Assembly (NCBI GenBank): GCA_031261505.1
Contig: JAISJN010000008.1
Span: 1 to 64,000 of the forward strand
DNA length: 64,000 bases
From: Clostridioides sp.
GTDB lineage: Bacteria > Bacillota > Clostridia > Peptostreptococcales > Peptostreptococcaceae
Direction of reading: 5' to 3'
Numbering within the stretch: the first letter of the stretch is position 1; each line of letters starts with the position of its first letter. Shown here in pieces: positions 1 through 64,000 of the stretch. Below the pieces are notes generated by a model, which saw only the letters and a list, made by a program, of their open reading frames with translations, searched no databases and was not told the DNA's origin. The position numbers and the translations under genes are program-made.

Positions 1-30
1 GATGAGCAATACTTATAAGTATTGCTCATC
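1..30. repeat. 30-bp perfect palindrome
   Basis: The first 30 bases of the window are a perfect inverted repeat with 15-base arms and no loop. It could be the stem of a terminator of a gene that lies upstream of the window, but no T-run follows on the + strand within the visible sequence. A dimeric regulator site is the alternative. Confidence 0.5.
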
Positions 31-142
31 ATAACTAGTAAAATAACTCGAGGTAAATGTCTCCAACTCAAAGCGTCGAATCCGCATTTAACCAGCTATT
101 GACAGTATAATTGATAAAAGATGTATTTGCAATTACTTATGG

Positions 143-221
143 TATAATTAATATGTAGAAATTTGCCGCATTCCTACAGCTAGACAAGGGATTCTGGCAA
201 CATTTTTGTAAATACAGGAGG
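143..221 (+). promoter_or_regulatory. Promoter and RBS of the ATP-pyrophosphatase gene
   Basis: TATAAT at 143-148 is preceded by TG one base upstream, an extended -10 element. A TTGACA at 99-104 is too far away to be its -35. AGGAGG at 216-221 sits nine bases before the ATG at 231. Confidence 0.5.
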
Positions 222-230
222 AATTTAATA

Positions 231-887
231 ATGGATGAAAAAATTAAGTTTGCCGCTTCTTATAGCGGTGGAAAAGATAGTGCCCTTGCACTATACCGCG
301 CAATTCAAAATGGTTTTGAGCCAGTAAGTTTATTGACTACATATAATAAAAACGACGATCGCTCTTGGTTTCACGGAGTTCCCACAGAGGTGCTTTATAA
401 GGTTTCAGAACTGACTGGTATACCTCTAAAGTTAGTTGCAACTGGAGATGATTACGGTGCAGATTTCGAGTCTGCCCTGATTGAGTTAATAGATAATGGA
501 GTAAATGCCTGTGTGTTTGGCGATATCGACATACAAGAGCATTACGACTGGAGCGATTTAAGATGTAAACACGTCGGAATAAAAAGCTGTTTCCCTCTTT
601 GGAACGGAAATAGAAGTGATTTAGTCTACGAGTCTATAGAAAAAGGTTTTAAGGCTGTCATAATAGTAGTTGATACAGCTAGGATGAGCGAGAGATTCCT
701 TGGAAAAACACTTACTCGCGAACTTGTAGATGAAATTGCTGGCGAGGGCGTGGATATATGCGGAGAAAACGGTGAATACCATACCTTCGTATACGACGGA
801 CCTATATTCAAAAGTCCTGTAGAATTTGAGTTAAATGAAATACATAGAATGGGAAATTATTCGAGTATGCCACTCACACTTAAATAA
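231..887 (+). CDS. Dph6-type ATP pyrophosphatase (diphthine-ammonia-ligase family)
   Basis: A 218-residue protein of the adenine-nucleotide alpha-hydrolase fold. The PP-loop SGGKDS is at residues 12-17, and the family motif ENGEYHTF lies near residue 180. Archaeal and eukaryotic relatives amidate diphthine on elongation factor 2. Bacteria lack diphthamide, so the real substrate here is unknown; by family it should adenylate a carboxylate and add ammonia, in the cytoplasm. Length and both motifs are intact. The ATG at 231 has an AGGAGG at ideal spacing. It stands alone: the next gene is more than 400 bp downstream. Confidence 0.85.
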   Translation: MDEKIKFAASYSGGKDSALALYRAIQNGFEPVSLLTTYNKNDDRSWFHGVPTEVLYKVSELTGIPLKLVATGDDYGADFESALIELIDNGVNACVFGDIDIQEHYDWSDLRCKHVGIKSCFPLWNGNRSDLVYESIEKGFKAVIIVVDTARMSERFLGKTLTRELVDEIAGEGVDICGENGEYHTFVYDGPIFKSPVEFELNEIHRMGNYSSMPLTLK

Positions 888-1310
888 TCCGATTAAAAAA
901 ATGAGAACGATGCCCACTAGATTTAGAGATGGTGGACATCTTTTTAAGATAAACGCTGATTAAACGCCTTCAATGTGAGAATTTCAGCCAACGCTAAAAT
1001 GAGTCTTATCGAAACTATTTCGACTCTTCATTAATATATTATCAAATAAATGAGATTACTCTTACAAAATCAAAAAAACAGTTTCACAAGAATACCATTT
1101 CCTAATTTATACAACGTTCTTGTTAAATGCAATTTAAATGTAAACATTTCCAATAACATTCGTAAAAACCTTATAATTAGGTTGATTTATGGAGATATTA
1201 TTAATAATGTGCCCACTGTTTCATAATAAAAAATAAAAAAAATGAAAAATGTTCGTGTTTTTAGTCAAAAACTGTTGACTTAGTTTTGAAAAAATATTAT
1301 CATAATACTA
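888..1310. other. Gene-free stretch with two repeat fragments
   Basis: Positions 898-946 carry a degenerate copy of the dispersed intergenic repeat (AAATGAGAA, then a hairpin TGCCCAC...GGTGGACA followed by TTTTT) that may serve as the terminator of the upstream gene. Positions 969-1013 resemble the left hairpin of the same repeat (ATTTCAG...CTAAAATGAG). The remainder is AT-rich with no ORF I can support. Confidence 0.5.
1275..1303 (+). promoter_or_regulatory. Promoter of the M20/DUF3100 operon
   Basis: TTGACT (1275-1280), 17-base spacer, TATCAT (1298-1303). A start near 1310 leaves a leader of about 20 bases carrying AAAGGGG before the ATG at 1332. Confidence 0.6.
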
Positions 1311-1331
1311 GTGATGAAAGGGGTGACTTAT

Positions 1332-2585
1332 ATGTCATTTAATGAAAATTACGGGAAATTATTAGCCTTTACCGAAGATTTATTCAAACACCCAGAGTTG
1401 GGTTACAAGGAATTTAGAACATCTGAAAATGTTGAATCTTACATTAAAGAAATTAATCCCAATGCAAGTATCGAGAAGTTTGCTATAACAGGAATTAAGA
1501 CTTCATTGAGTACCGACAAAGAAAGAACAATGGCTTTTATAGTTGAGTTAGATGCGGTTTACGCTCCATCGCATTTCAGTGCTTCAAAAGAAACTGGAGC
1601 TGCTCACAACTGCGGTCACTTCACTCAAGTGCCTATAGCTATAGCGCTATACGATTATTACGTGGAAACAAAGAAATACTTAGATTTAGACTTTAACATA
1701 TGCTTTATATTCGTTCCAGCTGAAGAATATCTTGATCTAGACTACAGAAAAGGATTAAAAGAAGCAGGTGAGATCGAGTACTTCGGCGGCAAGGCTGAGG
1801 GAATGAAATTAGGTATATTTGACGATATCGACTTTTGTGTAGGTGTACACGCTATAGGGGAAGAATTTGATCGTCCAACTATAGAGATAGACTGCGACCT
1901 AGCTGGTTTCTTGTACAAATACTACGAATTTACAGGAAAGGCTAGCCATGCAGGGTTTGATCCATTCTCAGGGGTAAATGCCTACAGTATGTCTACTCTC
2001 TTTAATGTTGCAGTAGGTTTAGGAAGACAACAATTTGTCGATGCTGAAACAGTAAGGGTCAATCCTATAGTAATGAAAAGCGATATGTCAACCAATGTAA
2101 TACCAAATTACATAAAGGTTGGTACAGATTTGAGATCTAAGTCGGTTGAGTACATGCAGGCAGTTTCTAAAAAACTTGACTCCGCGGCAAAAGGTAGTGC
2201 GATGGCATTAGACGGAGAGGTATCTATTGAAACAGATATGGGATATCTTCCATTCATTCAAAATAGGTATTTAAATACATTTGTCAAAAAAGCTTTTGAC
2301 GAATACCCTGCTATACCAGATATAATAGACGATCGTGGAGGAATAGCCGCAGCTGGAGATATCGGTGACCTAGGATATATGATTCCTTGCATACAGATAA
2401 GCTACGGAGGATTCAACGGAACTATACACGGAGATGATTTCAGAATGGTTGATCCAGAATTCATTTTAAAGACATTACCAGATTTCTTGACAAAAGTATT
2501 TGAAAAAATGTCTGGCAATATAGATTACAGTAAGTTGTACCGTCGCTCTTTTGAAGAGTATAAGACGTTGATAGAATCTATTTAA
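1332..2585 (+). CDS. M20-family amidohydrolase (peptidase M20D-like)
   Basis: A 417-residue zinc amidohydrolase. Start 1332 is chosen because AAAGGGG lies eight bases upstream; an in-frame GTG at 1311 has no ribosome site. Metal and catalytic motifs seen: HNCGH at 92-96, PAEE at 129-132 (catalytic and metal-bridging acids), HA at 173, SHAGFDP in the dimerisation domain and TIHGDDF near the C-terminus. The family hydrolyses N-acyl amino acids, N-benzoyl or aminobenzoyl-glutamate or small peptides; the substrate cannot be read from sequence. It is the first gene of a three-gene operon with two membrane proteins, so the pair probably moves the substrate or product. It is a different subgroup from the two AbgB-like paralogues at 11.3 and 32 kb. 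Confidence 0.85.
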   Translation: MSFNENYGKLLAFTEDLFKHPELGYKEFRTSENVESYIKEINPNASIEKFAITGIKTSLSTDKERTMAFIVELDAVYAPSHFSASKETGAAHNCGHFTQVPIAIALYDYYVETKKYLDLDFNICFIFVPAEEYLDLDYRKGLKEAGEIEYFGGKAEGMKLGIFDDIDFCVGVHAIGEEFDRPTIEIDCDLAGFLYKYYEFTGKASHAGFDPFSGVNAYSMSTLFNVAVGLGRQQFVDAETVRVNPIVMKSDMSTNVIPNYIKVGTDLRSKSVEYMQAVSKKLDSAAKGSAMALDGEVSIETDMGYLPFIQNRYLNTFVKKAFDEYPAIPDIIDDRGGIAAAGDIGDLGYMIPCIQISYGGFNGTIHGDDFRMVDPEFILKTLPDFLTKVFEKMSGNIDYSKLYRRSFEEYKTLIESI

Positions 2586-2594
2586 TACAATCTA

Positions 2595-2615
2595 GCTGGT
2601 GTAATCTGCACCAGC
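2595..2615 (+). promoter_or_regulatory. Intercistronic hairpin
   Basis: GCTGGTG (2595-2601) pairs with CACCAGC (2609-2615) in the gap between the amidohydrolase and the DUF3100 gene. There is no T-run, so it more likely tunes mRNA stability or processing than terminates. Confidence 0.45.
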
Positions 2616-2638
2616 ACAATTTGACTAGGAGAGGGATT

Positions 2639-3427
2639 ATGAAAAAAAAGTTTGGTTTGATGTTAGTTTTTGTTCTGATTGTCGTGACAATCGCTGAGAT
2701 GATTGGGATTCAGAGCATAGCGGTAGGAAGTACGCGTATAAGTCTTTTACCGCTAGTATTTGCGGTATTGATTACAATGCTTTTAGGAATACCTACTATA
2801 CGTAAAGGAATACTTAAGGATATCTACTGCGAAGAAAATGTAAAATTTGCTTCAAGTTCGCTATTATTTATCATGTTACCGCTTATGGCACGTTATGGCG
2901 CAGATGTAGCACCAAAAATAGGTGAAATACTTCGCGTTGGCTGGGTATTTTTATTCCAGGAACTAGGAAATGTAGGTACAGTTGTACTAGGTTTACCAGT
3001 TGCATTGCTACTCGGCTTAAGGAGAGAGGCTATTGGATGTACCCTTGGTCTAGGACGTGAGGGTGAATTAGCCTATATATCTGAAAAATACACCTTAGAT
3101 TCTGCAGAAGGCCGTGGAGTTTTATCTCTATACTTAATAGGTACTTTATTCGGTTCAATATTCTTCAGTATATTTGCACCACTACTACTTACATTTGGAT
3201 TTGACTATCGCGCCTTAGCAATGAGTTCTGGAGTTGGATCGGCGAGTATGATGACTGCTGCCTCTTCTTCACTAGCTGCGATAATGCCTGAGCACCAAGA
3301 TACAATCTTATCTTACGCAGCGGCTAGCCAGCTGTTGACAAGTTTCCTTGGAACTTACACTATGGTATTCATAGCGGCACCACTACAAAGCTTCATGTAC
3401 AAACATTTGGCAAAGGAGAAAAAATAA
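2639..3427 (+). CDS. DUF3100-family membrane protein, probable transporter subunit
   Basis: A 262-residue, multi-pass membrane protein with about eight hydrophobic segments. It carries the DUF3100 hallmarks: ELGNVGT, LPVALLLGLRREAIG, a GREGELAYISEKY-like segment and SAEGRGVL. The ATG at 2639 has AGGAGAGGG just upstream; the longer TTG start at 2621 would bury that site. The family has no proven activity. Because it lies 53 bases behind an M20 amidohydrolase and overlaps a second small membrane gene by one base, I infer a two-part carrier for an acylated amino acid, peptide or its hydrolysis product. Confidence 0.75.
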   Translation: MKKKFGLMLVFVLIVVTIAEMIGIQSIAVGSTRISLLPLVFAVLITMLLGIPTIRKGILKDIYCEENVKFASSSLLFIMLPLMARYGADVAPKIGEILRVGWVFLFQELGNVGTVVLGLPVALLLGLRREAIGCTLGLGREGELAYISEKYTLDSAEGRGVLSLYLIGTLFGSIFFSIFAPLLLTFGFDYRALAMSSGVGSASMMTAASSSLAAIMPEHQDTILSYAAASQLLTSFLGTYTMVFIAAPLQSFMYKHLAKEKK

Positions 3428-3921
3428 TGAGCAAAAAAGCTACTTTATCTAATAAATACATTCAAATTTCATTGACTCTTCTACTGAGTATATCAATGAT
3501 CTTATTCACTCAAGCAATCAAACTAGTTAAAAACCCAGAGTCTACTCCTATTAACGGTGAGACAATATTAGGTTTAGTTGTACTGTGGGCGTTCTCAATG
3601 ATAGGATTTTTAGTTTCTGAATTGATGAAGAAACTGCATATAAAGGTTCTAGCTGATTTCCCTGTCTTAGGATGGGTATCACTGGTATCTCTATGTTTCT
3701 GCCTAGCAAATAGTTTCTTTGTAGATGCAATCGCAGCTGTCGATTTCCTATCTATCACTACTCCTATACTCGCGTTTGCTGGTATATCAGTAGTAAATAG
3801 CCTACTTGATCTTAGAAAGACTTCTTGGAAGGTCGCTATAGTCGCTATCTTCGTATTTATAGGAACTTATTTAGGAAGTGCTATAATATCTCAGATCGGT
3901 CTGTTACTATCAGGTAGATAA
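3427..3921 (+). CDS. Small membrane protein, partner of the DUF3100 protein
   Basis: A 164-residue protein with five predicted membrane segments (near residues 13-33, 45-65, 78-98, 105-125 and 136-158). Its ATG shares the A of the preceding TAA (TAATG), the arrangement of translationally coupled subunits of one complex. I do not recognise a named family. Co-translation argues that it and the DUF3100 protein form one membrane unit in roughly equal amounts. Confidence 0.7.
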   Translation: MSKKATLSNKYIQISLTLLLSISMILFTQAIKLVKNPESTPINGETILGLVVLWAFSMIGFLVSELMKKLHIKVLADFPVLGWVSLVSLCFCLANSFFVDAIAAVDFLSITTPILAFAGISVVNSLLDLRKTSWKVAIVAIFVFIGTYLGSAIISQIGLLLSGR

Positions 3922-3925
3922 GTTA

Positions 3926-3976
3926 AAATGACCCTATAGGATAGATACCTTGCGTATCATCTCTATAGGGTCATTT
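3926..3976. terminator. Bidirectional terminator between convergent genes
   Basis: Perfect 14-base arms, AAATGACCCTATAG (3926-3939) and its complement (3963-3976), flanked by A-rich and T-rich sides, between the membrane gene on + and flavodoxin on -. Confidence 0.85.
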
Positions 3977-3986
3977 AAATTACAGA

Positions 3987-4409
3987 TTATCTTGCAAGCT
4001 GTTTTCCTAATTTAGTACATTCGTCAGCGGTTACTCCCTCTGGTGCACCACATATATTTAGACCGTAATTGATTAGATTTGCTCCGTAGCTCACCATCCT
4101 AGATCTCCAGTCCAATATCCATTCACCAGTACCCCAATCGTAAGATCCAAATAAAGCGATTTTTTTACCTTTTATAGCCTTCTGAGTTGAAGATACAAAA
4201 GTCTCCATATCAGTTGTCTTGATAGATTCACCCATCGCAGGACATCCCAATGCAATTACATCTGAATTTTGTACATCGGTTACACTAGCCTCTGAAACTG
4301 ACTTCACTACAACCTCTGCTCCACTTTCTTTTGCACCTTCTGCTATCAATTTAGCCATAGCCTCTGTATTACCTGTTCCACTCCAATAAATTATCGAAAT
4401 CTTTTTCAT
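3987..4409 (-). CDS. Flavodoxin (short chain)
   Basis: A 140-residue FMN electron carrier. The phosphate-binding loop SGTGNTEAM is at residues 10-18 and the fold ends without the insert of long-chain flavodoxins. AGGAGA lies six to eleven bases before the ATG. It is encoded downstream of the double-cubane protein on the same strand, with a 10-base inverted repeat between them, so it is a plausible low-potential donor for that enzyme, although co-transcription is not certain. Confidence 0.9.
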   Translation of the reverse strand: MKKISIIYWSGTGNTEAMAKLIAEGAKESGAEVVVKSVSEASVTDVQNSDVIALGCPAMGESIKTTDMETFVSSTQKAIKGKKIALFGSYDWGTGEWILDWRSRMVSYGANLINYGLNICGAPEGVTADECTKLGKQLAR

Positions 4410-4465
4410 ATATATTCTCCTTTAAAATTATCATTATAGTTAGTTAATTATTTAATTAAATAATG

Positions 4466-4502
4466 ATGATTCAACGCCTATTTTTAGATAAAGTTGAATC
4501 AT
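4466..4502 (-). terminator. Hairpin between the double-cubane gene and flavodoxin
   Basis: ATGATTCAAC (4466-4475) and its exact complement (4493-4502). On the - strand it follows the double-cubane stop codon by about 14 bases; only a weak T-rich tail follows, so read-through into flavodoxin is likely. Confidence 0.5.
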
Positions 4503-4515
4503 ATAAGCTCTATAG

Positions 4516-5721
4516 TTATAAAGTCGTAGCCAATGCTCTTGAAGCAGCCTTGTCTTCTAACATCTCGATGAAGGCTTCAAGCCTTGTCCTTATCTGTTCG
4601 ACGTCTGATTTAGAATAATCCGTCTCAATCTTCATAAACGCCTTGTGTTTTGTGTTAGTTACAAAATCCTTTACCCTCACTGACTCTATGCCAAATGGGT
4701 TGCAGGCTGTTAGAACTACGTCGATTACACCGTCTATTTGGTATTCGTCAATCATTTCATCTAATACCTTAAATCTCTGCTCATCGTACATCATAACTGG
4801 GCAGCCGACTTTTAAGTATCTCTCAGCTATCACGTCGTAAACGTCCCTTGAAGTATCTTCATCTACTAGTGTTTCATTTCCTCTTCCAGCTGTACATAGC
4901 TCAAGTGCGACAACCGAACCGCCAACCTCGTCTATTAGTTTAAAAATTTTATCGGTTACGCCACTTGTAGGGCATCCCGTGATGAGTATTCTAGGTGTTT
5001 CTGCTTTGGCAGGGAACTCACCTCTTTTAATTCTTTCCCTACCTTCAGCCGTTACCTTCCTTATAGACTCTTTCATCTCTTCCCTATCGAATATAAATAA
5101 GGCTTGAGTAAGCACGTTGTTTAATTCCATAGCAGTAAATGGAGATGGAACGTGTTTAGCCAATGAATAAAATTCCTTGGTTATTCTTCTCTCGTCGTTC
5201 TTATCTCTTATCGCTTCCCATATATCATCTTCTGTAATCGTAGTTTCGAGATTGCTTTCAACAGCTTCTTTGTACTTTATAATCTCGTCTCTCCACAGTT
5301 CGTAGCCAGGCTCGCCCTTACCGAGTTGTGGCCAATTTGGAAGGTGCATTACGTACATATTTTTAAACTTACCTAGTATTTCGTACATCTTCTTTTTTCC
5401 GTCACACGTAGTCTCACCTATTATCATATCGGAAAAATAAAAGTACGGACAGGTATCGTTTAACGCACCGCCGAAACTAGATTTGATAAGTGGGCAGAGA
5501 TTTCTGGGCAAGATTCTCTCTGCATCTTGAATAGGTTCTTCATCAACTCCACAAACCATTACAGTTGCAGCCTTTGCAGCCATGGGTATTTCAAATGGAG
5601 TGAAACCGCAAAACATTCCAACCATCTTTTGTCCACTGTCCTTTAACTCTTTTGCCCTTATAAAGCCTTGTTTTCTTCCATCAACAAACGTATCGAAATT
5701 TTCAGGTAAACTATTGTTCAT
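4516..5721 (-). CDS. Double-cubane-cluster reductase / 2-hydroxyacyl-CoA dehydratase D-like protein
   Basis: A 401-residue protein of the HgdB/HgdA family, closest in layout to the single-subunit double-cubane-cluster proteins (YjiM type). Cysteines at residues 38, 57, 76 (CPLIKS), 91 (DTCPYF) and 106 (TTCDGKK) fit the cluster-ligand pattern. The family uses an ATP-driven activator (HgdC/YjiL type) to inject very low-potential electrons, and reduces small molecules; the physiological substrate of this branch is unknown. No activator gene is adjacent, which is unusual; a flavodoxin is. Confidence 0.8.
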   Translation of the reverse strand: MNNSLPENFDTFVDGRKQGFIRAKELKDSGQKMVGMFCGFTPFEIPMAAKAATVMVCGVDEEPIQDAERILPRNLCPLIKSSFGGALNDTCPYFYFSDMIIGETTCDGKKKMYEILGKFKNMYVMHLPNWPQLGKGEPGYELWRDEIIKYKEAVESNLETTITEDDIWEAIRDKNDERRITKEFYSLAKHVPSPFTAMELNNVLTQALFIFDREEMKESIRKVTAEGRERIKRGEFPAKAETPRILITGCPTSGVTDKIFKLIDEVGGSVVALELCTAGRGNETLVDEDTSRDVYDVIAERYLKVGCPVMMYDEQRFKVLDEMIDEYQIDGVIDVVLTACNPFGIESVRVKDFVTNTKHKAFMKIETDYSKSDVEQIRTRLEAFIEMLEDKAASRALATTL

Positions 5722-6144
5722 TTTCCTCCCCCTTCATTTGTTAATCTATCTACTATCTATTATAACATGAATATTTATAAAAGAAATCGTTTTTAAAAAA
5801 GTCTAATTTGTTCTGCCTCTTCTATTTTTGATCTTTCTGAGATAAGTTCTTCTTGATCTTCTTCCTTAAGGTATAGTAGGTATACTTGTTTTCTACAATT
5901 AAAATATTCTGAGGTACCTCCTTGAAGTATTTTGTCGAAAAGTAATTATATTAATTTCAAAATATTGTTATATAATTATCTAAAATATAGTATAATCTAA
6001 TTGCAGAGGGGAAATCGTTTGCTACACTTTGCTCTATATTGTTAAATTTTAATGACAAGTTTTAAGTTTAAATTTAATAATCTCAATTTTAAAAATACTA
6101 TTGTACAAAATTTATCAATAATTAATTATTTTGGGGGTATGATT
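5722..6144. other. Divergent intergenic region
   Basis: This spacer separates the double-cubane gene (-) from the nitroreductase (+). It contains TATAAT at 5991-5996, a likely -10 for the + gene without a good -35, and a small dyad GTATA-N5-TATAC at 5871-5885 that could be a regulator site. The reading frame open from 6052 is not used: GGGGG at 6133-6137 points to ATG 6145. Confidence 0.4.
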
Positions 6145-7014
6145 ATGAACTATAAACAATTAATAAAAAACTGTAAATCTGTAAGAGATTACAAAGAAAC
6201 ACCTATTGATGAAGGGTACCTCGACGAAATTATAACTTACTCTAAAACATGCAATCGTCTAGTAAATAATGTTGACATTGAATGTTTATTATTTAACGAT
6301 TCGAAAGACATGCTATCTAAGAAACTTCAAGGTCTAGCTGGATACAACGGTTATATGCTAAAAGCTCCAAATTACGTCTTAGTACTATCAGATGATATTG
6401 CTCACAGTATTAAAAACGCGGGATATATAGGTGAAAGTATAGTTCTAAAGGCCGAAGATCTGGGAATTTCGTCGTGCTGGATTACATTTGAAGATGGCGA
6501 TAAAATACTCGATGCACTTGAAATTAAAACTGATAAAAAAATACACGCAATTATATCACTCGGATACGAGTCAAGTGCTAGTAAGAAAAAGGTCGTAAAC
6601 CAAATGAAAACTGGCGAAAACTACTCTCTTTGCGAACTTGGAATCGCAGACAACGATACAGCTTCACGCCTAGATGTCGACGAGATAGTCTATATCGATG
6701 AATGGGGCAAAAAAGCTGAGACTGCAATTCTGAAATCAAGGGGATTGCTTGATGTCTTCAACCACACTAGAATGGCTCCATCTACTTTAAACAGGCAGCC
6801 ATGGCGTTTCCTGGTAGATGGATGTAGGGTCGTACTGGCTATTAAAGACGAGCCAGAAGCGAGTCATTACGATGATCAAATAGATGCAGGTATTGTGATG
6901 TTTTCGTTTGAAATGCTTGTAAGGTCAACTCTTTGTGATACAAGATGGGCGTTTGATGATATAGATTACAATATACCAGCTGGATATAAATATATAGGAT
7001 ATTGCGAATTATAA
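6145..7014 (+). CDS. Nitroreductase-family protein (TM1586 type)
   Basis: A 289-residue protein made of two half-domains of the nitroreductase fold. The N-terminal SVRDYK motif around residue 14 and the C-terminal FNHTRMAPSTLNRQPWRF segment are both FMN/interface signatures of the TM1586-type NADH-linked nitroreductases. It most likely binds FMN and reduces quinones or nitro compounds in the cytoplasm; the true substrate is unknown. TTGGGGGT lies eight bases before ATG 6145. It stands alone and ends in a shared terminator. Confidence 0.8.
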   Translation: MNYKQLIKNCKSVRDYKETPIDEGYLDEIITYSKTCNRLVNNVDIECLLFNDSKDMLSKKLQGLAGYNGYMLKAPNYVLVLSDDIAHSIKNAGYIGESIVLKAEDLGISSCWITFEDGDKILDALEIKTDKKIHAIISLGYESSASKKKVVNQMKTGENYSLCELGIADNDTASRLDVDEIVYIDEWGKKAETAILKSRGLLDVFNHTRMAPSTLNRQPWRFLVDGCRVVLAIKDEPEASHYDDQIDAGIVMFSFEMLVRSTLCDTRWAFDDIDYNIPAGYKYIGYCEL

Positions 7015-7068
7015 AAATTTAAAGAGCCTATTCAACTAACGATAACAAATGATACTTGACTAAATAAA

Positions 7069-7113
7069 AATAAAGAAAGATTCCTCTGTGAGTGTGTGGA
7101 ATCTTTCTTTATT
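7069..7113. terminator. Bidirectional terminator
   Basis: AATAAAGAAAGATTCC (7069-7084) pairs perfectly with 7098-7113 over 16 bases between convergent genes; both sides give T-rich tails. Confidence 0.9.
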
Positions 7114-7157
7114 TAATATTCTAAAATTATCCGATATAAAATTCCATTTCATAACCT

Positions 7158-8123
7158 TCATTTACGCCTAGAAGTTCCGTCGCTGTAGTTGATTTCAATA
7201 CCAGGTTGGTTGTTGTATACGTATACATTGAAAGATACCCCTCTTCCACTGTCCTCTATAGAATATGCTTCCATTTCAACTCCCCTAGCGACGAGTTCAT
7301 CTCCAACAAAAATCGGAGTAACCCTATATCTCACGTGATTGTTGGTCTTCTTAACATACTGTGCCACTGAATTTTCAAAAGGCAACATACCTGTTACATT
7401 GAAATATCTAGTTCCAGTCATAAGATTCTTGTTATTTGCGTTTTCTCCTGCCAATTCAAATGCGATTAAATGAGATCTATTGTAGAGGTAATTGCCATTT
7501 ACCAAATCATCGTATCTAATCAATTGCCATCCAGAAGGTTTTACCTGTCCGATGCTTTCACGTTTGCTAGTCGGCATGAGATCTCTTCCTATAAGTGCGT
7601 TCGCCACCCCTACCCTACCTAAGTTATCGAGGTCAGAATAGCTTTCCCAGGATAGTGTTGTTCCACTTGAATCTATATCTTTGAAATACGGCTTATTATC
7701 GTTGATAACGACATACGGCTCACCTGTGAACTCTGGAATATTGTTTAAGTCTACTGGATTTTTGGTAGCAAACTTCATTAGCCCATTATTCTTTACATCT
7801 AGACTATTGCGACCAAAATCCTTAATTCCTAAACTCTTAATACCGAAACCCTTAATACTGAAACCCTTAATACTTAGATTCTCAATGGCGATATCTTTAA
7901 TACCTATGTCTTTTATGCTTATCTCTTTTATTTTAGAGATCAAAGATTTAACCGAGTCTGTTGAGACTAATTTATCTACTTGTATGTGGCTATCTGATAA
8001 ATCGGTTAAATTAAATTCTTCGTTTCCAAATAGCATGAATGCTATAATTAATATTACATAAGCTATTATTTTTCCGAATTTTCTTCTTGCCTTTTTTGAT
8101 TTCTTTCTCTTCTTCTTGCCCAT
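7158..8123 (-). CDS. Membrane-anchored DNA/RNA non-specific endonuclease with pentad-repeat stalk
   Basis: A 321-residue protein with four parts. Residues 1-16 are very basic, 18-34 form one membrane segment, 69-105 are seven or eight tandem five-residue units of the form x-I-K-x-[I/L/F], and 130-321 form a beta-beta-alpha metal nuclease. The nuclease signature NRSHLIA (215-221, His218 catalytic) and an Asn-rich metal-binding helix at 226-235 match streptococcal Spd/EndA nucleases. The active domain should face outside the membrane. Such enzymes digest extracellular DNA for nutrition or during competence; no competence gene is nearby. The pentad stalk is not typical of the family. Confidence 0.85.
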   Translation of the reverse strand: MGKKKRKKSKKARRKFGKIIAYVILIIAFMLFGNEEFNLTDLSDSHIQVDKLVSTDSVKSLISKIKEISIKDIGIKDIAIENLSIKGFSIKGFGIKSLGIKDFGRNSLDVKNNGLMKFATKNPVDLNNIPEFTGEPYVVINDNKPYFKDIDSSGTTLSWESYSDLDNLGRVGVANALIGRDLMPTSKRESIGQVKPSGWQLIRYDDLVNGNYLYNRSHLIAFELAGENANNKNLMTGTRYFNVTGMLPFENSVAQYVKKTNNHVRYRVTPIFVGDELVARGVEMEAYSIEDSGRGVSFNVYVYNNQPGIEINYSDGTSRRK

Positions 8124-8170
8124 AACTACTCCTCTTTACCATGTATTAATCTCTTATTTGTATCAAAAGA

Positions 8171-8248
8171 GGATTTAGGAGATTTTAACCCCCAGCAAAA
8201 TGAAAATTATGCCACAACATATAGACTTGTAGACAGCCTTTTCAAGTT
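8171..8248 (+). repeat. Dispersed double-hairpin repeat, degenerate copy
   Basis: Matches the family consensus at AAAATGAAAATTATGCC, the central hairpin and the right end TTTTCAAGTTATA. It lies between the nuclease gene and the TetR gene. Confidence 0.55.
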
Positions 8249-8268
8249 ATACGCATTGTATTTCCCTC

Positions 8269-8871
8269 TTAACTATTAATATGAATGTCCACTAATAAAC
8301 TATTCATAACAAGTTTTACATCGTTGAGTCCAGCCTCTATAAGGTCGTAACTACCATTGTGAATACACCAGTCGTAGATTACACCTCTTGAAGTCCTCAA
8401 TATATGTTCCACGACATCATCTATATCGCTTACGGCGCTAAATTCATTTGAGCTTATTCCAGTTTCTATATATTTTTTTAAAGCCTTATAGATATACCTC
8501 TCACTGTCTATCATCGAATGGTTCTCCGTCGTCAATTGATATTTAAAAATCATCGTCGGTATCACGATGCCATCCGAAATAGAGTATTCTAATTCATTAT
8601 TTATAATAAAAATAATAGCCTCTTTGTTTGAAGAGAAAGATATATCTGTGAGCAGTTCTTGCAGCACAGTGTCGAAACTGAAAAACGCGTCTTGAATGAC
8701 ATCTTCCTTCGACGAAAAATAATAGTAGAATGTGCCTATAGATACCCCACATGCCTCGCAAATATCTCGTATCTTAACATCTTCATAGATATTTTCACCA
8801 AACAACTTCATCGTGGTTGAAATAATTTTCTCTCTTGTTTCAAGAGCCTGTTTTTTTCTACTAGTGAGCAT
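8269..8871 (-). CDS. TetR/AcrR-family transcriptional regulator
   Basis: A 200-residue one-component regulator. The helix-turn-helix is at residues 13-58 (GVSIGTFYYYFSSKEDV is the classic recognition-helix end). The C-terminal ligand domain is unassigned. It lies downstream of the OYE-type reductase on the same strand with its own promoter region that contains matched half-sites (8889-8987), consistent with autoregulation and control of the reductase. The ligand may be a substrate of that reductase (inference). Confidence 0.85.
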   Translation of the reverse strand: MLTSRKKQALETREKIISTTMKLFGENIYEDVKIRDICEACGVSIGTFYYYFSSKEDVIQDAFFSFDTVLQELLTDISFSSNKEAIIFIINNELEYSISDGIVIPTMIFKYQLTTENHSMIDSERYIYKALKKYIETGISSNEFSAVSDIDDVVEHILRTSRGVIYDWCIHNGSYDLIEAGLNDVKLVMNSLLVDIHINS

Positions 8872-8888
8872 ATTGCCTCCTGACTTCT

Positions 8889-8987
8889 GTCTATGACTTG
8901 AAAAACTTAAAACAAAAGCCCATAGACAATCTATCTTATGATTTATATATTATACTTAATATAATAACATAGGATAATCGTCTATGG
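8889..8987. promoter_or_regulatory. Candidate TetR operator cluster
   Basis: Three related half-sites: GTCTATG (8889-8895), CCATAGAC (8920-8927) and GTCTATGG (8980-8987), giving two inverted pairs. They lie immediately upstream of the TetR start at 8871 and around its likely promoter (TATA-rich 8941-8965). Confidence 0.55.
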
Positions 8988-9028
8988 ACTAATTAATAAC
9001 TTTTATTTAAGTGGTTTGTAGCTTTAAA

Positions 9029-11038
9029 TTAAATATTTCTAGCTATTTCAAATGCATCCCAGATAGCGTACATTATATTATGGACATTTTTGCTGTCGCC
9101 GACTAAGTAAAGTTCTTTTTTAGACATTTTTATCTCGTCAAACAGCGAATGCTCACTCTTATATCCAATTGCACTTATGATAGTATCAGCATTTACAGTT
9201 TCTTTAGAGCCGTCTTTTTTAAGGACTACGAGTCCTTCTTCGTTTATACTATCAGCCCTTGTCTCTGTAAATATTTCTACTTTATTGAACTTGAGAAGAT
9301 CTTTTAACATATCGTAGTTTGCAAAGCACATGCTCTCTTCTCCACCTAAGATTTGGTCTGTAAGTTCGACTATACTTACTTTTTTACCACTCTGTGCTAG
9401 AGAAAGCCCTAGTTCAGCTCCTACTAGTCCCGCTCCTATAATAACTACTTCGTCGCCTACCCTATCTAAATGCATAGATGCTTCAAGGCCGTTTAGGAAG
9501 TTGTTCTTTTCTGCACCGTCTAAGTTTATCTGAATAGGTGTCGCACCGGTTGCAACTATTACAACGTCGTAATCAGAATCCTCGATTGTAGACTTATCGG
9601 CACGTGTATTCATCCTTACATCGACATTTAAATTCTTTAATTGATTTTCGTACCATTTAACTAATTTGCGGTCATTGACTTTAAATGAAGGCACTCCTCC
9701 TGGTATTAGGCTTCCACCCAATCTATCGCTTGCTTCTAACAATGTAGGCAGATGACCTCTTTCAGCTAGGACGCGAGCTGCTTCCATACCAGAAACACCA
9801 CCGCCTATTATTAGCACTTTTTTAGCTCTATCACAGGCTACTAGTTTGTGTTCCTTTTCATTTGCACAAGATGGATTGACTGCACATGATATAGGAAGTC
9901 CTTGTTTAAGTCTTCCAAGACATCCATCGTGACAAGATAGACAAGGTCTTATATTTTCTATTTTGTCCATTCTTATTTTATTTGGAATCTCTGCATCTGC
10001 AAGTAGAGGTCTTCCTAGACCTATCATATCAGCGCTACCGTCGTGAATTGCGTTGATAGCTAAATCTGGATCGTCCATATGACCTGCCACCATGACTGGT
10101 ACGTCAACCACTTCCTTAACTTCTTTTGCGTATTCTAGATACATTCCGTCCTTGAAATACATAGGCGGATGGTTCCAGTACCAAGAGTCGTATGTTCCAC
10201 AGTCGACATTTAAGGCATCGTAACCAGCATCCACTAAATACTTAGCTGCTTTTTTACCTTCTTCTACATCTCTACCCTTTTCTTCAAATGATTCACCAGG
10301 TAGACCACCCTGTCTGATCTCTTTTATAAATCCTTTTACTGAATATCTAAGAGATACTGGAAAATCTTTTCCGCACGCTTTCTTTATCCCCTGAACAATT
10401 TCGACAGCAGCCCTATATCTATTTTCAAAACTTCCGCCGTATTTATCAGTTCTTCTATTAAAGAGTTCCATAGTAAATTGATCTAGTAAATAACCTTCGT
10501 GGACTGCGTGGATCTCTACCCCATCATAACCGCTTTTCTTGGCTATAACAGCGCCCATGATAGTGTCTTTGATGAGCGATTCTACCTCTTCAGTAGTCAA
10601 TTCTCTATGTATTACATTCGGGTTCCATCTGTTCTCAACTTCTGAAGGAGCAACTCTACCAGCACCACCAGATATAGCGGCTGGAACCATAGCTCTACCA
10701 AATCCAAATCCCAGTTGAAGGAAGATCTTTGAATTATAAGCGTGAACTTTTTCGCACATAACAGCTGCAGATTGGAAGAAGGCTGCATTGTTCACATTTA
10801 GCACACCTATACCAGGAGTACCAAACGCCTCTACAGTTTTCTCAACCTTTGTTATGCCTGTTATGATTAAACCAGTACCTCCCTTTGCTCTTTGTGCATA
10901 GTATTCTATCGCCTTATCAGTATACGAACCCTGTGCATCTGTCATACCTACAGCACCCATAGGAGCCATGAAAAATCTGTTTGGAATCTCGCAGGTTCCA
11001 ATGTTTATTGGACTGAATAAATCTTTGTATTTACTCAT
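9029..11038 (-). CDS. NADH:flavin oxidoreductase / 2,4-dienoyl-CoA reductase-type flavoprotein
   Basis: About 669 residues. Residues 1-340 form an OYE-type FMN barrel (SPINIGTCEIPNRF, YDGVEIHAVHEGYLLDQF). A 4Fe-4S motif C-x2-C-x3-C-x11-C follows (CLSCHDGC to ISCAVNP). The C-terminal half has two dinucleotide folds (GGGVSGMEAA and GAGLVGAELG) for FAD and NAD(P)H. The family reduces activated C=C bonds in enoyl-CoA, bile acids or plant enones in the cytoplasm. ATG 11038 is preferred over 11041 because AAAGGGGG then has normal spacing. A near-consensus promoter with an overlapping dyad lies upstream, and a TetR gene lies downstream. Confidence 0.9.
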   Translation of the reverse strand: MSKYKDLFSPINIGTCEIPNRFFMAPMGAVGMTDAQGSYTDKAIEYYAQRAKGGTGLIITGITKVEKTVEAFGTPGIGVLNVNNAAFFQSAAVMCEKVHAYNSKIFLQLGFGFGRAMVPAAISGGAGRVAPSEVENRWNPNVIHRELTTEEVESLIKDTIMGAVIAKKSGYDGVEIHAVHEGYLLDQFTMELFNRRTDKYGGSFENRYRAAVEIVQGIKKACGKDFPVSLRYSVKGFIKEIRQGGLPGESFEEKGRDVEEGKKAAKYLVDAGYDALNVDCGTYDSWYWNHPPMYFKDGMYLEYAKEVKEVVDVPVMVAGHMDDPDLAINAIHDGSADMIGLGRPLLADAEIPNKIRMDKIENIRPCLSCHDGCLGRLKQGLPISCAVNPSCANEKEHKLVACDRAKKVLIIGGGVSGMEAARVLAERGHLPTLLEASDRLGGSLIPGGVPSFKVNDRKLVKWYENQLKNLNVDVRMNTRADKSTIEDSDYDVVIVATGATPIQINLDGAEKNNFLNGLEASMHLDRVGDEVVIIGAGLVGAELGLSLAQSGKKVSIVELTDQILGGEESMCFANYDMLKDLLKFNKVEIFTETRADSINEEGLVVLKKDGSKETVNADTIISAIGYKSEHSLFDEIKMSKKELYLVGDSKNVHNIMYAIWDAFEIARNI

Positions 11039-11060
11039 CATATGTCCCCCTTTATTTTAA

Positions 11061-11119
11061 TTGAACTTGTTCAGTGAACTTGTTAGTTGTAGTATAATCT
11101 ATAGATAATTTATTGTCAA
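11061..11119 (-). promoter_or_regulatory. Promoter and operator of the OYE-type gene
   Basis: On the - strand TTGACA (11119-11114), 17-base spacer, TATACT (11096-11091). The start site falls in a dyad at 11061-11085 with TTGAAC and GTTCA arms plus a repeated AACTTGTT. A repressor bound there would block transcription; the neighbouring TetR protein is the obvious candidate. Confidence 0.7.
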
Positions 11120-11210
11120 TAAGTTTTTGAAATTGTTTTCCTGATATATCTAGTCCTATCTATAAATTTTAAAAAATAGGAAAAATTTTTCAAAAATAAC
11201 ATAAAACCAA

Positions 11211-11239
11211 TTGACACTCTCAACGAAGAAGGGTAACAT
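11211..11239 (+). promoter_or_regulatory. Promoter of the first AbgB-like gene
   Basis: TTGACA (11211-11216), 17-base spacer, TAACAT (11234-11239). The 20 or so bases before the -35 and both boxes are almost identical to those at 31855-31883 before the paralogue. Confidence 0.75.
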
Positions 11240-11317
11240 GAGTTTAAGTTGATAATTCTATCTGAATATTTGTTTTATTGACTAATTAAGTAGTATATTA
11301 TAGAAAGAGGGATGATT

Positions 11318-12778
11318 ATGGAAAACGTAGAAGTAATGACTAAAGAACAGATAAACGAGTTTCTAGATGGAAAGTTTGATGAAATCTCAGGATTATCCGA
11401 TGCAATCTGGGATTGTGCCGAAACTGCATTTGAAGAGGAAAAATCAGCTGCTCTGATGATAGACATGCTTAAAAAACATGGTTTTGAAGTTGAAGAAAAT
11501 TTGGCTGACATTTGCACTTCGTTTTGCGCTACATATGGAAAAGTTTTCCCAACGATAGGAATCCTAGCAGAATACGACGCTCTTTTCAATTCTAGTCAAA
11601 AGGCAGGTATTGCCACAAGAGAGATTCTAGAAGAAGGCGGAAACGGTCACGGTTGTGGTCACAACCTTTATGCCGCTGGGTCGGTAGGTGCTGCAATAGC
11701 GTTAAAAGAATATCTACAACAAAATAATCTAGAAGGAACTGTAAAATTATTTGGCTGTCCAGGCGAAGAAGGTGGCTCAGGTAAGGCATTTATGGCTAGG
11801 GAGGGTGTATTCAACTCGGCTGACATTGCGTTAGGATGGCATCCAGCTGCTGCAAATGGAATTATGAGCGCAAGCAGTCTAGCAAATTACAATGTACTTT
11901 ATAAATTCAAGGGGATAGCTTCACATGCTGCAGCTGCTCCAGAACTTGGACGCTCTGCACTAGACGCAGTAGAACTTATGAATGTCGGAGTAAACTTCTT
12001 GAGAGAACACATTATCGACTCAGCTAGGATTCACTATGCTATTACCGATGCTGGAGGTAAATCTCCAAATGTTGTTCAGCCAACAGGTGAAGTTTCGTAT
12101 TTAATCAGGGCTCCAAAGAATCCACAAGTGGATGAAATATATAAACGAGTAAATAAAATAGCTGAGGGTGCAGCTCTTATGACAGAAACAGAATTGACAA
12201 TAGATTTCATAACAGCTTGCTCTAATGTTGTAAACAACTCAACGCTAGATAAAATCATGTACGAAAACTTAAAAAGTCTTCCAAAGATAGAATACACTCA
12301 AGAGGAAATGGACTTTGCACGCGATATAGATAAAACTAACCCAGATACCACAGCAGTAGGTACATTGCTAGGACTTTCTCCAATGGAAACAATCAAGATA
12401 GATAAAGAACTAGAGGGAAAAAATCTTTGCGATTTCGTACTCCCATACAATCCAGATGGACCTGAGGTGGTTATGGCAGGCTCTACTGACGTCGGCGATG
12501 TAAGCTGGAATATACCTACATCTCAACTAGTAACTACTTGCTTCTCAAAGAGCACACCTTTCCACACTTGGCAGGCAGTTGCTCAAAATAGAAGTTCAGC
12601 AGCGCATAAGGGAGCTCTACTAGCTGCTAAGGCAATTGCAGGATCTGCAATCGACGTTATAAACAATCCAAAGGTAATTGATGAAGCCAAGGCTGAACTC
12701 AAGACTAGATTAAATGGATACGAATATATTTCGGCTATACCTAAGGAAGTTAAACCTAGAAAGATGAGTCAATTATAA
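11318..12778 (+). CDS. AbgB-like M20 amidohydrolase (paralogue 1)
   Basis: A 486-residue zinc amidohydrolase resembling p-aminobenzoyl-glutamate hydrolase subunit B (about 480 residues). Motifs: GHGCGHN at 110-116, PGEEGG at 148-153, GWHP at 173-176, ITDAGGKSPNVVQP in the dimerisation domain and GSTDVGDVSW near the C-terminus. AAAGAGGG lies seven bases before ATG 11318; an upstream ATG at 11312 is too close. It is one of two paralogues here; the other is at 31961. No AbgA or AbgT partner is adjacent, so it may act alone on aminobenzoyl-glutamate, N-acyl amino acids or another amide. Confidence 0.88.
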   Translation: MENVEVMTKEQINEFLDGKFDEISGLSDAIWDCAETAFEEEKSAALMIDMLKKHGFEVEENLADICTSFCATYGKVFPTIGILAEYDALFNSSQKAGIATREILEEGGNGHGCGHNLYAAGSVGAAIALKEYLQQNNLEGTVKLFGCPGEEGGSGKAFMAREGVFNSADIALGWHPAAANGIMSASSLANYNVLYKFKGIASHAAAAPELGRSALDAVELMNVGVNFLREHIIDSARIHYAITDAGGKSPNVVQPTGEVSYLIRAPKNPQVDEIYKRVNKIAEGAALMTETELTIDFITACSNVVNNSTLDKIMYENLKSLPKIEYTQEEMDFARDIDKTNPDTTAVGTLLGLSPMETIKIDKELEGKNLCDFVLPYNPDGPEVVMAGSTDVGDVSWNIPTSQLVTTCFSKSTPFHTWQAVAQNRSSAAHKGALLAAKAIAGSAIDVINNPKVIDEAKAELKTRLNGYEYISAIPKEVKPRKMSQL

Positions 12779-12796
12779 TAACATTTCAGTTGGGTT

Positions 12797-12836
12797 AAAA
12801 CCTCCACCTCTATAGGTGGGGGTTTTCATTTTATTT
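12797..12836 (+). terminator. Intrinsic terminator of paralogue 1
   Basis: AAAACCTCCACCT (12797-12809), loop CTAT, AGGTGGGGGTTTT (12814-12826), then CATTTTATTT. The CCACCT-CTAT-AGGTGG core and the flanking TTTCAG motifs match the central hairpin of the dispersed repeat family, so this terminator may derive from it. Confidence 0.8.
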
Positions 12837-12837
12837 C

Positions 12838-13191
12838 AGTTCTCTCCTATCAATATTGTTTTACTATTATTTCACATCCACTATTCTAGTTGACTAATAC
12901 CTTAAAATGCTGTACAATGTTAGCGCGAACACGATTGTACTATTAGAAATTAATACTGAGTTTAAAGTATAAGCGATTGTATTAAAGTTTTATGTAAATA
13001 ATAAATCACATGGTGAAAACGTTTCGATTACTTGATTGAAACACAAGCAGCTTGATCGAAGTATAAGTATTAAATACTGATTGCTTGTGATGGTAATTGC
13101 TTTTGATGGTGATCACGTGGTGCTAGATTTATCTCAAGTTATAAATTTATAGTTCATAAAATTCAAATAAATTAAGATAAGGATGATGAAG
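12838..13191 (+). promoter_or_regulatory. Promoter and 260-base leader of the ABC exporter
   Basis: TTGACT (12890-12895), 17-base spacer, TACAAT (12913-12918), then about 260 untranslated bases. The leader holds small dyads (TTTCGAT...ATTGAAA near 13020; AGTATTAAATACT near 13066), a 16-base tandem pair at 13080-13095 and 13096-13111, and at 13123-13147 the right end of the dispersed repeat (ATCTCAAGTTATA). A nine-codon ATG frame at 13010 lacks a ribosome site. Confidence 0.55.
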
Positions 13192-14931
13192 ATGATTAAA
13201 CGACTTATAGAGTCCGTTCGCGAATACAAAAAAGCCTCCTTCAAAGCGCCGATATTTATGGTACTTGAGGTACTTATGGAGGTATCCATCCCGTTTTTGA
13301 TGGCGACATTGATCGACGAAGGCATTGCGAAAGGAAACATGAGCCATATCTTGAAAATAGGACTCATACTGATACTATTAGCCTTGCTGTCCATGACTTT
13401 CGGTATTCTAAGTGCACATTTCGCAGCAAAGGCTGCGGCTGGATTTGCATGTAACCTTAGGCACGATATGTACTACAATGTGCAAAACTTTTCATTTTAC
13501 AATATAGATAAATTTTCATCCTCTAGTATTGTAACCAGGCTTACCACAGATGTAACAAATGTACAAAATGCATTTCAAATGATCTTGAGAATGGCTGTGC
13601 GAGCTCCAATAATGTTGACTCTATCGCTCGCAATGTGTTTTCAGATAAATAATAGACTTTCATTGATATTTTTAGCAGTAGTGCCTATTTTGGGCGTAGG
13701 GTTATTTTTTATAGCAGGTAATGTGCATCCAATCTTTGTACGAGTATTTGATACCTACGACGTGCTGAACAATCTTGTACAGGAAAACCTGCGTGGTATT
13801 CGAGTTGTAAAATCCTATGTACGTGAAAGTCACGAAGAAGATAAATTCGGAGAGATATCAAAACTCATATACACGGATTTCTCAAAGGCAGAAAAACGTC
13901 TGGCGTTTAACATGCCTCTTATGCAGTTTTGTATGTACGGCACTTCCCTACTAATCTCGTGGATAGGTGCAAAATTAATTGTCAGTGGAGATATGTCGAC
14001 AGGTCAGTTGATGAGCGTAATCGGTTACTCAATGATGATTTTAATGAGTTTGATGATGTTGTCCATGGTATTTGTAATGATTATTGTCTCTCGTGCTTCT
14101 GCCGAACGTATTGTAGAGATACTTGATGAAAAATCAGATATTATAAATAACTCAGATCCTATATATAATATTGAAGACGGTAGCATTATTTTTAAAAACG
14201 TCGATTTCAGTTACGCCAAAGATATGGACAAACTCTGTCTCAGCGGAGTCGATTTCAAAATAGAATCTGGAGAAACAGTCGGAATACTCGGTGGAACAGG
14301 AAGTTCAAAAACCACCTTAGTACAGTTAATTCCTCGCCTATACGATGTTACTAGCGGCCAGGTGCTTGTCGGAGGTGTCGACGTTCGGGAATACGATATT
14401 GAAACGCTAAGAGAAGAGGTATCCGTCGTACTTCAAAAGAACGTCCTTTTCTCAGGCACTATTAAGGAAAATCTTAGATGGGGCGATGAAAATGCTAGTG
14501 ATGAAGAATTAATCAGGGTTTGTAAACTAGCTCAGGCTGACGAATTTATCCGAGAGTTCCCAGATGGATACGACACGTATATAGAGCAAGGGGGAACAAA
14601 TGTCTCTGGTGGACAAAAACAACGTTTATGTATTGCCCGTGCCCTACTCAAAAAACCAAAGGTTCTTATTTTAGACGATTCAACAAGTGCAGTGGATACA
14701 AAGACAGATTCTCAAATACGCCGTGCATTTAAGGATGAAATTCCAGATACCACTAAAATTATTATCGCACAGCGCATCGCTTCTATTCAGGACGCTGACA
14801 AGATCGTAGTGCTTGACGGAGGACGTATTTACGCAATTGGAACTCACGATGAACTTCTTGAGAGCAGTGAAATCTACAAAGAAGTTTGGGAATCTCAGAC
14901 AAAGGGAGGCGACTTCGATGAAGCAATCTAA
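13192..14931 (+). CDS. ABC exporter half-transporter, degenerate-site subunit
   Basis: About 579 residues: six membrane helices (1-310), then a nucleotide-binding domain. Walker A GGTGSSKTT is near residue 366, signature VSGGQ near 470, Walker B ends in D-D (ILDDSTSAVD near 493) where active subunits have D-E, and the switch histidine is replaced by glutamine (IIIAQRIAS near 526). These two changes mark the degenerate ATP site of heterodimeric multidrug exporters such as TM287/288 and LmrCD. AAGG at 13179-13182 favours ATG 13192; ATG 13183 is possible. It overlaps the next subunit by 14 bases. Confidence 0.85.
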   Translation: MIKRLIESVREYKKASFKAPIFMVLEVLMEVSIPFLMATLIDEGIAKGNMSHILKIGLILILLALLSMTFGILSAHFAAKAAAGFACNLRHDMYYNVQNFSFYNIDKFSSSSIVTRLTTDVTNVQNAFQMILRMAVRAPIMLTLSLAMCFQINNRLSLIFLAVVPILGVGLFFIAGNVHPIFVRVFDTYDVLNNLVQENLRGIRVVKSYVRESHEEDKFGEISKLIYTDFSKAEKRLAFNMPLMQFCMYGTSLLISWIGAKLIVSGDMSTGQLMSVIGYSMMILMSLMMLSMVFVMIIVSRASAERIVEILDEKSDIINNSDPIYNIEDGSIIFKNVDFSYAKDMDKLCLSGVDFKIESGETVGILGGTGSSKTTLVQLIPRLYDVTSGQVLVGGVDVREYDIETLREEVSVVLQKNVLFSGTIKENLRWGDENASDEELIRVCKLAQADEFIREFPDGYDTYIEQGGTNVSGGQKQRLCIARALLKKPKVLILDDSTSAVDTKTDSQIRRAFKDEIPDTTKIIIAQRIASIQDADKIVVLDGGRIYAIGTHDELLESSEIYKEVWESQTKGGDFDEAI

Positions 14932-16792
14932 AAGCAATATTAAAATCGACGGCAAGACCGTCAAACGCTTGTTGTCGTATATAACTGGCAAATACAGAGT
15001 TCTATTAGTAGCTGTGTTTATCTGTATAATTACATCTGCAGTCGCTGGTGTAATCGGCTCGATGTTTATTCAAAAATTGATCGACGATTACATCGCACCG
15101 CTTCTACTCATGGACGTGCCTGTATTTACTGGATTGATTCACGCACTTTTGATAATGGCGCTTATATATGCCATAGGTGTCTCCACTACCCTACTCTACA
15201 ATTGGCTTATGGTCGTGGTTGCACAGGGAACGCTAAAATCCATTCGTGATGATATGTTTTCGCATATGCAGAGTTTGCCTATTAAATACTTCGACACCCA
15301 TACTTTTGGCGACATCATGAGTCGATATACAAATGATACGGATACATTGAGACAGATGATAGCTATGAGTCTACCCCAATCGCTCTCATCTCTCGTCACA
15401 ATATTCGCTGTAACATTTGCAATGTTTGCTATCAATATTTGGATGACATTTCTAGTATTTATCACTGTCGGTCTAATGCTCTACATAGTCAAGACTATAG
15501 GTGGAAAATCCGTGAAGTTCTTTGTAAGACAACAGGAGACTCTCGGAGATTTAGATGGATTTATAGAGGAAATGATCAACGGGCAAAAAGTAGTAAAGGT
15601 ATTTTGTCATGAGGAACAGTCTAAGTCTGACTTCGATGAAAAAAACGACAAACTACGCCAGGAAACTACATCCGCAAATACTTTTGCAAACATCATCGGT
15701 CCAATTGTAGGAAATGTCGGTAATCTACAGTATGTATTCATTGGAGCAATTGGAGGTGCACTTGCAATAGGCGGTATTGGTGGAGTGACACTTGGCTCAA
15801 TAGCATCGTTTTTGATGTTATCAAAGAGTTTCAGTCAACCTATTGGGCAGATTTCTCAGCAACTAAACGCCGTGATCATGGCACTTGCTGGAGCTGGACG
15901 CATATTTGAACTTATAGATGAGAAACCAGAAGAAGACGACGGTTACGTAACATTAGTAAATGCCTGTCGCAAAGAAGGAGAACTTACTGAATGTCCTGAG
16001 CATACTGGTATATGGGCATGGAAGGTTCCAGGTAAAGACGGCAGTATAACTTACACTGAATTAAACGGCGACGTTCGCCTGTACGATGTCGATTTTGGAT
16101 ATGACGAAAATAAACTAGTTTTAAATAATATATCACTCTACGCTAAGCCAGGACAAAAAATAGCATTTGTCGGAGCAACTGGTGCTGGTAAGACAACTAT
16201 AACAAACTTAATAAACCGCTTTTACGATATAGACAGAGGTGAGATATTATTTGACGGTATAGATATTAAAAATATACAAAAGAATGCCCTTAGACGCTCA
16301 CTAGGAGTTATATTACAAGAAACCAATCTCTTCACAGGTACTGTCATGGACAATATCCGCTACGGAAGACTTGATGCCTCAGATGAAGATATCGTAAATG
16401 CAGCAAAACTAGCAAATGCACATGATTTCATCACCCGTCTTCCAGATGGATACCAGACGGTTATAGAAGGCGATGGAGGCAGTCTATCACAAGGACAGAG
16501 GCAGTTACTCTCTATAGCTCGTGCAGCTGTTGCCGACCCTCCAGTAATGATTATGGACGAGGCGACCTCAAGTATAGACACGAGAACGGAAACACTTGTT
16601 CAAAAAGGTATGGATGGACTTATGCGAGGACGCACCGTATTCGTAATCGCCCATAGGCTATCCACGGTACAAAATTCCAAGGCAATCATGGTTTTAGAAC
16701 ATGGACAGATAATTGAGCGCGGCGACCACGATGCATTAATTGCGGAAAAAGGAAAGTATTATCAACTCTATACAGGAGCATTTGCTGAATAA
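14918..16792 (+). CDS. ABC exporter half-transporter, catalytic subunit
   Basis: A 624-residue partner of the preceding subunit. GGGAGG at 14904-14909 sets the start at 14918, inside the end of the upstream gene; the longer frame from 14813 is not used. Six membrane helices are followed by an insert of about 40 residues (around 350-390, containing ACRKEGELTECPEHTG) common in LmrD/YheH-type subunits, then Walker A GATGAGKTT (418-426), signature LSQGQ (523), Walker B MDEATSS with the catalytic Glu, and switch His in IAHRLST (577). The heterodimer should export a hydrophobic drug, lipid or peptide; substrate unknown. Confidence 0.88.
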   Translation: MKQSKSNIKIDGKTVKRLLSYITGKYRVLLVAVFICIITSAVAGVIGSMFIQKLIDDYIAPLLLMDVPVFTGLIHALLIMALIYAIGVSTTLLYNWLMVVVAQGTLKSIRDDMFSHMQSLPIKYFDTHTFGDIMSRYTNDTDTLRQMIAMSLPQSLSSLVTIFAVTFAMFAINIWMTFLVFITVGLMLYIVKTIGGKSVKFFVRQQETLGDLDGFIEEMINGQKVVKVFCHEEQSKSDFDEKNDKLRQETTSANTFANIIGPIVGNVGNLQYVFIGAIGGALAIGGIGGVTLGSIASFLMLSKSFSQPIGQISQQLNAVIMALAGAGRIFELIDEKPEEDDGYVTLVNACRKEGELTECPEHTGIWAWKVPGKDGSITYTELNGDVRLYDVDFGYDENKLVLNNISLYAKPGQKIAFVGATGAGKTTITNLINRFYDIDRGEILFDGIDIKNIQKNALRRSLGVILQETNLFTGTVMDNIRYGRLDASDEDIVNAAKLANAHDFITRLPDGYQTVIEGDGGSLSQGQRQLLSIARAAVADPPVMIMDEATSSIDTRTETLVQKGMDGLMRGRTVFVIAHRLSTVQNSKAIMVLEHGQIIERGDHDALIAEKGKYYQLYTGAFAE

Positions 16793-16797
16793 AATAG

Positions 16798-16826
16798 ATC
16801 CACACCTACGAGGGTGTGGATTTTTT
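16798..16826 (+). terminator. Terminator of the ABC exporter operon
   Basis: ATCCACACC (16798-16806) pairs with GGTGTGGAT (16813-16821), followed by TTTTT. Confidence 0.9.
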
Positions 16827-16857
16827 ATGCTAATTTACTTCTAAGTACAGTTAATTG

Positions 16858-16910
16858 ATTGCTAAAATGAGCTTTATGCCCGCCACCGATGTAGTTGGGC
16901 ATTTATATAA
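16858..16910 (+). repeat. Dispersed repeat, partial copy
   Basis: AAAATGAGCTTTATGCCCGCCACC...GGGCATTTATAT matches the central part of the family; the left hairpin and the right end are missing. Confidence 0.55.
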
Positions 16911-16934
16911 AATTATATACGAATATTTAAAAAA

Positions 16935-17024
16935 TTCTTATTAGAATATATTGTAAATAAGAATTCAGTATGGTATAGTTAGGATAATAATAGTTAGTAT
17001 GCTAAACATTACTATCCTAACTAT
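16935..17024 (+). promoter_or_regulatory. Promoter with two inverted repeats before the acyl-CoA dehydrogenase gene
   Basis: TTGTAA (16951-16956), 17-base spacer, TATAGT (16974-16979). A first dyad TTCTTATT/AATAAGAA (16935-16942 and 16957-16964) spans the -35. A second with perfect 12-base arms (16975-16986 and 17013-17024) overlaps the -10 and start site. Both look like operator or attenuator elements. Confidence 0.6.
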
Positions 17025-17070
17025 TATCACAATAACAGTATTAAATTAATTAGGGAAGGATGAATTTATT

Positions 17071-18810
17071 ATGAAAAGAAATTTGCTTTTGAATCCACAG
17101 AAGATGGAACAGGTAATGGCTGATCAAAAAACTCAAGACCTTTTCAATCTAACACGCGATTTTTTCGAACAAAAAGGTAACTTCTCAATGCGTATCGACG
17201 CCAAGTCGAAACGTTTACCTACTGACTGGTACCAGTTTATAAAAGAATCGGGACTTTTTGCGACCTTATTGACACCTGCTGGTTACGGAGATGAAGACTC
17301 TCGCTGGGACCATTACCGTATTACTTCTGCAAGTGAGTTAATTGGTTTCTATGGATTATATCAGTACAATCTACAAGTATCCGTACTCGGCACTACCCCA
17401 ATCTGGGTTAGTAAAAACGAAAAACAAAAAAGAGAATTAGCACAGCTGTTAAAAGAAGGACATGTTTTTGCCTTTGGTATGTCGGAGCGTGAACACGGCG
17501 CCGATCTATACAGCAATGAAGCTCATATTACTCCTATAGGCGACGATAAATACGTTGCTAACGGTGCTAAATACTATATTGGAAACTCATCTCGAGCACC
17601 TAAAATCTCTGTTTTTGGACGTAATTCAGAAACAGATGAATTTGCAATGTGGTCGGTGGATTGCCGTGATCGCCACTGTAAATATTGTGGTGATATCGAG
17701 GTTGTCGGCATGTTCCAAGGACAACTAGGCGAATTTGAAATGATCGAATACCCTATCACCTCAGACGATATCTTGGAAACTGGAGATGCCGCCTTTGCAA
17801 TGGGACTTTCTGCTGTAAACATCGGCAAAACTCAAACAAGCCAGAAAAACGTTGGTATTGCAACACATATGCTCTATGAAGCGGTAAATCATTCACACAA
17901 CCGCTATCTATATGGCAAACGTGTAACTGACATGCCACATATAAGTCGTGCTCTTTTGGAAGCTTGGTCGCGTATCGTAATGGCGCGTTACTACGGCTAC
18001 CGTGCAGCTGACTACTTCCGTCAAGCTGATAAGAACAAAGATCGCCGTTATCTTTGTTTTAACCCTATCCAAAAAGCTCGTGCAAGTGCAGAATGCGAGC
18101 GTGCAGTTATCTTAATGCATAATGTAATGGCAGCAAAAGCATATGAAACAGATACCTTTGCAGAAACAGCAATACGTCAAATTGGTAACTCTGTAAGACT
18201 AGAAGGTACTGCTCATGTCAATATGTCTCAGGCGGTTAAGTTTATGGGCAATTACTTTAACAACAACGAAGACTTTGCACCTGTTCCAGATGGAAAAATG
18301 ATAAAGGACGACAGCTACAACATGTTTGACCAGGGATTTGGAAAAGCAAAAACTATCAAATTCGCTGATTATCGCAGGTCTTTCGAGGGATGTACTCTAC
18401 CTAATGTAAAGATATTCTTAGATCAAGCTGATGGACTTTGCTCATTCAATGATAAATGCCCAATGACAAAGGTACAAGAAAAGAATCCAGACTTTGCACT
18501 AAGTGTAGCTGAAATATTCGCAACAGTAGTTTACGGACAATTGGTATTTGAAAAGCTAAAATTGGAAGGTGTAGAAGATGCGGTTATAGACCAATTATTC
18601 AGCTATCTAGTACGCGATATCAACTCCAGCGCATTACGCCAGTTAAATGAATACGCAGGAAACTTTGAAGACGGTCAAAGAGATGCCCTAGCTGCATTGA
18701 TAAAAGACCCTAATATAGACTTTGCCCGTGAAGAAATGATTATCAATGATTATGTATTTGCTTTGGATGGAGAATACAAGAGCAGCTATGGTGTAGTTAT
18801 TGATGAGTAG
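17071..18810 (+). CDS. Acyl-CoA dehydrogenase-family protein (long form)
   Basis: A 579-residue flavoprotein, about 200 residues longer than ordinary acyl-CoA dehydrogenases. The FAD/substrate motifs GMSEREHGADL (near 141) and the helical C-terminal domain with RLEGTAHVNMSQAVKFMGNYF are visible. The last 150 residues form an extra helical segment as in the long FadE-type enzymes. AGGGAAGG lies about twelve bases before the ATG. No electron-transfer flavoprotein or thiolase is adjacent, so the pathway is unclear. Arginine is coded mostly by CGT/CGC, unlike the AGA/AGG-rich metabolic genes around it; this suggests high expression or acquisition from another genome. Confidence 0.8.
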   Translation: MKRNLLLNPQKMEQVMADQKTQDLFNLTRDFFEQKGNFSMRIDAKSKRLPTDWYQFIKESGLFATLLTPAGYGDEDSRWDHYRITSASELIGFYGLYQYNLQVSVLGTTPIWVSKNEKQKRELAQLLKEGHVFAFGMSEREHGADLYSNEAHITPIGDDKYVANGAKYYIGNSSRAPKISVFGRNSETDEFAMWSVDCRDRHCKYCGDIEVVGMFQGQLGEFEMIEYPITSDDILETGDAAFAMGLSAVNIGKTQTSQKNVGIATHMLYEAVNHSHNRYLYGKRVTDMPHISRALLEAWSRIVMARYYGYRAADYFRQADKNKDRRYLCFNPIQKARASAECERAVILMHNVMAAKAYETDTFAETAIRQIGNSVRLEGTAHVNMSQAVKFMGNYFNNNEDFAPVPDGKMIKDDSYNMFDQGFGKAKTIKFADYRRSFEGCTLPNVKIFLDQADGLCSFNDKCPMTKVQEKNPDFALSVAEIFATVVYGQLVFEKLKLEGVEDAVIDQLFSYLVRDINSSALRQLNEYAGNFEDGQRDALAALIKDPNIDFAREEMIINDYVFALDGEYKSSYGVVIDE

Positions 18811-18920
18811 TTATTGTCTGATTATTTTGCACTGTGGTTATTAGTGAATAGCTATGCGTAATAGTCTTGTATAGTGCTTATTGTTAAAATAGCTATTCTG
18901 AATTGTTTTGTGTAGTACAT

Positions 18921-18970
18921 AAAGGTGTAGTCGGTAGCGCTGGGCCCCCAGCTGCTTGACTACACCCTTT
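18921..18970. terminator. Bidirectional terminator
   Basis: AAAGGTGTAGTC (18921-18932) pairs with GACTACACCCTTT (18958-18970), with inner AGC and CTGGG/CCCAG pairs. It lies between convergent genes. Confidence 0.85.
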
Positions 18971-18982
18971 AGTTATGATGAG

Positions 18983-19696
18983 TTATATTTTTAGTGAAAG
19001 CAGATACTCCTTATCTTCACTCGATACACGTCTAGACTCTCTACATTTTTGGATCGCCTTATTTTGTGTCCAGGGATCAAGTCTCTTCTCAGATAATAAC
19101 TTCTCTGTCTTTTCACGCTGTTTGATAAAACAATCGCAAACTGCCCAAGCGACAGCCATCTTCACATAATAATCTTCATGGGTAATTGAAGCAAGTCTTT
19201 CTATATATGAATCTATATGTACATCCGTGATAAAATTAGACAGTCCTGTCACAACGGCATAACGGATATCATAGGTCTTGTCACTATCAAAATACGCTTG
19301 AGTGAAATCCCAGAGCAGTGATTTTTCATTTTCCTTGACCTTAAAGGAAAATGTATCACAAACTGCCCAATTGTCTATCAATGGAATAAATTCAGCAACT
19401 AAATGAAGTTTTTCAGAGAGCGGAACTTTTAGTCCCGAAATTACAAAGCCATGAAGTTGAATCTCTTCAAATGTAGTATCTTGGCATAAATCGAGAAAAC
19501 CTTGTGGATCTGATTTTAAAATCTCCTTCGCAATCGCACGAATTTGTGGTACACGCACACCGTAAGTCGTCTTTATTCCGGGAACCAAGGATTCGTGGAA
19601 TTTTTTGAATTTCTCGTCTGAATGATTCTTAAATTGTTCAATAATGGAATCGTAATCAATTTGAGTAAACTTATTATAGCTTCTATTCATCTCCAT
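18983..19696 (-). CDS. DNA alkylation repair enzyme (AlkD-like)
   Basis: A 237-residue HEAT-like repeat DNA glycosylase. The AlkD pattern W-x3-D is present (NWAVCD) and a second tryptophan lies in MAVAWAVCDCF; these line the pocket that removes 3-methyladenine and 7-methylguanine. It should work on nucleoid DNA. Its start overlaps the end of the GNAT gene by 14 bases, so the two are one transcript. Length and motifs look intact. Confidence 0.88.
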   Translation of the reverse strand: MEMNRSYNKFTQIDYDSIIEQFKNHSDEKFKKFHESLVPGIKTTYGVRVPQIRAIAKEILKSDPQGFLDLCQDTTFEEIQLHGFVISGLKVPLSEKLHLVAEFIPLIDNWAVCDTFSFKVKENEKSLLWDFTQAYFDSDKTYDIRYAVVTGLSNFITDVHIDSYIERLASITHEDYYVKMAVAWAVCDCFIKQREKTEKLLSEKRLDPWTQNKAIQKCRESRRVSSEDKEYLLSLKI

Positions 19697-20162
19697 TGTG
19701 TAGATTCACTTCCTTTTCAATAATTAGTTTCATTGGAATTAGTACAAAACCCGATTCGTTAAAAATAGAATCTCCACATTTCACAAAACCTAATTTTTCA
19801 TAAAAATTCCTAGCGTATTCTTGAGCTGAGAGAATAATTTCTTTACCACCGAGTTCTTTAATGTATTCTATTGCTTCTTCCATCAGATATTTACCTATGT
19901 GTTTCTTACGCTCAGACTTAATTACAGCAACCAAGCCTATTTTATATACGTCATTGTCGAGCGTGATAATCCTAGCAGTAGCAAATGCCGTATTGTTATG
20001 GTCGAATACAACAAGGTGAACGGCGTTCTTATTGTCTTTATCAAATACTTCATCAGCTGGCATACCCTGTTCTTCAATAAATACATTTTGTCGTATTTCA
20101 TCGGCAAATTGGCCTAGATCTGAATAAGTTCCAAATACAGTAGTTATATTTTCTTTATTCAT
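19683..20162 (-). CDS. GNAT-family N-acetyltransferase (ElaA/YjcF-like)
   Basis: A 159-residue acetyltransferase. The acetyl-CoA loop is RKKHIGKYLM (near 104-113), preceded by the beta-strand IGLVAV, and the C-terminal AQEYARNFYEKLGF is typical of ElaA/YjcF proteins. The acceptor is unknown. Its ATG overlaps the TGA of a 52-residue upstream ORF (ATGA), and its 3' end overlaps alkD. Confidence 0.82.
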   Translation of the reverse strand: MNKENITTVFGTYSDLGQFADEIRQNVFIEEQGMPADEVFDKDNKNAVHLVVFDHNNTAFATARIITLDNDVYKIGLVAVIKSERKKHIGKYLMEEAIEYIKELGGKEIILSAQEYARNFYEKLGFVKCGDSIFNESGFVLIPMKLIIEKEVNLHNGDE

Positions 20163-20317
20163 TGACTCTCCCCTATTGTTTTCATAAGTTCTGCTGCTTC
20201 TACCCCTATACTCGTGGATAGAGCTTTAGGGCAGTCTGATTCTCTACAGTTTCTTTTTTTTATGAAGCCGCCTATTTTATTTTTCGGTTTTTGTATGTTG
20301 GTATTGCTGTATTTCAT
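20159..20317 (-). CDS. Possible small protein upstream of the GNAT gene
   Basis: A 52-residue ORF that starts MKYSNTNIQKPKNK and contains a CRESDC pair of cysteines. I do not recognise it. Support comes mainly from its ATGA overlap with the GNAT start, typical of coupled genes. The ribosome site (GGTG) is weak. It may be a real small gene or a chance frame. Confidence 0.35.
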   Translation of the reverse strand: MKYSNTNIQKPKNKIGGFIKKRNCRESDCPKALSTSIGVEAAELMKTIGESQ

Positions 20318-20440
20318 ATTATTCACCAGCTTTGTCTATTTATTTTGTTAATTTACTGTATATTTTGATTATACATAACTGTACAGTAGATTACAATATA
20401 ATTAATAGGGCTATTAGATAGGCATAACCAGCATTTCTTG

Positions 20441-20649
20441 AGCGTGTTTGAGGAAATGGAAACAGAAACAAATGCAGAATTATATCAAAACGATGGCGTG
20501 ACTGGCTACGATGTCTTGTGGAGAATCTTATTCAACTGCATAAATCAGAACAGGAATTCACAAAGGAAGTAGATGGTGTAAATTTATTCCTATATGAAAT
20601 CGTGCCAAACGAGGAACAATATCGACATATAGGAATAACATCTAGTTAA
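20441..20649 (+). pseudogene. Remnant of a mobile-element gene
   Basis: Two overlapping frames look like one broken protein: the first reads VFEEMETETNAELYQNDG and stops at a TAG near 20572; the second continues with HKSEQEFTKEVDGVNLFLYE and stops at 20649. No start or ribosome site is present. The wording resembles accessory proteins of clostridial integrative elements, but I cannot name a family. Confidence 0.35.
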
Positions 20650-20836
20650 TTAACGGAACGACACTATTACATCTAGATTCCTAGATTGTACTCGACCGCA
20701 TTTGTGGTACTAAATCTAATAGATTCATCGACGGCTTTAAAATGCTTCTTGCCATGGATAGGTTACAATAAATATAACAAAAAACATTCGGACATGAGAT
20801 ATAATATAAATATATAAAAAACGGAGGTACAATCTC

Positions 20837-20986
20837 ATGCCAAAAAAATTTAACTATAATGATGATTTCAAATTACAGATGGTTAATCTGATGAACTCAG
20901 GTAAAAAGATAACAGAACTTGTAGAAGAATATGGTGTTACAAGATCAACACTTAATAAATGGAAATCAGATTACCAATTAACTTAG
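20837..20986 (+). mobile_element. Truncated IS3-family orfA
   Basis: A 49-residue fragment with the IS3 OrfA helix-turn-helix: MPKKFNYNDDFKLQMV, then ELVEEYGVTRSTLNKWKSDY. ACGGAGG sits ten bases before the ATG and TATAAT lies near 20802. Full-length OrfA is about 90-100 residues and is followed by OrfB; both the rest of orfA and orfB are absent. Homology stops near 20970, where a truncated serine recombinase on the - strand begins. Confidence 0.7.
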
Positions 20987-21140
20987 TGTAATAACTTTTT
21001 TGTGCTTCTAGGCTATTTCGTTGCGAATCCTTTTCTGTAGATACTCGTGCATACGCACACACTCGCTTCTTACCACCATTTGACGATGAAATTATGCTAA
21101 AACTTACTGGAGCAATCTTTGTGATTTCCGGCTTATTTTT
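20952..21140 (-). pseudogene. Truncated large serine recombinase
   Basis: Only the first 60 or so residues of the catalytic domain remain. KRVCAYARVSTEKDSQ contains the nucleophilic serine in the RVST context. After SLEAQKSYYTKLI, where the family continues for another 400 or more residues, the frame runs into IS3-derived sequence and stops. It overlaps the upstream HTH gene by a few bases (start near 21140). The rest of the recombinase was lost, probably by the IS event. Confidence 0.75.
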
Positions 21141-21486
21141 CATACTGTTCATCCAATATACCAAGTATTGAACCATACCTTTTAACGAGTCTACTTGTGA
21201 TTGCCTTTCCCTCTATTTCAGTTAATAGTCCTTTTTGTTCTAAATAATCAAGCATTATCTTTGACAAGCGATAATCTAATTCAGATTGCTTGATTTCTTT
21301 AACCTGAACTGGAAGGTCATCTTTTGCTATCTCCTTATCCGTCTTTCCCATTACACCACTAAGATTATTATTTCTGCAAAATGACTTAATCGTATTAGGT
21401 GAAATACCGAGAATGTTGCTTATTTTTTTGTATCCATAACCTTCATTCCTTAACTTTACTATATCGTTTTTCTCTTTATCGTTCAT
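21133..21486 (-). CDS. HTH protein that accompanies serine recombinases
   Basis: A 117-residue protein. Residues 9-38 form a helix-turn-helix (NEGYGYKKISNILGISPNTI). The C-terminal part reads MLDYLEQKGLLTEIEGK, a short SHOCT-like helix pair. Similar small HTH proteins sit directly upstream of serine recombinases in clostridial integrative elements and are thought to regulate or assist them. AGGAGGGG is at ideal spacing. A dyad covering its candidate -35 (21530-21560) suggests autoregulation. Confidence 0.65.
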   Translation of the reverse strand: MNDKEKNDIVKLRNEGYGYKKISNILGISPNTIKSFCRNNNLSGVMGKTDKEIAKDDLPVQVKEIKQSELDYRLSKIMLDYLEQKGLLTEIEGKAITSRLVKRYGSILGILDEQYEK

Positions 21487-21529
21487 TTTTAACCCCTCCT
21501 ATTATTTTGGTACCATATTAATCACTCTA

Positions 21530-21560
21530 AAAATCATAAATGTCAAGGATTCATGATTTT
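21530..21560. promoter_or_regulatory. Dyad over the promoter of the HTH/recombinase genes
   Basis: AAAATCAT (21530-21537) and ATGATTTT (21553-21560) flank a - strand TTGACA at 21546-21541. A protein bound to the dyad would cover the -35. Confidence 0.45.
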
Positions 21561-22008
21561 AAAACAAACAATATAAGTTAAGTAAGGGTGTCTTATCTTT
21601 AAAGGGTGTCAAAATCTTTAACCCCCTTCTAAAAGCATGACACACCCCCTAGATTTAAAGCCCTCAAGTAAACTCTAGTGAAACGGCGTTTTAGGCAAAA
21701 AAATAATGTCTATGAAGACACCCTGTTAAAAAATCATTTTATAGTTGATGTATAATTTAATTACACCGTGGAGTTTGATTTTGCCAAACCTTTTGATATG
21801 ACGGGGTTTCAAGGCCTTAAACAAGCTATATACTTGATTTCAAAACCTTAAAATCACCCATAACACCCCGTTTTGCTTCGTATCGATTCGGTGGTGAACA
21901 TGTCAATAACCTACAGAAATATGTCGTAAATTCCATCAATTTGGGAGAATAATTTCCTTATTCTTATGCTGTAAAATGAGATTACCCAATACTAAAGCCT
22001 TGAATCAG
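21561..22008. other. Gene-free stretch with clustered short repeats
   Basis: It contains GGGTGTC at about 21587 and 21611, inverted GACACACCC near 21642 and GACACCC near 21718. A 15-base direct repeat TTTCAANNCCTTAAA occurs at 21807-21821 and 21838-21852, enclosed by ACGGGGT (21801-21807) and ACACCCCGT. No ORF is supported. It may be an old element end or replication/transfer site, now without its genes. Confidence 0.4.
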
Positions 22009-22062
22009 TATTAAAAAAATAAAAAAGATACACACCTAAAACTCCAGTATAGGCATGTATCT
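22009..22062 (-). terminator. Terminator of the CPBP gene
   Basis: AGATACA...CCTA (22026-22038) pairs with TATAGG...TGTATCT (22050-22062); on the - strand a long T-run follows (A-run 22009-22026). Confidence 0.85.
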
Positions 22063-22100
22063 CAATAATATATTTAGGTTTTATCTATAAAGTTTCATTT

Positions 22101-22850
22101 TTAAATTCTTTCTCGCGTCTCAGGGATGACTCTCCATAAACCAACCGCACTTATAATCAACAAAACAAGTTGCACTAAAATAATAAATAGCTCGCTATTA
22201 TCTCCGAATACTCCTATCGTGTTCGTGCTAATCGAGATAAAATTATGCATTAAATGCCAAACAATCGGTATAAGCAAACTTTTTGTCGTCACGCAAATTG
22301 CTGCAAGGACAATCCCTACACAAAATGCGAACAATATTTGTAACAACGTCATATAGAAATCTGCCCCTCCAAATAAATTTACTGCGTGTGATGCTCCAAA
22401 TATTATGGCAGTTACAACTATCGCGTGGCGTGAACCCTTAGCCGACACGGCTTTAAGTGCAATACCTCGAAACCAGATTTCTTCGTTTAATCCTACAAAA
22501 ACAGTAAACAGCAAAAGTATGGCAAAATCTCTCAAGTATAGTTCAGGTCGGAAACCACAAATTATAACTGGTAAGACTTCAATAAGCAACAATGGCAGAC
22601 ATAACAATGCAGTTTTCTTCTCAATATGTTCCGGTTTGCGAAGTCCGAAGTCTGCACGTTTTTTGAAAATAAGAGAAACAGCTAGCAATACTGAAATAAA
22701 TACTACAGCTGCCATTATAGCGTATGTCTCCCATTCATCAGCCTCAAGTATTTGCGATACTACAGACCCTATCACCGTAAATACAGTAGGAATTAGACAG
22801 CTTGCAATAGCTGTTACATACGGAAAACGATCATAAGTTACTTTTTTCAT
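22101..22850 (-). CDS. CPBP-family intramembrane metalloprotease (Abi)
   Basis: A 249-residue membrane protein with about seven or eight membrane segments. The CPBP motif EE-x3-R is at residues 123-128 (NEEIWFRG), and the second and third motifs are FGASHAVN and WHLMHNF. Members process prenylated or signal-like peptides, or protect against self-made bacteriocins. It has its own terminator and no bacteriocin gene nearby, so its role is open. Confidence 0.88.
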   Translation of the reverse strand: MKKVTYDRFPYVTAIASCLIPTVFTVIGSVVSQILEADEWETYAIMAAVVFISVLLAVSLIFKKRADFGLRKPEHIEKKTALLCLPLLLIEVLPVIICGFRPELYLRDFAILLLFTVFVGLNEEIWFRGIALKAVSAKGSRHAIVVTAIIFGASHAVNLFGGADFYMTLLQILFAFCVGIVLAAICVTTKSLLIPIVWHLMHNFISISTNTIGVFGDNSELFIILVQLVLLIISAVGLWRVIPETRERI

Positions 22851-22894
22851 CTCATCACTCCCTCTTGAACATTGATATCCACGTCAGTCCTGTA

Positions 22895-22969
22895 TAAAAA
22901 ATACACGTCAGCCTACTAAGTTTGTAAATCATCAAGTGTTCATTTGGAACATATAGGCTGTAGCGTGTA
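22895..22969 (-). terminator. Terminator of the VbhA/Fic operon
   Basis: TACACG and CAGCCTA (22902-22915) pair with TAGGCTG and CGTGTA (22954-22969). On the - strand the stem is followed by TTTTTT. Confidence 0.75.
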
Positions 22970-23063
22970 TATGAAAGTAGCAATCCGAAAACTAGATACG
23001 CGATGTGTTATAGATCTAATTCGTTTTCTCTTGTATCTTTTTCTCTTGCATTTTTGAAATTTT

Positions 23064-23702
23064 CTAGTCTTTATGATTTGAAACTATTGAATTTTTGATA
23101 ATCTGCTCTAAATACTGTGTTTCAGCGTATTCACCGATTGAATACATCACGAGAGAATCCCTGATATAACTTGAATGTTTTTTTAAGGTTTTTATATCAA
23201 ATTGAAGTCCTTTTTCTTTAGCATATTGAATTGAGAACGTCACTATTGTCCTAGTATTGCCTTATCTAAAGGGATGAATCTTCCAAATTTGAGCTAAAAA
23301 TTCAGAAAATACTTTAGCCTTAATTTCTAGATTGTAACTGTTAAAATTAACTTGTCTTAATTCTTTAATTGTCTTATTAAGTTCTTTTTTAATTGAGTGA
23401 TAGTTGGTATAATCAACGCTAAGTCCAGATAAGACTCTCTCATTCTTAATTATGTTAATTGTACGTAACTCTCCAGCCCAGTTGTAAACATCACCAAACA
23501 AGTGTTTGTGTATATATTTTATAAAATCTACATTCCAAGTTTTTTCAGGTTTTTGAGCTATTAGATCTATTAGTTTAGAACTTGATATATCATTCTCAGC
23601 CATATCCAATTTACACTTATCTCTTATACCTAATTTGTTTTTTAGAAGATTTGTATTTTCGTATATATAAGGATCTACTATATTAATCACCCCCAAAAAC
23701 AC
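23064..23702 (-). pseudogene. Fic-domain toxin with an in-frame stop in the catalytic motif
   Basis: The first part (23702-23262) reads as a Fic protein up to HPFR and stops with TAA. The same frame then resumes GNTRTIVTF and runs 65 residues to a TAG at 23064-23066. The expected motif is HPF-x-E-G-N-x-R, so TAA stands exactly where the Glu codon (GAA) belongs. Joined, the protein would be about 212 residues, the usual length. Fic enzymes transfer AMP from ATP to target proteins such as gyrase. As written, translation ends before the active-site loop is complete, so the toxin should be dead unless the stop is read through. The start codon is unclear: GGGGGTGAT lies before IVDPYIYENTN, with no ATG nearby. 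Confidence 0.85.
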
Positions 23703-23711
23703 GGTCGATAT

Positions 23712-23879
23712 TTAGTTGGCCGTATACTTTTCCATTGTCTTTTTAACCATTTCTTCAACTTCTATAGTGCCTTCAATGTATTGATCGGATAAATCATTTG
23801 CAAAATCACTTAATGGTCTTTCTATAGATCCAATTGCTTTAGCAAATGCTGCTTCTTCGCGTTCTTTTCTCGTAGACAT
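23712..23879 (-). CDS. VbhA-like antitoxin of the Fic toxin
   Basis: A 55-residue protein directly upstream of fic on the same strand, starting MSTRKEREEAAFAKAIG. The helical layout and the tail YIEGTIEVEEMVKKTMEKY match the C-terminal part of VbhA-type antitoxins. The inhibitory helix of the family has S/T-x3-E-G/N; here the aligned stretch is GSIERPLSD, with Pro in place of the inhibitory Glu. A near-consensus promoter precedes it (23911-23939). GGAGG gives a good ribosome site. It is a member of the family by context and size; the alignment of so short a protein is uncertain. Confidence 0.65.
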   Translation of the reverse strand: MSTRKEREEAAFAKAIGSIERPLSDFANDLSDQYIEGTIEVEEMVKKTMEKYTAN

Positions 23880-23910
23880 ATATACCTCCATACGAATAAT
23901 TTGTACCTAT

Positions 23911-23939
23911 ATTATATCATGTAAACGTTTATTTTTCAA
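23911..23939 (-). promoter_or_regulatory. Promoter of the VbhA/Fic operon
   Basis: On the - strand TTGAAA (23939-23934), 17-base spacer, TATAAT (23916-23911), about 30 bases before the antitoxin start. Confidence 0.75.
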
Positions 23940-24026
23940 CGATTTCAGCTGTATATTTCAACTACAACTGAAATGAGATTTACGCCCGCCACCTATAGAG
24001 GTGAGGGACATTTATCTCAAGTTATA
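23937..24026 (+). repeat. Dispersed double-hairpin repeat, near-complete copy
   Basis: Left hairpin GATTTCAG...CTGAAAT (23941-23973), then a second long hairpin from TGAGATTTACG to CATTTATCTCA around the CCACCTATAGAGGTG core, ending CAAGTTATA (24018-24026). This copy best shows the family structure and lies between the TA operon promoter and the Cys-rich gene. Confidence 0.75.
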
Positions 24027-24028
24027 GT

Positions 24029-24280
24029 CTAAAACCAATACGGCTCTTCTTCTAGTTTTGCTTTTGCTTTCGATTTTTCATTTCTTCTAATTTTCAACTC
24101 TTCTTCTGTTAGCTCACGATAACTACCACAATGGGCACTACCAAAACATTTAAACATATTTTTGGTACAGTTTTTTCCATCGTAATATTTACATCTGCTA
24201 ATATGTCTCCTTCTGCCACCGTTTCTGCGTTTTATTGTTTCAACATGCCATGGCGTTCCTTGCATTCGATTTACCCCCAT
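24029..24280 (-). CDS. Small Cys-rich protein with a C-x7-C-x6-C-x5-C motif
   Basis: An 83-residue basic protein. CKYYDGKNC...KCFGSAHCGSY gives four spaced cysteines that could hold zinc or a cluster; the ends are highly charged. GGAGGG eight bases upstream favours ATG 24280. A longer frame starts at 24346 and its ATG overlaps the TAA of the upstream remnant (TAATG), so it may have been coupled to that gene. I do not know its function. It lies directly downstream of the helicase-nuclease-sigma locus on the same strand and may belong to it. Confidence 0.6.
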   Translation of the reverse strand: MGVNRMQGTPWHVETIKRRNGGRRRHISRCKYYDGKNCTKNMFKCFGSAHCGSYRELTEEELKIRRNEKSKAKAKLEEEPYWF

Positions 24281-24345
24281 AATATCCCTCCAAATATATC
24301 CGTAAATTAATGACTCATAGGCTATTCCACACACATTTTCTATCA

Positions 24346-24547
24346 TTATAATTTACGTTTAATAACGATCTCATTACCTTTGTTTAAATGGTGATACAAC
24401 TTTTTCAGTGTGGATTTTCGCAAACTGAATTGAGAAAGACTATCCTTAACCTCATCTGACAATTTGTCATTTATCAAACCATTTTAAGACGACGATTCGG
24501 TTACCGTATTCATCTACTAATTCGTTGATTTTACTTTTGATATTCAT
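24346..24547 (-). pseudogene. Frameshifted small gene at the end of the sigma-fusion locus
   Basis: An ATG at 24547, inside the last codons of the sigma-fusion ORF, opens a 26-residue frame (MNIKSKINELVDEYG...VVLKWF) that stops at 24467. In an overlapping frame the text continues as INDKLSDEVKDSLSQFSLRK...KRKL and stops at 24346, four-base coupled to the Cys-rich ORF. Joined, they make a basic protein of about 66 residues. The simplest reading is one small gene broken by a frameshift. Confidence 0.5.
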
Positions 24548-27500
24548 CTAAAAAATCCTCTAATTTCTCTCTGTTTATTCGTTTACGCATTTTGCTTAAA
24601 ACTTTAGCTTCAACTTGCCTTATTCTTTCTCTAGTTATATCAAAATATTTACCTACTTCCTCGAGTGTACGATTTTCACCATCTTCTAAGCCAAATCTCA
24701 GTTCTATAACCTTTTTTTCTTTATCATTCAAATGTGAGTACATTATATCTTCAAAAACACATTTAAGTTCTTTTCTCATTACGATGTTTTCTAGACTCTC
24801 AGATTCATTATCTTCTACGAAGTCGATCAACTGACTTCCTCCGTCATCGCCAATAGGTGTTTCTAGACTACATATGTTTCCTATGCGTCTAGAATATCTA
24901 ATGTCATTTATTTGTTTAACTGTGACATTCATATGCTTTGCTAGTTCTTCGTCGGTGGCTTCCCTTCCTAGTTCATAATACAATTTACTTTCTAAGTTAT
25001 TGTATTTATTAACGCTTTCCCTCATATGTACTGGTATTCTTATTGATGTTGAGTAATCTGCAATTCCACGAGTTATACTCTGTCTAATCCACCAGGTTGC
25101 ATACGTTGAAAATTTATAGCCCAATGAAACGTCAAATCTCTCAGCAGATCTCATCAATCCTTGCATACCACATTGATACATATCTTCTGAGTTAAAGGCA
25201 ACAGTTGCTGCATCCTCATAATTCCTAGCGATTTTTGCAACTAATCTTTCATTAGCTTTAACTAAATTTCTCAATGCTTCATTTTTTTTATATCCATCTG
25301 ATGTCTGAAACTGCTTTAAATACTTAATGTTAAACCTTTTATCTATAATATTTCCCATGTTATCTACTTTGCTGATGAATTCTTCATCAGTAAACGTAGT
25401 GCATAAATCTTCATCATCTAGAAATTCGAAATCATAAGTGTCATCCATTTCATATTGGCTACAAACTTCATCTGATTTATCAATATCGTAAGATTGGTAA
25501 TTTACATTAATTTCTGTCAAATTATAAATGGTTTTATATCCTTCTTTTTCTGGAGTTTCTTGTATAAATCTCTGTTTACAAGGTTGCATTTTTCCTTCAT
25601 AAAATAATTGTTTACCTTCACTTTCTAATATCTCTTTTTTTTCATTAATTTGACTGAAGTGCCTCTTAACTTCTTTAGAAGGCAATTTATCATATTTGAT
25701 ATTCACGTTCAAATCTTTTAATTCATCAAATACAACCAGCTTATCTACCTCATCAATTTGATATTTTTTAAATAATCTTTTTATTTCGGAAAATTTCACA
25801 TTACTGCCAAAACGAAAAGCTTTGTTAACATAGTCTAATATTTTTTCTATGTTATTCTTCTCGACTGTATTATCTGAATCGCTTGAATCATCTTCAATTA
25901 AAGTTACCTTTAAATTATTTAATACATTATTTACGGCTTTTTGTTCAGATTCATCCATCGGATATTTTTCAAACCACTCATTTACTTCCGAACTCTTTAA
26001 ATAAGCGCCATAATCAACATTCTCCTGTATGTAATCTAAAACTCTCAGTACGTTATTTTTTTCAATAACTTCAGTTTCTGCAATCGTATCTAGATTCTTG
26101 TCTGTATCTGTATATTTGTCTGCGTTTAGAACTAGATCATCTTCATCTGCAACTTCAATACATACAGTATCTGTATCTTCGAAATTAGTTTCATCACTTG
26201 TGATTTCTTGATATACTTCAGCCGTAGAGAGATTAATCTGCGAAGATTCAACAATATCATCATAAGCATCAGTATCCTCCTCATCATAAGTACATGTATT
26301 CGTTGTGTTAAACTCCCAGTCGCAATCTAAGTTTGGCATTATAATTTCAGATACAATATCTTGTTCAAATTCATTTGACCGATCATCTTCAATCATTTCT
26401 GTATCTGATTCGACCTCTTCATCAGATGAAATCTCTTCTAAATTAAATGGTGACATATTTCTCAAGTTATAATCTTGATTTTCATCAATTTCAGAGTATC
26501 CATTGATTTCGCTGTATTCGTTGATTTCGTTGTCTTTATCGATTTTACTCTCTTCTTCAATTTCACATTCTTCATCGCTCTCAATGTATTCGACATCTAT
26601 ATCTTCAGCTAAGTCAATAGCCTGGTTGATTGCTTTAATCAGTCTTTCCCTCTCTACTTCAGGATAATTAATCCAATCCATAGACCAAATTCGATAAATC
26701 TTCCAGCCCATTTCCTTTAAAATACTTTGCCTTAATCTATCTCTTTCTCTTGCTGTTTTTGCAGAATGATATGTTGCACCATCGCATTCAATTCCTAAGA
26801 TAAATCGTCCGTTTACTTTTGGATCTACTATTGCCATATCAATTCGATGTCCAGAACAACCAACGTTTCTTTTAACCTCATATCCATTTGAATTCAAAAA
26901 ATCGTAGATAGTTTCTTCTAGTTCTGATGCTGAAACTTCAATATCGCCTTCAGTTCTTTTGTGATCCGAAGATTTTGGTCCTTGTATCGCATATTCCATA
27001 TATGAGCGAAGCATTTTTACTCCATCCGAATTTGTTCTTTCAATTGCTATATCTGTTGGGTATATTGAGGATACCAACTTCACATTATACTTTGCTCTGG
27101 TTATAGCTACATTCAATCTTCTATAACCACCCTTTTGACTCAATGGACCAAAATTCATATGCATAATGCCCTTAGAATCTTTTGCGTAACCTATGCTGAA
27201 GATTATTGTATCTCGCTCATCACCTTGGACATTTTCTAGATTTTTGACAAAGAACTCGCCCGATTTTTCTTGGAAGAAGTACTCGTATTCAGGCATATTT
27301 TTGCGTAGGCGAATGATTTCATCCTCAATTGCATTTTGTTGAGATTCACTAAAGGTTATTACGCCCAATGTTCTTTGCGGAAATTTGACAATATGCTCAA
27401 ATACGAGATCAGCAACTTTTTTGGCTTCATTTTTATTACATTTTTTGCCACCCCTATCGTATACACCATCATCGACGTAAATAAACTCAACACCATTATT

Positions 27501-28031
27501 TTTGCTCCTTCTAATCGCTGACGGGAAGGTAATCAAATTATCGTCGTATATCTTTCTGTTAGAAAATGTTATCAAGCTTTCATCTCTACTTCTATAATGC
27601 CATTTTAAAATTCTTTCGGGTAGCACGGTGCTAGCCTCATCCAAAATTGATTCATATAAATCAACGTCATATTCTTCATCATCAAAATCATCCTCTGACG
27701 TACTAGAGACAAAGAAGTTTGTTGGTGGTAATTGTTTTGAATCCCCGGCTATTATTGTTTGCTTTCCTCTGATAATTGCGCCGACAGCATCTTCTGTATG
27801 TACCTGTGATGCTTCATCAAAAATAACCATATCAAACTCGTATATATCTGCATTTAAAAACAAGCTTACAGACAGAGGTGACATCATTAAACATGGTTTT
27901 AATTCTTTAATTAAATTAGGTATCGATTCGAACATTTTTCTAAGTGGCATTATTCTTCTTTTCTTCCTTAACTCTTTTTTTAATATATCAAATTCAGTCT
28001 TATCTGTACCGTATGAATGAATTCCTTGCAT
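24531..28031 (-). CDS. SF1 helicase C-terminal half fused to MTES_1575-type nuclease and sigma-70 factor
   Basis: A 1166-residue ORF. Residues 1-350 are the second half of a DUF4011-type SF1 helicase: DEAS at 72-75, GDSKQLPP at 96-103, VQGDERD at 268-274, VAITRAK at 308-314. Residues 368-475 form a Vsr-like PD-(D/E)XK nuclease (HRIDMA with Asp398, then GIECDGATYHS with Glu415 and Asp417). Residues 478-655 are an acidic, Asp/Glu-rich linker. Residues 660-715 and 727-780 are two tandem segments resembling sigma region 1.1. Residues 878-1153 are a sigma-70 factor: region 2 with YATWWIRQSITR and SIRIPVHM, region 3, and region 4 with RTLEEVGKYF and TRERIRQVEAK. No Shine-Dalgarno precedes the ATG at 28031. 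The coding text is open upstream to 28121 without a start codon, so this ORF is probably the 3' part of one gene with 28115-31456. Confidence 0.9.
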   Translation of the reverse strand: MQGIHSYGTDKTEFDILKKELRKKRRIMPLRKMFESIPNLIKELKPCLMMSPLSVSLFLNADIYEFDMVIFDEASQVHTEDAVGAIIRGKQTIIAGDSKQLPPTNFFVSSTSEDDFDDEEYDVDLYESILDEASTVLPERILKWHYRSRDESLITFSNRKIYDDNLITFPSAIRRSKNNGVEFIYVDDGVYDRGGKKCNKNEAKKVADLVFEHIVKFPQRTLGVITFSESQQNAIEDEIIRLRKNMPEYEYFFQEKSGEFFVKNLENVQGDERDTIIFSIGYAKDSKGIMHMNFGPLSQKGGYRRLNVAITRAKYNVKLVSSIYPTDIAIERTNSDGVKMLRSYMEYAIQGPKSSDHKRTEGDIEVSASELEETIYDFLNSNGYEVKRNVGCSGHRIDMAIVDPKVNGRFILGIECDGATYHSAKTARERDRLRQSILKEMGWKIYRIWSMDWINYPEVERERLIKAINQAIDLAEDIDVEYIESDEECEIEEESKIDKDNEINEYSEINGYSEIDENQDYNLRNMSPFNLEEISSDEEVESDTEMIEDDRSNEFEQDIVSEIIMPNLDCDWEFNTTNTCTYDEEDTDAYDDIVESSQINLSTAEVYQEITSDETNFEDTDTVCIEVADEDDLVLNADKYTDTDKNLDTIAETEVIEKNNVLRVLDYIQENVDYGAYLKSSEVNEWFEKYPMDESEQKAVNNVLNNLKVTLIEDDSSDSDNTVEKNNIEKILDYVNKAFRFGSNVKFSEIKRLFKKYQIDEVDKLVVFDELKDLNVNIKYDKLPSKEVKRHFSQINEKKEILESEGKQLFYEGKMQPCKQRFIQETPEKEGYKTIYNLTEINVNYQSYDIDKSDEVCSQYEMDDTYDFEFLDDEDLCTTFTDEEFISKVDNMGNIIDKRFNIKYLKQFQTSDGYKKNEALRNLVKANERLVAKIARNYEDAATVAFNSEDMYQCGMQGLMRSAERFDVSLGYKFSTYATWWIRQSITRGIADYSTSIRIPVHMRESVNKYNNLESKLYYELGREATDEELAKHMNVTVKQINDIRYSRRIGNICSLETPIGDDGGSQLIDFVEDNESESLENIVMRKELKCVFEDIMYSHLNDKEKKVIELRFGLEDGENRTLEEVGKYFDITRERIRQVEAKVLSKMRKRINREKLEDFLDEYQK

Positions 28032-28114
28032 ATCCTTGACTAAATTTTTCTTAATGCTCCTCTTAGCTATTGAAAATTGACCTAAATCTAATTTTTTAAA
28101 CTCGTCGATATCAC

Positions 28115-28132
28115 TTACTTGCTACTCCTCCT
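28115..28132 (-). other. Frameshift junction between the two helicase ORFs
   Basis: The upstream ORF ends ...SFRRSSK-TAA at 28115. The -1 frame is open from 28121 and continues VSDIDEFKKLDLGQFSIAKRS into the second ORF, which is exactly the text expected next in the family. Adding one base (for example AAG to AAAG) restores a single chain of about 2,300 residues. AGGAGG at 28132-28127 lies just upstream, but no start codon in the lower frame uses it and no slippery heptamer is present. Confidence 0.75.
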
Positions 28133-31100
28133 AAACGATTCCACAGCTTTGTGATTTGGAAGCATTTTATTCAACCACAATCTATAGAATCTCTTTAGAA
28201 AAGAATCGGTCATTAGCTCTGGTTTTATCTCTAGTAGATTAAGATTTTCAATATAAAAAGCTAGACCAACTTCCTCACATTTATTTCTTGAACTAGAATA
28301 ATCTAACCATTCTTGGAGTAGGAATAAATTATCCTTTAAACCTTCTAATTTTGCTATAACACTCTTAATTTCGACCTCATCCAAATCAGATTCCAAAATA
28401 AATAATTCTTTTATCCACGTCCATAATCTCTCTAAATCATTAATATATATATCTGTTTTTCTTGAGTATATTTCTCCTTCTTGTATAAATTCATCATTCT
28501 CATTGTTTTTTTGCATATACTCAGATGATAAAACAAATTTATTTCTAGACTCTATATACTCATTAGTCCAATTTAGTTTTCCAATTGTAGTTGACCAATC
28601 TGTATCTAATCCATTATATTCACTTAAAAACATTCTTTTAAGCTTAGTCTCATTGTCAGCAACATCTTCCTCTATCTTTTGTATTTCATTAAGCAAATTA
28701 AGGTAGTACTTTAGCTCGGAGTTGTTGAGAGTTTCCTTTTCACAACTTAGCAGACTATCATACAATTCATTGAGGTTGTCCAAATACTCTCTTAATTTTC
28801 GAACTTTCTTTAATATATTGTTTATATTTTCTTTCTCTACGACAATTTTACCCTTGAATGTATTTCTTATTGAGTTCTGTAAGTCAGATGAAACGAGTTC
28901 ATCCAAGTTATTGTAAATATCTACATAAACTTCTTTATCTATATATCTTGAAATCATGCTAGTTTTAAATTCATCAGGAAATTGTCCAATAAAGTCCTCT
29001 GTAAATGTATTTTTAAGTTCTCTAAACGAATTTAATTTTGAGTATACCAGCTGCCAGTCAGTATCAGCGCCATTGTAATATCCTCCCAAAAACATCTTCA
29101 CATTAGCTTCTAATCCTGATATTAAGTTGTTATGAGTCTCTATTTCTTTCAGTTTGTTCAAGGCTTCAATAATTTCTAAATTGTCTATTTTTTTCTGTTT
29201 ATCCAACTTCAGCGATAAGAATAACTTTTTATCATTCTTATAATCTTTCTTGAAATTCTTTAATATATTTGTGTATTCTAAACTAAACCTATTATAAAGT
29301 TCATTATAATCTATCAAAAGTACATCGCTAGTATATTCAGCTAACAGCAATCCCCTAATCTCATTTATTATCCTATAGCTATTTTCTACATCTTCAATAC
29401 TTTTAATATAGTCCTCAAATTTCTGACCTTCAAACCATAATTCAGTCGCTTCTATATCTGTCAATATTATTTCAATAATACTTTTGATTATTTTATACTG
29501 CTCTACCGTATTATCATTTCTCAACCCAATTTCGCATAGTATTTCATTGTTTTTAAGCACTCTATCTATTATATCCTGCATTTTGTCTAGTCTTGACATC
29601 AGTTCTTTTCTATCTGAAATAAGTTCGTCCAATTCTGCATATGAATTTGAGCGCATAATATTTTTTATTTTACTCCAATCATAAGACATCGATGAAACTA
29701 CATCATCTGCATTGAGTTTGTAAATTTCAGAAGTAAATTTAATATCCATCTCTGATTTCTTTTCATTATAGACATCTTTAATGCTCCTGCATTCTTCTGC
29801 TGTTTTAAATAGTTTACTCAAATCATCCTTAGATAACCATTTTTTAGGAGCTTTTGGTGATCTACTAATCAACTCAAATGATTGCTCCATGTTTTTTATG
29901 TAATTATATGTCATTGGTTCTTCAATATCGTATTTTTCCATTATGTCAAAAACATCTTTTTCTATATTTTTCAAACCGTTTATGACATTGGGTAAGTTGT
30001 CTTTTATATCTTGAATTTCAGTATATGATATATTAGTATTTTTCATATATCTCCATGGATTACTCCTATAATCTATAGACATATTAGCAACTATTGAAGA
30101 ATACTCTGTAATTAATGTGATGAAGTTATGAAGTTCTATATAAGAAACTTTATCAATATTATTAAACTTAAAATTCATCTCAGGTGAATCTATTAGTTTT
30201 GATAGCTTTCCACTTATCTCATAAATAGATTTATTAAGTGGTGCGCATACACTATGAAGTTCCCTTACATATTTATTTAAGCTCTCTCTTTTTTTCTGTA
30301 AAAGTTGCATATTATTAATCGCACCGTTTGGAAGTCTTACATTGCCGATATAAAGTGTTTTTTCTAACTCGTTTAGAATATCTTTCTTGTTAGTCTTATC
30401 GCTATGTAGAAGTAAGCAAAATTCAGATAAGTCTGCTTCACAGAGTTTTTTATGTACAACATCCAGAGCCGCTAATTTTTCAGAAACAAATAACACTTTC
30501 TTGCCATCTGCTAATGCTTCAGCTATAATGTTCGTTATTGTTTGACTTTTTCCAGTACCCGGTGGTCCTTGTAATACAAAACTAATTCCATTTTTTGCGT
30601 ATAGAAGTGCATCCTCTTGACTAGAATCAGCATCGACTACTTGAAAGCTTTCTATAGGATCTTTCACATCATACTCAAAATTCAAAAACTCTTCGGGAAT
30701 GTTCTCAATTTCACTTGTATCTCCTCCAAGTGCCTTTATTATAGGGTTAGCAGATATCCTTTCCCTATTTAATTCCAGATCTGAGTACATATTCATTTTT
30801 GAAAATGAGAATAAACTTAATACAGTTTCAAACTTCACCTTCCAATTTTTTTTCGCAACTTCTTTTCGCACCGAGTTTATATATTCTACTATATCGTCGC
30901 CTTGAGATTTGAATTCAGGTAATGATATTCCAAAATTATTCTGAATTTTATATTTCAATGTTGGGTTAACAATTATTTCATCCTCGTGTAAATTCAATTT
31001 ATATGGTGAAGAAAGCGACTCAGAAGTCAAATTTACGGGCACTAAAACAAGAGGCGAATTTATCAACTCTCTAGAATTCACATCGTCCGGCCACTCTAGA

Positions 31101-31456
31101 AAGCCAAATGCCATAAATAATGTATTTACACCCTGTTCCTCTATGGATGCTTTTGCCTTATATTTTAAATTTTTCAATGTTTTTTGTTGCTCAATGAGAG
31201 TTCTATCTGTTTCTATATCGCCCTTTCTTATTTTATATTCATCTGAGTATTCATCATCACTAGCAAATGAAAATTTCAATGTCCTTTCATGTACTACAAT
31301 GTCTTTATATAAACTTTCTAAACTCGGTGATATTAGTCTAATATTTGATCTCACTGTATCACGATAATTTATTAATCGGTTTCTTTTTCCTATATCAAGT
31401 AATTTTTTTTGCCAAGCTTCTATTTTTACGTTTAAGTTTGTCATCCTACTATTCAT
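28115..31456 (-). CDS. DUF4011 / SF1 helicase N-terminal half
   Basis: A 1113-residue ORF. Residues 15-35 carry the DUF4011 signature (KLLDIGKRNRLINYR). The Q-motif is VDADSSQEDAL (274-284), Walker A GPPGTGKS (297-304), and motif Ia FVSEKLAALDVV (323-334). Residues 380-1090 are a long, charged, mainly coiled-coil insert. Motifs II-VI are missing here and occur in the next ORF, so the protein is incomplete on its own. This architecture, DUF4011 helicase plus MTES_1575 nuclease, is found in single-gene antiphage systems and defence islands. AGGGGAG precedes the ATG at 31456. Probably one gene with 24531-28031. Confidence 0.88.
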   Translation of the reverse strand: MNSRMTNLNVKIEAWQKKLLDIGKRNRLINYRDTVRSNIRLISPSLESLYKDIVVHERTLKFSFASDDEYSDEYKIRKGDIETDRTLIEQQKTLKNLKYKAKASIEEQGVNTLFMAFGFLEWPDDVNSRELINSPLVLVPVNLTSESLSSPYKLNLHEDEIIVNPTLKYKIQNNFGISLPEFKSQGDDIVEYINSVRKEVAKKNWKVKFETVLSLFSFSKMNMYSDLELNRERISANPIIKALGGDTSEIENIPEEFLNFEYDVKDPIESFQVVDADSSQEDALLYAKNGISFVLQGPPGTGKSQTITNIIAEALADGKKVLFVSEKLAALDVVHKKLCEADLSEFCLLLHSDKTNKKDILNELEKTLYIGNVRLPNGAINNMQLLQKKRESLNKYVRELHSVCAPLNKSIYEISGKLSKLIDSPEMNFKFNNIDKVSYIELHNFITLITEYSSIVANMSIDYRSNPWRYMKNTNISYTEIQDIKDNLPNVINGLKNIEKDVFDIMEKYDIEEPMTYNYIKNMEQSFELISRSPKAPKKWLSKDDLSKLFKTAEECRSIKDVYNEKKSEMDIKFTSEIYKLNADDVVSSMSYDWSKIKNIMRSNSYAELDELISDRKELMSRLDKMQDIIDRVLKNNEILCEIGLRNDNTVEQYKIIKSIIEIILTDIEATELWFEGQKFEDYIKSIEDVENSYRIINEIRGLLLAEYTSDVLLIDYNELYNRFSLEYTNILKNFKKDYKNDKKLFLSLKLDKQKKIDNLEIIEALNKLKEIETHNNLISGLEANVKMFLGGYYNGADTDWQLVYSKLNSFRELKNTFTEDFIGQFPDEFKTSMISRYIDKEVYVDIYNNLDELVSSDLQNSIRNTFKGKIVVEKENINNILKKVRKLREYLDNLNELYDSLLSCEKETLNNSELKYYLNLLNEIQKIEEDVADNETKLKRMFLSEYNGLDTDWSTTIGKLNWTNEYIESRNKFVLSSEYMQKNNENDEFIQEGEIYSRKTDIYINDLERLWTWIKELFILESDLDEVEIKSVIAKLEGLKDNLFLLQEWLDYSSSRNKCEEVGLAFYIENLNLLEIKPELMTDSFLKRFYRLWLNKMLPNHKAVESFRRSSK

Positions 31457-31534
31457 CTACTCCCCTAAAATATTGGTGTTTCAATAATTTCATGTATTTT
31501 TACTATTTAAATGATGATTGCGTGACCTATGATT

Positions 31535-31610
31535 TTACTACCACTTAAATGAGAATTACTCCGCCACCTCTTGAGGTATGAGAGCTCTGTCTCACGTCAT
31601 TTTGACGCGT
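31535..31610 (+). repeat. Dispersed repeat copy
   Basis: ACTACCACTTAAATGAGAATTAC, then CCGCCACCTCTTGAGGT and GTCTCACGTCAT. The central hairpin is partly rebuilt and the right end is diverged. Confidence 0.6.
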
Positions 31611-31854
31611 AAAATACATCATCAATTGAATTGTCATACATAATAAAATAAGAATCCTATGTACTTATTTTGAAAACGTTTACTCAAATCGAGAAATAAT
31701 TTCCAAATATATTTTTATTTTATACTTCTTCGTTTAATTCTGTCAATATAAAACAGTATAATTTGCATATATTTGTAAAAATAAATACAATCCATATCAA
31801 CCTCCCATAAATCCAACACACTGGAAAACAATTTCAAAAATAACATAAAACCAA

Positions 31855-31883
31855 TTGACACCCTCAAATAATAGGCGTAACAT
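31855..31883 (+). promoter_or_regulatory. Promoter of the second AbgB-like gene
   Basis: TTGACA (31855-31860), 17-base spacer, TAACAT (31878-31883). It shares with the paralogue at 11211 an identical stretch before the -35 (AAAAATAACATAAAACCAA) and both boxes, although the spacers differ. Confidence 0.75.
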
Positions 31884-31960
31884 TAATCTAAGTGGACGAA
31901 TTTACTACACATAAACCGATCCACTCAACAGAAATATTCATTTAAGAAAGAGGGATGATT

Positions 31961-33412
31961 ATGGAATCAATAACTAAAGAACAAATAAATAGCTTTCTAG
32001 ACGGAAAGCTTGATGAGATCTCAGGCTTGTCAGATGCAATCTGGGATTCTGCTGAAACTGCATTTGAAGAAGAAAAATCAGCAGCTCTGATAATCGATAT
32101 GCTTAAGAAACATGGGTTTGAAGTGGAGGAAAATTTGGCTGACATTTGCACTTCATTCTGCGCTACATATGGAAAAGGTTTCCCGACTATCGGAATCCTT
32201 GCAGAATACGATGCTCTTTTCAATTTGAGTCAGAAGTCAGGTGTGGCTAAAAAAGAACCCCTTGTAGAAGGTGGAAATGGTCACGGTTGTGGTCATAATT
32301 TATTTGCAGGTGCGTCTGTCGGCGCTGCAATAGCCGTAAAAGAATATCTCGAAAAAAACGATATCCAAGGTACTGTGAAATTATTCGGTTGTCCTGGTGA
32401 AGAGGGTGGATCGGGTAAAGCGTTTATGGCTAGAGAAGGTGCTTTTAACTCGGCCGACATCGCTTTTGGATGGCATCCAGCTTCTGCAAATGCAGTGATG
32501 AGCGTGAGTAGTTTGGCAAATTATCAAGTACTTTATAAATTCAAAGGAATATCTTCACATGCTGCGGCTGCTCCAGAACTTGGACGCTCTGCTCTCGATG
32601 CTGTAGAGTTAATGAATGTGGGTGTCAATTTCTTAAGAGAGCACGTTATAGATGAGGCTAGGATTCACTACGCAATCACCGATGCAGGTGGAAAATCTCC
32701 TAATGTCGTTCAACCAACAGGAGAAGTTCTCTATTTAATCAGGGCTCCAAAGAACCCACAGGTAGATGCTATATACAAACGTATAAACAAAATAGCTCAG
32801 GGTGCATCCCTTATGACAGAGACGGAACTCGAAATAGAGTTTATAAAGGCTTGCTCTAATGTAGTAAACAATACGGTACTCGATAAGGTTATGTATGAAA
32901 ACTTAAAAAATCTTCCAAAGGTTGAATACACTGAGGAAGAATTGGAATTTGCACATGAAATAGAAAAAACTACTCCAGATTCGACTGCAATAGGAACAAT
33001 GTTAGGTTTATCTCAAATGGAGACAATCAAAGTGGACCAACTGCTTAAAGATAAGGACCTTTGTGATTTTGTACTTCCTTTCAACCCAGAAGCTCCTAAT
33101 GTAGTCATGTCTGGATCAACTGATGTAGGCGATGTAAGCTGGAATATACCTACATCTCAGGTACTAACTACTTGTTTCTCAAAGAACACTCCGTTCCACA
33201 GCTGGCAGCTAGTTGCCCAGGACAGGAGTTCAGCATCTCATAAGGGTTTGCTTTTAGCTGCTAAAGCTATCGCAGGTTCTGCAATTGACGTCATCAACAA
33301 CCCTGGTCTAGTTGAAGAAGCTAAGGCTGAACTTAAGACTAGATTAGCTGGAGATGAATACGTTTCTGCTATACCAAAGGATGTTAAACCAAGAAAGATG
33401 AGTGAAATATAG
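31961..33412 (+). CDS. AbgB-like M20 amidohydrolase (paralogue 2)
   Basis: A 483-residue protein, identical to paralogue 1 at most positions, with the same motifs: GHGCGHN, PGEEGGSGKAFMAREG, GWHP, ITDAGGKSPNVVQP and GSTDVGDVSW. AAAGAGGG is seven bases before ATG 31961. The ORFs are equally long and both look functional, so two enzymes with slightly different substrates or expression are likely. Differences cluster in residues 90-105 and in the C-terminal 120 residues. It ends in its own terminator. Confidence 0.88.
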   Translation: MESITKEQINSFLDGKLDEISGLSDAIWDSAETAFEEEKSAALIIDMLKKHGFEVEENLADICTSFCATYGKGFPTIGILAEYDALFNLSQKSGVAKKEPLVEGGNGHGCGHNLFAGASVGAAIAVKEYLEKNDIQGTVKLFGCPGEEGGSGKAFMAREGAFNSADIAFGWHPASANAVMSVSSLANYQVLYKFKGISSHAAAAPELGRSALDAVELMNVGVNFLREHVIDEARIHYAITDAGGKSPNVVQPTGEVLYLIRAPKNPQVDAIYKRINKIAQGASLMTETELEIEFIKACSNVVNNTVLDKVMYENLKNLPKVEYTEEELEFAHEIEKTTPDSTAIGTMLGLSQMETIKVDQLLKDKDLCDFVLPFNPEAPNVVMSGSTDVGDVSWNIPTSQVLTTCFSKNTPFHSWQLVAQDRSSASHKGLLLAAKAIAGSAIDVINNPGLVEEAKAELKTRLAGDEYVSAIPKDVKPRKMSEI

Positions 33413-33416
33413 ATTA

Positions 33417-33449
33417 AAAATGTCCCTAGCTACTTGCTGGGGACATTTT
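33417..33449 (+). terminator. Terminator of paralogue 2
   Basis: AAAATGTCCC (33417-33426) pairs with GGGACATTTT (33440-33449) and is followed by a T-rich tail. Confidence 0.9.
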
Positions 33450-33530
33450 CATTACGCCTCTTACAATCATTTCTAATGCCTCTTCTATTAAAACGGATTT
33501 AGAATATATTCCTCTAAATCTCTCATAACT

Positions 33531-34052
33531 CTATCCCCTCTTCTTAATGCTAAATATATAATGTGGCATATCCACACCCTTATAATGCTTAAGAATCATT
33601 CCTCGTACAAGCATTCCATTTCTAATAGCTACATTCATAGACGCGTAGTTGTTGTCCCTGATTATAGTGTACAGCTCGTCCAATTGCAATTCATTAAATG
33701 CGTGTTCTTTACAAGATTTCGCAGCCTCAATTGCATAACCCCTGTGCCAATATTCTCTTTCAAATAAGTAACCAACTTCGATGACATCTCTTCCATCTAT
33801 ATGTTGTACGGTTAGACCACACTGACCTATCATATTTCCTGTGTCTTTTAAAACAACTGCCCAAAGTCCAAATCCATATGTTTTATAACTCAACATTATC
33901 TTGTCAAACCATTGCTGTACTTCTTCATCGTTGAAGGCTCCCTCGTATGCGTACATCGTCTGCTCATCCTTCAATATTCGAGCGAGTGATGGAATATCCT
34001 CTTGAGTCATTTTTCTTAATAATAAACGCGGTGTTTTAAGTACAACTTTCAT
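33531..34052 (-). CDS. GNAT-family acetyltransferase (RimJ/RimL type)
   Basis: A 173-residue acetyltransferase. TPRLLLRKMTQEDI at the N-terminus, VIEVGYLFEREYWHRGYAIEA (beta-strand plus acetyl-CoA loop) and IIRDNNYASMNVAIRNGM are the RimJ/L signatures. Members acetylate N-termini of ribosomal or other proteins, or amino compounds; the target is not visible. It is monocistronic. Confidence 0.85.
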   Translation of the reverse strand: MKVVLKTPRLLLRKMTQEDIPSLARILKDEQTMYAYEGAFNDEEVQQWFDKIMLSYKTYGFGLWAVVLKDTGNMIGQCGLTVQHIDGRDVIEVGYLFEREYWHRGYAIEAAKSCKEHAFNELQLDELYTIIRDNNYASMNVAIRNGMLVRGMILKHYKGVDMPHYIFSIKKRG

Positions 34053-34200
34053 CTCCAGTTACCCCCATAATTAAATTTCCGAATTGAATTATCTAAAATC
34101 ATTTATTTTATTATACAATATATTTAGATAAATTCATATTACATGTTTAAATAAAAAAATTACAACCTATTATTAAGTCGACCATGCGTTATCTGATATA

Positions 34201-34242
34201 TATTACGAACTCTGTCACTTATATTACGAATTCTATCACTTA
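34201..34242 (+). repeat. Tandem 21-bp repeat
   Basis: Two direct copies of a 21-base unit starting TATTACGAA (34201-34221 and 34222-34242), differing at two positions. Confidence 0.7.
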
Positions 34243-34249
34243 TTTAAAA

Positions 34250-34342
34250 TGAGGACTGACATCGACTGTATGGATCGATATCAGTCCTCAATATATCTTT
34301 CAACAGTGTACAATTTTATAGGGGGAATCGCCACTGTTGAAA
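34250..34342 (-). terminator. Terminator region of the acc operon
   Basis: Two hairpins follow accA on the - strand: CACTGTTGAAA with TTTCAACAGTG (34332-34342 and 34298-34308), and TGAGGACTGA with TCAGTCCTCA (34250-34259 and 34281-34290, extended inside by ATCGA/TCGAT). Confidence 0.65.
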
Positions 34343-34388
34343 TTTGAAACGCTCATCACATATAGTGAGAACTGATTTCACAAATTAT

Positions 34389-35345
34389 TTACATATTTGT
34401 AGCCTGTTTGCTTCTTCCTATATTTCTGAATTTCCTGTATCTGCGCTCGACTATTTCCTCTTTGCTCATCTCTTTGTAAAAATCGAGGCTTTTTAGTAAG
34501 TATTCCTTCATATCTTGAGCTACGGCGTCTACATCCTTCTGAGCACCGCCAAATGGTTCTTTTATAATATTATCTATAATTCCTAAGTTGAGCAAGTCTT
34601 CACTTGTTAGTTTCATAACGTCACAGGCTTCAATCGATTTAGATGAATCCTTAAACAATATACTGGACAACCCCTCTGGTGATATTACTGAGTAAACGGA
34701 GTTCTCCAACATACATACTTCGTTTCCAACGCCTATTCCAAGTGCTCCTCCGCTTCCACCTTCACCTATTACAAAGGCTATTACTGGAACTGTAAGCTTA
34801 CTCATCTCGAGTAGATTCTTGGCAATCGCCTCTCCCTGACCTCTTTCCTCTGCTTCTAGACCACAGAAGGCGCCAGATGTATCTATGAAGGTAACTATCG
34901 GTCTTTTAAATTTCTCAGCCTGTTTCATAAGTCTAAGGGCCTTTCTATACCCTTCTGGATGGGGCATACCGAAGTTTCTTCTGATTTTCTCTTTTGTATT
35001 ATGACCTTTTTGCTGCCCTATTAGGGTTACGTTGTACGGACCTACTCTACCTATTCCACCGACCATTGCTGTGTCGTCTTTGAAGAGTCTGTCCCCGTGT
35101 AATTCTATAAAATTAGAACATATTCTCTCGATGTAATCGAGCATAGTCGGCCTATCTTTATCACGACTTAGCAGTACCCTATCGTGAGGGGAGAGGCTGG
35201 CATTTGCTTCGTTCTCTAGTTGTTTAAGTTTTCCCTTTAATGTTTCTATCTTATCTCTCATATCTATTCCACTCGATTTTGAAATAGCTTCGAGTTGTCT
35301 TATGTCGTTTTCTATGATTTCGACTTTCTCCTTTTTAGAGCTCAT
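34389..35345 (-). CDS. accA: Acetyl-CoA carboxylase carboxyltransferase subunit alpha
   Basis: A 318-residue subunit (usual length about 320). With AccD it moves the carboxyl group from biotin to acetyl-CoA, making malonyl-CoA for fatty acid synthesis. Motifs: GHNTKEKIRRNFGMPHPEGYRKA and GEGGSGGALGIGVGNEV with the oxyanion glycines. GGGAGG is seven bases before ATG 35345 (35348 is possible). The frame is open further up, to 35450, only because a dispersed repeat happens to be in frame; that part is not native. Last gene of accBCDA. Confidence 0.95.
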   Translation of the reverse strand: MSSKKEKVEIIENDIRQLEAISKSSGIDMRDKIETLKGKLKQLENEANASLSPHDRVLLSRDKDRPTMLDYIERICSNFIELHGDRLFKDDTAMVGGIGRVGPYNVTLIGQQKGHNTKEKIRRNFGMPHPEGYRKALRLMKQAEKFKRPIVTFIDTSGAFCGLEAEERGQGEAIAKNLLEMSKLTVPVIAFVIGEGGSGGALGIGVGNEVCMLENSVYSVISPEGLSSILFKDSSKSIEACDVMKLTSEDLLNLGIIDNIIKEPFGGAQKDVDAVAQDMKEYLLKSLDFYKEMSKEEIVERRYRKFRNIGRSKQATNM

Positions 35346-35371
35346 CATGATACCTCCCTCGTAGGTTAAAT

Positions 35372-35465
35372 GGTGATTCAACGATTTTAGTTGGGGTTTT
35401 ATCCCACTGAAATGAGATTTATGTCCGACACCTATAAAGGTGGTTGGCATTTACCTCAAGTTATA
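35372..35465 (+). repeat. Dispersed repeat, near-complete copy inside the acc operon
   Basis: AATGGTGATTCAACGATTTTAG, left hairpin AGTTGGGG...CCCACT, TGAAATGAGATTTATG, core CACCTATAAAGGTGG, right end TTTACCTCAAGTTATA. It lies between accD and accA and is transcribed antisense to the family's usual orientation. Confidence 0.75.
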
Positions 35466-35482
35466 AAACCAATATTCGTTTT

Positions 35483-36334
35483 CTATCTATGCATGCTTAG
35501 AAGTTGGTATAGTACTTCTTTCATTTTTCTTCGGTCGACTATCATATCCAAAAACCCGTGCTCTAGAAGAAATTCTGCGGTTTGGAATCCTTCTGGCAGT
35601 TTTTGGTTGATTGTCTGCTCTATTACCCTAGGACCTGCAAATCCTATCAATGTATTTGGCTCCGATATATTTATATCTCCAAGCATTGCAAAACTCGCCG
35701 TGACTCCACCTGTAGTTGGATCAGTGAGTATTGAAATGTATGGAAGTGATTTTTCTTCTAGTTTGGCGAGGGCTTGAGATGTCTTTGCCATCTGCATAAG
35801 GGATATCATTCCTTCTTGCATCCTAGCTCCTCCTGAAGCAGAACAGATTATCATAGGTAGGTTGTTATCAGCTGCGTACTCTATAGCCGATGTTATCTTC
35901 TCACCTACAACTGCACCCATGCTACCCATCATAAATTCTGGATTCATAACACAGATTGCAGTCTTTATTCCGTTTAGCCTTCCATATCCTGTGATTACAG
36001 CCTCTTTCTCACCTGTCTTTTCCATATACTTATTGTGTTTGTTCTCGTAGTCTGGGAAATTTAGAGGATTTTCAAACTCATCACCACCTTCGAACTCTAC
36101 GAATGTACCGTTGTCGATTAGAAGTTTAATTCTATTTCTAGCTTTTAGGCTAAAGTGTTTGCCACATTTTGGACAGACGTATAAATTCTCTTCTACATCT
36201 TTTCTAAATAGATTTTCCTTGCAGCTATCACAGTACAACCAAAATTTATCATTCACATCATTCTCTTTAAAATTATCACCCAAGGAAATAGTGACGTATT
36301 TAGATTCCTTAGGCGATAGGAATTTTTTAATCAT
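35483..36334 (-). CDS. accD: Acetyl-CoA carboxylase carboxyltransferase subunit beta
   Basis: A 283-residue subunit. A zinc ribbon is at residues 34-60 (CDSC and CPKC). The crotonase core carries CSASGGARMQEG and TDPTTGGVTASFAMLGD. It pairs with AccA. GGAGAAAT precedes the ATG. It follows accC by 76 bases. Confidence 0.95.
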   Translation of the reverse strand: MIKKFLSPKESKYVTISLGDNFKENDVNDKFWLYCDSCKENLFRKDVEENLYVCPKCGKHFSLKARNRIKLLIDNGTFVEFEGGDEFENPLNFPDYENKHNKYMEKTGEKEAVITGYGRLNGIKTAICVMNPEFMMGSMGAVVGEKITSAIEYAADNNLPMIICSASGGARMQEGMISLMQMAKTSQALAKLEEKSLPYISILTDPTTGGVTASFAMLGDINISEPNTLIGFAGPRVIEQTINQKLPEGFQTAEFLLEHGFLDMIVDRRKMKEVLYQLLSMHR

Positions 36335-36410
36335 TTCTATTTCTCCTTATCTAATTGCTAAACTCAGTTTATAAATTTATTTCTTATCTAAAATTTTAAT
36401 CTTCCTCATC

Positions 36411-37757
36411 TTAATTATTAAATTCATTTTCTATGAACTTAGTATGGTGAGTGTCGTTTATAAAGGCATCCGATGATATCAGAGCCTTGTGAAACTCTAT
36501 ATTTGTATATATTCCTTCTAGAATCATCTCGTCCAATGCTCGGTACATCCTGTTTATACATTCTTCCCTCGTATCAGCCCAGCATATTAGCTTGCCTATC
36601 ATTGAGTCGTACAGAGGTGGAATTGTATATCCGGCGTATACAAATGTATCAAATCTCACTCCAAACCCTCCAGGTAGATTAAGTGATTCGATTTTTCCAG
36701 GACATGGTGCAAAGCCATTGTCTGGATTTTCTGCATTTATCCTACATTCTATAGCGTGGCCCCTAAACTGTATGTCTTCCTGAGCAAATGGTATTGGTCT
36801 GCCTGAGGCTATTTCTATCTGAAGTTTTATCAGGTCTAGGCCTGTAATCATTTCAGATATTGGATGCTCAACCTGTATCCTGGTATTCATTTCTATAAAG
36901 TAATAGTTCTTGTCCTTATCGAATATGAATTCTATGGTACCAGCACCTATATATCCGATTCCTTTTATCACGTCGAGCGCCGTCTTGTAAAGTGACTCTC
37001 GCTGCTCGTCGGTAATATACGGGCTGAGGGATTCTTCTATCACCTTTTGGTTTCTTCTTTGCATAGAGCAGTCTCTATCTCCAAAATGTAATGCGTTCCC
37101 AAATTTATCTCCAAACACTTGTACCTCTATATGCCTTGGATTTTCTATGAACTTTTCCATGTACAGATCGCTGCTTCCAAATGACGCTAGAGCTTCTGAG
37201 CTCGCCATATCGTAGAGCGATGGCAAGTCTTCTGCAGAGTAGACTATTCTCATGCCCTTTCCTCCGCCTCCGTTAGATGCCTTGATCATAACTGGGTATC
37301 CGATCCCATCAGCGACCTCCATGGCATCTTCTTTTGATTTTAAAACCGATTTAGATCCTGGTACTACGGGTATCCCGAGTTTCATCATAGTTTCTCTTGC
37401 ACGTGATTTATCTCCCATAAGAGACATCTGCTCCATAGTTGGTCCTATAAATATTATTCCGTTTTCATCACATCTTTCCACGAATTTAGGATTCTCAGAT
37501 AGAAATCCAAATCCAGGATGAATTGCATCGCATTTCAATTTCTTAGCAAGGTAGACTATATTGTCTATATTGTTGTAGCTCTTGCTTATATTATTCGGTC
37601 CTATGCATATAGACTCATCTGCAATAAATCTATGCAGACTGTCCTTATCTATTTCAGAATATATAGCTACGGTTTTTACACCTATTTCCTTGCACGTCCT
37701 AATTATTCTTACTGCAATATCCCCTCTGTTTGCAATAAGTATCTTTTTGATAGACAT
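36411..37757 (-). CDS. accC: Biotin carboxylase
   Basis: A 448-residue ATP-grasp enzyme that carboxylates biotin on AccB with ATP and bicarbonate. MSIKKILIANRGDIAVRI, ASNGGGGKGMR (ATP-binding glycine loop), EKFIENPRHIEVQVFGD and FIEMNTRIQVEHPISE are the family motifs. AGGAGG lies eight bases before the ATG. It is 11 bases after accB. Length is normal. Confidence 0.96.
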   Translation of the reverse strand: MSIKKILIANRGDIAVRIIRTCKEIGVKTVAIYSEIDKDSLHRFIADESICIGPNNISKSYNNIDNIVYLAKKLKCDAIHPGFGFLSENPKFVERCDENGIIFIGPTMEQMSLMGDKSRARETMMKLGIPVVPGSKSVLKSKEDAMEVADGIGYPVMIKASNGGGGKGMRIVYSAEDLPSLYDMASSEALASFGSSDLYMEKFIENPRHIEVQVFGDKFGNALHFGDRDCSMQRRNQKVIEESLSPYITDEQRESLYKTALDVIKGIGYIGAGTIEFIFDKDKNYYFIEMNTRIQVEHPISEMITGLDLIKLQIEIASGRPIPFAQEDIQFRGHAIECRINAENPDNGFAPCPGKIESLNLPGGFGVRFDTFVYAGYTIPPLYDSMIGKLICWADTREECINRMYRALDEMILEGIYTNIEFHKALISSDAFINDTHHTKFIENEFNN

Positions 37758-37768
37758 AAGTCATCCTC

Positions 37769-38266
37769 CTATTTCACCGGTTTAATCCTAAATATAGGCT
37801 GGTTGTATTCTACTAATTCCTCGTTTTGAACTAGTATTTCAACTATCTCACCGCTCACGTCACTTTGTATTTCGTTCATCAGCTTCATTGCTTCGAGTAT
37901 ACATAGAGTCTGCCCCTCTTCTACAGTATCTCCAATTTTTACATAAGTTCCCGCATCTGGACTAGGAGATGCGTAAAAAGTACCCATGAGTGGAGCTTTT
38001 ACATCGAATAAGTCGCAGCTGGAGTTTGTATATGCACTCTCTTCTATTTCAAAATCACCGTTATATGAGTCTGAACCAGTAGATGAGTTGTGTAAATTTT
38101 CTTCTATATATTCTATACCTTGGTTTTTTGCACAAGTTTTATTATTATCAACTATCATATTATTTCTAGACACTTCTAATTTTAGAGAACTATCTTCAAG
38201 TTTGACATAGTCCAAACTCGTTGAATCTATGACCTTTATCAATTCTGCTATATCTTTAACGTTCAT
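37769..38266 (-). CDS. accB: Biotin carboxyl carrier protein
   Basis: A 165-residue carrier. The C-terminal biotinyl domain has the lysine to be biotinylated in [12 protein letters not shown] (Lys near residue 131); an acidic, low-complexity linker (residues 50-90) precedes it. First gene of accBCDA. AGGAGG at 38272-38277 gives a strong start. A FapR-like box lies over its likely start site. Confidence 0.95.
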
Positions 38267-38283
38267 TTTTACCTCCTCGTATT

Positions 38284-38327
38284 ATTACCTGGTACTAATA
38301 TTATATCATAACTAATATCAATCTAAA
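38284..38327 (-). promoter_or_regulatory. acc promoter with FapR-like operator
   Basis: On the - strand TTTAGA (38327-38322), 16-base spacer, TATAAT (38305-38300). A dyad next to it, ATTAGTACC-A-GGTAATAAT (about 38300-38282), has 8 of 9 paired positions and resembles the FapR box of Firmicutes lipid genes. FapR releases its site when malonyl-CoA, the product of this operon, accumulates. Confidence 0.55.
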
Positions 38328-38332
38328 AGAAA

Positions 38333-38357
38333 AAGTGTCGACACTGAATCGACACTT
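38333..38357 (-). terminator. Terminator of the ASKHA-protein gene
   Basis: AAGTGTCGA (38333-38341) pairs with TCGACACTT (38349-38357); on the - strand a T-rich tail follows (38326-38334). It separates the methyl-transfer operon from the acc operon. Confidence 0.8.
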
Positions 38358-38510
38358 ACTTTTAAATCAAGCAATATTGTTATATTAGGTTATAAATTTT
38401 AATACAATCATTCAAATATATTTTTAAATCGCAACTTAAATTTCAATAATAAGTTAATCACTTTTCGCATTTTATTTATTACTTTCTAAGAGCATACATC
38501 TAGATAATGA

Positions 38511-40325
38511 TTAATTAAACATTAAACAATTTGAGAACAATCTCTCATATCCTTTTTCTGTAGACAGTTCCACGTAGTCTATATTGCTTGCTATTTTTTC
38601 GATTTCTCTTCTCATCTCTCTTGATAATAGCGCCATTATAGCACCCGTTTTTGATGAGTTTCCGATGTATTTTATGTTTTCTTTTAATTCTTTCGGTATT
38701 ATACCAACACCTACCAAACTTTCTACACTCAGATGTTTTCCAAACTGACCGGCGATTATTACGGAGTCTAGTTCGCTCATATCTATCTCGACCTTATTCA
38801 ATAGAGCGTAAAATCCCGATAGTATCGCTCCCTTTGCAAGCTGAACCTGCCTTATATCCTCTTGAGTCATGGCTATATCTGAAGTTTGTGGATCCAAAAT
38901 AAACTTTCGCTTCTTGTTTTCATCAACTATATGCTCAGCTAGATAGGCTATAGTTTCTTCGTTTTCTACATCTGTCTTCTTTTTGATTCGACCGGTCTTG
39001 CCTATTAGTTTAAGCCTTGCCAACTCGCTCACAAAGTCGATGATTCCACTTCCGCAAAGTCCTACTCCCCTTGAGTCGCCTATGACTTTTGTACTTATTC
39101 CCTCTGCCTTTGTTTCACCTATGTGAATGTTTTCTATAGCTCCATCTCCTGCCCTCATTCCACAGCTTATGTTCATTCCCTCTAGAGCTGGACCTGCTGC
39201 ACATGAGCAAGATGTGAGAGCTGACTTCTTCGATAATACGATTTCTCCATTGGTTCCGATATCTATAAATAATATGTTTTTATCGGTTTTATTTAAGGCG
39301 CATACGGCTGCACCTGCTACGATATCTGCCCCTATATAACTTGAAACCCCTGGAAGTGTGTAGACCATTCCAAATTCAGAAATATTTATACCTAAGTCCT
39401 TGGCTTTGATGTTTCTAGCTCCGATAAAAACAGGTGAATACGGTGATTTACCTATTGATTTTGGATCTATGCCCAGAAGTAGATGCATCATAGTCGTATT
39501 TGCAGCTATGCTCACTTCATATATATTTTCCTTGGCTATGTTGTTCTTGTGACATAGTTTTGAAATCAAATCGTTTAGGCAGTCTATGATGCTCTCGTTT
39601 AATTTTCTGAGTCCGTCGTAGTTGCTCTTTGCGTAATATATCCTAGAGAGTACATCCAGTCCATACTCTTTCTGTGGATTGATATCGCTCTCGCAACCAA
39701 GTTCCATCTCGTTATCTATATCTATTAAAGATGCTACAACCGTCGTAGTACCTATGTCTATTGCAACCCCGTAAAGAGTCTTTGTCGTATCGTTTGCTTC
39801 AATGCCTATAACCTTGTCGTCAAGCGAAACAAGGGTGCAGTGTTCATTTTCGGATATTCCAGGCAAAGTCTTTAAGATATCAAAGTTGTCTTTGACATCT
39901 ATTCCCCCCTTGTATAGTATATCCTCAAGGGAAATATTATTATCCAAGGTCGGTTTTTCCAACTTGTGTAATTTTTTTGATAGAGATGGCGATTTTTCGT
40001 AGTCTGGAACGTACCCATCCGTCAAAATCTTGTGGTGCTCCCTTGAAACCTTACTGTTTACTCCTTCCAATATCAGGTCACCCGATGGATATACAAGGCA
40101 GGATAACCTAATTCTAGCGTCCAACTCTGATTTTGTAAGGAAGTTTCTCTCTTCATCTGTTATCTCGTTTACATTTCCTTCTATTATCTTTATTTTACAT
40201 TTTCCACATGTTCCGTTTCCACCACACGGATTTTCCATAGATATGTCGTTTTCTCTTATTGCGCTCAGCAAGTCCAATCCGTCTGTATAGCTGTATTTTC
40301 TATTATCTATTAATAAGTAACTCAT
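38511..40325 (-). CDS. Corrinoid-activating protein (ASKHA ATPase with 2Fe-2S domain, RACo type)
   Basis: A 604-residue reductive activator. The N-terminal ferredoxin domain has Cys34, Cys40, Cys43 and Cys76 for a 2Fe-2S cluster. The ASKHA ATPase part follows (VAIDIGTTTVVASLID, FIDIGTNGEIVL, CSCAAGPALEG). It should reduce Co(II) of a corrinoid protein back to Co(I) at the cost of ATP, repairing accidental oxidation. It is the last gene of the methyl-transfer operon, 28 bases after the MtaA-like gene. Confidence 0.88.
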   Translation of the reverse strand: MSYLLIDNRKYSYTDGLDLLSAIRENDISMENPCGGNGTCGKCKIKIIEGNVNEITDEERNFLTKSELDARIRLSCLVYPSGDLILEGVNSKVSREHHKILTDGYVPDYEKSPSLSKKLHKLEKPTLDNNISLEDILYKGGIDVKDNFDILKTLPGISENEHCTLVSLDDKVIGIEANDTTKTLYGVAIDIGTTTVVASLIDIDNEMELGCESDINPQKEYGLDVLSRIYYAKSNYDGLRKLNESIIDCLNDLISKLCHKNNIAKENIYEVSIAANTTMMHLLLGIDPKSIGKSPYSPVFIGARNIKAKDLGINISEFGMVYTLPGVSSYIGADIVAGAAVCALNKTDKNILFIDIGTNGEIVLSKKSALTSCSCAAGPALEGMNISCGMRAGDGAIENIHIGETKAEGISTKVIGDSRGVGLCGSGIIDFVSELARLKLIGKTGRIKKKTDVENEETIAYLAEHIVDENKKRKFILDPQTSDIAMTQEDIRQVQLAKGAILSGFYALLNKVEIDMSELDSVIIAGQFGKHLSVESLVGVGIIPKELKENIKYIGNSSKTGAIMALLSREMRREIEKIASNIDYVELSTEKGYERLFSNCLMFN

Positions 40326-40353
40326 TTTTTACCTCATAATTTTCCGATATATA

Positions 40354-41376
40354 TTAATCTACTGCGACTTCAGCCTTTGCGCATTCTGTCAATACCTTAA
40401 TGTTTTCTAACTTGCTTCTAACGCCTATACCGCAGGCTGGAGATAGGATATCCACTGTCTCTAGACATTGCTTAGAAATCTTTGTCAGACTTTCTCTATC
40501 GCCGTTTTCTATTGCAAATGTGCTCACATTGCCCATTATAGCCTTGCCTTTTACATTTTCAGCTACCTGCGTTGCACTCGTTATGGAATCAAAGCTTACT
40601 GCATCACTGTGAAGGTCGTTTAATTCAGCATATATACTCTTTAATCTTCCGCATATATGAATGATAGTGCCTCCTTTTGCGTATTCCTTTAGGCTGTCTA
40701 TTATCTTATTTAAATACGGTACTGCAAACTTGCTAAAAGTCTTGGCTCCTAATATTTCACCTGTTCCACTTGGATCTGATATCGTAAGTACGTCTGCACC
40801 AGCCTCTAGTTGCGCCCTTCCAAATGCTATTAGGTTATCTGTTACAAATTCCATAAACTCGTGAGCTTCCTTTGGCTTTTTTACGAGTTCTTTGTAGTAT
40901 ATCATAGGTTCCACGAGAGATGACGCAAGGCTTACCGGTCCAGTTAAATTCGCTATTATAGGAACCTCGCTGTTTTTCGCCTTTAGTATTTTTATTGCAT
41001 CTGTGACCACCTTTGCCCTGCCAGCATTTACATCTATATTCGTTAACTTTCTCCATTCAGTTACCGATTCTATTGGGTATTCTGTGACCCTTGGCTCAGT
41101 TGTCTTCGTGCCCATATACACCTTAGCTCCCATTCCCTCTGCCTCGACAGTCATGCAAAACGGTACGCCAAAATTTTCAAATGTATTATTCTTATACATG
41201 CCCATGGTGAGTTCAGCCATCATATTAGCGTCTGTGTGTGCCATTGGCCAGAACACTCCTTCTATATCCATGATGTCTTCAACTATCATATTCATCATTC
41301 CACCAGGGCAGATACAAGGTTTTCTATCGACCTTATTTCCTCTTAAGACTTCAAAAAGTCTTTCTTTAGGTGTCAT
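40354..41376 (-). CDS. MtaA/CmuA-type methyltransferase (UroD fold), copy 2
   Basis: A 340-residue methyltransferase of the uroporphyrinogen-decarboxylase fold. The zinc motif H-x-C is in TIIHICGR (near residue 242), and a third ligand is in PACGIG (near 314). Members transfer the methyl group from a methylcobamide protein to coenzyme M, tetrahydrofolate or another acceptor. It follows the corrinoid gene by two bases. Methanogen-type coenzyme M is unlikely in a clostridium, so tetrahydrofolate is the better guess (inference). Confidence 0.82.
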   Translation of the reverse strand: MTPKERLFEVLRGNKVDRKPCICPGGMMNMIVEDIMDIEGVFWPMAHTDANMMAELTMGMYKNNTFENFGVPFCMTVEAEGMGAKVYMGTKTTEPRVTEYPIESVTEWRKLTNIDVNAGRAKVVTDAIKILKAKNSEVPIIANLTGPVSLASSLVEPMIYYKELVKKPKEAHEFMEFVTDNLIAFGRAQLEAGADVLTISDPSGTGEILGAKTFSKFAVPYLNKIIDSLKEYAKGGTIIHICGRLKSIYAELNDLHSDAVSFDSITSATQVAENVKGKAIMGNVSTFAIENGDRESLTKISKQCLETVDILSPACGIGVRSKLENIKVLTECAKAEVAVD

Positions 41377-41378
41377 CC

Positions 41379-42053
41379 CTAGATCACCTCTTTGTTTTGT
41401 ACTTTATTTACTGCATTCTCTTTAGCTACCTTAGCACCCTTAGATGCATCTGGAACGTATAGGTCAGCCCCAATTTCAGTCGCAAATGATTGAGATATAG
41501 GACCTCCACCTACCATTACTATTATATCGTCACGCATGTTTTCTTCTTTTAACATATCTATTACTACCTTCATATTGTCCATTGTAGTGGTCATAAGTGT
41601 AGACATGCCTATAAGGTTTGCGCCAACTTCTCTAGCCTTTTCTATAAAATCTCTACATGGCACGTCTCTTCCTAGGTCGTATACTTCAAATCCTGAAGTT
41701 TCTAACATTATTCTAAATAAGTTCTTACCTATATCGTGAGTGTCTCCCTCTACAACCCCAACTACTGCCTTTAAGGATTCCACTCCATCTTCTTTCACTA
41801 GATGAGGTTTCAATATATCTATACCTTCGTACATTGCGTCTGAACAGAGTAATAGGTCTGGTATAAAGTACTCTTCGTCCTCGTACAGCTGGCCGACTAT
41901 ATCCATTCCATGTGCTAGTCCATGTGCTATACCTTCGTACGCATCGTAACCGTTTTCCACGTACTCATTCGCTATGTCCACTACTACCTCGTCTTCCATT
42001 TCAACAACGCATTCTGATAATCTTTTTAGTAGTTCTTCCTTAGTGTTTGCCAT
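41379..42053 (-). CDS. Methyltransferase cognate corrinoid protein
   Basis: A 224-residue carrier with an N-terminal four-helix cap and a Rossmann B12 domain. The B12 motif D-x-H-x2-G is at residues 104-109 (EGDTHDIGKN). It shuttles a methyl group on Co between a substrate-specific methyltransferase and the acceptor-specific one. Placed between the two methyltransferase genes and followed by the activator, it is the core of this system. Confidence 0.92.
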   Translation of the reverse strand: MANTKEELLKRLSECVVEMEDEVVVDIANEYVENGYDAYEGIAHGLAHGMDIVGQLYEDEEYFIPDLLLCSDAMYEGIDILKPHLVKEDGVESLKAVVGVVEGDTHDIGKNLFRIMLETSGFEVYDLGRDVPCRDFIEKAREVGANLIGMSTLMTTTMDNMKVVIDMLKEENMRDDIIVMVGGGPISQSFATEIGADLYVPDASKGAKVAKENAVNKVQNKEVI

Positions 42054-42084
42054 TTTAATGCCCCCTGTTTTATGTATTTTTTAG

Positions 42085-42125
42085 TATCATTTCAGTGGAT
42101 GTAAAATCCCACACCGAGCAATCTT
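42085..42125 (-). repeat. Dispersed repeat, left-hairpin fragment
   Basis: On the - strand GTGTGGGATTTTACATCC precedes CACTGAAATGATA, matching the left hairpin of the family. It lies between the two operon genes. Confidence 0.5.
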
Positions 42126-42170
42126 TATTTGAATATTACCTATATATTGTACAATATCGCTTCTATCTCA

Positions 42171-43250
42171 TTAGAAAACCAATTCTTCTATATTTACCTT
42201 GCTTGAACCAAATATTCTCGCAGCGTCCATAAGTGCTATTATCTTGTTAGGATCTGTTCCTATTGGAACATCGCATCCAGTGCTTAACACAAATCCCTTG
42301 GGATTATCGTGTGCTTTGATAATACAAGCTCTTGCTTCATTGTATATGTCTTCAATGCTTCCCCTCATTATAATGTTAACTGGGTCTACGTTTCCTATTA
42401 GACATACCTTATCCCCATACGCTTCTTTAAGTTCTCCAAGATCTTCTATATTGTCTAAACTTAAATTGGCTATTCCAGTATCAACCATATGCCCCCATAC
42501 TTTCTTAGTCTTACCACAGATGTGAAGTGTGCCTCCTCCACCAGTTCTCTCGATTATCCTCTGCTCGCATCTTTTTATATACGGTTTTGCAAATTCTTCG
42601 AAATTTTTAGCACTTATCATAGTACTAGAGGATACGGGCTCAGCTAATCCCGGTACAAGTCCTAGGTCTATAGCTGCATCTATGTAATTTATTACACTTT
42701 GTGTAGTTATTTCTAGTAATTTATGGATCTCTTCTTTGTTTTTTGTCAAGTCTCTTAAGAATTTATCTGTTCCCCTTAGGAATGCCGCTGCCGTAAAAGG
42801 TCCACCGACAGATGTTCCGACTCCGACTTTTCCGTCTAGCTTGTCCTTAGTTATCGCCAAAGCTTCTAGGAAGTAATGTATCCTACCGTCCTTATATGGA
42901 TCTATAGGAGATAACTTTGACAGCTCGCTGTAGTCAGATATAGCTGGTTTACTTATAAACGGAGTGTTGTACTCTGGGAACTCTACCTCACAGCCCATAG
43001 CCTCTGGAATGCCTTGAAGACCTGGTCCAAAACCTATTCCATCTGGACAAAATGTCTCGTAACTTTTAACTGCAACATCTACCAAGACATCTACAGAATG
43101 GTTGTAATCGTATATATTGTGACCGAATGTAGGCGCCAAACTCTCGCCAAGAAACGGTGAGCAAGGTATCCTATCGATTTCTTTTCCTTCTCCAAAAGCG
43201 TTCATCCTCTCTAATGGAGTCATTTCATCTTTGTGTATAATGTAGTTCAA
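42171..43250 (-). CDS. MtaA-type methyltransferase (UroD fold), copy 1
   Basis: A 359-residue methyltransferase, only distantly similar to copy 2. LHICGKT (near 241) and STGCDVP (near 326) provide the zinc ligands. It may be the substrate-side enzyme, which takes the methyl from a methylated compound, or a second acceptor-side enzyme. AGGGGGGAG lies seven bases before TTG 43250, so a TTG start is likely; ATG 43223 would lose that site. It begins the methyl-transfer operon. The methyl donor cannot be read from sequence. Confidence 0.8.
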   Translation of the reverse strand: MNYIIHKDEMTPLERMNAFGEGKEIDRIPCSPFLGESLAPTFGHNIYDYNHSVDVLVDVAVKSYETFCPDGIGFGPGLQGIPEAMGCEVEFPEYNTPFISKPAISDYSELSKLSPIDPYKDGRIHYFLEALAITKDKLDGKVGVGTSVGGPFTAAAFLRGTDKFLRDLTKNKEEIHKLLEITTQSVINYIDAAIDLGLVPGLAEPVSSSTMISAKNFEEFAKPYIKRCEQRIIERTGGGGTLHICGKTKKVWGHMVDTGIANLSLDNIEDLGELKEAYGDKVCLIGNVDPVNIIMRGSIEDIYNEARACIIKAHDNPKGFVLSTGCDVPIGTDPNKIIALMDAARIFGSSKVNIEELVF

Positions 43251-43538
43251 TTTTATCTCCCCCCTAAAATACTCTTAAATTACCCAACTTAACTTTACAT
43301 GAAATTACTAATTATAACAAATAGATTAAAACTATAATGAATATATATATCATTTCTAAAATCTATGTATTTCTCAATTAAAACCTAGTGACCGCAGTAA
43401 AATGTAAAAAAGATGCCTCAACCATTTCGGATGAAACATCTTATATATTAAATTATGCCTACATATATTCAAATGATTTTTACGTCTTCAACTCAATAAC
43501 TTAGTTTATAGTTAAAGATTAATTTTCCTATTTTCAAC
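43251..43538. other. Spacer between the methyl-transfer operon and the envelope genes
   Basis: Contains a - strand TATAAT at 43316-43311, a candidate -10 for the operon, and a weak hairpin AAGATG...CATCTT (43409-43442) that could end transcription. Nothing else is supported. Confidence 0.35.
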
Positions 43539-44102
43539 TCAATACTTTAGTAGATATTCTTTTGTGGTTTGATCCATATACTCTTTATACAGCTCCTCGC
43601 TATCTAACTCGTCTTCATATACCTGTTCTCCATAAACTTTTACGCTATCTAACTCATCTTCGCTATGATCTTCATACATATTCTCGCTATCAATCTCAAC
43701 CTCTTGAGTTTTTTCTGAGCTCAACTTATACGAGCATTTATTCAATAGAAGTAAAATTGCTGGTAAGATAAAATACTGTCTACTTCCTATAAATCCGAAT
43801 AGCACTGTCAAATATATAAATATATCGTTTATAAATAGAAATTTAAATCCTAAGATTCTCTTCTCTTCTGGATTTGAAAAACAAGCTCTTAACACTGCTA
43901 AGATAAAGTTTAAAACGCATAATGGCAATAGGACATAGCTGGTTATAATACCTATTACTCCGATGTATTCCATATACTCATTTGCATCATTTGTAATTAC
44001 AAACATAAATCCATGTAGATAACCAAATACACAGGCAACGATTCCTAGGACGCTCCCCATAGCCTGCGAATACCATTTCAAATAAGATGAGCGCATACGC
44101 AA
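43539..44102 (-). CDS. Hypothetical membrane protein with acidic tail
   Basis: A 187-residue protein with four membrane segments (near residues 15-35, 42-68, 85-108 and 108-120) and an Asp/Glu/Tyr-rich tail of about 60 residues containing two EDELDS units. I do not recognise a family. It is preceded on the same strand by a secreted repeat protein with an 88-base gap; the pair may be linked. Confidence 0.5.
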   Translation of the reverse strand: MRMRSSYLKWYSQAMGSVLGIVACVFGYLHGFMFVITNDANEYMEYIGVIGIITSYVLLPLCVLNFILAVLRACFSNPEEKRILGFKFLFINDIFIYLTVLFGFIGSRQYFILPAILLLLNKCSYKLSSEKTQEVEIDSENMYEDHSEDELDSVKVYGEQVYEDELDSEELYKEYMDQTTKEYLLKY

Positions 44103-44190
44103 TCCTCCAATTCTATAATGAATCTTTAATTCAATATATGCTTGTAGTCAAATTTGTATGTACCGATCTGTTTTTAATATATCTCTCAAG

Positions 44191-44919
44191 CTACTTTACT
44201 ACCACTTCTACTACAACGTTTTGCAGTTCACTGTTGTTTCTACTGTCTATTGCGATCTTAAGCTTAGTAGTCCCAGCCTTCTTGCCTATTAGAACCATTC
44301 CATCCAGGTCGGCAATACTCTTATCCTCAGATACTATATCGAGTTTTAGATCCTTCGAAAGTTTATCGGTTACCTCCCAGTACTTCTCGTAATCGCTGAT
44401 GTTCTTGTTTATAACACTCCTAAGGTCTACCTTGCTCCCGACCAATAGTCCAATCTTATTTAACTTTATCTTAAGCTTGTATTGATCATCTCTGTTTCCG
44501 ATAAAATTTAGGTCTGAATCAACCTTTATACCCCTTCGCTCCAGCTCTGATAGCACCTTGTCGTCTGTTAAGTAGTTGCTACCTAGATTAATCGAATCAC
44601 AGTCTTTGAGATCTTTCATTTCTTCTGGAAGTTTTTTGATAGCATTGTTCCAAAATACGAACTCATCTATGTTTTCCAGCAATGAGATTCCTTTTAAATC
44701 TTTGATATGTTCACCTGAGGCGTAGAATTCACCGTCAAGCGATTTTATTTTGTTTATAGTCATTTCATCAGCTGGTATGTATCTTTTTACAACTGTTCTT
44801 AAATTTGTATCTGGAAATATGTCCCTCAATTGATTTTCATTTAGAACCTTATCTGGCGCGTTTATCGGAGAAAGCACGGCTGCAGACAGCAAAAAAGGTA
44901 TTAAACTCTTTATAAACAT
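44191..44919 (-). CDS. Hypothetical exported protein with LRR-like and Ig-like parts
   Basis: A 242-residue protein with a signal peptide (residues 1-21). Residues 40-130 resemble internalin-type leucine-rich segments (SLDGEFYASGEHIKDLKGI, LLENIDEFVFWNNAIKKLP). Residues 145-242 are beta-rich and end in VVVEVVVK, like a bacterial Ig-like (Big) domain. No sortase signal is present, so it may be released or bind the wall through partners. Function unknown. Confidence 0.6.
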   Translation of the reverse strand: MFIKSLIPFLLSAAVLSPINAPDKVLNENQLRDIFPDTNLRTVVKRYIPADEMTINKIKSLDGEFYASGEHIKDLKGISLLENIDEFVFWNNAIKKLPEEMKDLKDCDSINLGSNYLTDDKVLSELERRGIKVDSDLNFIGNRDDQYKLKIKLNKIGLLVGSKVDLRSVINKNISDYEKYWEVTDKLSKDLKLDIVSEDKSIADLDGMVLIGKKAGTTKLKIAIDSRNNSELQNVVVEVVVK

Positions 44920-45285
44920 AAAAACCCCCCATAAAATATTATTTACAGAAATTCAGTCTCATCTAAGTTAACTTATTCTCTATAATAACAATTTCTATGA
45001 CGGAGTTCCTATTCCTTGCTGTCTAGTATCAGTTTCGTCCACTTTATTCTTTGAAATAAATATAAATTTCTACTATTAAATCTAATATACGTTGTTTAAA
45101 TTGTGGAATCACTCGTTCAATGTTGATTGAGCGATTTCAGTGGAAGATTATGCCCCACAAAATTGAGCGATCGCAGAATATATCTTGTTTTAATCTATGT
45201 CGAAATCGCTCATCATGAAAGAAAGATTTAATTACTTAAATTGCAATAATAAGTTTAAAACAATAATTTAATGAATCGACTACGT
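44920..45285. other. Gene-free stretch with a repeat-like fragment
   Basis: 45120-45215 has GATTGAGCGATTTCAGTGG, CCCCACAAAATTGAGCGAT and GAAATCGCTCATCAT, weakly matching the left half of the dispersed family and able to form a hairpin (GATTTCAGTGG...CCCCAC). No ORF is supported. Confidence 0.4.
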
Positions 45286-45334
45286 AAATAAAAATATGCA
45301 CCCACCTATTACGATGAGTGCATATTTTTATTTT
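45286..45334. terminator. Strong hairpin terminator
   Basis: Perfect 16-base arms (45286-45301 and 45318-45333) with A-rich and T-rich sides. On the - strand it follows the HesB-like gene. Confidence 0.9.
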
Positions 45335-45425
45335 AAATCCGATATCCTACTTAAATCGTAGAATCTATTGAGTCTTGATTAAGCTACCTGGTTCTGACTA
45401 TACTCAGAAACTAGATAGACAATTT

Positions 45426-45746
45426 TTAGTGGCAACCACCAGAGCAACCAGAGCATCCGCCTTCTTGTCCTTGCATGCTTTCTGGTATAACTCTGAATCC
45501 GTATCCTACATCTTCAATTACCATATCACCAAATTTATCGAAGTCCTCTTTGCTCATTACGAAGCTTAGTCCATCTATTTCATAATTTAGGTCCTCATCC
45601 TTCTTAGTGTCTAAAGCTAGTCCGAAAGCAGGCCCACAGCAGCTCGATCCTTCAAAGTATACTCTGATACTTGATGGTTTGTCTTGATTATCCGCCATTA
45701 TATTTTTTAAAGTTGTTATAGCTGTTTCTGGTAATGTTACTTTCAT
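45426..45746 (-). CDS. HesB/IscA-like iron-sulfur domain protein
   Basis: A 106-residue protein of the HesB/IscA fold. The usual A-type cysteines are replaced by SCCGPAFGLALD (Cys31-Cys32) and a C-terminal GGCSGCSGGCH cluster, the layout of the HesB-like proteins often encoded with selenocysteine in anaerobes; this one uses cysteine throughout. It could bind an Fe-S cluster or metal. It is monocistronic. Confidence 0.8.
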   Translation of the reverse strand: MKVTLPETAITTLKNIMADNQDKPSSIRVYFEGSSCCGPAFGLALDTKKDEDLNYEIDGLSFVMSKEDFDKFGDMVIEDVGYGFRVIPESMQGQEGGCSGCSGGCH

Positions 45747-46144
45747 GATATCATCCCTTCAAAAATGTTTTCTATAGTGAATAGTAATCATATGTTAACG
45801 AATCTCAAATGAAAACAAATATACATTACATCTTCGACTATGATATCATTATATCATATAAATTTGTGAATTCTACCAAAAATGCTTCTCTTTTTATATT
45901 ATTTAATAATTTATGCCAACCTGTAGAGCTATTAGATATCTTTCTTATTATAGGCATACTTGTAATCATGCCTTTCTTTCCTTGAACATAAATATAATAT
46001 TTTATGTTTATACTCTTATACCTAGATATTTCAACATATTCAAATTATATATTTATCAAATGTCAGTGTATATTCAGTTGGATTTTATTTTTTCATCGCA
46101 AGATGATATAATGGTTATATAGATTGTATGGAGGTGGGAGAGCT
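45747..46144. other. Intergenic region before the recombinase gene
   Basis: TATAAT at 46106-46111 has TTTATT 17 bases upstream, a weak promoter for the recombinase. The rest is AT-rich without supported features. I saw no direct repeat that would mark an attachment site. Confidence 0.4.
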
Positions 46145-47260
46145 ATGGCGAGCGTATTTATCAGAAAAAGAAATAAGAACTATGTAGTGTACTTTGAATA
46201 TACAGATCCGAGTACTTCTAAAAGAGCGCAAAAAAGCATGGGGTCCTATGGAAAGAAGAAGGATGCAAATAGGCGCGTGGTAGATTTAAAACACAATCTT
46301 ATATCTGGCGAACCAGTTTTTAATGGAGTTGATTTTGCTACATTGATAAAACGTTATCTCGACTATAGGAAAATAAATCTCTCTATTTCTACATATAACT
46401 ATTATACCAGAATATCCGACAAATACATAATTCCGACTTTAGGCGAGGTTAAATTGGATGAGTTGACATATGATGATATAGATGATTACATACATAAACA
46501 AAGATCCTCGCTTAGTTCTAAAACTTTAGAGACACATTTAAATATTATTAAACCAGCTTTGGATTACGCGGTTGATACATCCTTGATTAAATCGAATCCA
46601 GCTAAATATATGAAATTGTCCAACTCAAGTTCTGATAAGAATAGCAGAATCGTCCAGGATAAGGATGAGATTGTAAATTTATTGAAGGAAGCTAGAGGTA
46701 CAAAACTTGAGCTGCCACTCTACCTCGCAAGTGGGGCTGGCTTAAAGCTATCCGAAATACTCGGGCTCACTTGGGATAATATAGATTTTAAAAATAAAAA
46801 ATTGAATATAGACAAGGTCGTCGTGAGAGAAAACGGTACCGTAATCTTGAAAGAGCCTCGATCTAATAGCATAATAAGAACCATCTACTTGTCTAAATCG
46901 CTTATATCTATCCTTAGAGACAAGAAAGACAATACCGATTTTTTATATAAAACTGGCAAACGCAGTTTGAGACATAATTTAATACTTCACGATATAGATG
47001 GAAATCCGATAGCCGAGGATGTCATAAGTAGGAGGTTGAGTGAATTTATAAAGAGGAATTCACTACCACACATAACTTTTCAAGGTCTAAGGCATTTTTA
47101 TGTTAATTTATTGATTGAGTCGGAGGTGTCGATAAGCACGATTTCAAAGCTTATCGGTCATTCGAACGTATCTACTACGATAAAAATGTACTCTCCTCTG
47201 CTTGAAAAAAATGAGGATATAGGAGATATCAGTGAAAAGATATTTAGCGAGATGTTCTAG
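46145..47260 (+). CDS. Tyrosine recombinase/integrase with substituted catalytic residues
   Basis: A 371-residue phage-type integrase: arm-binding N-terminus (1-60), SAM-like core-binding domain (62-150), catalytic domain (170-371). GHSNVSTT (His339) and Tyr349 (KMYS) are present, as is Arg316 (GLRH). The first catalytic arginine, normally GLR-x2-E, is lysine here (GLKLSE, Lys201), and the box II histidine is glutamine (Gln313 in FQGLRH). Activity is doubtful. GGAGG precedes ATG 46145; the in-frame TTG at 46124 is unlikely. No excisionase or element gene flanks it. Confidence 0.8.
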   Translation: MASVFIRKRNKNYVVYFEYTDPSTSKRAQKSMGSYGKKKDANRRVVDLKHNLISGEPVFNGVDFATLIKRYLDYRKINLSISTYNYYTRISDKYIIPTLGEVKLDELTYDDIDDYIHKQRSSLSSKTLETHLNIIKPALDYAVDTSLIKSNPAKYMKLSNSSSDKNSRIVQDKDEIVNLLKEARGTKLELPLYLASGAGLKLSEILGLTWDNIDFKNKKLNIDKVVVRENGTVILKEPRSNSIIRTIYLSKSLISILRDKKDNTDFLYKTGKRSLRHNLILHDIDGNPIAEDVISRRLSEFIKRNSLPHITFQGLRHFYVNLLIESEVSISTISKLIGHSNVSTTIKMYSPLLEKNEDIGDISEKIFSEMF

Positions 47261-47273
47261 ACGTCTGTTAACT

Positions 47274-47318
47274 AAAACGAGAGCTGCCGACAATCAATAT
47301 ATAGGTAGCTCTCGTTTT
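47274..47318 (+). terminator. Terminator of the recombinase gene
   Basis: AAAACGAGAGCT (47274-47285) pairs with AGCTCTCGTTTT (47307-47318). Confidence 0.9.
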
Positions 47319-47486
47319 ATCTCTAAAGTAACTGCAGAAGTAGAATTATCTATGTTTTACGCAATTTGGTTATTGAATTTTAGTTGCTAATAATTATATT
47401 ATGTTAATTGTTTATATTATTCAATCTTTGTACTCATGCTTATTCTAATCAATTTCTTCTTATTAAACCTTATTACTCATGCTATA

Positions 47487-47756
47487 CTAATTCATTTCCT
47501 TTTCTTGTACCTTCTTACTTATATTCATGATCGATTGGATAAACTCTGAGCATTCATCACTGTAATCCTTGTTCTCGAGATGTTTTACGGCGTTTTGTAC
47601 GACTTCTTCCTCTCTTCCGCCCTGAAAGATTGGCATCTCGTTTTCTTCTTTGAATTTTGCAATTTCAACAGCCAAATTCAACCTCGCTTCAAACAGATTT
47701 ACGATTTCTGAATCTATTTCATCTATCTTTTTTCTAAGTGAATCTAAATTTTTCAT
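47487..47756 (-). CDS. Chorismate mutase (AroQ type)
   Basis: An 89-residue all-helical mutase that converts chorismate to prephenate for Phe and Tyr. LRKKIDEIDSEIVNLFEARL with Arg and Lys contacts and a GREEEVV helix are the AroQ hallmarks. A monofunctional enzyme, not fused to prephenate dehydratase. AGGGGG precedes the ATG. Last gene of the aroB-aroA-aroC run, 110 bases after aroC. Confidence 0.9.
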   Translation of the reverse strand: MKNLDSLRKKIDEIDSEIVNLFEARLNLAVEIAKFKEENEMPIFQGGREEEVVQNAVKHLENKDYSDECSEFIQSIMNISKKVQEKEMN

Positions 47757-47866
47757 TTTTACCCCCTGATTTTAAATGCAAATACCCATAAATTAAAATT
47801 CTGACCAATACTTGTAGCAATGTGTGTCGTCATCTTTATCAAGTTTTGAATTTATCTAGTCTTAAA

Positions 47867-48952
47867 TTATCTCGTCAAGTCGTATACTGCTATTGCACTC
47901 ATAGCCTCTATTACCGGTATAATCCTAGGGATTATGCAAGGGTCGTGTCTTCCACGTACGCTCAACTGCTCGTCTTCCATCTTATTTATATTCACGCTAC
48001 CCTGCTCTATTCCGATAGATGGGGTAGGTTTAACAGCCACTCGAAATACTATGGGCATGCCATTTGAAATTCCACCGAGCACACCACCGTTGTTATTCGT
48101 CCTAGTCTTTACACAGTCTCCGTCCATATAAAAATCATCGTTGCATTCTGATCCCCTCATCTTGGCTACCTCAAATCCAGCTCCAAATTCTATCCCCTTT
48201 ACCGCTGGGACTGAAAACATCAGATGTGAGATGGTAGATTCAATCGAGTCGAAATACGGGTCGCCAACACCTGCTTTCATTCCTAGTACAGCACATTCTA
48301 CCACTCCTCCAACAGAGTCTAGACCAGACTTAGCACTCTCTATAGCTTCCTTGGCTAGATTCGTCTTGGGTTTATCTATGAATGGTAGTTCTTCGTATTT
48401 TAATTTTTCAAATAGCTCTATATTTTTTTCAATGCTATTTTCTAAATAGTTGAAATCTAAATCTTCTACCTCTCCAATCGATTTGACGTGAGCAGCTATG
48501 TATACACCTTCTCTTTTTAATATCTGTTTAAATACCGCTCCACAAAATACTATGGGTGCAGTTAGTCTTCCAGAAAATTGTCCTCCACCTCTATAGTCGT
48601 TAAAACCCTTGTATTTCACATATCCGGTGTAGTCTGCATGACCCGGTCTCATTAAATCCTTTGTTCTACTGTAGTCCTTTGAATTTGTATCGCTATTTCG
48701 TATCAGCGCACATATAGGAGTTCCAGTTGTCCTCCCGTTGAAATACCCGCTTACTATTTCTGGCTTGTCGGATTCTTTTCTAGCTGTAGTCAAGCTGCTT
48801 TTTCCGGGAGCGCGCCTGGACATTTCAAAATCTATCTCTTCAAAATCTATTTCTACACCTGGCTTTATTCCGTCTATCACTATTCCGATAGATTCTCCGT
48901 GTGACTCGCCAAATATAGATATCTTTATATTATTTCCCCAGGTTCCACTCAT
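47867..48952 (-). CDS. aroC: Chorismate synthase
   Basis: A 361-residue FMN-dependent lyase that forms chorismate from EPSP. MSGTWGNNIKISIFGESHG, RPGHADYTG and GRHDPCIIPR are the three family signatures. Its start overlaps the 3' end of aroA by 23 bases. Length is normal. Confidence 0.96.
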   Translation of the reverse strand: MSGTWGNNIKISIFGESHGESIGIVIDGIKPGVEIDFEEIDFEMSRRAPGKSSLTTARKESDKPEIVSGYFNGRTTGTPICALIRNSDTNSKDYSRTKDLMRPGHADYTGYVKYKGFNDYRGGGQFSGRLTAPIVFCGAVFKQILKREGVYIAAHVKSIGEVEDLDFNYLENSIEKNIELFEKLKYEELPFIDKPKTNLAKEAIESAKSGLDSVGGVVECAVLGMKAGVGDPYFDSIESTISHLMFSVPAVKGIEFGAGFEVAKMRGSECNDDFYMDGDCVKTRTNNNGGVLGGISNGMPIVFRVAVKPTPSIGIEQGSVNINKMEDEQLSVRGRHDPCIIPRIIPVIEAMSAIAVYDLTR

Positions 48953-50213
48953 GGAATATACCCCCTAGCTTTTTAAAATCCTCATAAAATTTTGGATATG
49001 ATTTCTTTACTGACTCAGCAGACTTTAATACGACTGGTTCTTCGCAAAACGCCGAGGCTATTGCAAGCATCATCGCTATTCTATGGTCGTCGTGACTCCA
49101 AACTTCAACGCCACCCCTCAATTTATTAACTCCTCTTATTACAAGAGAATCCTCGTCTATTTGGACGTCTGCTCCTAACTTACCTAGTTCCATGTATATG
49201 GCGGCTAATCTATCGCTTTCCTTTAACCTAAGCCTTGATGCATTCACAATCTTAGTCATTCCACTTGACAGAGACGCTACGAAGGCAATCTCTGGTACGA
49301 CGTCTGGAAGTTGAGATACATCTACTGTATTGTAAGTCTCAGTAATCAATGATTCAAATACCTCAGCTACAATTTTATCTCCCTGCAAGCTGTCTTCATT
49401 TAATCCAGAAACTTCGATATCTGAGCCTAATGCTCTAGCCGACATGAAAAATGCAGCTTGAGAGTAATCGCCTTCAACTTTAACTTCTGTAGATATATAT
49501 CTCTGGTTTCCCTTTATAAATATTTTCGGATAGTCAATGTCGATATCTACTCCAAATCTCTTTAAAGCTTCAATCGTCATATCCACATACGATCTTGATT
49601 CTAATTTAGTAGTTATCTCTATTTCGGAATCACCGTCCAGTAGAGGCAATGAAAAAAGAAGACCTGAGATAAACTGTGAACTAATATCTCCCCTTATATA
49701 GATTTTACCAGGTGATAGATTTCCTTCCACTCTCAGGTCCATTTTTTCTTCATCGTACGAATACGTGATTTTCTGACTGTCAAATATATCATAATATGGT
49801 TTAAGAGGTCTAGTATGCAGCCTTCCCTCACCTATAAATCTAGCCTTAAGTTCAAGTGCTGAAAATACTGGTATTAAAAATCTAAGCGTGGAGCCTGACT
49901 CATTACAGTCTACGAGATTTATATCAGATGTTTTTCTAGGTATTTCTTTTATATCAGGTTTTTCTCTAAGTTCACTAACATCTTTGTTAGCCCTTCCCTT
50001 TACTTTAACTGTATTGCCATCTATTTCGATATCCGCCCCAGCTACCTTCATCGCGTCTATAGTAGCGGATATGTCATCTGAAAGTTCAACGTTTCTTATC
50101 TTTGAAATACCATCAGCCAGCGAAGCACATATTATAAGTCTATGTGCCATGCTCTTAGACGGAGGTACAGTTATACTGCCATTTAGTTTAGAAGGATAAA
50201 TTTTAATATCCAC
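48930..50213 (-). CDS. aroA: 3-phosphoshikimate 1-carboxyvinyltransferase (EPSP synthase)
   Basis: A 427-residue enzyme that joins shikimate-3-phosphate and PEP. LNGSITVPPSKSMAHR, NESGSTLRFLIPV and RLRLKESDRLAA are the signatures. The start is GTG at 50213 with GGTGG upstream. It follows aroB by 33 bases and overlaps aroC. Confidence 0.95.
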   Translation of the reverse strand: MDIKIYPSKLNGSITVPPSKSMAHRLIICASLADGISKIRNVELSDDISATIDAMKVAGADIEIDGNTVKVKGRANKDVSELREKPDIKEIPRKTSDINLVDCNESGSTLRFLIPVFSALELKARFIGEGRLHTRPLKPYYDIFDSQKITYSYDEEKMDLRVEGNLSPGKIYIRGDISSQFISGLLFSLPLLDGDSEIEITTKLESRSYVDMTIEALKRFGVDIDIDYPKIFIKGNQRYISTEVKVEGDYSQAAFFMSARALGSDIEVSGLNEDSLQGDKIVAEVFESLITETYNTVDVSQLPDVVPEIAFVASLSSGMTKIVNASRLRLKESDRLAAIYMELGKLGADVQIDEDSLVIRGVNKLRGGVEVWSHDDHRIAMMLAIASAFCEEPVVLKSAESVKKSYPKFYEDFKKLGGIFHEWNLGK

Positions 50214-50246
50214 TGCTCCACCACCTTAAATTTTTCTGAATTAATC

Positions 50247-51311
50247 TTAATCGGACTCTTTTTCAAAGAAAGTTGAATCGCTCTCGTGCAAAAATCCACT
50301 TCCTATCTCTTTTAAGAGGACTACCTTTAACTTCGAACCTAGGTTCTTCTTATCCCTCTTAATAAACTCAATTAAGTCCTTCATATCTACGTCGATATCG
50401 TATGGAAGTCCCTTGTCAGCCAGTATCTTTTTTAACTTTTCAGCTGTGCCAGCCTTCGTAAGGCCTCTGTCCTCGCTGATTTTTGTTATATTGTACATAC
50501 CTATTGCGACGGCTTCACCATGTGTATACATCTCGTAATCGTAATATTTCTCAATCGCATGTCCAATTGTATGACCGAAGTTAAGAAGCATCCTATCTCC
50601 CATATCCCTCTCGTCATTTTCTACTAGATCTCTCTTTATGCCACAACAGCGGTAGATTATATCGCTTATCGACTCCATTATCTCATGTCTACCATTCATT
50701 TTATATAGCATTTCAAATAGTTTTTCATCTTTTATGCATCCGTATTTAATGACTTCTGCCATTCCATCTGTGAAAAATTTATCTGGTAGAGTGTATAATA
50801 CATCTGGGTCGATAAAAACTCCCTTTGGTTGATAAAAACTTCCGACGAGATTTTTACCTCCTTCTAGGTTTACTCCGACCTTTCCTCCTACCGAACTGTC
50901 AACTTGAGCTAGAAGCGTAGTAGGAACGTGTACATATGGTACACCCCTCATAAATGACGAGGCTACAAATCCACATATATCGCCTATGACCCCACCGCCT
51001 AATGCTATTAAAATATCTGTGCGGGTAAGTTCAAAATCGATTAACCTATTGTATATCTTTGGAAGAGTTCCTAGACTCTTTGTAGACTCTCCTGGTTTTA
51101 ATATTATAATATCCACCTGGTAATTATGTTTAATCAACGCTGTCTCGACAATGGCAGAGTACTTTTTATCTACATTTTCATCTGTTATTATCACTGCCTT
51201 TTCACATGGATGAACTTTTCTTATCAATTCTCCGATGTTGTTTAATAATCCACTTTCTATTGAAATCTGATAACTTTTTTCTTTTAAATTTACATTCAAT
51301 TTTTTTCTCAT
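50247..51311 (-). CDS. aroB: 3-dehydroquinate synthase
   Basis: A 354-residue NAD- and metal-dependent enzyme that forms 3-dehydroquinate from DAHP. ALGGGVIGDICGFVASSF, PTTLLAQVDSSVGGK and FGHTIGHAIEKY (metal ligands) are present. AGGTGA precedes ATG 51311. The frame is open to 51353 only through an adjacent dispersed repeat. First gene of the aro run. Confidence 0.95.
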   Translation of the reverse strand: MRKKLNVNLKEKSYQISIESGLLNNIGELIRKVHPCEKAVIITDENVDKKYSAIVETALIKHNYQVDIIILKPGESTKSLGTLPKIYNRLIDFELTRTDILIALGGGVIGDICGFVASSFMRGVPYVHVPTTLLAQVDSSVGGKVGVNLEGGKNLVGSFYQPKGVFIDPDVLYTLPDKFFTDGMAEVIKYGCIKDEKLFEMLYKMNGRHEIMESISDIIYRCCGIKRDLVENDERDMGDRMLLNFGHTIGHAIEKYYDYEMYTHGEAVAIGMYNITKISEDRGLTKAGTAEKLKKILADKGLPYDIDVDMKDLIEFIKRDKKNLGSKLKVVLLKEIGSGFLHESDSTFFEKESD

Positions 51312-51329
51312 ATAAATCACCTGCTCTCC

Positions 51330-51413
51330 ATTATGACTTGAGAAAAACGGCACCCACCTATATGGTGGGCGCTGTTCTCATTTCGGTGTGGGTACATCCT
51401 ACACCACGTAATC
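51330..51413 (-). repeat. Dispersed repeat, near-complete reverse copy in the aroB leader
   Basis: On the + strand ATGACTTGAGAAAAACGG, core CACCCACCTATATGGTGGGCG, TTCTCATTTCGGTG and the hairpin GTGTGGG...CCTACAC, ending ACGTAATCA. It reads in the opposite orientation to most copies and lies immediately upstream of aroB. Confidence 0.7.
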
Positions 51414-51454
51414 AGTATTTAATTTTAGCAATATTAATTTAAATCGCTACTGTT

Positions 51455-52756
51455 CTATCCGCATATTCTAAACACTATGACCCCTATAATCACGGCTGGA
51501 ATCGTCGTGATCACCATGGACCATAAAGCGGCTTTTTTATCCATTGCTAGTATTGGGAACAAGGCATCTCCGTCTTGTGATATCGCATTTGCTATCAATG
51601 CCGCAAGAGGAACACTTCCCTTTAGGTATAAGGACATAAGTAGTATTTGGATTCCACATCCTGGGATTAACCCAAGACCTGCACCTATGAATACACTTAT
51701 TATACCTGTTGAAAGTACTAGGTTTACAAGTTGTTTATCCCCACCAAGTACAAATATTATAACATCGTACGCAATATATGCGATGAATATCCAAGTTATT
51801 ACGAATGAGATATCACCGACGCTGTGAATCAACAGCTCTCTAAATGAATGTTTTTTATTCTCATGCTCGTGTACATTCTCATCTTTAAATACTTTCCTAA
51901 ATGCTATCATATATATAATTGAAAATACTATTCCAATTACAGATATTATTTCTTCTAGGCTGTGTAGTGAACTGATAAACGGAGACTCTATGCCTGAATG
52001 TGCGATCAGCATAAATAGGAATCCTATAATTATAGTTCCGATGTAGACCTTATAGCCTATACCGTGAGTGAGTATATACGCTAGAGTTGATGAATTTCCA
52101 TGTTCGTGAGCAAGTTCTTCGATATTTGAAATACTACAGTACTCTGTTACGAGCTTGCATTTTTTATCCTTCTTATCGCAGTTGTTCTTGCTATAACCAT
52201 CTGTACAGCATTTTTTTCCTTGTTTGACGTGTTTATGAATATCTAAACTCTGTTCGCCGTCCTTATGCGCTCCATGTTGGTGTCCCTCATGATTGTCTTT
52301 GTGTATATGAACATTGTTTTTTCTGTAGTACTCTTCAATACTTATTTTTTGTTTTCCTATTCCTAATTTTTCACTAAGTTTTAATATATCTACTAGATAA
52401 CCTGTCACGACCCCTGTCACAAACAGTATCGCCATTACAAAGAAGAACAGCTTTAGGTTTGAAGACATAAGCACAAACGAGGCATCTCCTAAACTAGCTA
52501 TCAAACTCGCGATTATCGTTCCAAAACTCAAATCGCCACTTACGTATAACGGTACAATTGCTATGGTTCCGCCACAACCCGGTATCGCTCCAACCACTGC
52601 ACCAAACAACGGCTGCAACCTTCTATGTTCTGATAGAATCTGTGCAAATTTTCCACTCGATGCGTGATTGACATACTCAAATAAAAGTATGAAAAAACCA
52701 ATCATTGTACCAATGTGTAAAAAGGATTCTTCAGATGCTGATATTATAAACTCCAT
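51455..52756 (-). CDS. Putative metal exporter (ArsP_2/DUF2899 family)
   Basis: A 433-residue protein with about ten membrane helices in two halves. Each half holds a copy of the same signature: GAIPGCGGTIAI (near 57) and GLIPGCGIQILL (near 359). The central loop (residues 145-225) is rich in His, Cys and Lys (HKDNHEGHQHGAHKD, GKKCCTDGYSKNNC), consistent with binding a soft or transition metal. The family is annotated as putative manganese or arsenic transporter. No riboswitch is evident upstream. Confidence 0.8.
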   Translation of the reverse strand: MEFIISASEESFLHIGTMIGFFILLFEYVNHASSGKFAQILSEHRRLQPLFGAVVGAIPGCGGTIAIVPLYVSGDLSFGTIIASLIASLGDASFVLMSSNLKLFFFVMAILFVTGVVTGYLVDILKLSEKLGIGKQKISIEEYYRKNNVHIHKDNHEGHQHGAHKDGEQSLDIHKHVKQGKKCCTDGYSKNNCDKKDKKCKLVTEYCSISNIEELAHEHGNSSTLAYILTHGIGYKVYIGTIIIGFLFMLIAHSGIESPFISSLHSLEEIISVIGIVFSIIYMIAFRKVFKDENVHEHENKKHSFRELLIHSVGDISFVITWIFIAYIAYDVIIFVLGGDKQLVNLVLSTGIISVFIGAGLGLIPGCGIQILLMSLYLKGSVPLAALIANAISQDGDALFPILAMDKKAALWSMVITTIPAVIIGVIVFRICG

Positions 52757-52850
52757 AATATCATCTCCTATCCATTTTCTTTTGTATTAATTTTTTCTCT
52801 TATTGTTTTTCACATTAATTTCTTTACATATACAGAACTTGCTAATGTAT

Positions 52851-53687
52851 CTATATATTCTCTAGATGTTTTATAACTTCTTCTATTATCCAATCTGGAG
52901 TTGAAGCTCCTGCTGTAACTCCAACTATCGAGAATTCAGACAACTTTTCGTCGTCTAATTCAGCTGAGGTTTCAATGGCAAAGGTTGGTACAAACCCCTC
53001 ACATACCTTGACTAGTTTTTGAGTGTTTGAGCTATGCCTTCCTCCGATTACGACCATGCAGTCTACCTCGTTAGCTAATCTTTTAGCCGACTCCTGTCTC
53101 TCCTTCGTAGCTGAGCATATTGTGTCGTTTAAGATTATATCTACACCCATGTTTTTTAATTCCTCTGTAATTTCGTTGTACAAGCTTGAGTTTAAAGTAG
53201 TCTGAGCAACTACGCAGTAATTCTTAGACTTATCTAAGTCTAAATCTCTTAATTCTGAAATTGTATTGATTATTGTAGCTGAGTCTCCGCACCAACCATT
53301 TATACCAATTACTTCTGGATGATCCTTATCTCCAATTACAATTATCTTATAACCTCTGCTCTTGTACTCTTTTACAATATTGTGTATCTTTTTTACAAAC
53401 GGACAAGTTGTGTCGATTACATCTAAATTCTTTTGTTCCGACTCCTTGTAAACAGACTCACCAACACCGTGTGACCTTATTATCATATGTGTTCCAGTTG
53501 GAACTGACTCAAGCTCATTCACTGTGTTTAGACCCATTCCCTCGTATTTAGATACAACCTGTGTATTGTGTATCAAGGGTCCTAGGGAGTATACATTCTC
53601 TTTTTCATTTACTTCGTTCCACGCCATCTTCATCGCTCTTTTTACTCCAAAGCAAAATCCCGCATTATCAGATATTCTAACTTCCAT
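52851..53687 (-). CDS. ispH: 4-hydroxy-3-methylbut-2-enyl diphosphate reductase
   Basis: A 278-residue 4Fe-4S enzyme of the non-mevalonate isoprenoid pathway. Cluster ligands Cys12 (AGFCFGVKRA), Cys95 (DTTCPFVKK) and Cys190 (DTICSATKERQ) are present, with HxGxxxE-like segment DHPEVIGINGW. It is a stand-alone enzyme, not fused to ribosomal protein S1 domains as in some clostridia. It closes the flavoprotein-cmk-plsC-ispH run. Confidence 0.95.
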   Translation of the reverse strand: MEVRISDNAGFCFGVKRAMKMAWNEVNEKENVYSLGPLIHNTQVVSKYEGMGLNTVNELESVPTGTHMIIRSHGVGESVYKESEQKNLDVIDTTCPFVKKIHNIVKEYKSRGYKIIVIGDKDHPEVIGINGWCGDSATIINTISELRDLDLDKSKNYCVVAQTTLNSSLYNEITEELKNMGVDIILNDTICSATKERQESAKRLANEVDCMVVIGGRHSSNTQKLVKVCEGFVPTFAIETSAELDDEKLSEFSIVGVTAGASTPDWIIEEVIKHLENI

Positions 53688-53736
53688 AACATACTCCTAA
53701 CTTAAATATTTTTAATTTCGTAGACAATTTTCCAAG

Positions 53737-54333
53737 CTATTTCTTCAACTCGTAGTAATTTGTTTTTATTACCTCGAGTATATCCTGCGATATCTTCTTA
53801 TACTCGTCATTTGTCATTTTCTTTCCGAAATTCTCTGATAAATCTATCGGTTCACCGAAATAAACTGTTGTCTTACCAAAGATTCTGTAGTTTGAAACGA
53901 TTGAAGTAGGTATTACCTGTGACTTTGTCTTTACTGCAAATAAACCAAGTCCAGCCTCTGCATCTCCAAATTGATCTCCCTTGTACCTATGTCCTTCTGG
54001 AAATATACCCAAAACATAACCCTCTTTAACAGTTTTTAATATTTGTTTTATAGTGGAAACTGCTGGATTTTCTCTGTCTATAGGGATCATATTTATTTTT
54101 TTGAGTAATGACCCTAGTATTGGAACTGTGAAAAGTTCCTTTTTTGCAATCGCCGATATCTGTCTGTTGAGCATTGAAGTAGCGACAAAGACTGGGTCTA
54201 GGTTAGATTTATGGTTTGCAGCTACTACTATATTACCTTCGTCTGGGATATTTTCTGCCCCGACTACCTTTACCCTGTAAAATACTATGCAAAATACCCT
54301 ACAAAATCTAACTAAAAATTTATATAAGTTCAT
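53737..54333 (-). CDS. plsC: 1-acyl-sn-glycerol-3-phosphate acyltransferase
   Basis: A 198-residue membrane-associated acyltransferase that makes phosphatidic acid. The HX4D motif is in NHKSNLDP (near residues 38-45), and FPEGHR (near 114) and a VPTSIV segment follow. One N-terminal hydrophobic stretch anchors it. It lies between cmk and ispH, a common clostridial order. Confidence 0.9.
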   Translation of the reverse strand: MNLYKFLVRFCRVFCIVFYRVKVVGAENIPDEGNIVVAANHKSNLDPVFVATSMLNRQISAIAKKELFTVPILGSLLKKINMIPIDRENPAVSTIKQILKTVKEGYVLGIFPEGHRYKGDQFGDAEAGLGLFAVKTKSQVIPTSIVSNYRIFGKTTVYFGEPIDLSENFGKKMTNDEYKKISQDILEVIKTNYYELKK

Positions 54334-54387
54334 GATTCCTCCAATATTAATTAATTTTCGATTGCTTATGATAATATTCAGTACCGA

Positions 54388-55041
54388 TTAATTACCCTGT
54401 ATATGTGATACTACCTCACATACAACCTCATCGATGCTCTTTCCTGTCGTGTCTATTTCAACTGCATCATGAGCCCTTACCAGTGGAGCGTGTTCTCTAT
54501 TCATATCCATCTCATCCCTAGCGACTATATCATCTACTATTTTCGATAGATCGACTTCGTATCCCTTTTCCTTCATTTCCTTAAATCGCCTAAGTCCTCT
54601 CTCTTCAGGAGATGCTATCAGATAGAATTTAAACTCGGCATTTGGAAATACGATTGAGCCTATATCCCTTCCGTCTAGGATAGCTGAGGTCATCGATCCA
54701 ATCTTTCTCTGAACATCCACTAGAATTTCTCTGACTTCTCCTATTTTTGACACCTTTGATACCTTATTGCTCACATCTACTGTTCTGATTTCTTCATTTA
54801 TAATATTTCCATCCAGGTAGATGTTATTGTCTTTGAAATCTATGTCTGTATTTTTTGCTACCTGTACAACTGCTCCTTCATCTTCAATATCTACTCCGTT
54901 TTGAAGACATTTATACGTTACTGCCCTGTACATCGCACCTGTGTCAATATAGTTTATATTTAATTTCTGAGCGACTATCTTTGCTATTGTACTCTTTCCA
55001 GCACCTGCAGGCCCATCGACCGCTATTAATACATTGTCCAT
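54388..55041 (-). CDS. cmk: Cytidylate kinase
   Basis: A 217-residue kinase that phosphorylates CMP and dCMP. The P-loop GPAGAGKST, YIDTGAMYRAVTY, ILDGRDIGSIVFP and the RDEMDMNREHAPL segment are all present. ATG 55041 has GAGGT at better spacing than ATG 55047. It follows the flavoprotein gene. Confidence 0.95.
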   Translation of the reverse strand: MDNVLIAVDGPAGAGKSTIAKIVAQKLNINYIDTGAMYRAVTYKCLQNGVDIEDEGAVVQVAKNTDIDFKDNNIYLDGNIINEEIRTVDVSNKVSKVSKIGEVREILVDVQRKIGSMTSAILDGRDIGSIVFPNAEFKFYLIASPEERGLRRFKEMKEKGYEVDLSKIVDDIVARDEMDMNREHAPLVRAHDAVEIDTTGKSIDEVVCEVVSHIQGN

Positions 55042-55076
55042 AAACATACCTCGTCATCTTAATTTTTAAATGGTAG

Positions 55077-56291
55077 TTATACATTGCTTCCAGCTAGAAA
55101 TCCTGTTGAAAATGCTATTTGCAGGTTATATCCACCCGTTTCAGCATCTACATCTATCACCTCACCTGTTAGGTAAAGTCCATCTATCTTCTTTGACATC
55201 ATAGTAGATGAATCTATTTCCTTAGTCGATACCCCTCCAGATGTAACCATACCAGAATTTAAACCTGTCGTTCCATTACATGTGAGTTTCATATTCTTTA
55301 TCTCATCGACTATCTGAATTTCCTGAGCTTTTTTGAGTTCATTTGCCTTGGCTTCAGCTAGGTTTAACTTTTCTAGAATTCCCCTGACGAAGTTTTGTGG
55401 CAATATCTCCTTCAGGTTGTTTTGTATATTCTTATTAGGATTTTCTCTAATCACCGATGAAATCACATCCCTATCGACATCTGGTAGATAGTCTAAACTC
55501 AATTCTACGTTTCCGTCTAGAAGTAGTTTATTTATATATGAAGATGTGATGAGCACCGCCGGTCCAGATATCCCAAAATGGGTGAACAGCATGTCCCCCC
55601 TCTTTTCAAACTTCTTCTTTTTGATCTTCCACGAGATTGCTACGTCCTTCATCGAGATTCCCTGCATCTGTTTTATCCAAGTTTCATCGATTGTGAGCGG
55701 AACCAATGCGGGTTTTTGATCAACTATCGTATGTCCGTATTTAGATAAAATTCCATACATCGAACCGTCAGAACCTGTAGCCTTAAACGATTTGCCCCCA
55801 GTTGAGACTATTACCTTGTCACAGAGGAGTTTTTCTCCTGAATCGAGAATCACTCCTTTGACCTTAGATTCTTCTATTATTAAATCAACTACCTTCTTGC
55901 CCAGCATAATATGAACTTTACTTTTAACCATCAATTTATACAAGGTCTCAATTAGGTCTTCTGATCTATCGCTCCCAGTGTAGACCTTATAGTCGTTTTC
56001 CTCTTCAACGTGGTAGTCGAGACCATTTTCTACAAATAAATCTATGAGGTTTGTATTGGTAAATGTGTACAGACTACTGAATAAAAACTTCTTGTTGTTT
56101 ACAATCTTATCAAAGAAATCTTCTATATTCCTGTAATTTGTGAAATTACACCTTCCACCGCCTGTAGCCCTTAATTTCCTTCCTAGCTCGCCGTTTCTTT
56201 CGACCAGGATGACCTCGTTGTTATTTTTACCAGCGGTTATTGCAGACATCATACCGGATGCTCCTCCGCCTATTACTATTATTTTAGCCAT
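55077..56291 (-). CDS. FAD-dependent oxidoreductase (HI0933/BaiN-like)
   Basis: A 404-residue flavoprotein of the HI0933/YhiN family, the same family as BaiN. FAD motif GGGASGMMSAI near residue 8, ATGGGRCNFTN near 48, VSTGGKSFKATGSDGSMY near 165, and GEVIDVDAETGGYNLQIAFSTG at the end. The usual substrate is unknown; BaiN is proposed for bile acid reduction but most relatives sit in housekeeping clusters like this one. GGGAG precedes ATG 56291. Confidence 0.88.
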   Translation of the reverse strand: MAKIIVIGGGASGMMSAITAGKNNNEVILVERNGELGRKLRATGGGRCNFTNYRNIEDFFDKIVNNKKFLFSSLYTFTNTNLIDLFVENGLDYHVEEENDYKVYTGSDRSEDLIETLYKLMVKSKVHIMLGKKVVDLIIEESKVKGVILDSGEKLLCDKVIVSTGGKSFKATGSDGSMYGILSKYGHTIVDQKPALVPLTIDETWIKQMQGISMKDVAISWKIKKKKFEKRGDMLFTHFGISGPAVLITSSYINKLLLDGNVELSLDYLPDVDRDVISSVIRENPNKNIQNNLKEILPQNFVRGILEKLNLAEAKANELKKAQEIQIVDEIKNMKLTCNGTTGLNSGMVTSGGVSTKEIDSSTMMSKKIDGLYLTGEVIDVDAETGGYNLQIAFSTGFLAGSNV

Positions 56292-56340
56292 AACTGCTCC
56301 CAATCCATTCATTTTTATCTAAAATATATATAAAATACGC

Positions 56341-56982
56341 CTATTCGAGTGCTGAATTTAAAACTACGCTCTTTGTTTTTATATGGGTAGTATCGTTCAT
56401 CTTGATGATAACTGGACCATAGCTTTCAAATTTCACTACGTTTAATGCTGTATTGCTTTGCCTAATCCTATATATATTCTCCATACCAGAGTTTAGGAAT
56501 GAAAGCAACATAACACGAGCTGTCATCGAATGAGTCACCAAAACAATCTTTTTATTGTCGTATTTTTTATTTAGCGCATCGATGAAGGCGTCAACTCTTT
56601 CCTTTACTATATGAAGGTTCTCGCCCTCTATTATGTCAACCTTATGTGGCTCGTTTCTCCAAGTTTTAAACATATCGCCGTACTCTGCTTCTATTTCTGG
56701 GATCAATTTTCCCTCCCATACTCCAAAGCCCATCTCTCTTAGGTATTCAGTCGGAATTACTTTTTTACCGATTCTATCTCCTATTGCCTTTGCTGTCTGA
56801 ACTGCCCTTCCTAAATTGCTTGAATAAATAAAATCTATACCTTCATCCGCCAAACTTTCAGCTAAATCCTTAGCCTGAGCGACTCCGCTTTCTGTAAGGT
56901 CAGAATTTCCATGCCCCTGTGTTTTTCCCAATGTATTCCACACTGTCTGTCCATGTCTTATAATATAATACGTATTACCCAT
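56341..56982 (-). CDS. Histidine phosphatase (phosphoglycerate mutase-like)
   Basis: A 213-residue protein of the branch-1 histidine phosphatase family. The catalytic RHG is in YIIRHGQTVWN (near 9), followed by GHGNSDLTESG; the second His is in LVTHSMTARVM (near 149). It is close to PhoE/GpmB-type broad phosphatases; substrate unknown. Confidence 0.88.
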   Translation of the reverse strand: MGNTYYIIRHGQTVWNTLGKTQGHGNSDLTESGVAQAKDLAESLADEGIDFIYSSNLGRAVQTAKAIGDRIGKKVIPTEYLREMGFGVWEGKLIPEIEAEYGDMFKTWRNEPHKVDIIEGENLHIVKERVDAFIDALNKKYDNKKIVLVTHSMTARVMLLSFLNSGMENIYRIRQSNTALNVVKFESYGPVIIKMNDTTHIKTKSVVLNSALE

Positions 56983-57018
56983 TCTTTTCCTCCATCTCTA
57001 TTAATATTAATTAAATTA

Positions 57019-57108
57019 TTATTCAATGATTTCAGCTTGGATGCTCCCCACTGAAATGAGAATTATCACGCTACCTATAGAGGTGGTGTGATATCTTTCT
57101 CAAGTTAT
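57019..57108 (+). repeat. Dispersed repeat, near-complete copy
   Basis: ATTATTCAATGATTTCAGCTTGG, CCCCACTGAAATGAGAATTATC, core CTACCTATAGAGGTGG, right end TTTCTCAAGTTATT. It lies between the phosphatase and the MBL gene. Confidence 0.75.
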
Positions 57109-57147
57109 TTACCTCAACGTATTATTATATCATATTTGCGATTCTTT

Positions 57148-58050
57148 TCATATGTTCGTTTGTTTCTTTGATATTAGCATCTTCCCCTCTTCAAATACAT
57201 ACTCAACCCTGTCGTTGTCGTATAAATATGTGATGTAAGACCTAATAGTGCTTCCTAGCAGTACGTATTGGTTTGCATCGAGTACTACAGAGTATATCTT
57301 GCAAATCCACTCTAAGACCTCATCTACAGTCTTAGGTACCATGCAGATTTTTTCAATGTTTTCCATTATCTCGTCAATCTTGTTTCTATTCACCGCAATG
57401 AGATCGTGTATATCCTCCATATGTACAGAATGGCTAGGAACATAAAATGAGGCTGTGAGTTTATCTAGTTTATCCAAGGTTTTAAACTGCTCTTCTATAT
57501 TGTATAGAAAGAAGAGATGGTATTTTTCTATTATATTCTGTGGCATTAGGCTATCTCCAATAAATAATACATCATCTGGAGTTCTTATTCCTATCATTTC
57601 AAAGAAATGTCCCGGAAGAGATATGGACTCAAGACCTGTGTCGAGAATTTCACCGTCTGAATCTATTGTATAGTCCACCGTACTTTCTTTTGCGAGTAGG
57701 AACTTGTTTCTAAGCGCCTTGCTGGGATTTCCTCCGTACAGAAAAGATGATTCTAGCAGCGGGTATTCTACAAAATAGGATTCTAGCTTAGTAGTCGCAA
57801 CCTTACAGCCTGTCTGTCCCTTCATATACGCATTACCACCTATATGGTCTGCATTTGAATGAGTGTTTATAATTAGCCTTACATTTATATTGTTTGCTTC
57901 TAATAATCTGAGGATTTTTCTGGAGTTGTCCTTATTGTTTCCACTGTCTATCAGCACTGCATCCTGTCCGTCTAAATACACTCCTACTATCGTCGGAAGA
58001 GGTATATAATATGTGTTTCCTTTTATATTTATTAAATTTAAATCCGCCAT
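57148..58050 (-). CDS. MBL-fold metallo-hydrolase
   Basis: A 300-residue beta-lactamase-fold enzyme. The metal motif reads T-H-S-N-A-D-H (INTHSNADHIGGN), with Asn replacing the second His of HxHxDH as in a known subgroup; further ligands are in LPGHFFEMIG, IGDSLMP and VPSHSVHM. The C-terminal 90 residues are helical. AGGAG precedes ATG 58050; GTG 58059 is unlikely. Substrate unknown. Confidence 0.8.
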   Translation of the reverse strand: MADLNLINIKGNTYYIPLPTIVGVYLDGQDAVLIDSGNNKDNSRKILRLLEANNINVRLIINTHSNADHIGGNAYMKGQTGCKVATTKLESYFVEYPLLESSFLYGGNPSKALRNKFLLAKESTVDYTIDSDGEILDTGLESISLPGHFFEMIGIRTPDDVLFIGDSLMPQNIIEKYHLFFLYNIEEQFKTLDKLDKLTASFYVPSHSVHMEDIHDLIAVNRNKIDEIMENIEKICMVPKTVDEVLEWICKIYSVVLDANQYVLLGSTIRSYITYLYDNDRVEYVFEEGKMLISKKQTNI

Positions 58051-58121
58051 AGATTTCACTCCTGTCTATATTTTTTAATTCATTAATTATACATTAATTT
58101 CATCCGATAAACTAGTGAATT

Positions 58122-58201
58122 AAATGATTATTCAACGATTTCAGTTTAAAACGCAATTCAAGACTGAAATGAGAGCAATCAAGATAGAATTTTCTCAATT
58201 T
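58122..58201 (+). repeat. Dispersed repeat, diverged copy
   Basis: AATGATTATTCAACGATTTCAG, then GACTGAAATGAGAGCAATC and TTTTCTCAATTTAC. The left half is well kept; the core hairpin is lost. Confidence 0.6.
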
Positions 58202-58254
58202 ACAAACGAGCATACAATAATACAGAAAATTACAACATTAGTTATTTATCAAAA

Positions 58255-58283
58255 TTATATGCCTTAAATCGCTCTATTATAAT
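58255..58283 (+). promoter_or_regulatory. Promoter of the YitT gene
   Basis: TTATAT (58255-58260), 17-base spacer, TATAAT (58278-58283). The -35 is weak. Confidence 0.5.
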
Positions 58284-58310
58284 ATAATGGTAGATGAAGG
58301 AGTTGGTTTT

Positions 58311-59168
58311 ATGGAAAAAGACAAATTAACCTTTATGGAATTTTTAATCCTGATAGCTGGATGCTTCTTTATGGCAATAGCATTAAATCTATTTTATAAT
58401 CCGCATACACTTGCACCAGGTGGTATAACAGGTTTGGCAGTAGTCCTCTACAGCATAGTACCTATACCGCTTTGGCTTGTCAACTTCGTTTTAAATGTAC
58501 CTTTATTTATACTTGCGTTTAAGATTTTAAGTAGAAAAGACTGTGTAAAGACAGTTCTCGGAATAATACTGCTCTCAGTGATGCTAAAAGCAACTGAATC
58601 GCTAGCGATGTTAGATGTTACAAACGACATAATTTTAGCTATCATATCAGGATCGATCCTAATGGGACTTGGTCAAGGACTTATATTTAGAATTAACGGT
58701 TCTACGGGTGGTACAGACTTAATTGCTCTATTAGTACACCAGTACAAACCTCATATAAGTCTAGCCTTACTTATGGGTATTTTCGATGCGATAGTAGTAG
58801 TTCTATCTGGTGTAGTTACCGGAAAAATTGAAGTCGCACTCTACTCTACCCTGGCGCTGTATATAATGGTCAAGATGAGCGACCTTATAATCGAAGGATT
58901 TGATTATTCTAAGTCTCTGATGATAATTTCTGAAAAAACAGAGGATATCACAAAGATAATAATAGATGATTTCGAAAGGGGAGCAACTATTCTGAATGCA
59001 AACGGTGCCTATACAGGCGAGAGCAAGCCAGTTATCTTGGTGGTAGTCGCTAAGAAGGAAGTTGTAAAACTTAAGAAGTATATAAAGGAAATAGATCCAA
59101 ATGCCTTTATTATCGTAACCAATATACACGAAGCTATTGGAGACGGGTTTAGGTCAATGGATATTTAA
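58311..59168 (+). CDS. YitT-family membrane protein
   Basis: A 285-residue protein with five membrane helices (residues 5-190) and a C-terminal cytosolic DUF2179 domain (200-285, FERGATILNANGAYTGE). The membrane part holds NPHTLAPGGITGLA and RINGSTGGTDL, both family hallmarks. Its function is unknown, possibly transport or nutrient sensing. GGAG at 58299-58302 fits ATG 58311 better than ATG 58287. Confidence 0.88.
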   Translation: MEKDKLTFMEFLILIAGCFFMAIALNLFYNPHTLAPGGITGLAVVLYSIVPIPLWLVNFVLNVPLFILAFKILSRKDCVKTVLGIILLSVMLKATESLAMLDVTNDIILAIISGSILMGLGQGLIFRINGSTGGTDLIALLVHQYKPHISLALLMGIFDAIVVVLSGVVTGKIEVALYSTLALYIMVKMSDLIIEGFDYSKSLMIISEKTEDITKIIIDDFERGATILNANGAYTGESKPVILVVVAKKEVVKLKKYIKEIDPNAFIIVTNIHEAIGDGFRSMDI

Positions 59169-59245
59169 AGAAAAAGAGAATGATGTGAGGTTTGTAAATG
59201 ATATGCAATAGACGTTCAAATTTACAGAAAAAACTTCACATTCTC

Positions 59246-59288
59246 AAAAAAAGATATCACCAGTATTTATATTGGTGATATCTTTTTT
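59246..59288. terminator. Bidirectional terminator
   Basis: Perfect 15-base arms (AAAAAAGATATCACC at 59247-59261 and its complement at 59274-59288), between convergent yitT-like and trxB genes. An imperfect second hairpin (59178-59245) precedes it. Confidence 0.9.
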
Positions 59289-59346
59289 GCTGCTTAATTC
59301 AATATATAATAATTAATTTTAGGATCGGCAATTTGTGATTTTTAAA

Positions 59347-60267
59347 TTAATATTGCACTACATTTTGGTTTACGTAGTTGACAGCCTGAACAGAAGCCAC
59401 TGCACCGTCTGAGGCTGCTGTTATAATCTGCCTTAAGAACTTAGTCCTACAATCACCTGCAACGTAGACGCCTTCTACATTTGTCTTGCAGCTGTCATCT
59501 GAAATTATATAACCATGCTTGTCAAGATCTATAACGTCCCCAAACATTCCGTTGTTTGGAATCAAGCCTATAGCTACAAATACCCCTTTTACATTTATGC
59601 TCTTAGTCGAACCGTCTATCTGGCTCTTTACTATTATCTCTTTGACATTTGTATCTCCTGCTATTTCTTCAACGACGCTGTTTGATATGATTTCAATATT
59701 TTCTCTAGCTATAACTGCGTCTTGTAAAACCTTTTGACCGGTGAAGTGGTCTCCCCTGTGTATTAAGTACACCTTACTCGATGTATTCGATAGGTCCAAG
59801 GCATCTTCTAGAGCTGTGTTTCCACCGCCTACTATCGCTACGTCCTGTCCCTTGAAGAATGCTCCATCACAGGTTGCACAATAAGTTACGCCCTTCATTG
59901 TGAATTCTTGTTCACCCTTTACACCTAGTTTTCTTCTTTCTACGCCATTGGCAATTATAACTGTTCTAGTTTCTACATCGCCTGAAGAAGTTTTCACTAT
60001 TTTATGGTCGCCTCTGTCTTCGATTCCAAGGACTTCATCAAATTCCATCTTCACTCCCTGCGATACGGTCTGTGTATATATATTATTTGCAAATTCAAAT
60101 CCAGATACCTTCTGTACGGATGGATAATTCTCAACTTCCGGTGTACTTGTCACCTGTCCACCGTATACATTTTTTTCGTAGACCGATACGTCTAATCCAG
60201 CCCTCACTGCGTAGAGTCCTGCCGTCAATCCAGCAGGTCCAGCTCCTATAACTATTAAATCCTTCAT
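59347..60267 (-). CDS. trxB: Thioredoxin reductase
   Basis: A 306-residue FAD/NADPH disulfide reductase. FAD motif GAGPAGLTAGLYA, redox pair CATC (TYCATCDGAFF near 134), NADPH motif GGGNTALEDA and the C-terminal GDCRTKFLRQI are seen. AGGAGG precedes ATG 60267; the frame extends upstream without a ribosome site. No thioredoxin gene is adjacent. Confidence 0.93.
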   Translation of the reverse strand: MKDLIVIGAGPAGLTAGLYAVRAGLDVSVYEKNVYGGQVTSTPEVENYPSVQKVSGFEFANNIYTQTVSQGVKMEFDEVLGIEDRGDHKIVKTSSGDVETRTVIIANGVERRKLGVKGEQEFTMKGVTYCATCDGAFFKGQDVAIVGGGNTALEDALDLSNTSSKVYLIHRGDHFTGQKVLQDAVIARENIEIISNSVVEEIAGDTNVKEIIVKSQIDGSTKSINVKGVFVAIGLIPNNGMFGDVIDLDKHGYIISDDSCKTNVEGVYVAGDCRTKFLRQIITAASDGAVASVQAVNYVNQNVVQY

Positions 60268-60360
60268 GTTTTTCCTCCTATACAACGGCTTTGTATTTCT
60301 TATACTTGTATTATTCCCATTTAACAGCAAACCTAAACAAAATTGCCTCCAAGAGTTTAA

Positions 60361-60421
60361 ATATAACTTGAGACAAATGCCAGACACCTATAGATATAGG
60401 GGACATTTATTTCAAGTTATA
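60361..60421. repeat. Palindromic variant of the dispersed repeat
   Basis: The element reads TATAACTTGAGACAAATG at one side and CATTTATTTCAAGTTATA at the other around ACACCTATAGATATAGGGG. Thus both ends are right ends of the family, giving a near-perfect 60-base palindrome. Confidence 0.7.
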
Positions 60422-60432
60422 TCACCAACATT

Positions 60433-60474
60433 ATAAGATTGGTGCTGCTCAAGATAAGATTGGTGCTGCTCAAG
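60433..60474 (+). repeat. Tandem 21-bp repeat
   Basis: Two identical direct copies of a 21-base unit (ATAAGATTGGTGCTGCTCAAG less one base named here) at 60433-60453 and 60454-60474. Confidence 0.8.
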
Positions 60475-60514
60475 TAGATTATAAGTTTGACGATTAGACT
60501 AGATATATACAAAC

Positions 60515-60559
60515 GCAAAAACGAGAATGAGCCTCCATAATATGAAAAACCATCCTCGT
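60515..60559 (-). terminator. Terminator of the small membrane-protein gene
   Basis: ACGAGGATG (60559-60551) pairs with CATTCTCGT (60529-60521) with one mismatch, followed on the - strand by TTTTTG. Confidence 0.6.
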
Positions 60560-60578
60560 ATTCGCTCTATGTGAATAT

Positions 60579-60689
60579 TTAATTTTCGTTTGATAAATTT
60601 TCAACAGCTAATGTGTCCGACAATGCTGACACTATTGATAAGCCATAAATCAATGCCATTAATATCAATGATATGAATAATATACCCAT
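60579..60689 (-). CDS. Small single-span membrane protein (36 residues)
   Basis: MGILFISLILMALIYG begins a hydrophobic segment of about 20 residues, followed by a short polar tail (VENLSNEN). A strong GGGAGGTG lies five bases before the ATG and a terminator follows the stop, so this is likely a real gene missed by length cut-offs. The function is unknown. It lies between trxB and the flavin reductase gene on the same strand. Confidence 0.6.
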   Translation of the reverse strand: MGILFISLILMALIYGLSIVSALSDTLAVENLSNEN

Positions 60690-60875
60690 ATTACACCTCC
60701 CGTTTTTATCTTTAGTAATTTGTTTATTAGTTTTTGGTCGGTTATTTCTTGCTACAATCCACTGATGTCATGAGATTCAACCCCACAATACACACCTATG
60801 GCTATTTCCCTCTTCAAATTCATTATACAACTATAGCAATTTTTATTCTAGTTAAAATTTTGTTACAATTATGTT

Positions 60876-61388
60876 CTAGTCTTCTTTTACAAGTATATCC
60901 TTTATCTCAACGACGTAGACATCGTGATAATCTTTCGACGGATACCATTTTGAATCTATCTCATTATCTATAAAGCAGTTCGGATCCATAGACTGTCTGT
61001 ATAATTTTTTACAGATTATAGTTAGGTTAGCCTCTTCAAAATAAGGCGTATCTCCTTCATGTGCTACTGTGAATCCAGTGTTTGGAACTTTTTCTTCGTC
61101 CCGTCCAGATACCTTGCCACAATAATTAAGCTTTTCTCTGTATTTTTCGTCGTAAAACGAAAGTGAAAGAGTGTCGGAATTATCTACGAATGTCTTTGTG
61201 TAGCGTTGAGGTCTTATGAAGACAAATGCTACATTCTTACCCCATAGGAAGCCCACTCCTCCCCAAGATGCAGTCATGGTATTTACTTTTCCGTCTTTTT
61301 CTGCTGTTACCAGCATCCATTCCTTACTTATCATATCAAAAGGACTTCTTGGAATCTCATTTGGATTTATTTTTTTAACTTTACTCAT
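60876..61388 (-). CDS. Flavin reductase-like protein (flavoredoxin family)
   Basis: A 170-residue FMN-binding split-barrel protein. The family pattern is in NTMTASWGGVGFLWGKNVA and FVDNSDTLSLSFYDEKYRE. Members reduce flavins or act as electron carriers in anaerobes. It is separate from trxB by a small gene and its terminator. Substrate unknown. Confidence 0.85.
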   Translation of the reverse strand: MSKVKKINPNEIPRSPFDMISKEWMLVTAEKDGKVNTMTASWGGVGFLWGKNVAFVFIRPQRYTKTFVDNSDTLSLSFYDEKYREKLNYCGKVSGRDEEKVPNTGFTVAHEGDTPYFEEANLTIICKKLYRQSMDPNCFIDNEIDSKWYPSKDYHDVYVVEIKDILVKED

Positions 61389-61445
61389 AATTATTCCCCC
61401 TTGTTTTAATTTGCATTACTTAAATATATGAAGTTTGCGATGGCA

Positions 61446-63314
61446 TTATTCCTCAGCCTCTTCTATCTTCATATGACCTTGGACTCCTTCTAGCATGAGC
61501 TCTAAAGGCTCTTTTGTGTCCAATATATAGCTTGGTACATAATCGTCTTCTTCGCCATTACCAGGAATCTCACTGAAAGGAGCTGGCATGGTTTCGTCGA
61601 AGTTTATGTTTAACTCAGGCATCAATTCTAGATTTTCCCTACTATTTTCGTAGTCGTCTTGTGCGAGTAAGGTCAATATATCCTTGCTCTTTCTATAGTG
61701 AAGACCTGCAAGCATGTAGTCGCATCTATCAGAGCCAATTTCAGCTCCCTCCGTAAAGTACATCTGAGCATTGTCGAGTTCATTTAGTTTAACGCTCAAC
61801 TGTCCAAGATTGTATATCGACTCAAGACAGCCCTGCTCTCTGGCTTTTTTATACCATAGTTTCGCATTGTCATAATCCCTAAGGTAAAGGTCGTATATCC
61901 TAGCCAGTAGATGCTCAGAATAGATATTTCCTTTTTCAGCTGGTTCTTCGATGATTTCCTTAGCCAACTCATACTCCTCTTCATTGAAATATATCCTGCC
62001 CAGGTGAATTTTAGAATTCAGGTGGTTTTTATCCGCAGCTATTTCATAGTAATGTCTTGCACTCTTCGGATTTCCAAGATCCTCGTAAATCTTTGCCAGT
62101 CTGTAACTCGATTCGACATCGCCGTTTTCAGATGCTGTCTTATACCAATGAGCAGCCTCTTCCATATTGTCTATTTTTTCATATAGATTAGCCAATTTTA
62201 TCTGACTTGATAGCGAGTTTGTCACCTTTAAATAATACGATATCGCTAAATCAGGTGCATCGTTTTGACTGTAGAGGTCTCCTAGATTTTCTATTGAAGC
62301 CTTGCAACCTACAGCAATCGCATCTTGATAGTATTTTATCGCTCTATCGTAGTCTTTTTCTTCGAAATATATACCTGCCAAGTTGTTCTTAGCTTCTATT
62401 ATATTCTCGTCAGAAGCCATCTTATAGTATCTTTTTGCGTTTTCGATCTCGTCTTGTCTATTGTATAGGTTAGCTAGTCTAAACATAGATAAGACGTGTT
62501 CCTGAGCTACAGCTCCTTCATAATACTGGATAGCCTCATCTATTTCATCATCTCTATCATATATATACGCAAGTCTGTACTGAGATTTCATATCTCCCTT
62601 ATCTGCACTCTTCTTGTAATATTTCTTCGCATCATCTAAATTTTCAAAGATCTCCATTAGCATTCCTAGATTGAATGTCCCAGCTACATGTCCTGCCTTG
62701 TAAAGCTGCTTGTACAGCTCGATTGCCCCACTGCTCTCCCCATTTTCAAACATCAATACAGCTAGATTGTATTTGGCGTCGTCGTCCTCTAGATCTGATC
62801 CCTGTTTATAAATCTCGTACGCTTCCTCGCCTCGTCCTTGTGATTCATACAGTATTCCCAGGTTGTAGTACGCAGATCCCAACTCGTTATCTGCTGCGTG
62901 TTTCAACCATTTTTCACATCTCACTATATCGCCCATTAGATAATGTGTTACACCTAGATTGTTTTGAGCCTCAGCATGGCCCTTATTCGCTATTTTCTCG
63001 TACCAGTACAGACAAAACTCAAATCCCTTAAGTCTGTAGTACATATTTCCTATCTGGAATGCAGCTAGCTCACTTCCGTTTTTCCAAGCTTGAGATAGCC
63101 ATTCTTCAGCGTCCTTGTATTTTTCGTCTTCCATATATATCATTCCGAGCTTATACTGCGATTTTAGATATCCTTTTTCTCCAGCATTTTTGTAAGCGTT
63201 GATTGCATTGTCCATCTTGCCCATTTTTTCAAAAATAGCCCCCCTACTATGTGCTACTTTCGGATCACTAGGCAGATTTTTTAATTTTTTTATAGAGAAC
63301 TTTGTATTTTTCAC
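61446..63314 (-). CDS. Long TPR/Sel1-like repeat protein
   Basis: A 622-residue soluble protein built of about fifteen units of 34-36 residues, each with the pattern A-x2-Y/L-G-x2-Y-x5-...-A-x2-Y/W-Y-x2-A (for example AQNNLGVTHYLMGD, AYYNLGILYESQGRGEEA). No catalytic domain or signal peptide is visible. Such solenoids scaffold protein complexes or regulators. The last 70 residues are acidic and non-repetitive. Confidence 0.85.
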   Translation of the reverse strand: MKNTKFSIKKLKNLPSDPKVAHSRGAIFEKMGKMDNAINAYKNAGEKGYLKSQYKLGMIYMEDEKYKDAEEWLSQAWKNGSELAAFQIGNMYYRLKGFEFCLYWYEKIANKGHAEAQNNLGVTHYLMGDIVRCEKWLKHAADNELGSAYYNLGILYESQGRGEEAYEIYKQGSDLEDDDAKYNLAVLMFENGESSGAIELYKQLYKAGHVAGTFNLGMLMEIFENLDDAKKYYKKSADKGDMKSQYRLAYIYDRDDEIDEAIQYYEGAVAQEHVLSMFRLANLYNRQDEIENAKRYYKMASDENIIEAKNNLAGIYFEEKDYDRAIKYYQDAIAVGCKASIENLGDLYSQNDAPDLAISYYLKVTNSLSSQIKLANLYEKIDNMEEAAHWYKTASENGDVESSYRLAKIYEDLGNPKSARHYYEIAADKNHLNSKIHLGRIYFNEEEYELAKEIIEEPAEKGNIYSEHLLARIYDLYLRDYDNAKLWYKKAREQGCLESIYNLGQLSVKLNELDNAQMYFTEGAEIGSDRCDYMLAGLHYRKSKDILTLLAQDDYENSRENLELMPELNINFDETMPAPFSEIPGNGEEDDYVPSYILDTKEPLELMLEGVQGHMKIEEAEE

Positions 63315-63702
63315 ATCTATTTACCACCTATCAATTATTTTATATTTGTCTATCCGTAATTTTCAATTGTCTATTATCTTGATTTATATGCAGTGGAAAA
63401 AAACTCCACTTATGTATATAATATTATAGCACAAAATCTAGATATCAACATTATCAATAGTATATCTTGTCCAGATACATAATTTTTTATTTATTTTTGC
63501 CTTAGTTGCAAGTAATTTTTCCTTAATTGTTTTTATTGCGAGTTTTGTAGTTTTTGAGATTATTACCAAGATTTCTGTCCACTGGATTTTATTTATTCAT
63601 TGTTATATAATAAGAAAGATGGTAATTTCGATGATGATTAAAGGATTCAAGTGAAACCCTATTAAATGAGAAATATATCATTAAAAAACCAAATATTTAG
63701 GG
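63315..63702. other. Intergenic region before the AEC gene
   Basis: TATAAT at 63606-63611 with a poor TGGATT at 63583-63588 is the best promoter candidate for the + gene. The rest is AT-rich with nothing I can name. Confidence 0.4.
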
Positions 63703-64000
63703 GTGATTAAACTGAGTTTTATCAACGTTTTTACACAAGTTGCCGTTTTGTTTATTTTAATTATAGTCGGCTACAGCATTAGAAAATTGGGGCTGTTAGA
63801 CGAAAATTCGACTTCTAAACTTTCCAATTTAACTATTTCATTATTTCTGCCTTCAATGATAATTGTGAGTATGCAAATAGATTATAGTAGTGCAATGATA
63901 CATAAGATTCTCGTTCTTTTATTAGTTTCTGTATGCAGTTATGCGATTTCGATACTCGTAGCGTACTTAATCAAGTTCATAATGAAATCTGATAGAAACA
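63703..64000 (+). CDS. AEC-family transporter, 5' part only
   Basis: The frame from GTG 63703 reads SFINVFTQVAVLFILIIVGY and RKLGLLDENSTSKLSNLT, then FLPSMIIVSM, the N-terminal signature of auxin-efflux-carrier-type permeases, and runs off the window end. AGGGGTGA at 63699-63706 lies six bases before a CTG at 63712, so either GTG 63703 or CTG 63712 may start it. By family it exports or takes up small organic acids. About 95 of some 300 residues are present. Confidence 0.75.
   Translation, partial: MIKLSFINVFTQVAVLFILIIVGYSIRKLGLLDENSTSKLSNLTISLFLPSMIIVSMQIDYSSAMIHKILVLLLVSVCSYAISILVAYLIKFIMKSDRN

What the first reader, a model, noticed from the sequence alone, without database searches (positions are those of the whole stretch)
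28115..28132. One-base frameshift splits the fusion gene
The upstream ORF stops at 28115 and the expected next family text, VSDIDEFKKLDL, begins in the -1 frame at 28121. The two frames are jointly open for only seven bases, and no slippery heptamer is there. An AGGAGG just upstream resembles the stimulator of dnaX-type frameshifting, but the window is too tight. Loss of one A (AAAG to AAG) explains it simply. If real, the system is inactivated or split in this strain.
Basis: partly seen in the sequence, partly recalled or inferred. Interest (0 to 1): 0.6.

Follow-up and report, generated by a model that had tools for sequence, protein, structure and literature searches.

The report
Frameshift-broken anti-phage helicase-nuclease-sigma gene
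A very large bacterial anti-phage gene is cut in two by a one-base reading-frame slip and is probably dead in this strain, but its tail carries an RNA-polymerase sigma factor that no other member found here has.

Summary
On the minus strand ORF1 (31456-28115) ends at TAA 28117-28115. The family sequence resumes one frame back at GTA 28118; the frames are jointly open for 7 bases (28121-28115), with no slippery site and no stable downstream stem.

In 114 of 115 homologues the reading frame runs unbroken across this point; the 115th is broken elsewhere. This is a one-base lesion in a single-gene system, not a two-subunit design or programmed frameshifting. Two neighbours, a Fic gene and a serine recombinase, also carry lesions, and the gene is GC-poor. 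This favours real decay of a mobile island over sequencing error, but reads were not available.

The gene is a DUF4011 / SF1 helicase / MTES_1575 nuclease of the PDC-S37-ProA-Hhe kind. Its C-terminus is the more interesting part: a full sigma-70 (regions 2-4) behind two similar ~50-residue segments, where relatives have DUF3320 or nothing recognised. No homologue examined has this. A related stand-alone sigma lies next to a RecQ-like helicase on Lactiplantibacillus and Enterococcus plasmids, and MZA defence has a sigma component.

The lesion is ordinary; the sigma fusion is a new variant.

The parts
28115..31456 (-). ORF1: N-terminal half, DUF4011 domain plus first part of SF1 helicase with Walker A; 1113 aa
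   Evidence: Pfam DUF4011 7e-39, AAA_11; PADLOC PDC-S37 2.5e-174; NCBIfam ProA 5.6e-160
30545..30568 (-). Walker A GPPGTGKS, intact
28115..28121 (-). Junction: seven bases open in both frames; ORF1 stop TAA 28117-28115; the family frame continues from GTA 28118
28127..28132 (-). AGGAGG, resembles a Shine-Dalgarno sequence; no usable start codon of the ORF2 frame follows at normal spacing
24531..28118 (-). ORF2: C-terminal half; open from 28121, family text from 28118, first ATG 28031
27804..27818 (-). Helicase motif II DEASQ, intact; the rest of the SF1 helicase follows (AAA_12)
26628..26918 (-). MTES_1575 restriction-endonuclease domain; active-site text RIDMAIVDP...GIECDGATYHS intact
   Evidence: (3.2e-35)
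25680..26066 (-). Two similar ~50-residue segments that resemble sigma region 1.1 by eye; the second aligns with the N-terminus of a plasmid sigma factor
   Evidence: no significant Pfam assignment
24582..25265 (-). Sigma-70 regions 2, 3 and 4 (RpoD-like) fused in frame at the C-terminus
   Evidence: 4.7e-14, 4.2e-15, 3.6e-16; RpoD_Cterm 1.2e-75, MzaA 8.3e-75
23265..23702 (-). Neighbouring Fic gene stopped inside its catalytic motif (HPFR*GNTRT): pseudogene
20955..21176 (-). Truncated serine recombinase, 74 aa: mobile-element remnant

Best explanation
This is a horizontally acquired single-gene anti-phage system of the DUF4011 helicase / MTES_1575 nuclease kind (PADLOC PDC-S37, NCBIfam ProA/Hhe), broken by a one-base frameshift between the two helicase halves. 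ORF1 makes DUF4011 and Walker A; ORF2 holds helicase motif II onwards, the nuclease and the sigma tail. With the frames split, no complete helicase is made and the system is expected to be inactive (inferred). In the unbroken ancestor I propose that the helicase translocated on invading DNA and drove the nuclease. The fused sigma domain would bind RNA polymerase or promoter DNA and so bring the enzyme to transcribed phage DNA, or couple its action to transcription. Shown here: the lesion, the domains, the intact motifs and the unsplit homologues. Inferred: inactivity, defence function and the role of the sigma domain.
For: Frame analysis. Domain and defence families. 114 of 115 homologues unbroken at the junction, and the motif continuous across it. 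No slippery site or stem. Neighbouring Fic stopped in its motif and recombinase truncated, whereas the metabolic genes in the window read as full-length ORFs (by inspection). GC 0.29-0.35 in the gene against 0.36-0.41 in most flanking kilobases. No helicase match in the four same-genus genomes searched. One copy of ORF1 in its own genome. Stand-alone sigma of similar sequence beside helicases on plasmids. MzaA is reported as a sigma factor in a defence system (PMC9523054).
Against: All catalytic motifs are intact, so the lesion is recent or is a base-calling error; no reads or second isolate could be examined. No close relative of the sigma-fused form exists in the sets searched, so its function before the break is untested. 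Defence function rests on family membership only.
Confidence: 0.75

Rival explanations
1. Sequencing or assembly error: the gene is intact in the organism and encodes one protein of about 2,300 residues.
For: All helicase and nuclease motifs intact; a single one-base event; no reads available.
Against: No long homopolymer at the site; the metabolic genes in the same 64 kb read as full-length ORFs by inspection; two neighbouring mobile genes carry different lesions, a nonsense codon and a truncation.
Confidence: 0.2
2. Programmed -1 frameshifting, stimulated by the AGGAGG, joins the two ORFs.
For: AGGAGG lies 5 nt upstream of the overlap; the shift is -1.
Against: No slippery heptamer; tRNA-Lys would have to re-pair from AAG to CAA; no stem downstream (z -0.59); no homologue uses this arrangement.
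Confidence: 0.03
3. A true two-subunit split helicase, with ORF2 started at ATG 28031 or by re-initiation.
For: Both ORFs are long and carry intact motifs.
Against: The ATG lies about 30 codons inside conserved family sequence and has only AAGG a few bases before it, too close; Walker A and motif II would lie on different chains; no homologue is split here.
Confidence: 0.02

Closest known systems
PDC-S37 (PADLOC) / ProA (NCBIfam NF058533) DUF4011 helicase-nuclease
   Same: Best family match for both halves, with the same order DUF4011, SF1 helicase, MTES_1575 nuclease
   Different: Split by frameshift; sigma-70 tail, with no DUF3320 detected; both halves below NCBIfam's whole-protein cut-off of 1500 bits
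Hhe (PADLOC, NCBIfam NF042953)
   Same: Same domain order, strong partial matches
   Different: Lower score than PDC-S37/ProA, below NCBIfam's 2000-bit cut-off, plus the sigma tail
MzaA, sigma component of the MZA defence system
   Same: The sigma part matches MzaA's C-terminus (8.3e-75); PMC9523054 calls MzaA a sigma factor of a defence system
   Different: Fused to a helicase-nuclease; below the MzaA cut-off (253 against 800 bits)
Stand-alone sigma next to a RecQ-like helicase on L. plantarum NZ_CP028262 and E. faecium NZ_CP096052 plasmids
   Same: About 42% identity; shared insertion in region 2.2 and missing DPVRMYLKEIG of region 1.2
   Different: Separate gene; the partner helicase is RecQ-like (PADLOC C3a193), without DUF4011

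Membership tests
PDC-S37 / ProA / Hhe DUF4011 defence proteins | DUF4011 domain at the N-terminus | tested here: met
   7.1e-39
PDC-S37 / ProA / Hhe DUF4011 defence proteins | SF1 helicase core and nuclease domain with intact motifs | tested here: met
PDC-S37 / ProA / Hhe DUF4011 defence proteins | One continuous polypeptide | tested here: not met
   two frames. 114 of 115 homologues unbroken at this point
PDC-S37 / ProA / Hhe DUF4011 defence proteins | NCBIfam whole-protein cut-off (ProA 1500, Hhe 2000 bits) | tested here: not met
   halves score 697 and 535 (ProA), 535 and 352 (Hhe), scanned apart
PDC-S37 / ProA / Hhe DUF4011 defence proteins | DUF3320 winged helix at the C-terminus, common but not universal | tested here: not met
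   no DUF3320, sigma-70 in its place; L032 and L034 have DUF3320, L042 none reported
PDC-S37 / ProA / Hhe DUF4011 defence proteins | Anti-phage activity | not testable with these tools
   needs an assay
Sigma-70 factors (RpoD-like) | Regions 2, 3 and 4 present with -10 and -35 binding motifs | tested here: met
Sigma-70 factors (RpoD-like) | Region 1.2 DPVRMYLKEIG of primary sigma factors | tested here: not met
Programmed -1 frameshift (dnaX type) | Slippery heptamer and downstream stem | tested here: not met

The most novel reading that the evidence does not exclude
The unbroken ancestor was a new kind of defence enzyme in which an RpoD-like sigma factor is fused to a DUF4011 helicase-nuclease, so that attack is aimed through RNA polymerase or promoters; it would belong to a wider set of defence modules that pair a sigma factor with a helicase.
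Probability: 0.4. Interest if true: 0.65.

Novelty: new variant of a known kind. Interest (0 to 1): 0.4.

Why it matters
The frameshift itself is ordinary gene decay. The fused sigma domain suggests a defence enzyme that may find its target through transcription, and it links three otherwise separate cases (MzaA, sigma plus RecQ-like helicase on plasmids, and this fusion).

Tried and rejected
Programmed frameshifting (no heptamer, no stem). Two-subunit design (no split homologue at this point). Phase variation: no repeat tract at the site by inspection. Paralogue rescue: only one ORF1 match in the genome. Close viral relatives: none; phage sigma hits are generic, and two long hits, H28 and H24, are ordinary dnaG-rpoD loci. 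Apparent DnaG-RpoD fusions were two ORFs with a stop between, as seen in L013. A fold of the repeats plus sigma without an alignment was poor (mean pLDDT 39.9) and not used. The linker alone gave no plasmid match. Paper searches found no account of the sigma fusion. My first ORF2 frame was wrong and was redone.

Full report
Observation. The minus strand reads ...TTT AGG AGG AGT AGC AAG TAA GTG ATA TCG.... ORF1 (31456-28115, 1113 aa) stops at TAA 28117-28115. The frame one base back is closed by TAG 28124-28122, then open from 28121, and from GTA 28118 it reads VSDIDEFKKLDLGQFSIAK, running 1195 codons to the stop at 24531. The overlap is seven bases. ORF2's first ATG is at 28031, about 30 codons further on.

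What the gene is. ORF1 carries DUF4011 and the Walker A half of an SF1 helicase. ORF2 carries the rest of the helicase, an MTES_1575 nuclease, an acidic linker, two similar segments of about 50 residues, and sigma-70 regions 2, 3 and 4. Both halves match the anti-phage families PDC-S37, ProA and Hhe best, each below NCBIfam's whole-protein cut-off when scanned apart.

Is it a lesion? I collected 115 loci encoding a counterpart of the start of ORF2, from 197 relatives, a scan of GTDB species genomes and 391 genomes of the class. In 114 the same frame is open upstream of the junction (median 879 codons). In all 30 where both halves were detectable by blastp they lie in one ORF. The exception, L054, is fragmentary and its frame opens about 60 codons downstream of the junction; L036 is also broken, but about 150 codons upstream. 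The motif KRFYRLWLD..LP...V..FRRR.Q|..I.EF..LD..Q..IA..RIK runs straight across; in L032 residues 1113 and 1115 bracket the junction. The split at this point is therefore private to this sequence, and the two-subunit reading is excluded as a family design.

Not recoding. There is no slippery heptamer. A -1 slip would move tRNA-Lys from AAG to CAA. The 78 nt downstream fold no better than shuffled sequence (z -0.59).

Real or error? Reads were not available, and the genome-wide indel rate was not measured. Two observations favour a real lesion. The neighbouring Fic gene is stopped inside its catalytic motif (HPFR*GNTRT), and a serine recombinase beyond it is truncated at 74 residues; these are lesions of different kinds in the same stretch. 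The metabolic genes elsewhere in the window read as full-length ORFs by inspection. The gene is GC-poor (0.29-0.35 against 0.36-0.41 in most flanking kilobases), and the four same-genus genomes searched have no helicase match. This fits a decaying mobile island. I put a real lesion at about 0.75 and an error at about 0.2.

The sigma tail. None of the 115 loci carries the sigma domain by blastp. None of the listed ORF2 matches from other genomes among 398 of the phylum extends past residue 507, and a search with linker plus sigma found only the window itself. No plasmid record covers 80% of ORF2. L032 and L034 carry DUF3320 at this end; L042 shows no DUF3320 and no sigma domain. The sigma part is 44-45% identical to housekeeping RpoD of four related genomes and about 42% to two plasmid sigma factors. 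With these two it shares an insertion in region 2.2 and the lack of DPVRMYLKEIG. Those two lie directly upstream of a RecQ-like helicase gene on L. plantarum and E. faecium plasmids, the latter beside a restriction-modification cluster. The second ~50-residue segment aligns with the N-terminus of the L. plantarum sigma factor, as if a whole sigma factor had been appended. MzaA, a sigma factor in the MZA system (PMC9523054), matches the same region. The own genome has a separate sigma-70 match in a 408-aa open frame at C21:198324, probably its RpoD.

Mechanism. In this strain: inactivation, inferred, because Walker A and motif II would be on separate chains and ORF2 lacks a good start. In the unbroken form: a helicase-nuclease on phage DNA, with the sigma tail as a probable link to RNA polymerase or promoters. 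This last step is a hypothesis without direct evidence.

Limits. One genome, no reads, no close sigma-tailed relative, a poor fold, and a capped set of genomes. The claim that the fusion is unique holds only for the sets searched.

Noticed in passing
23265-23702 (-): Fic/DOC gene stopped by TAA inside its HPFx(D/E)GNxRT motif; the frame reads on to about 23067.
   Followed up: partly
20955-21486 (-): Truncated serine recombinase with an upstream HTH protein: remnant of a mobile element.
   Followed up: partly
895, 23967, 35406, 57050, 60362: Dispersed ~60-nt palindrome-like repeat (CTTGAGA...ACCTATAGAGGTG...TCTCAAGTT); a strict pattern for it occurs 4 times in the genome, on C8, C11, C16 and C18, against 0 for the control. 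REP/MITE-like.
   Followed up: partly
11312-12778 and 31955-33412 (+): Two similar M20-peptidase-like (amidohydrolase) genes about 20.6 kb apart, 84% identical over the first 300 nt, with similar upstream regions.
   Followed up: no
L142:11998-16670 and L143:12025-16468: Stand-alone sigma factor followed by a RecQ-like helicase on plasmids; the L. plantarum sigma also carries a DpnI_C winged helix. A possible two-gene defence module.
   Followed up: partly
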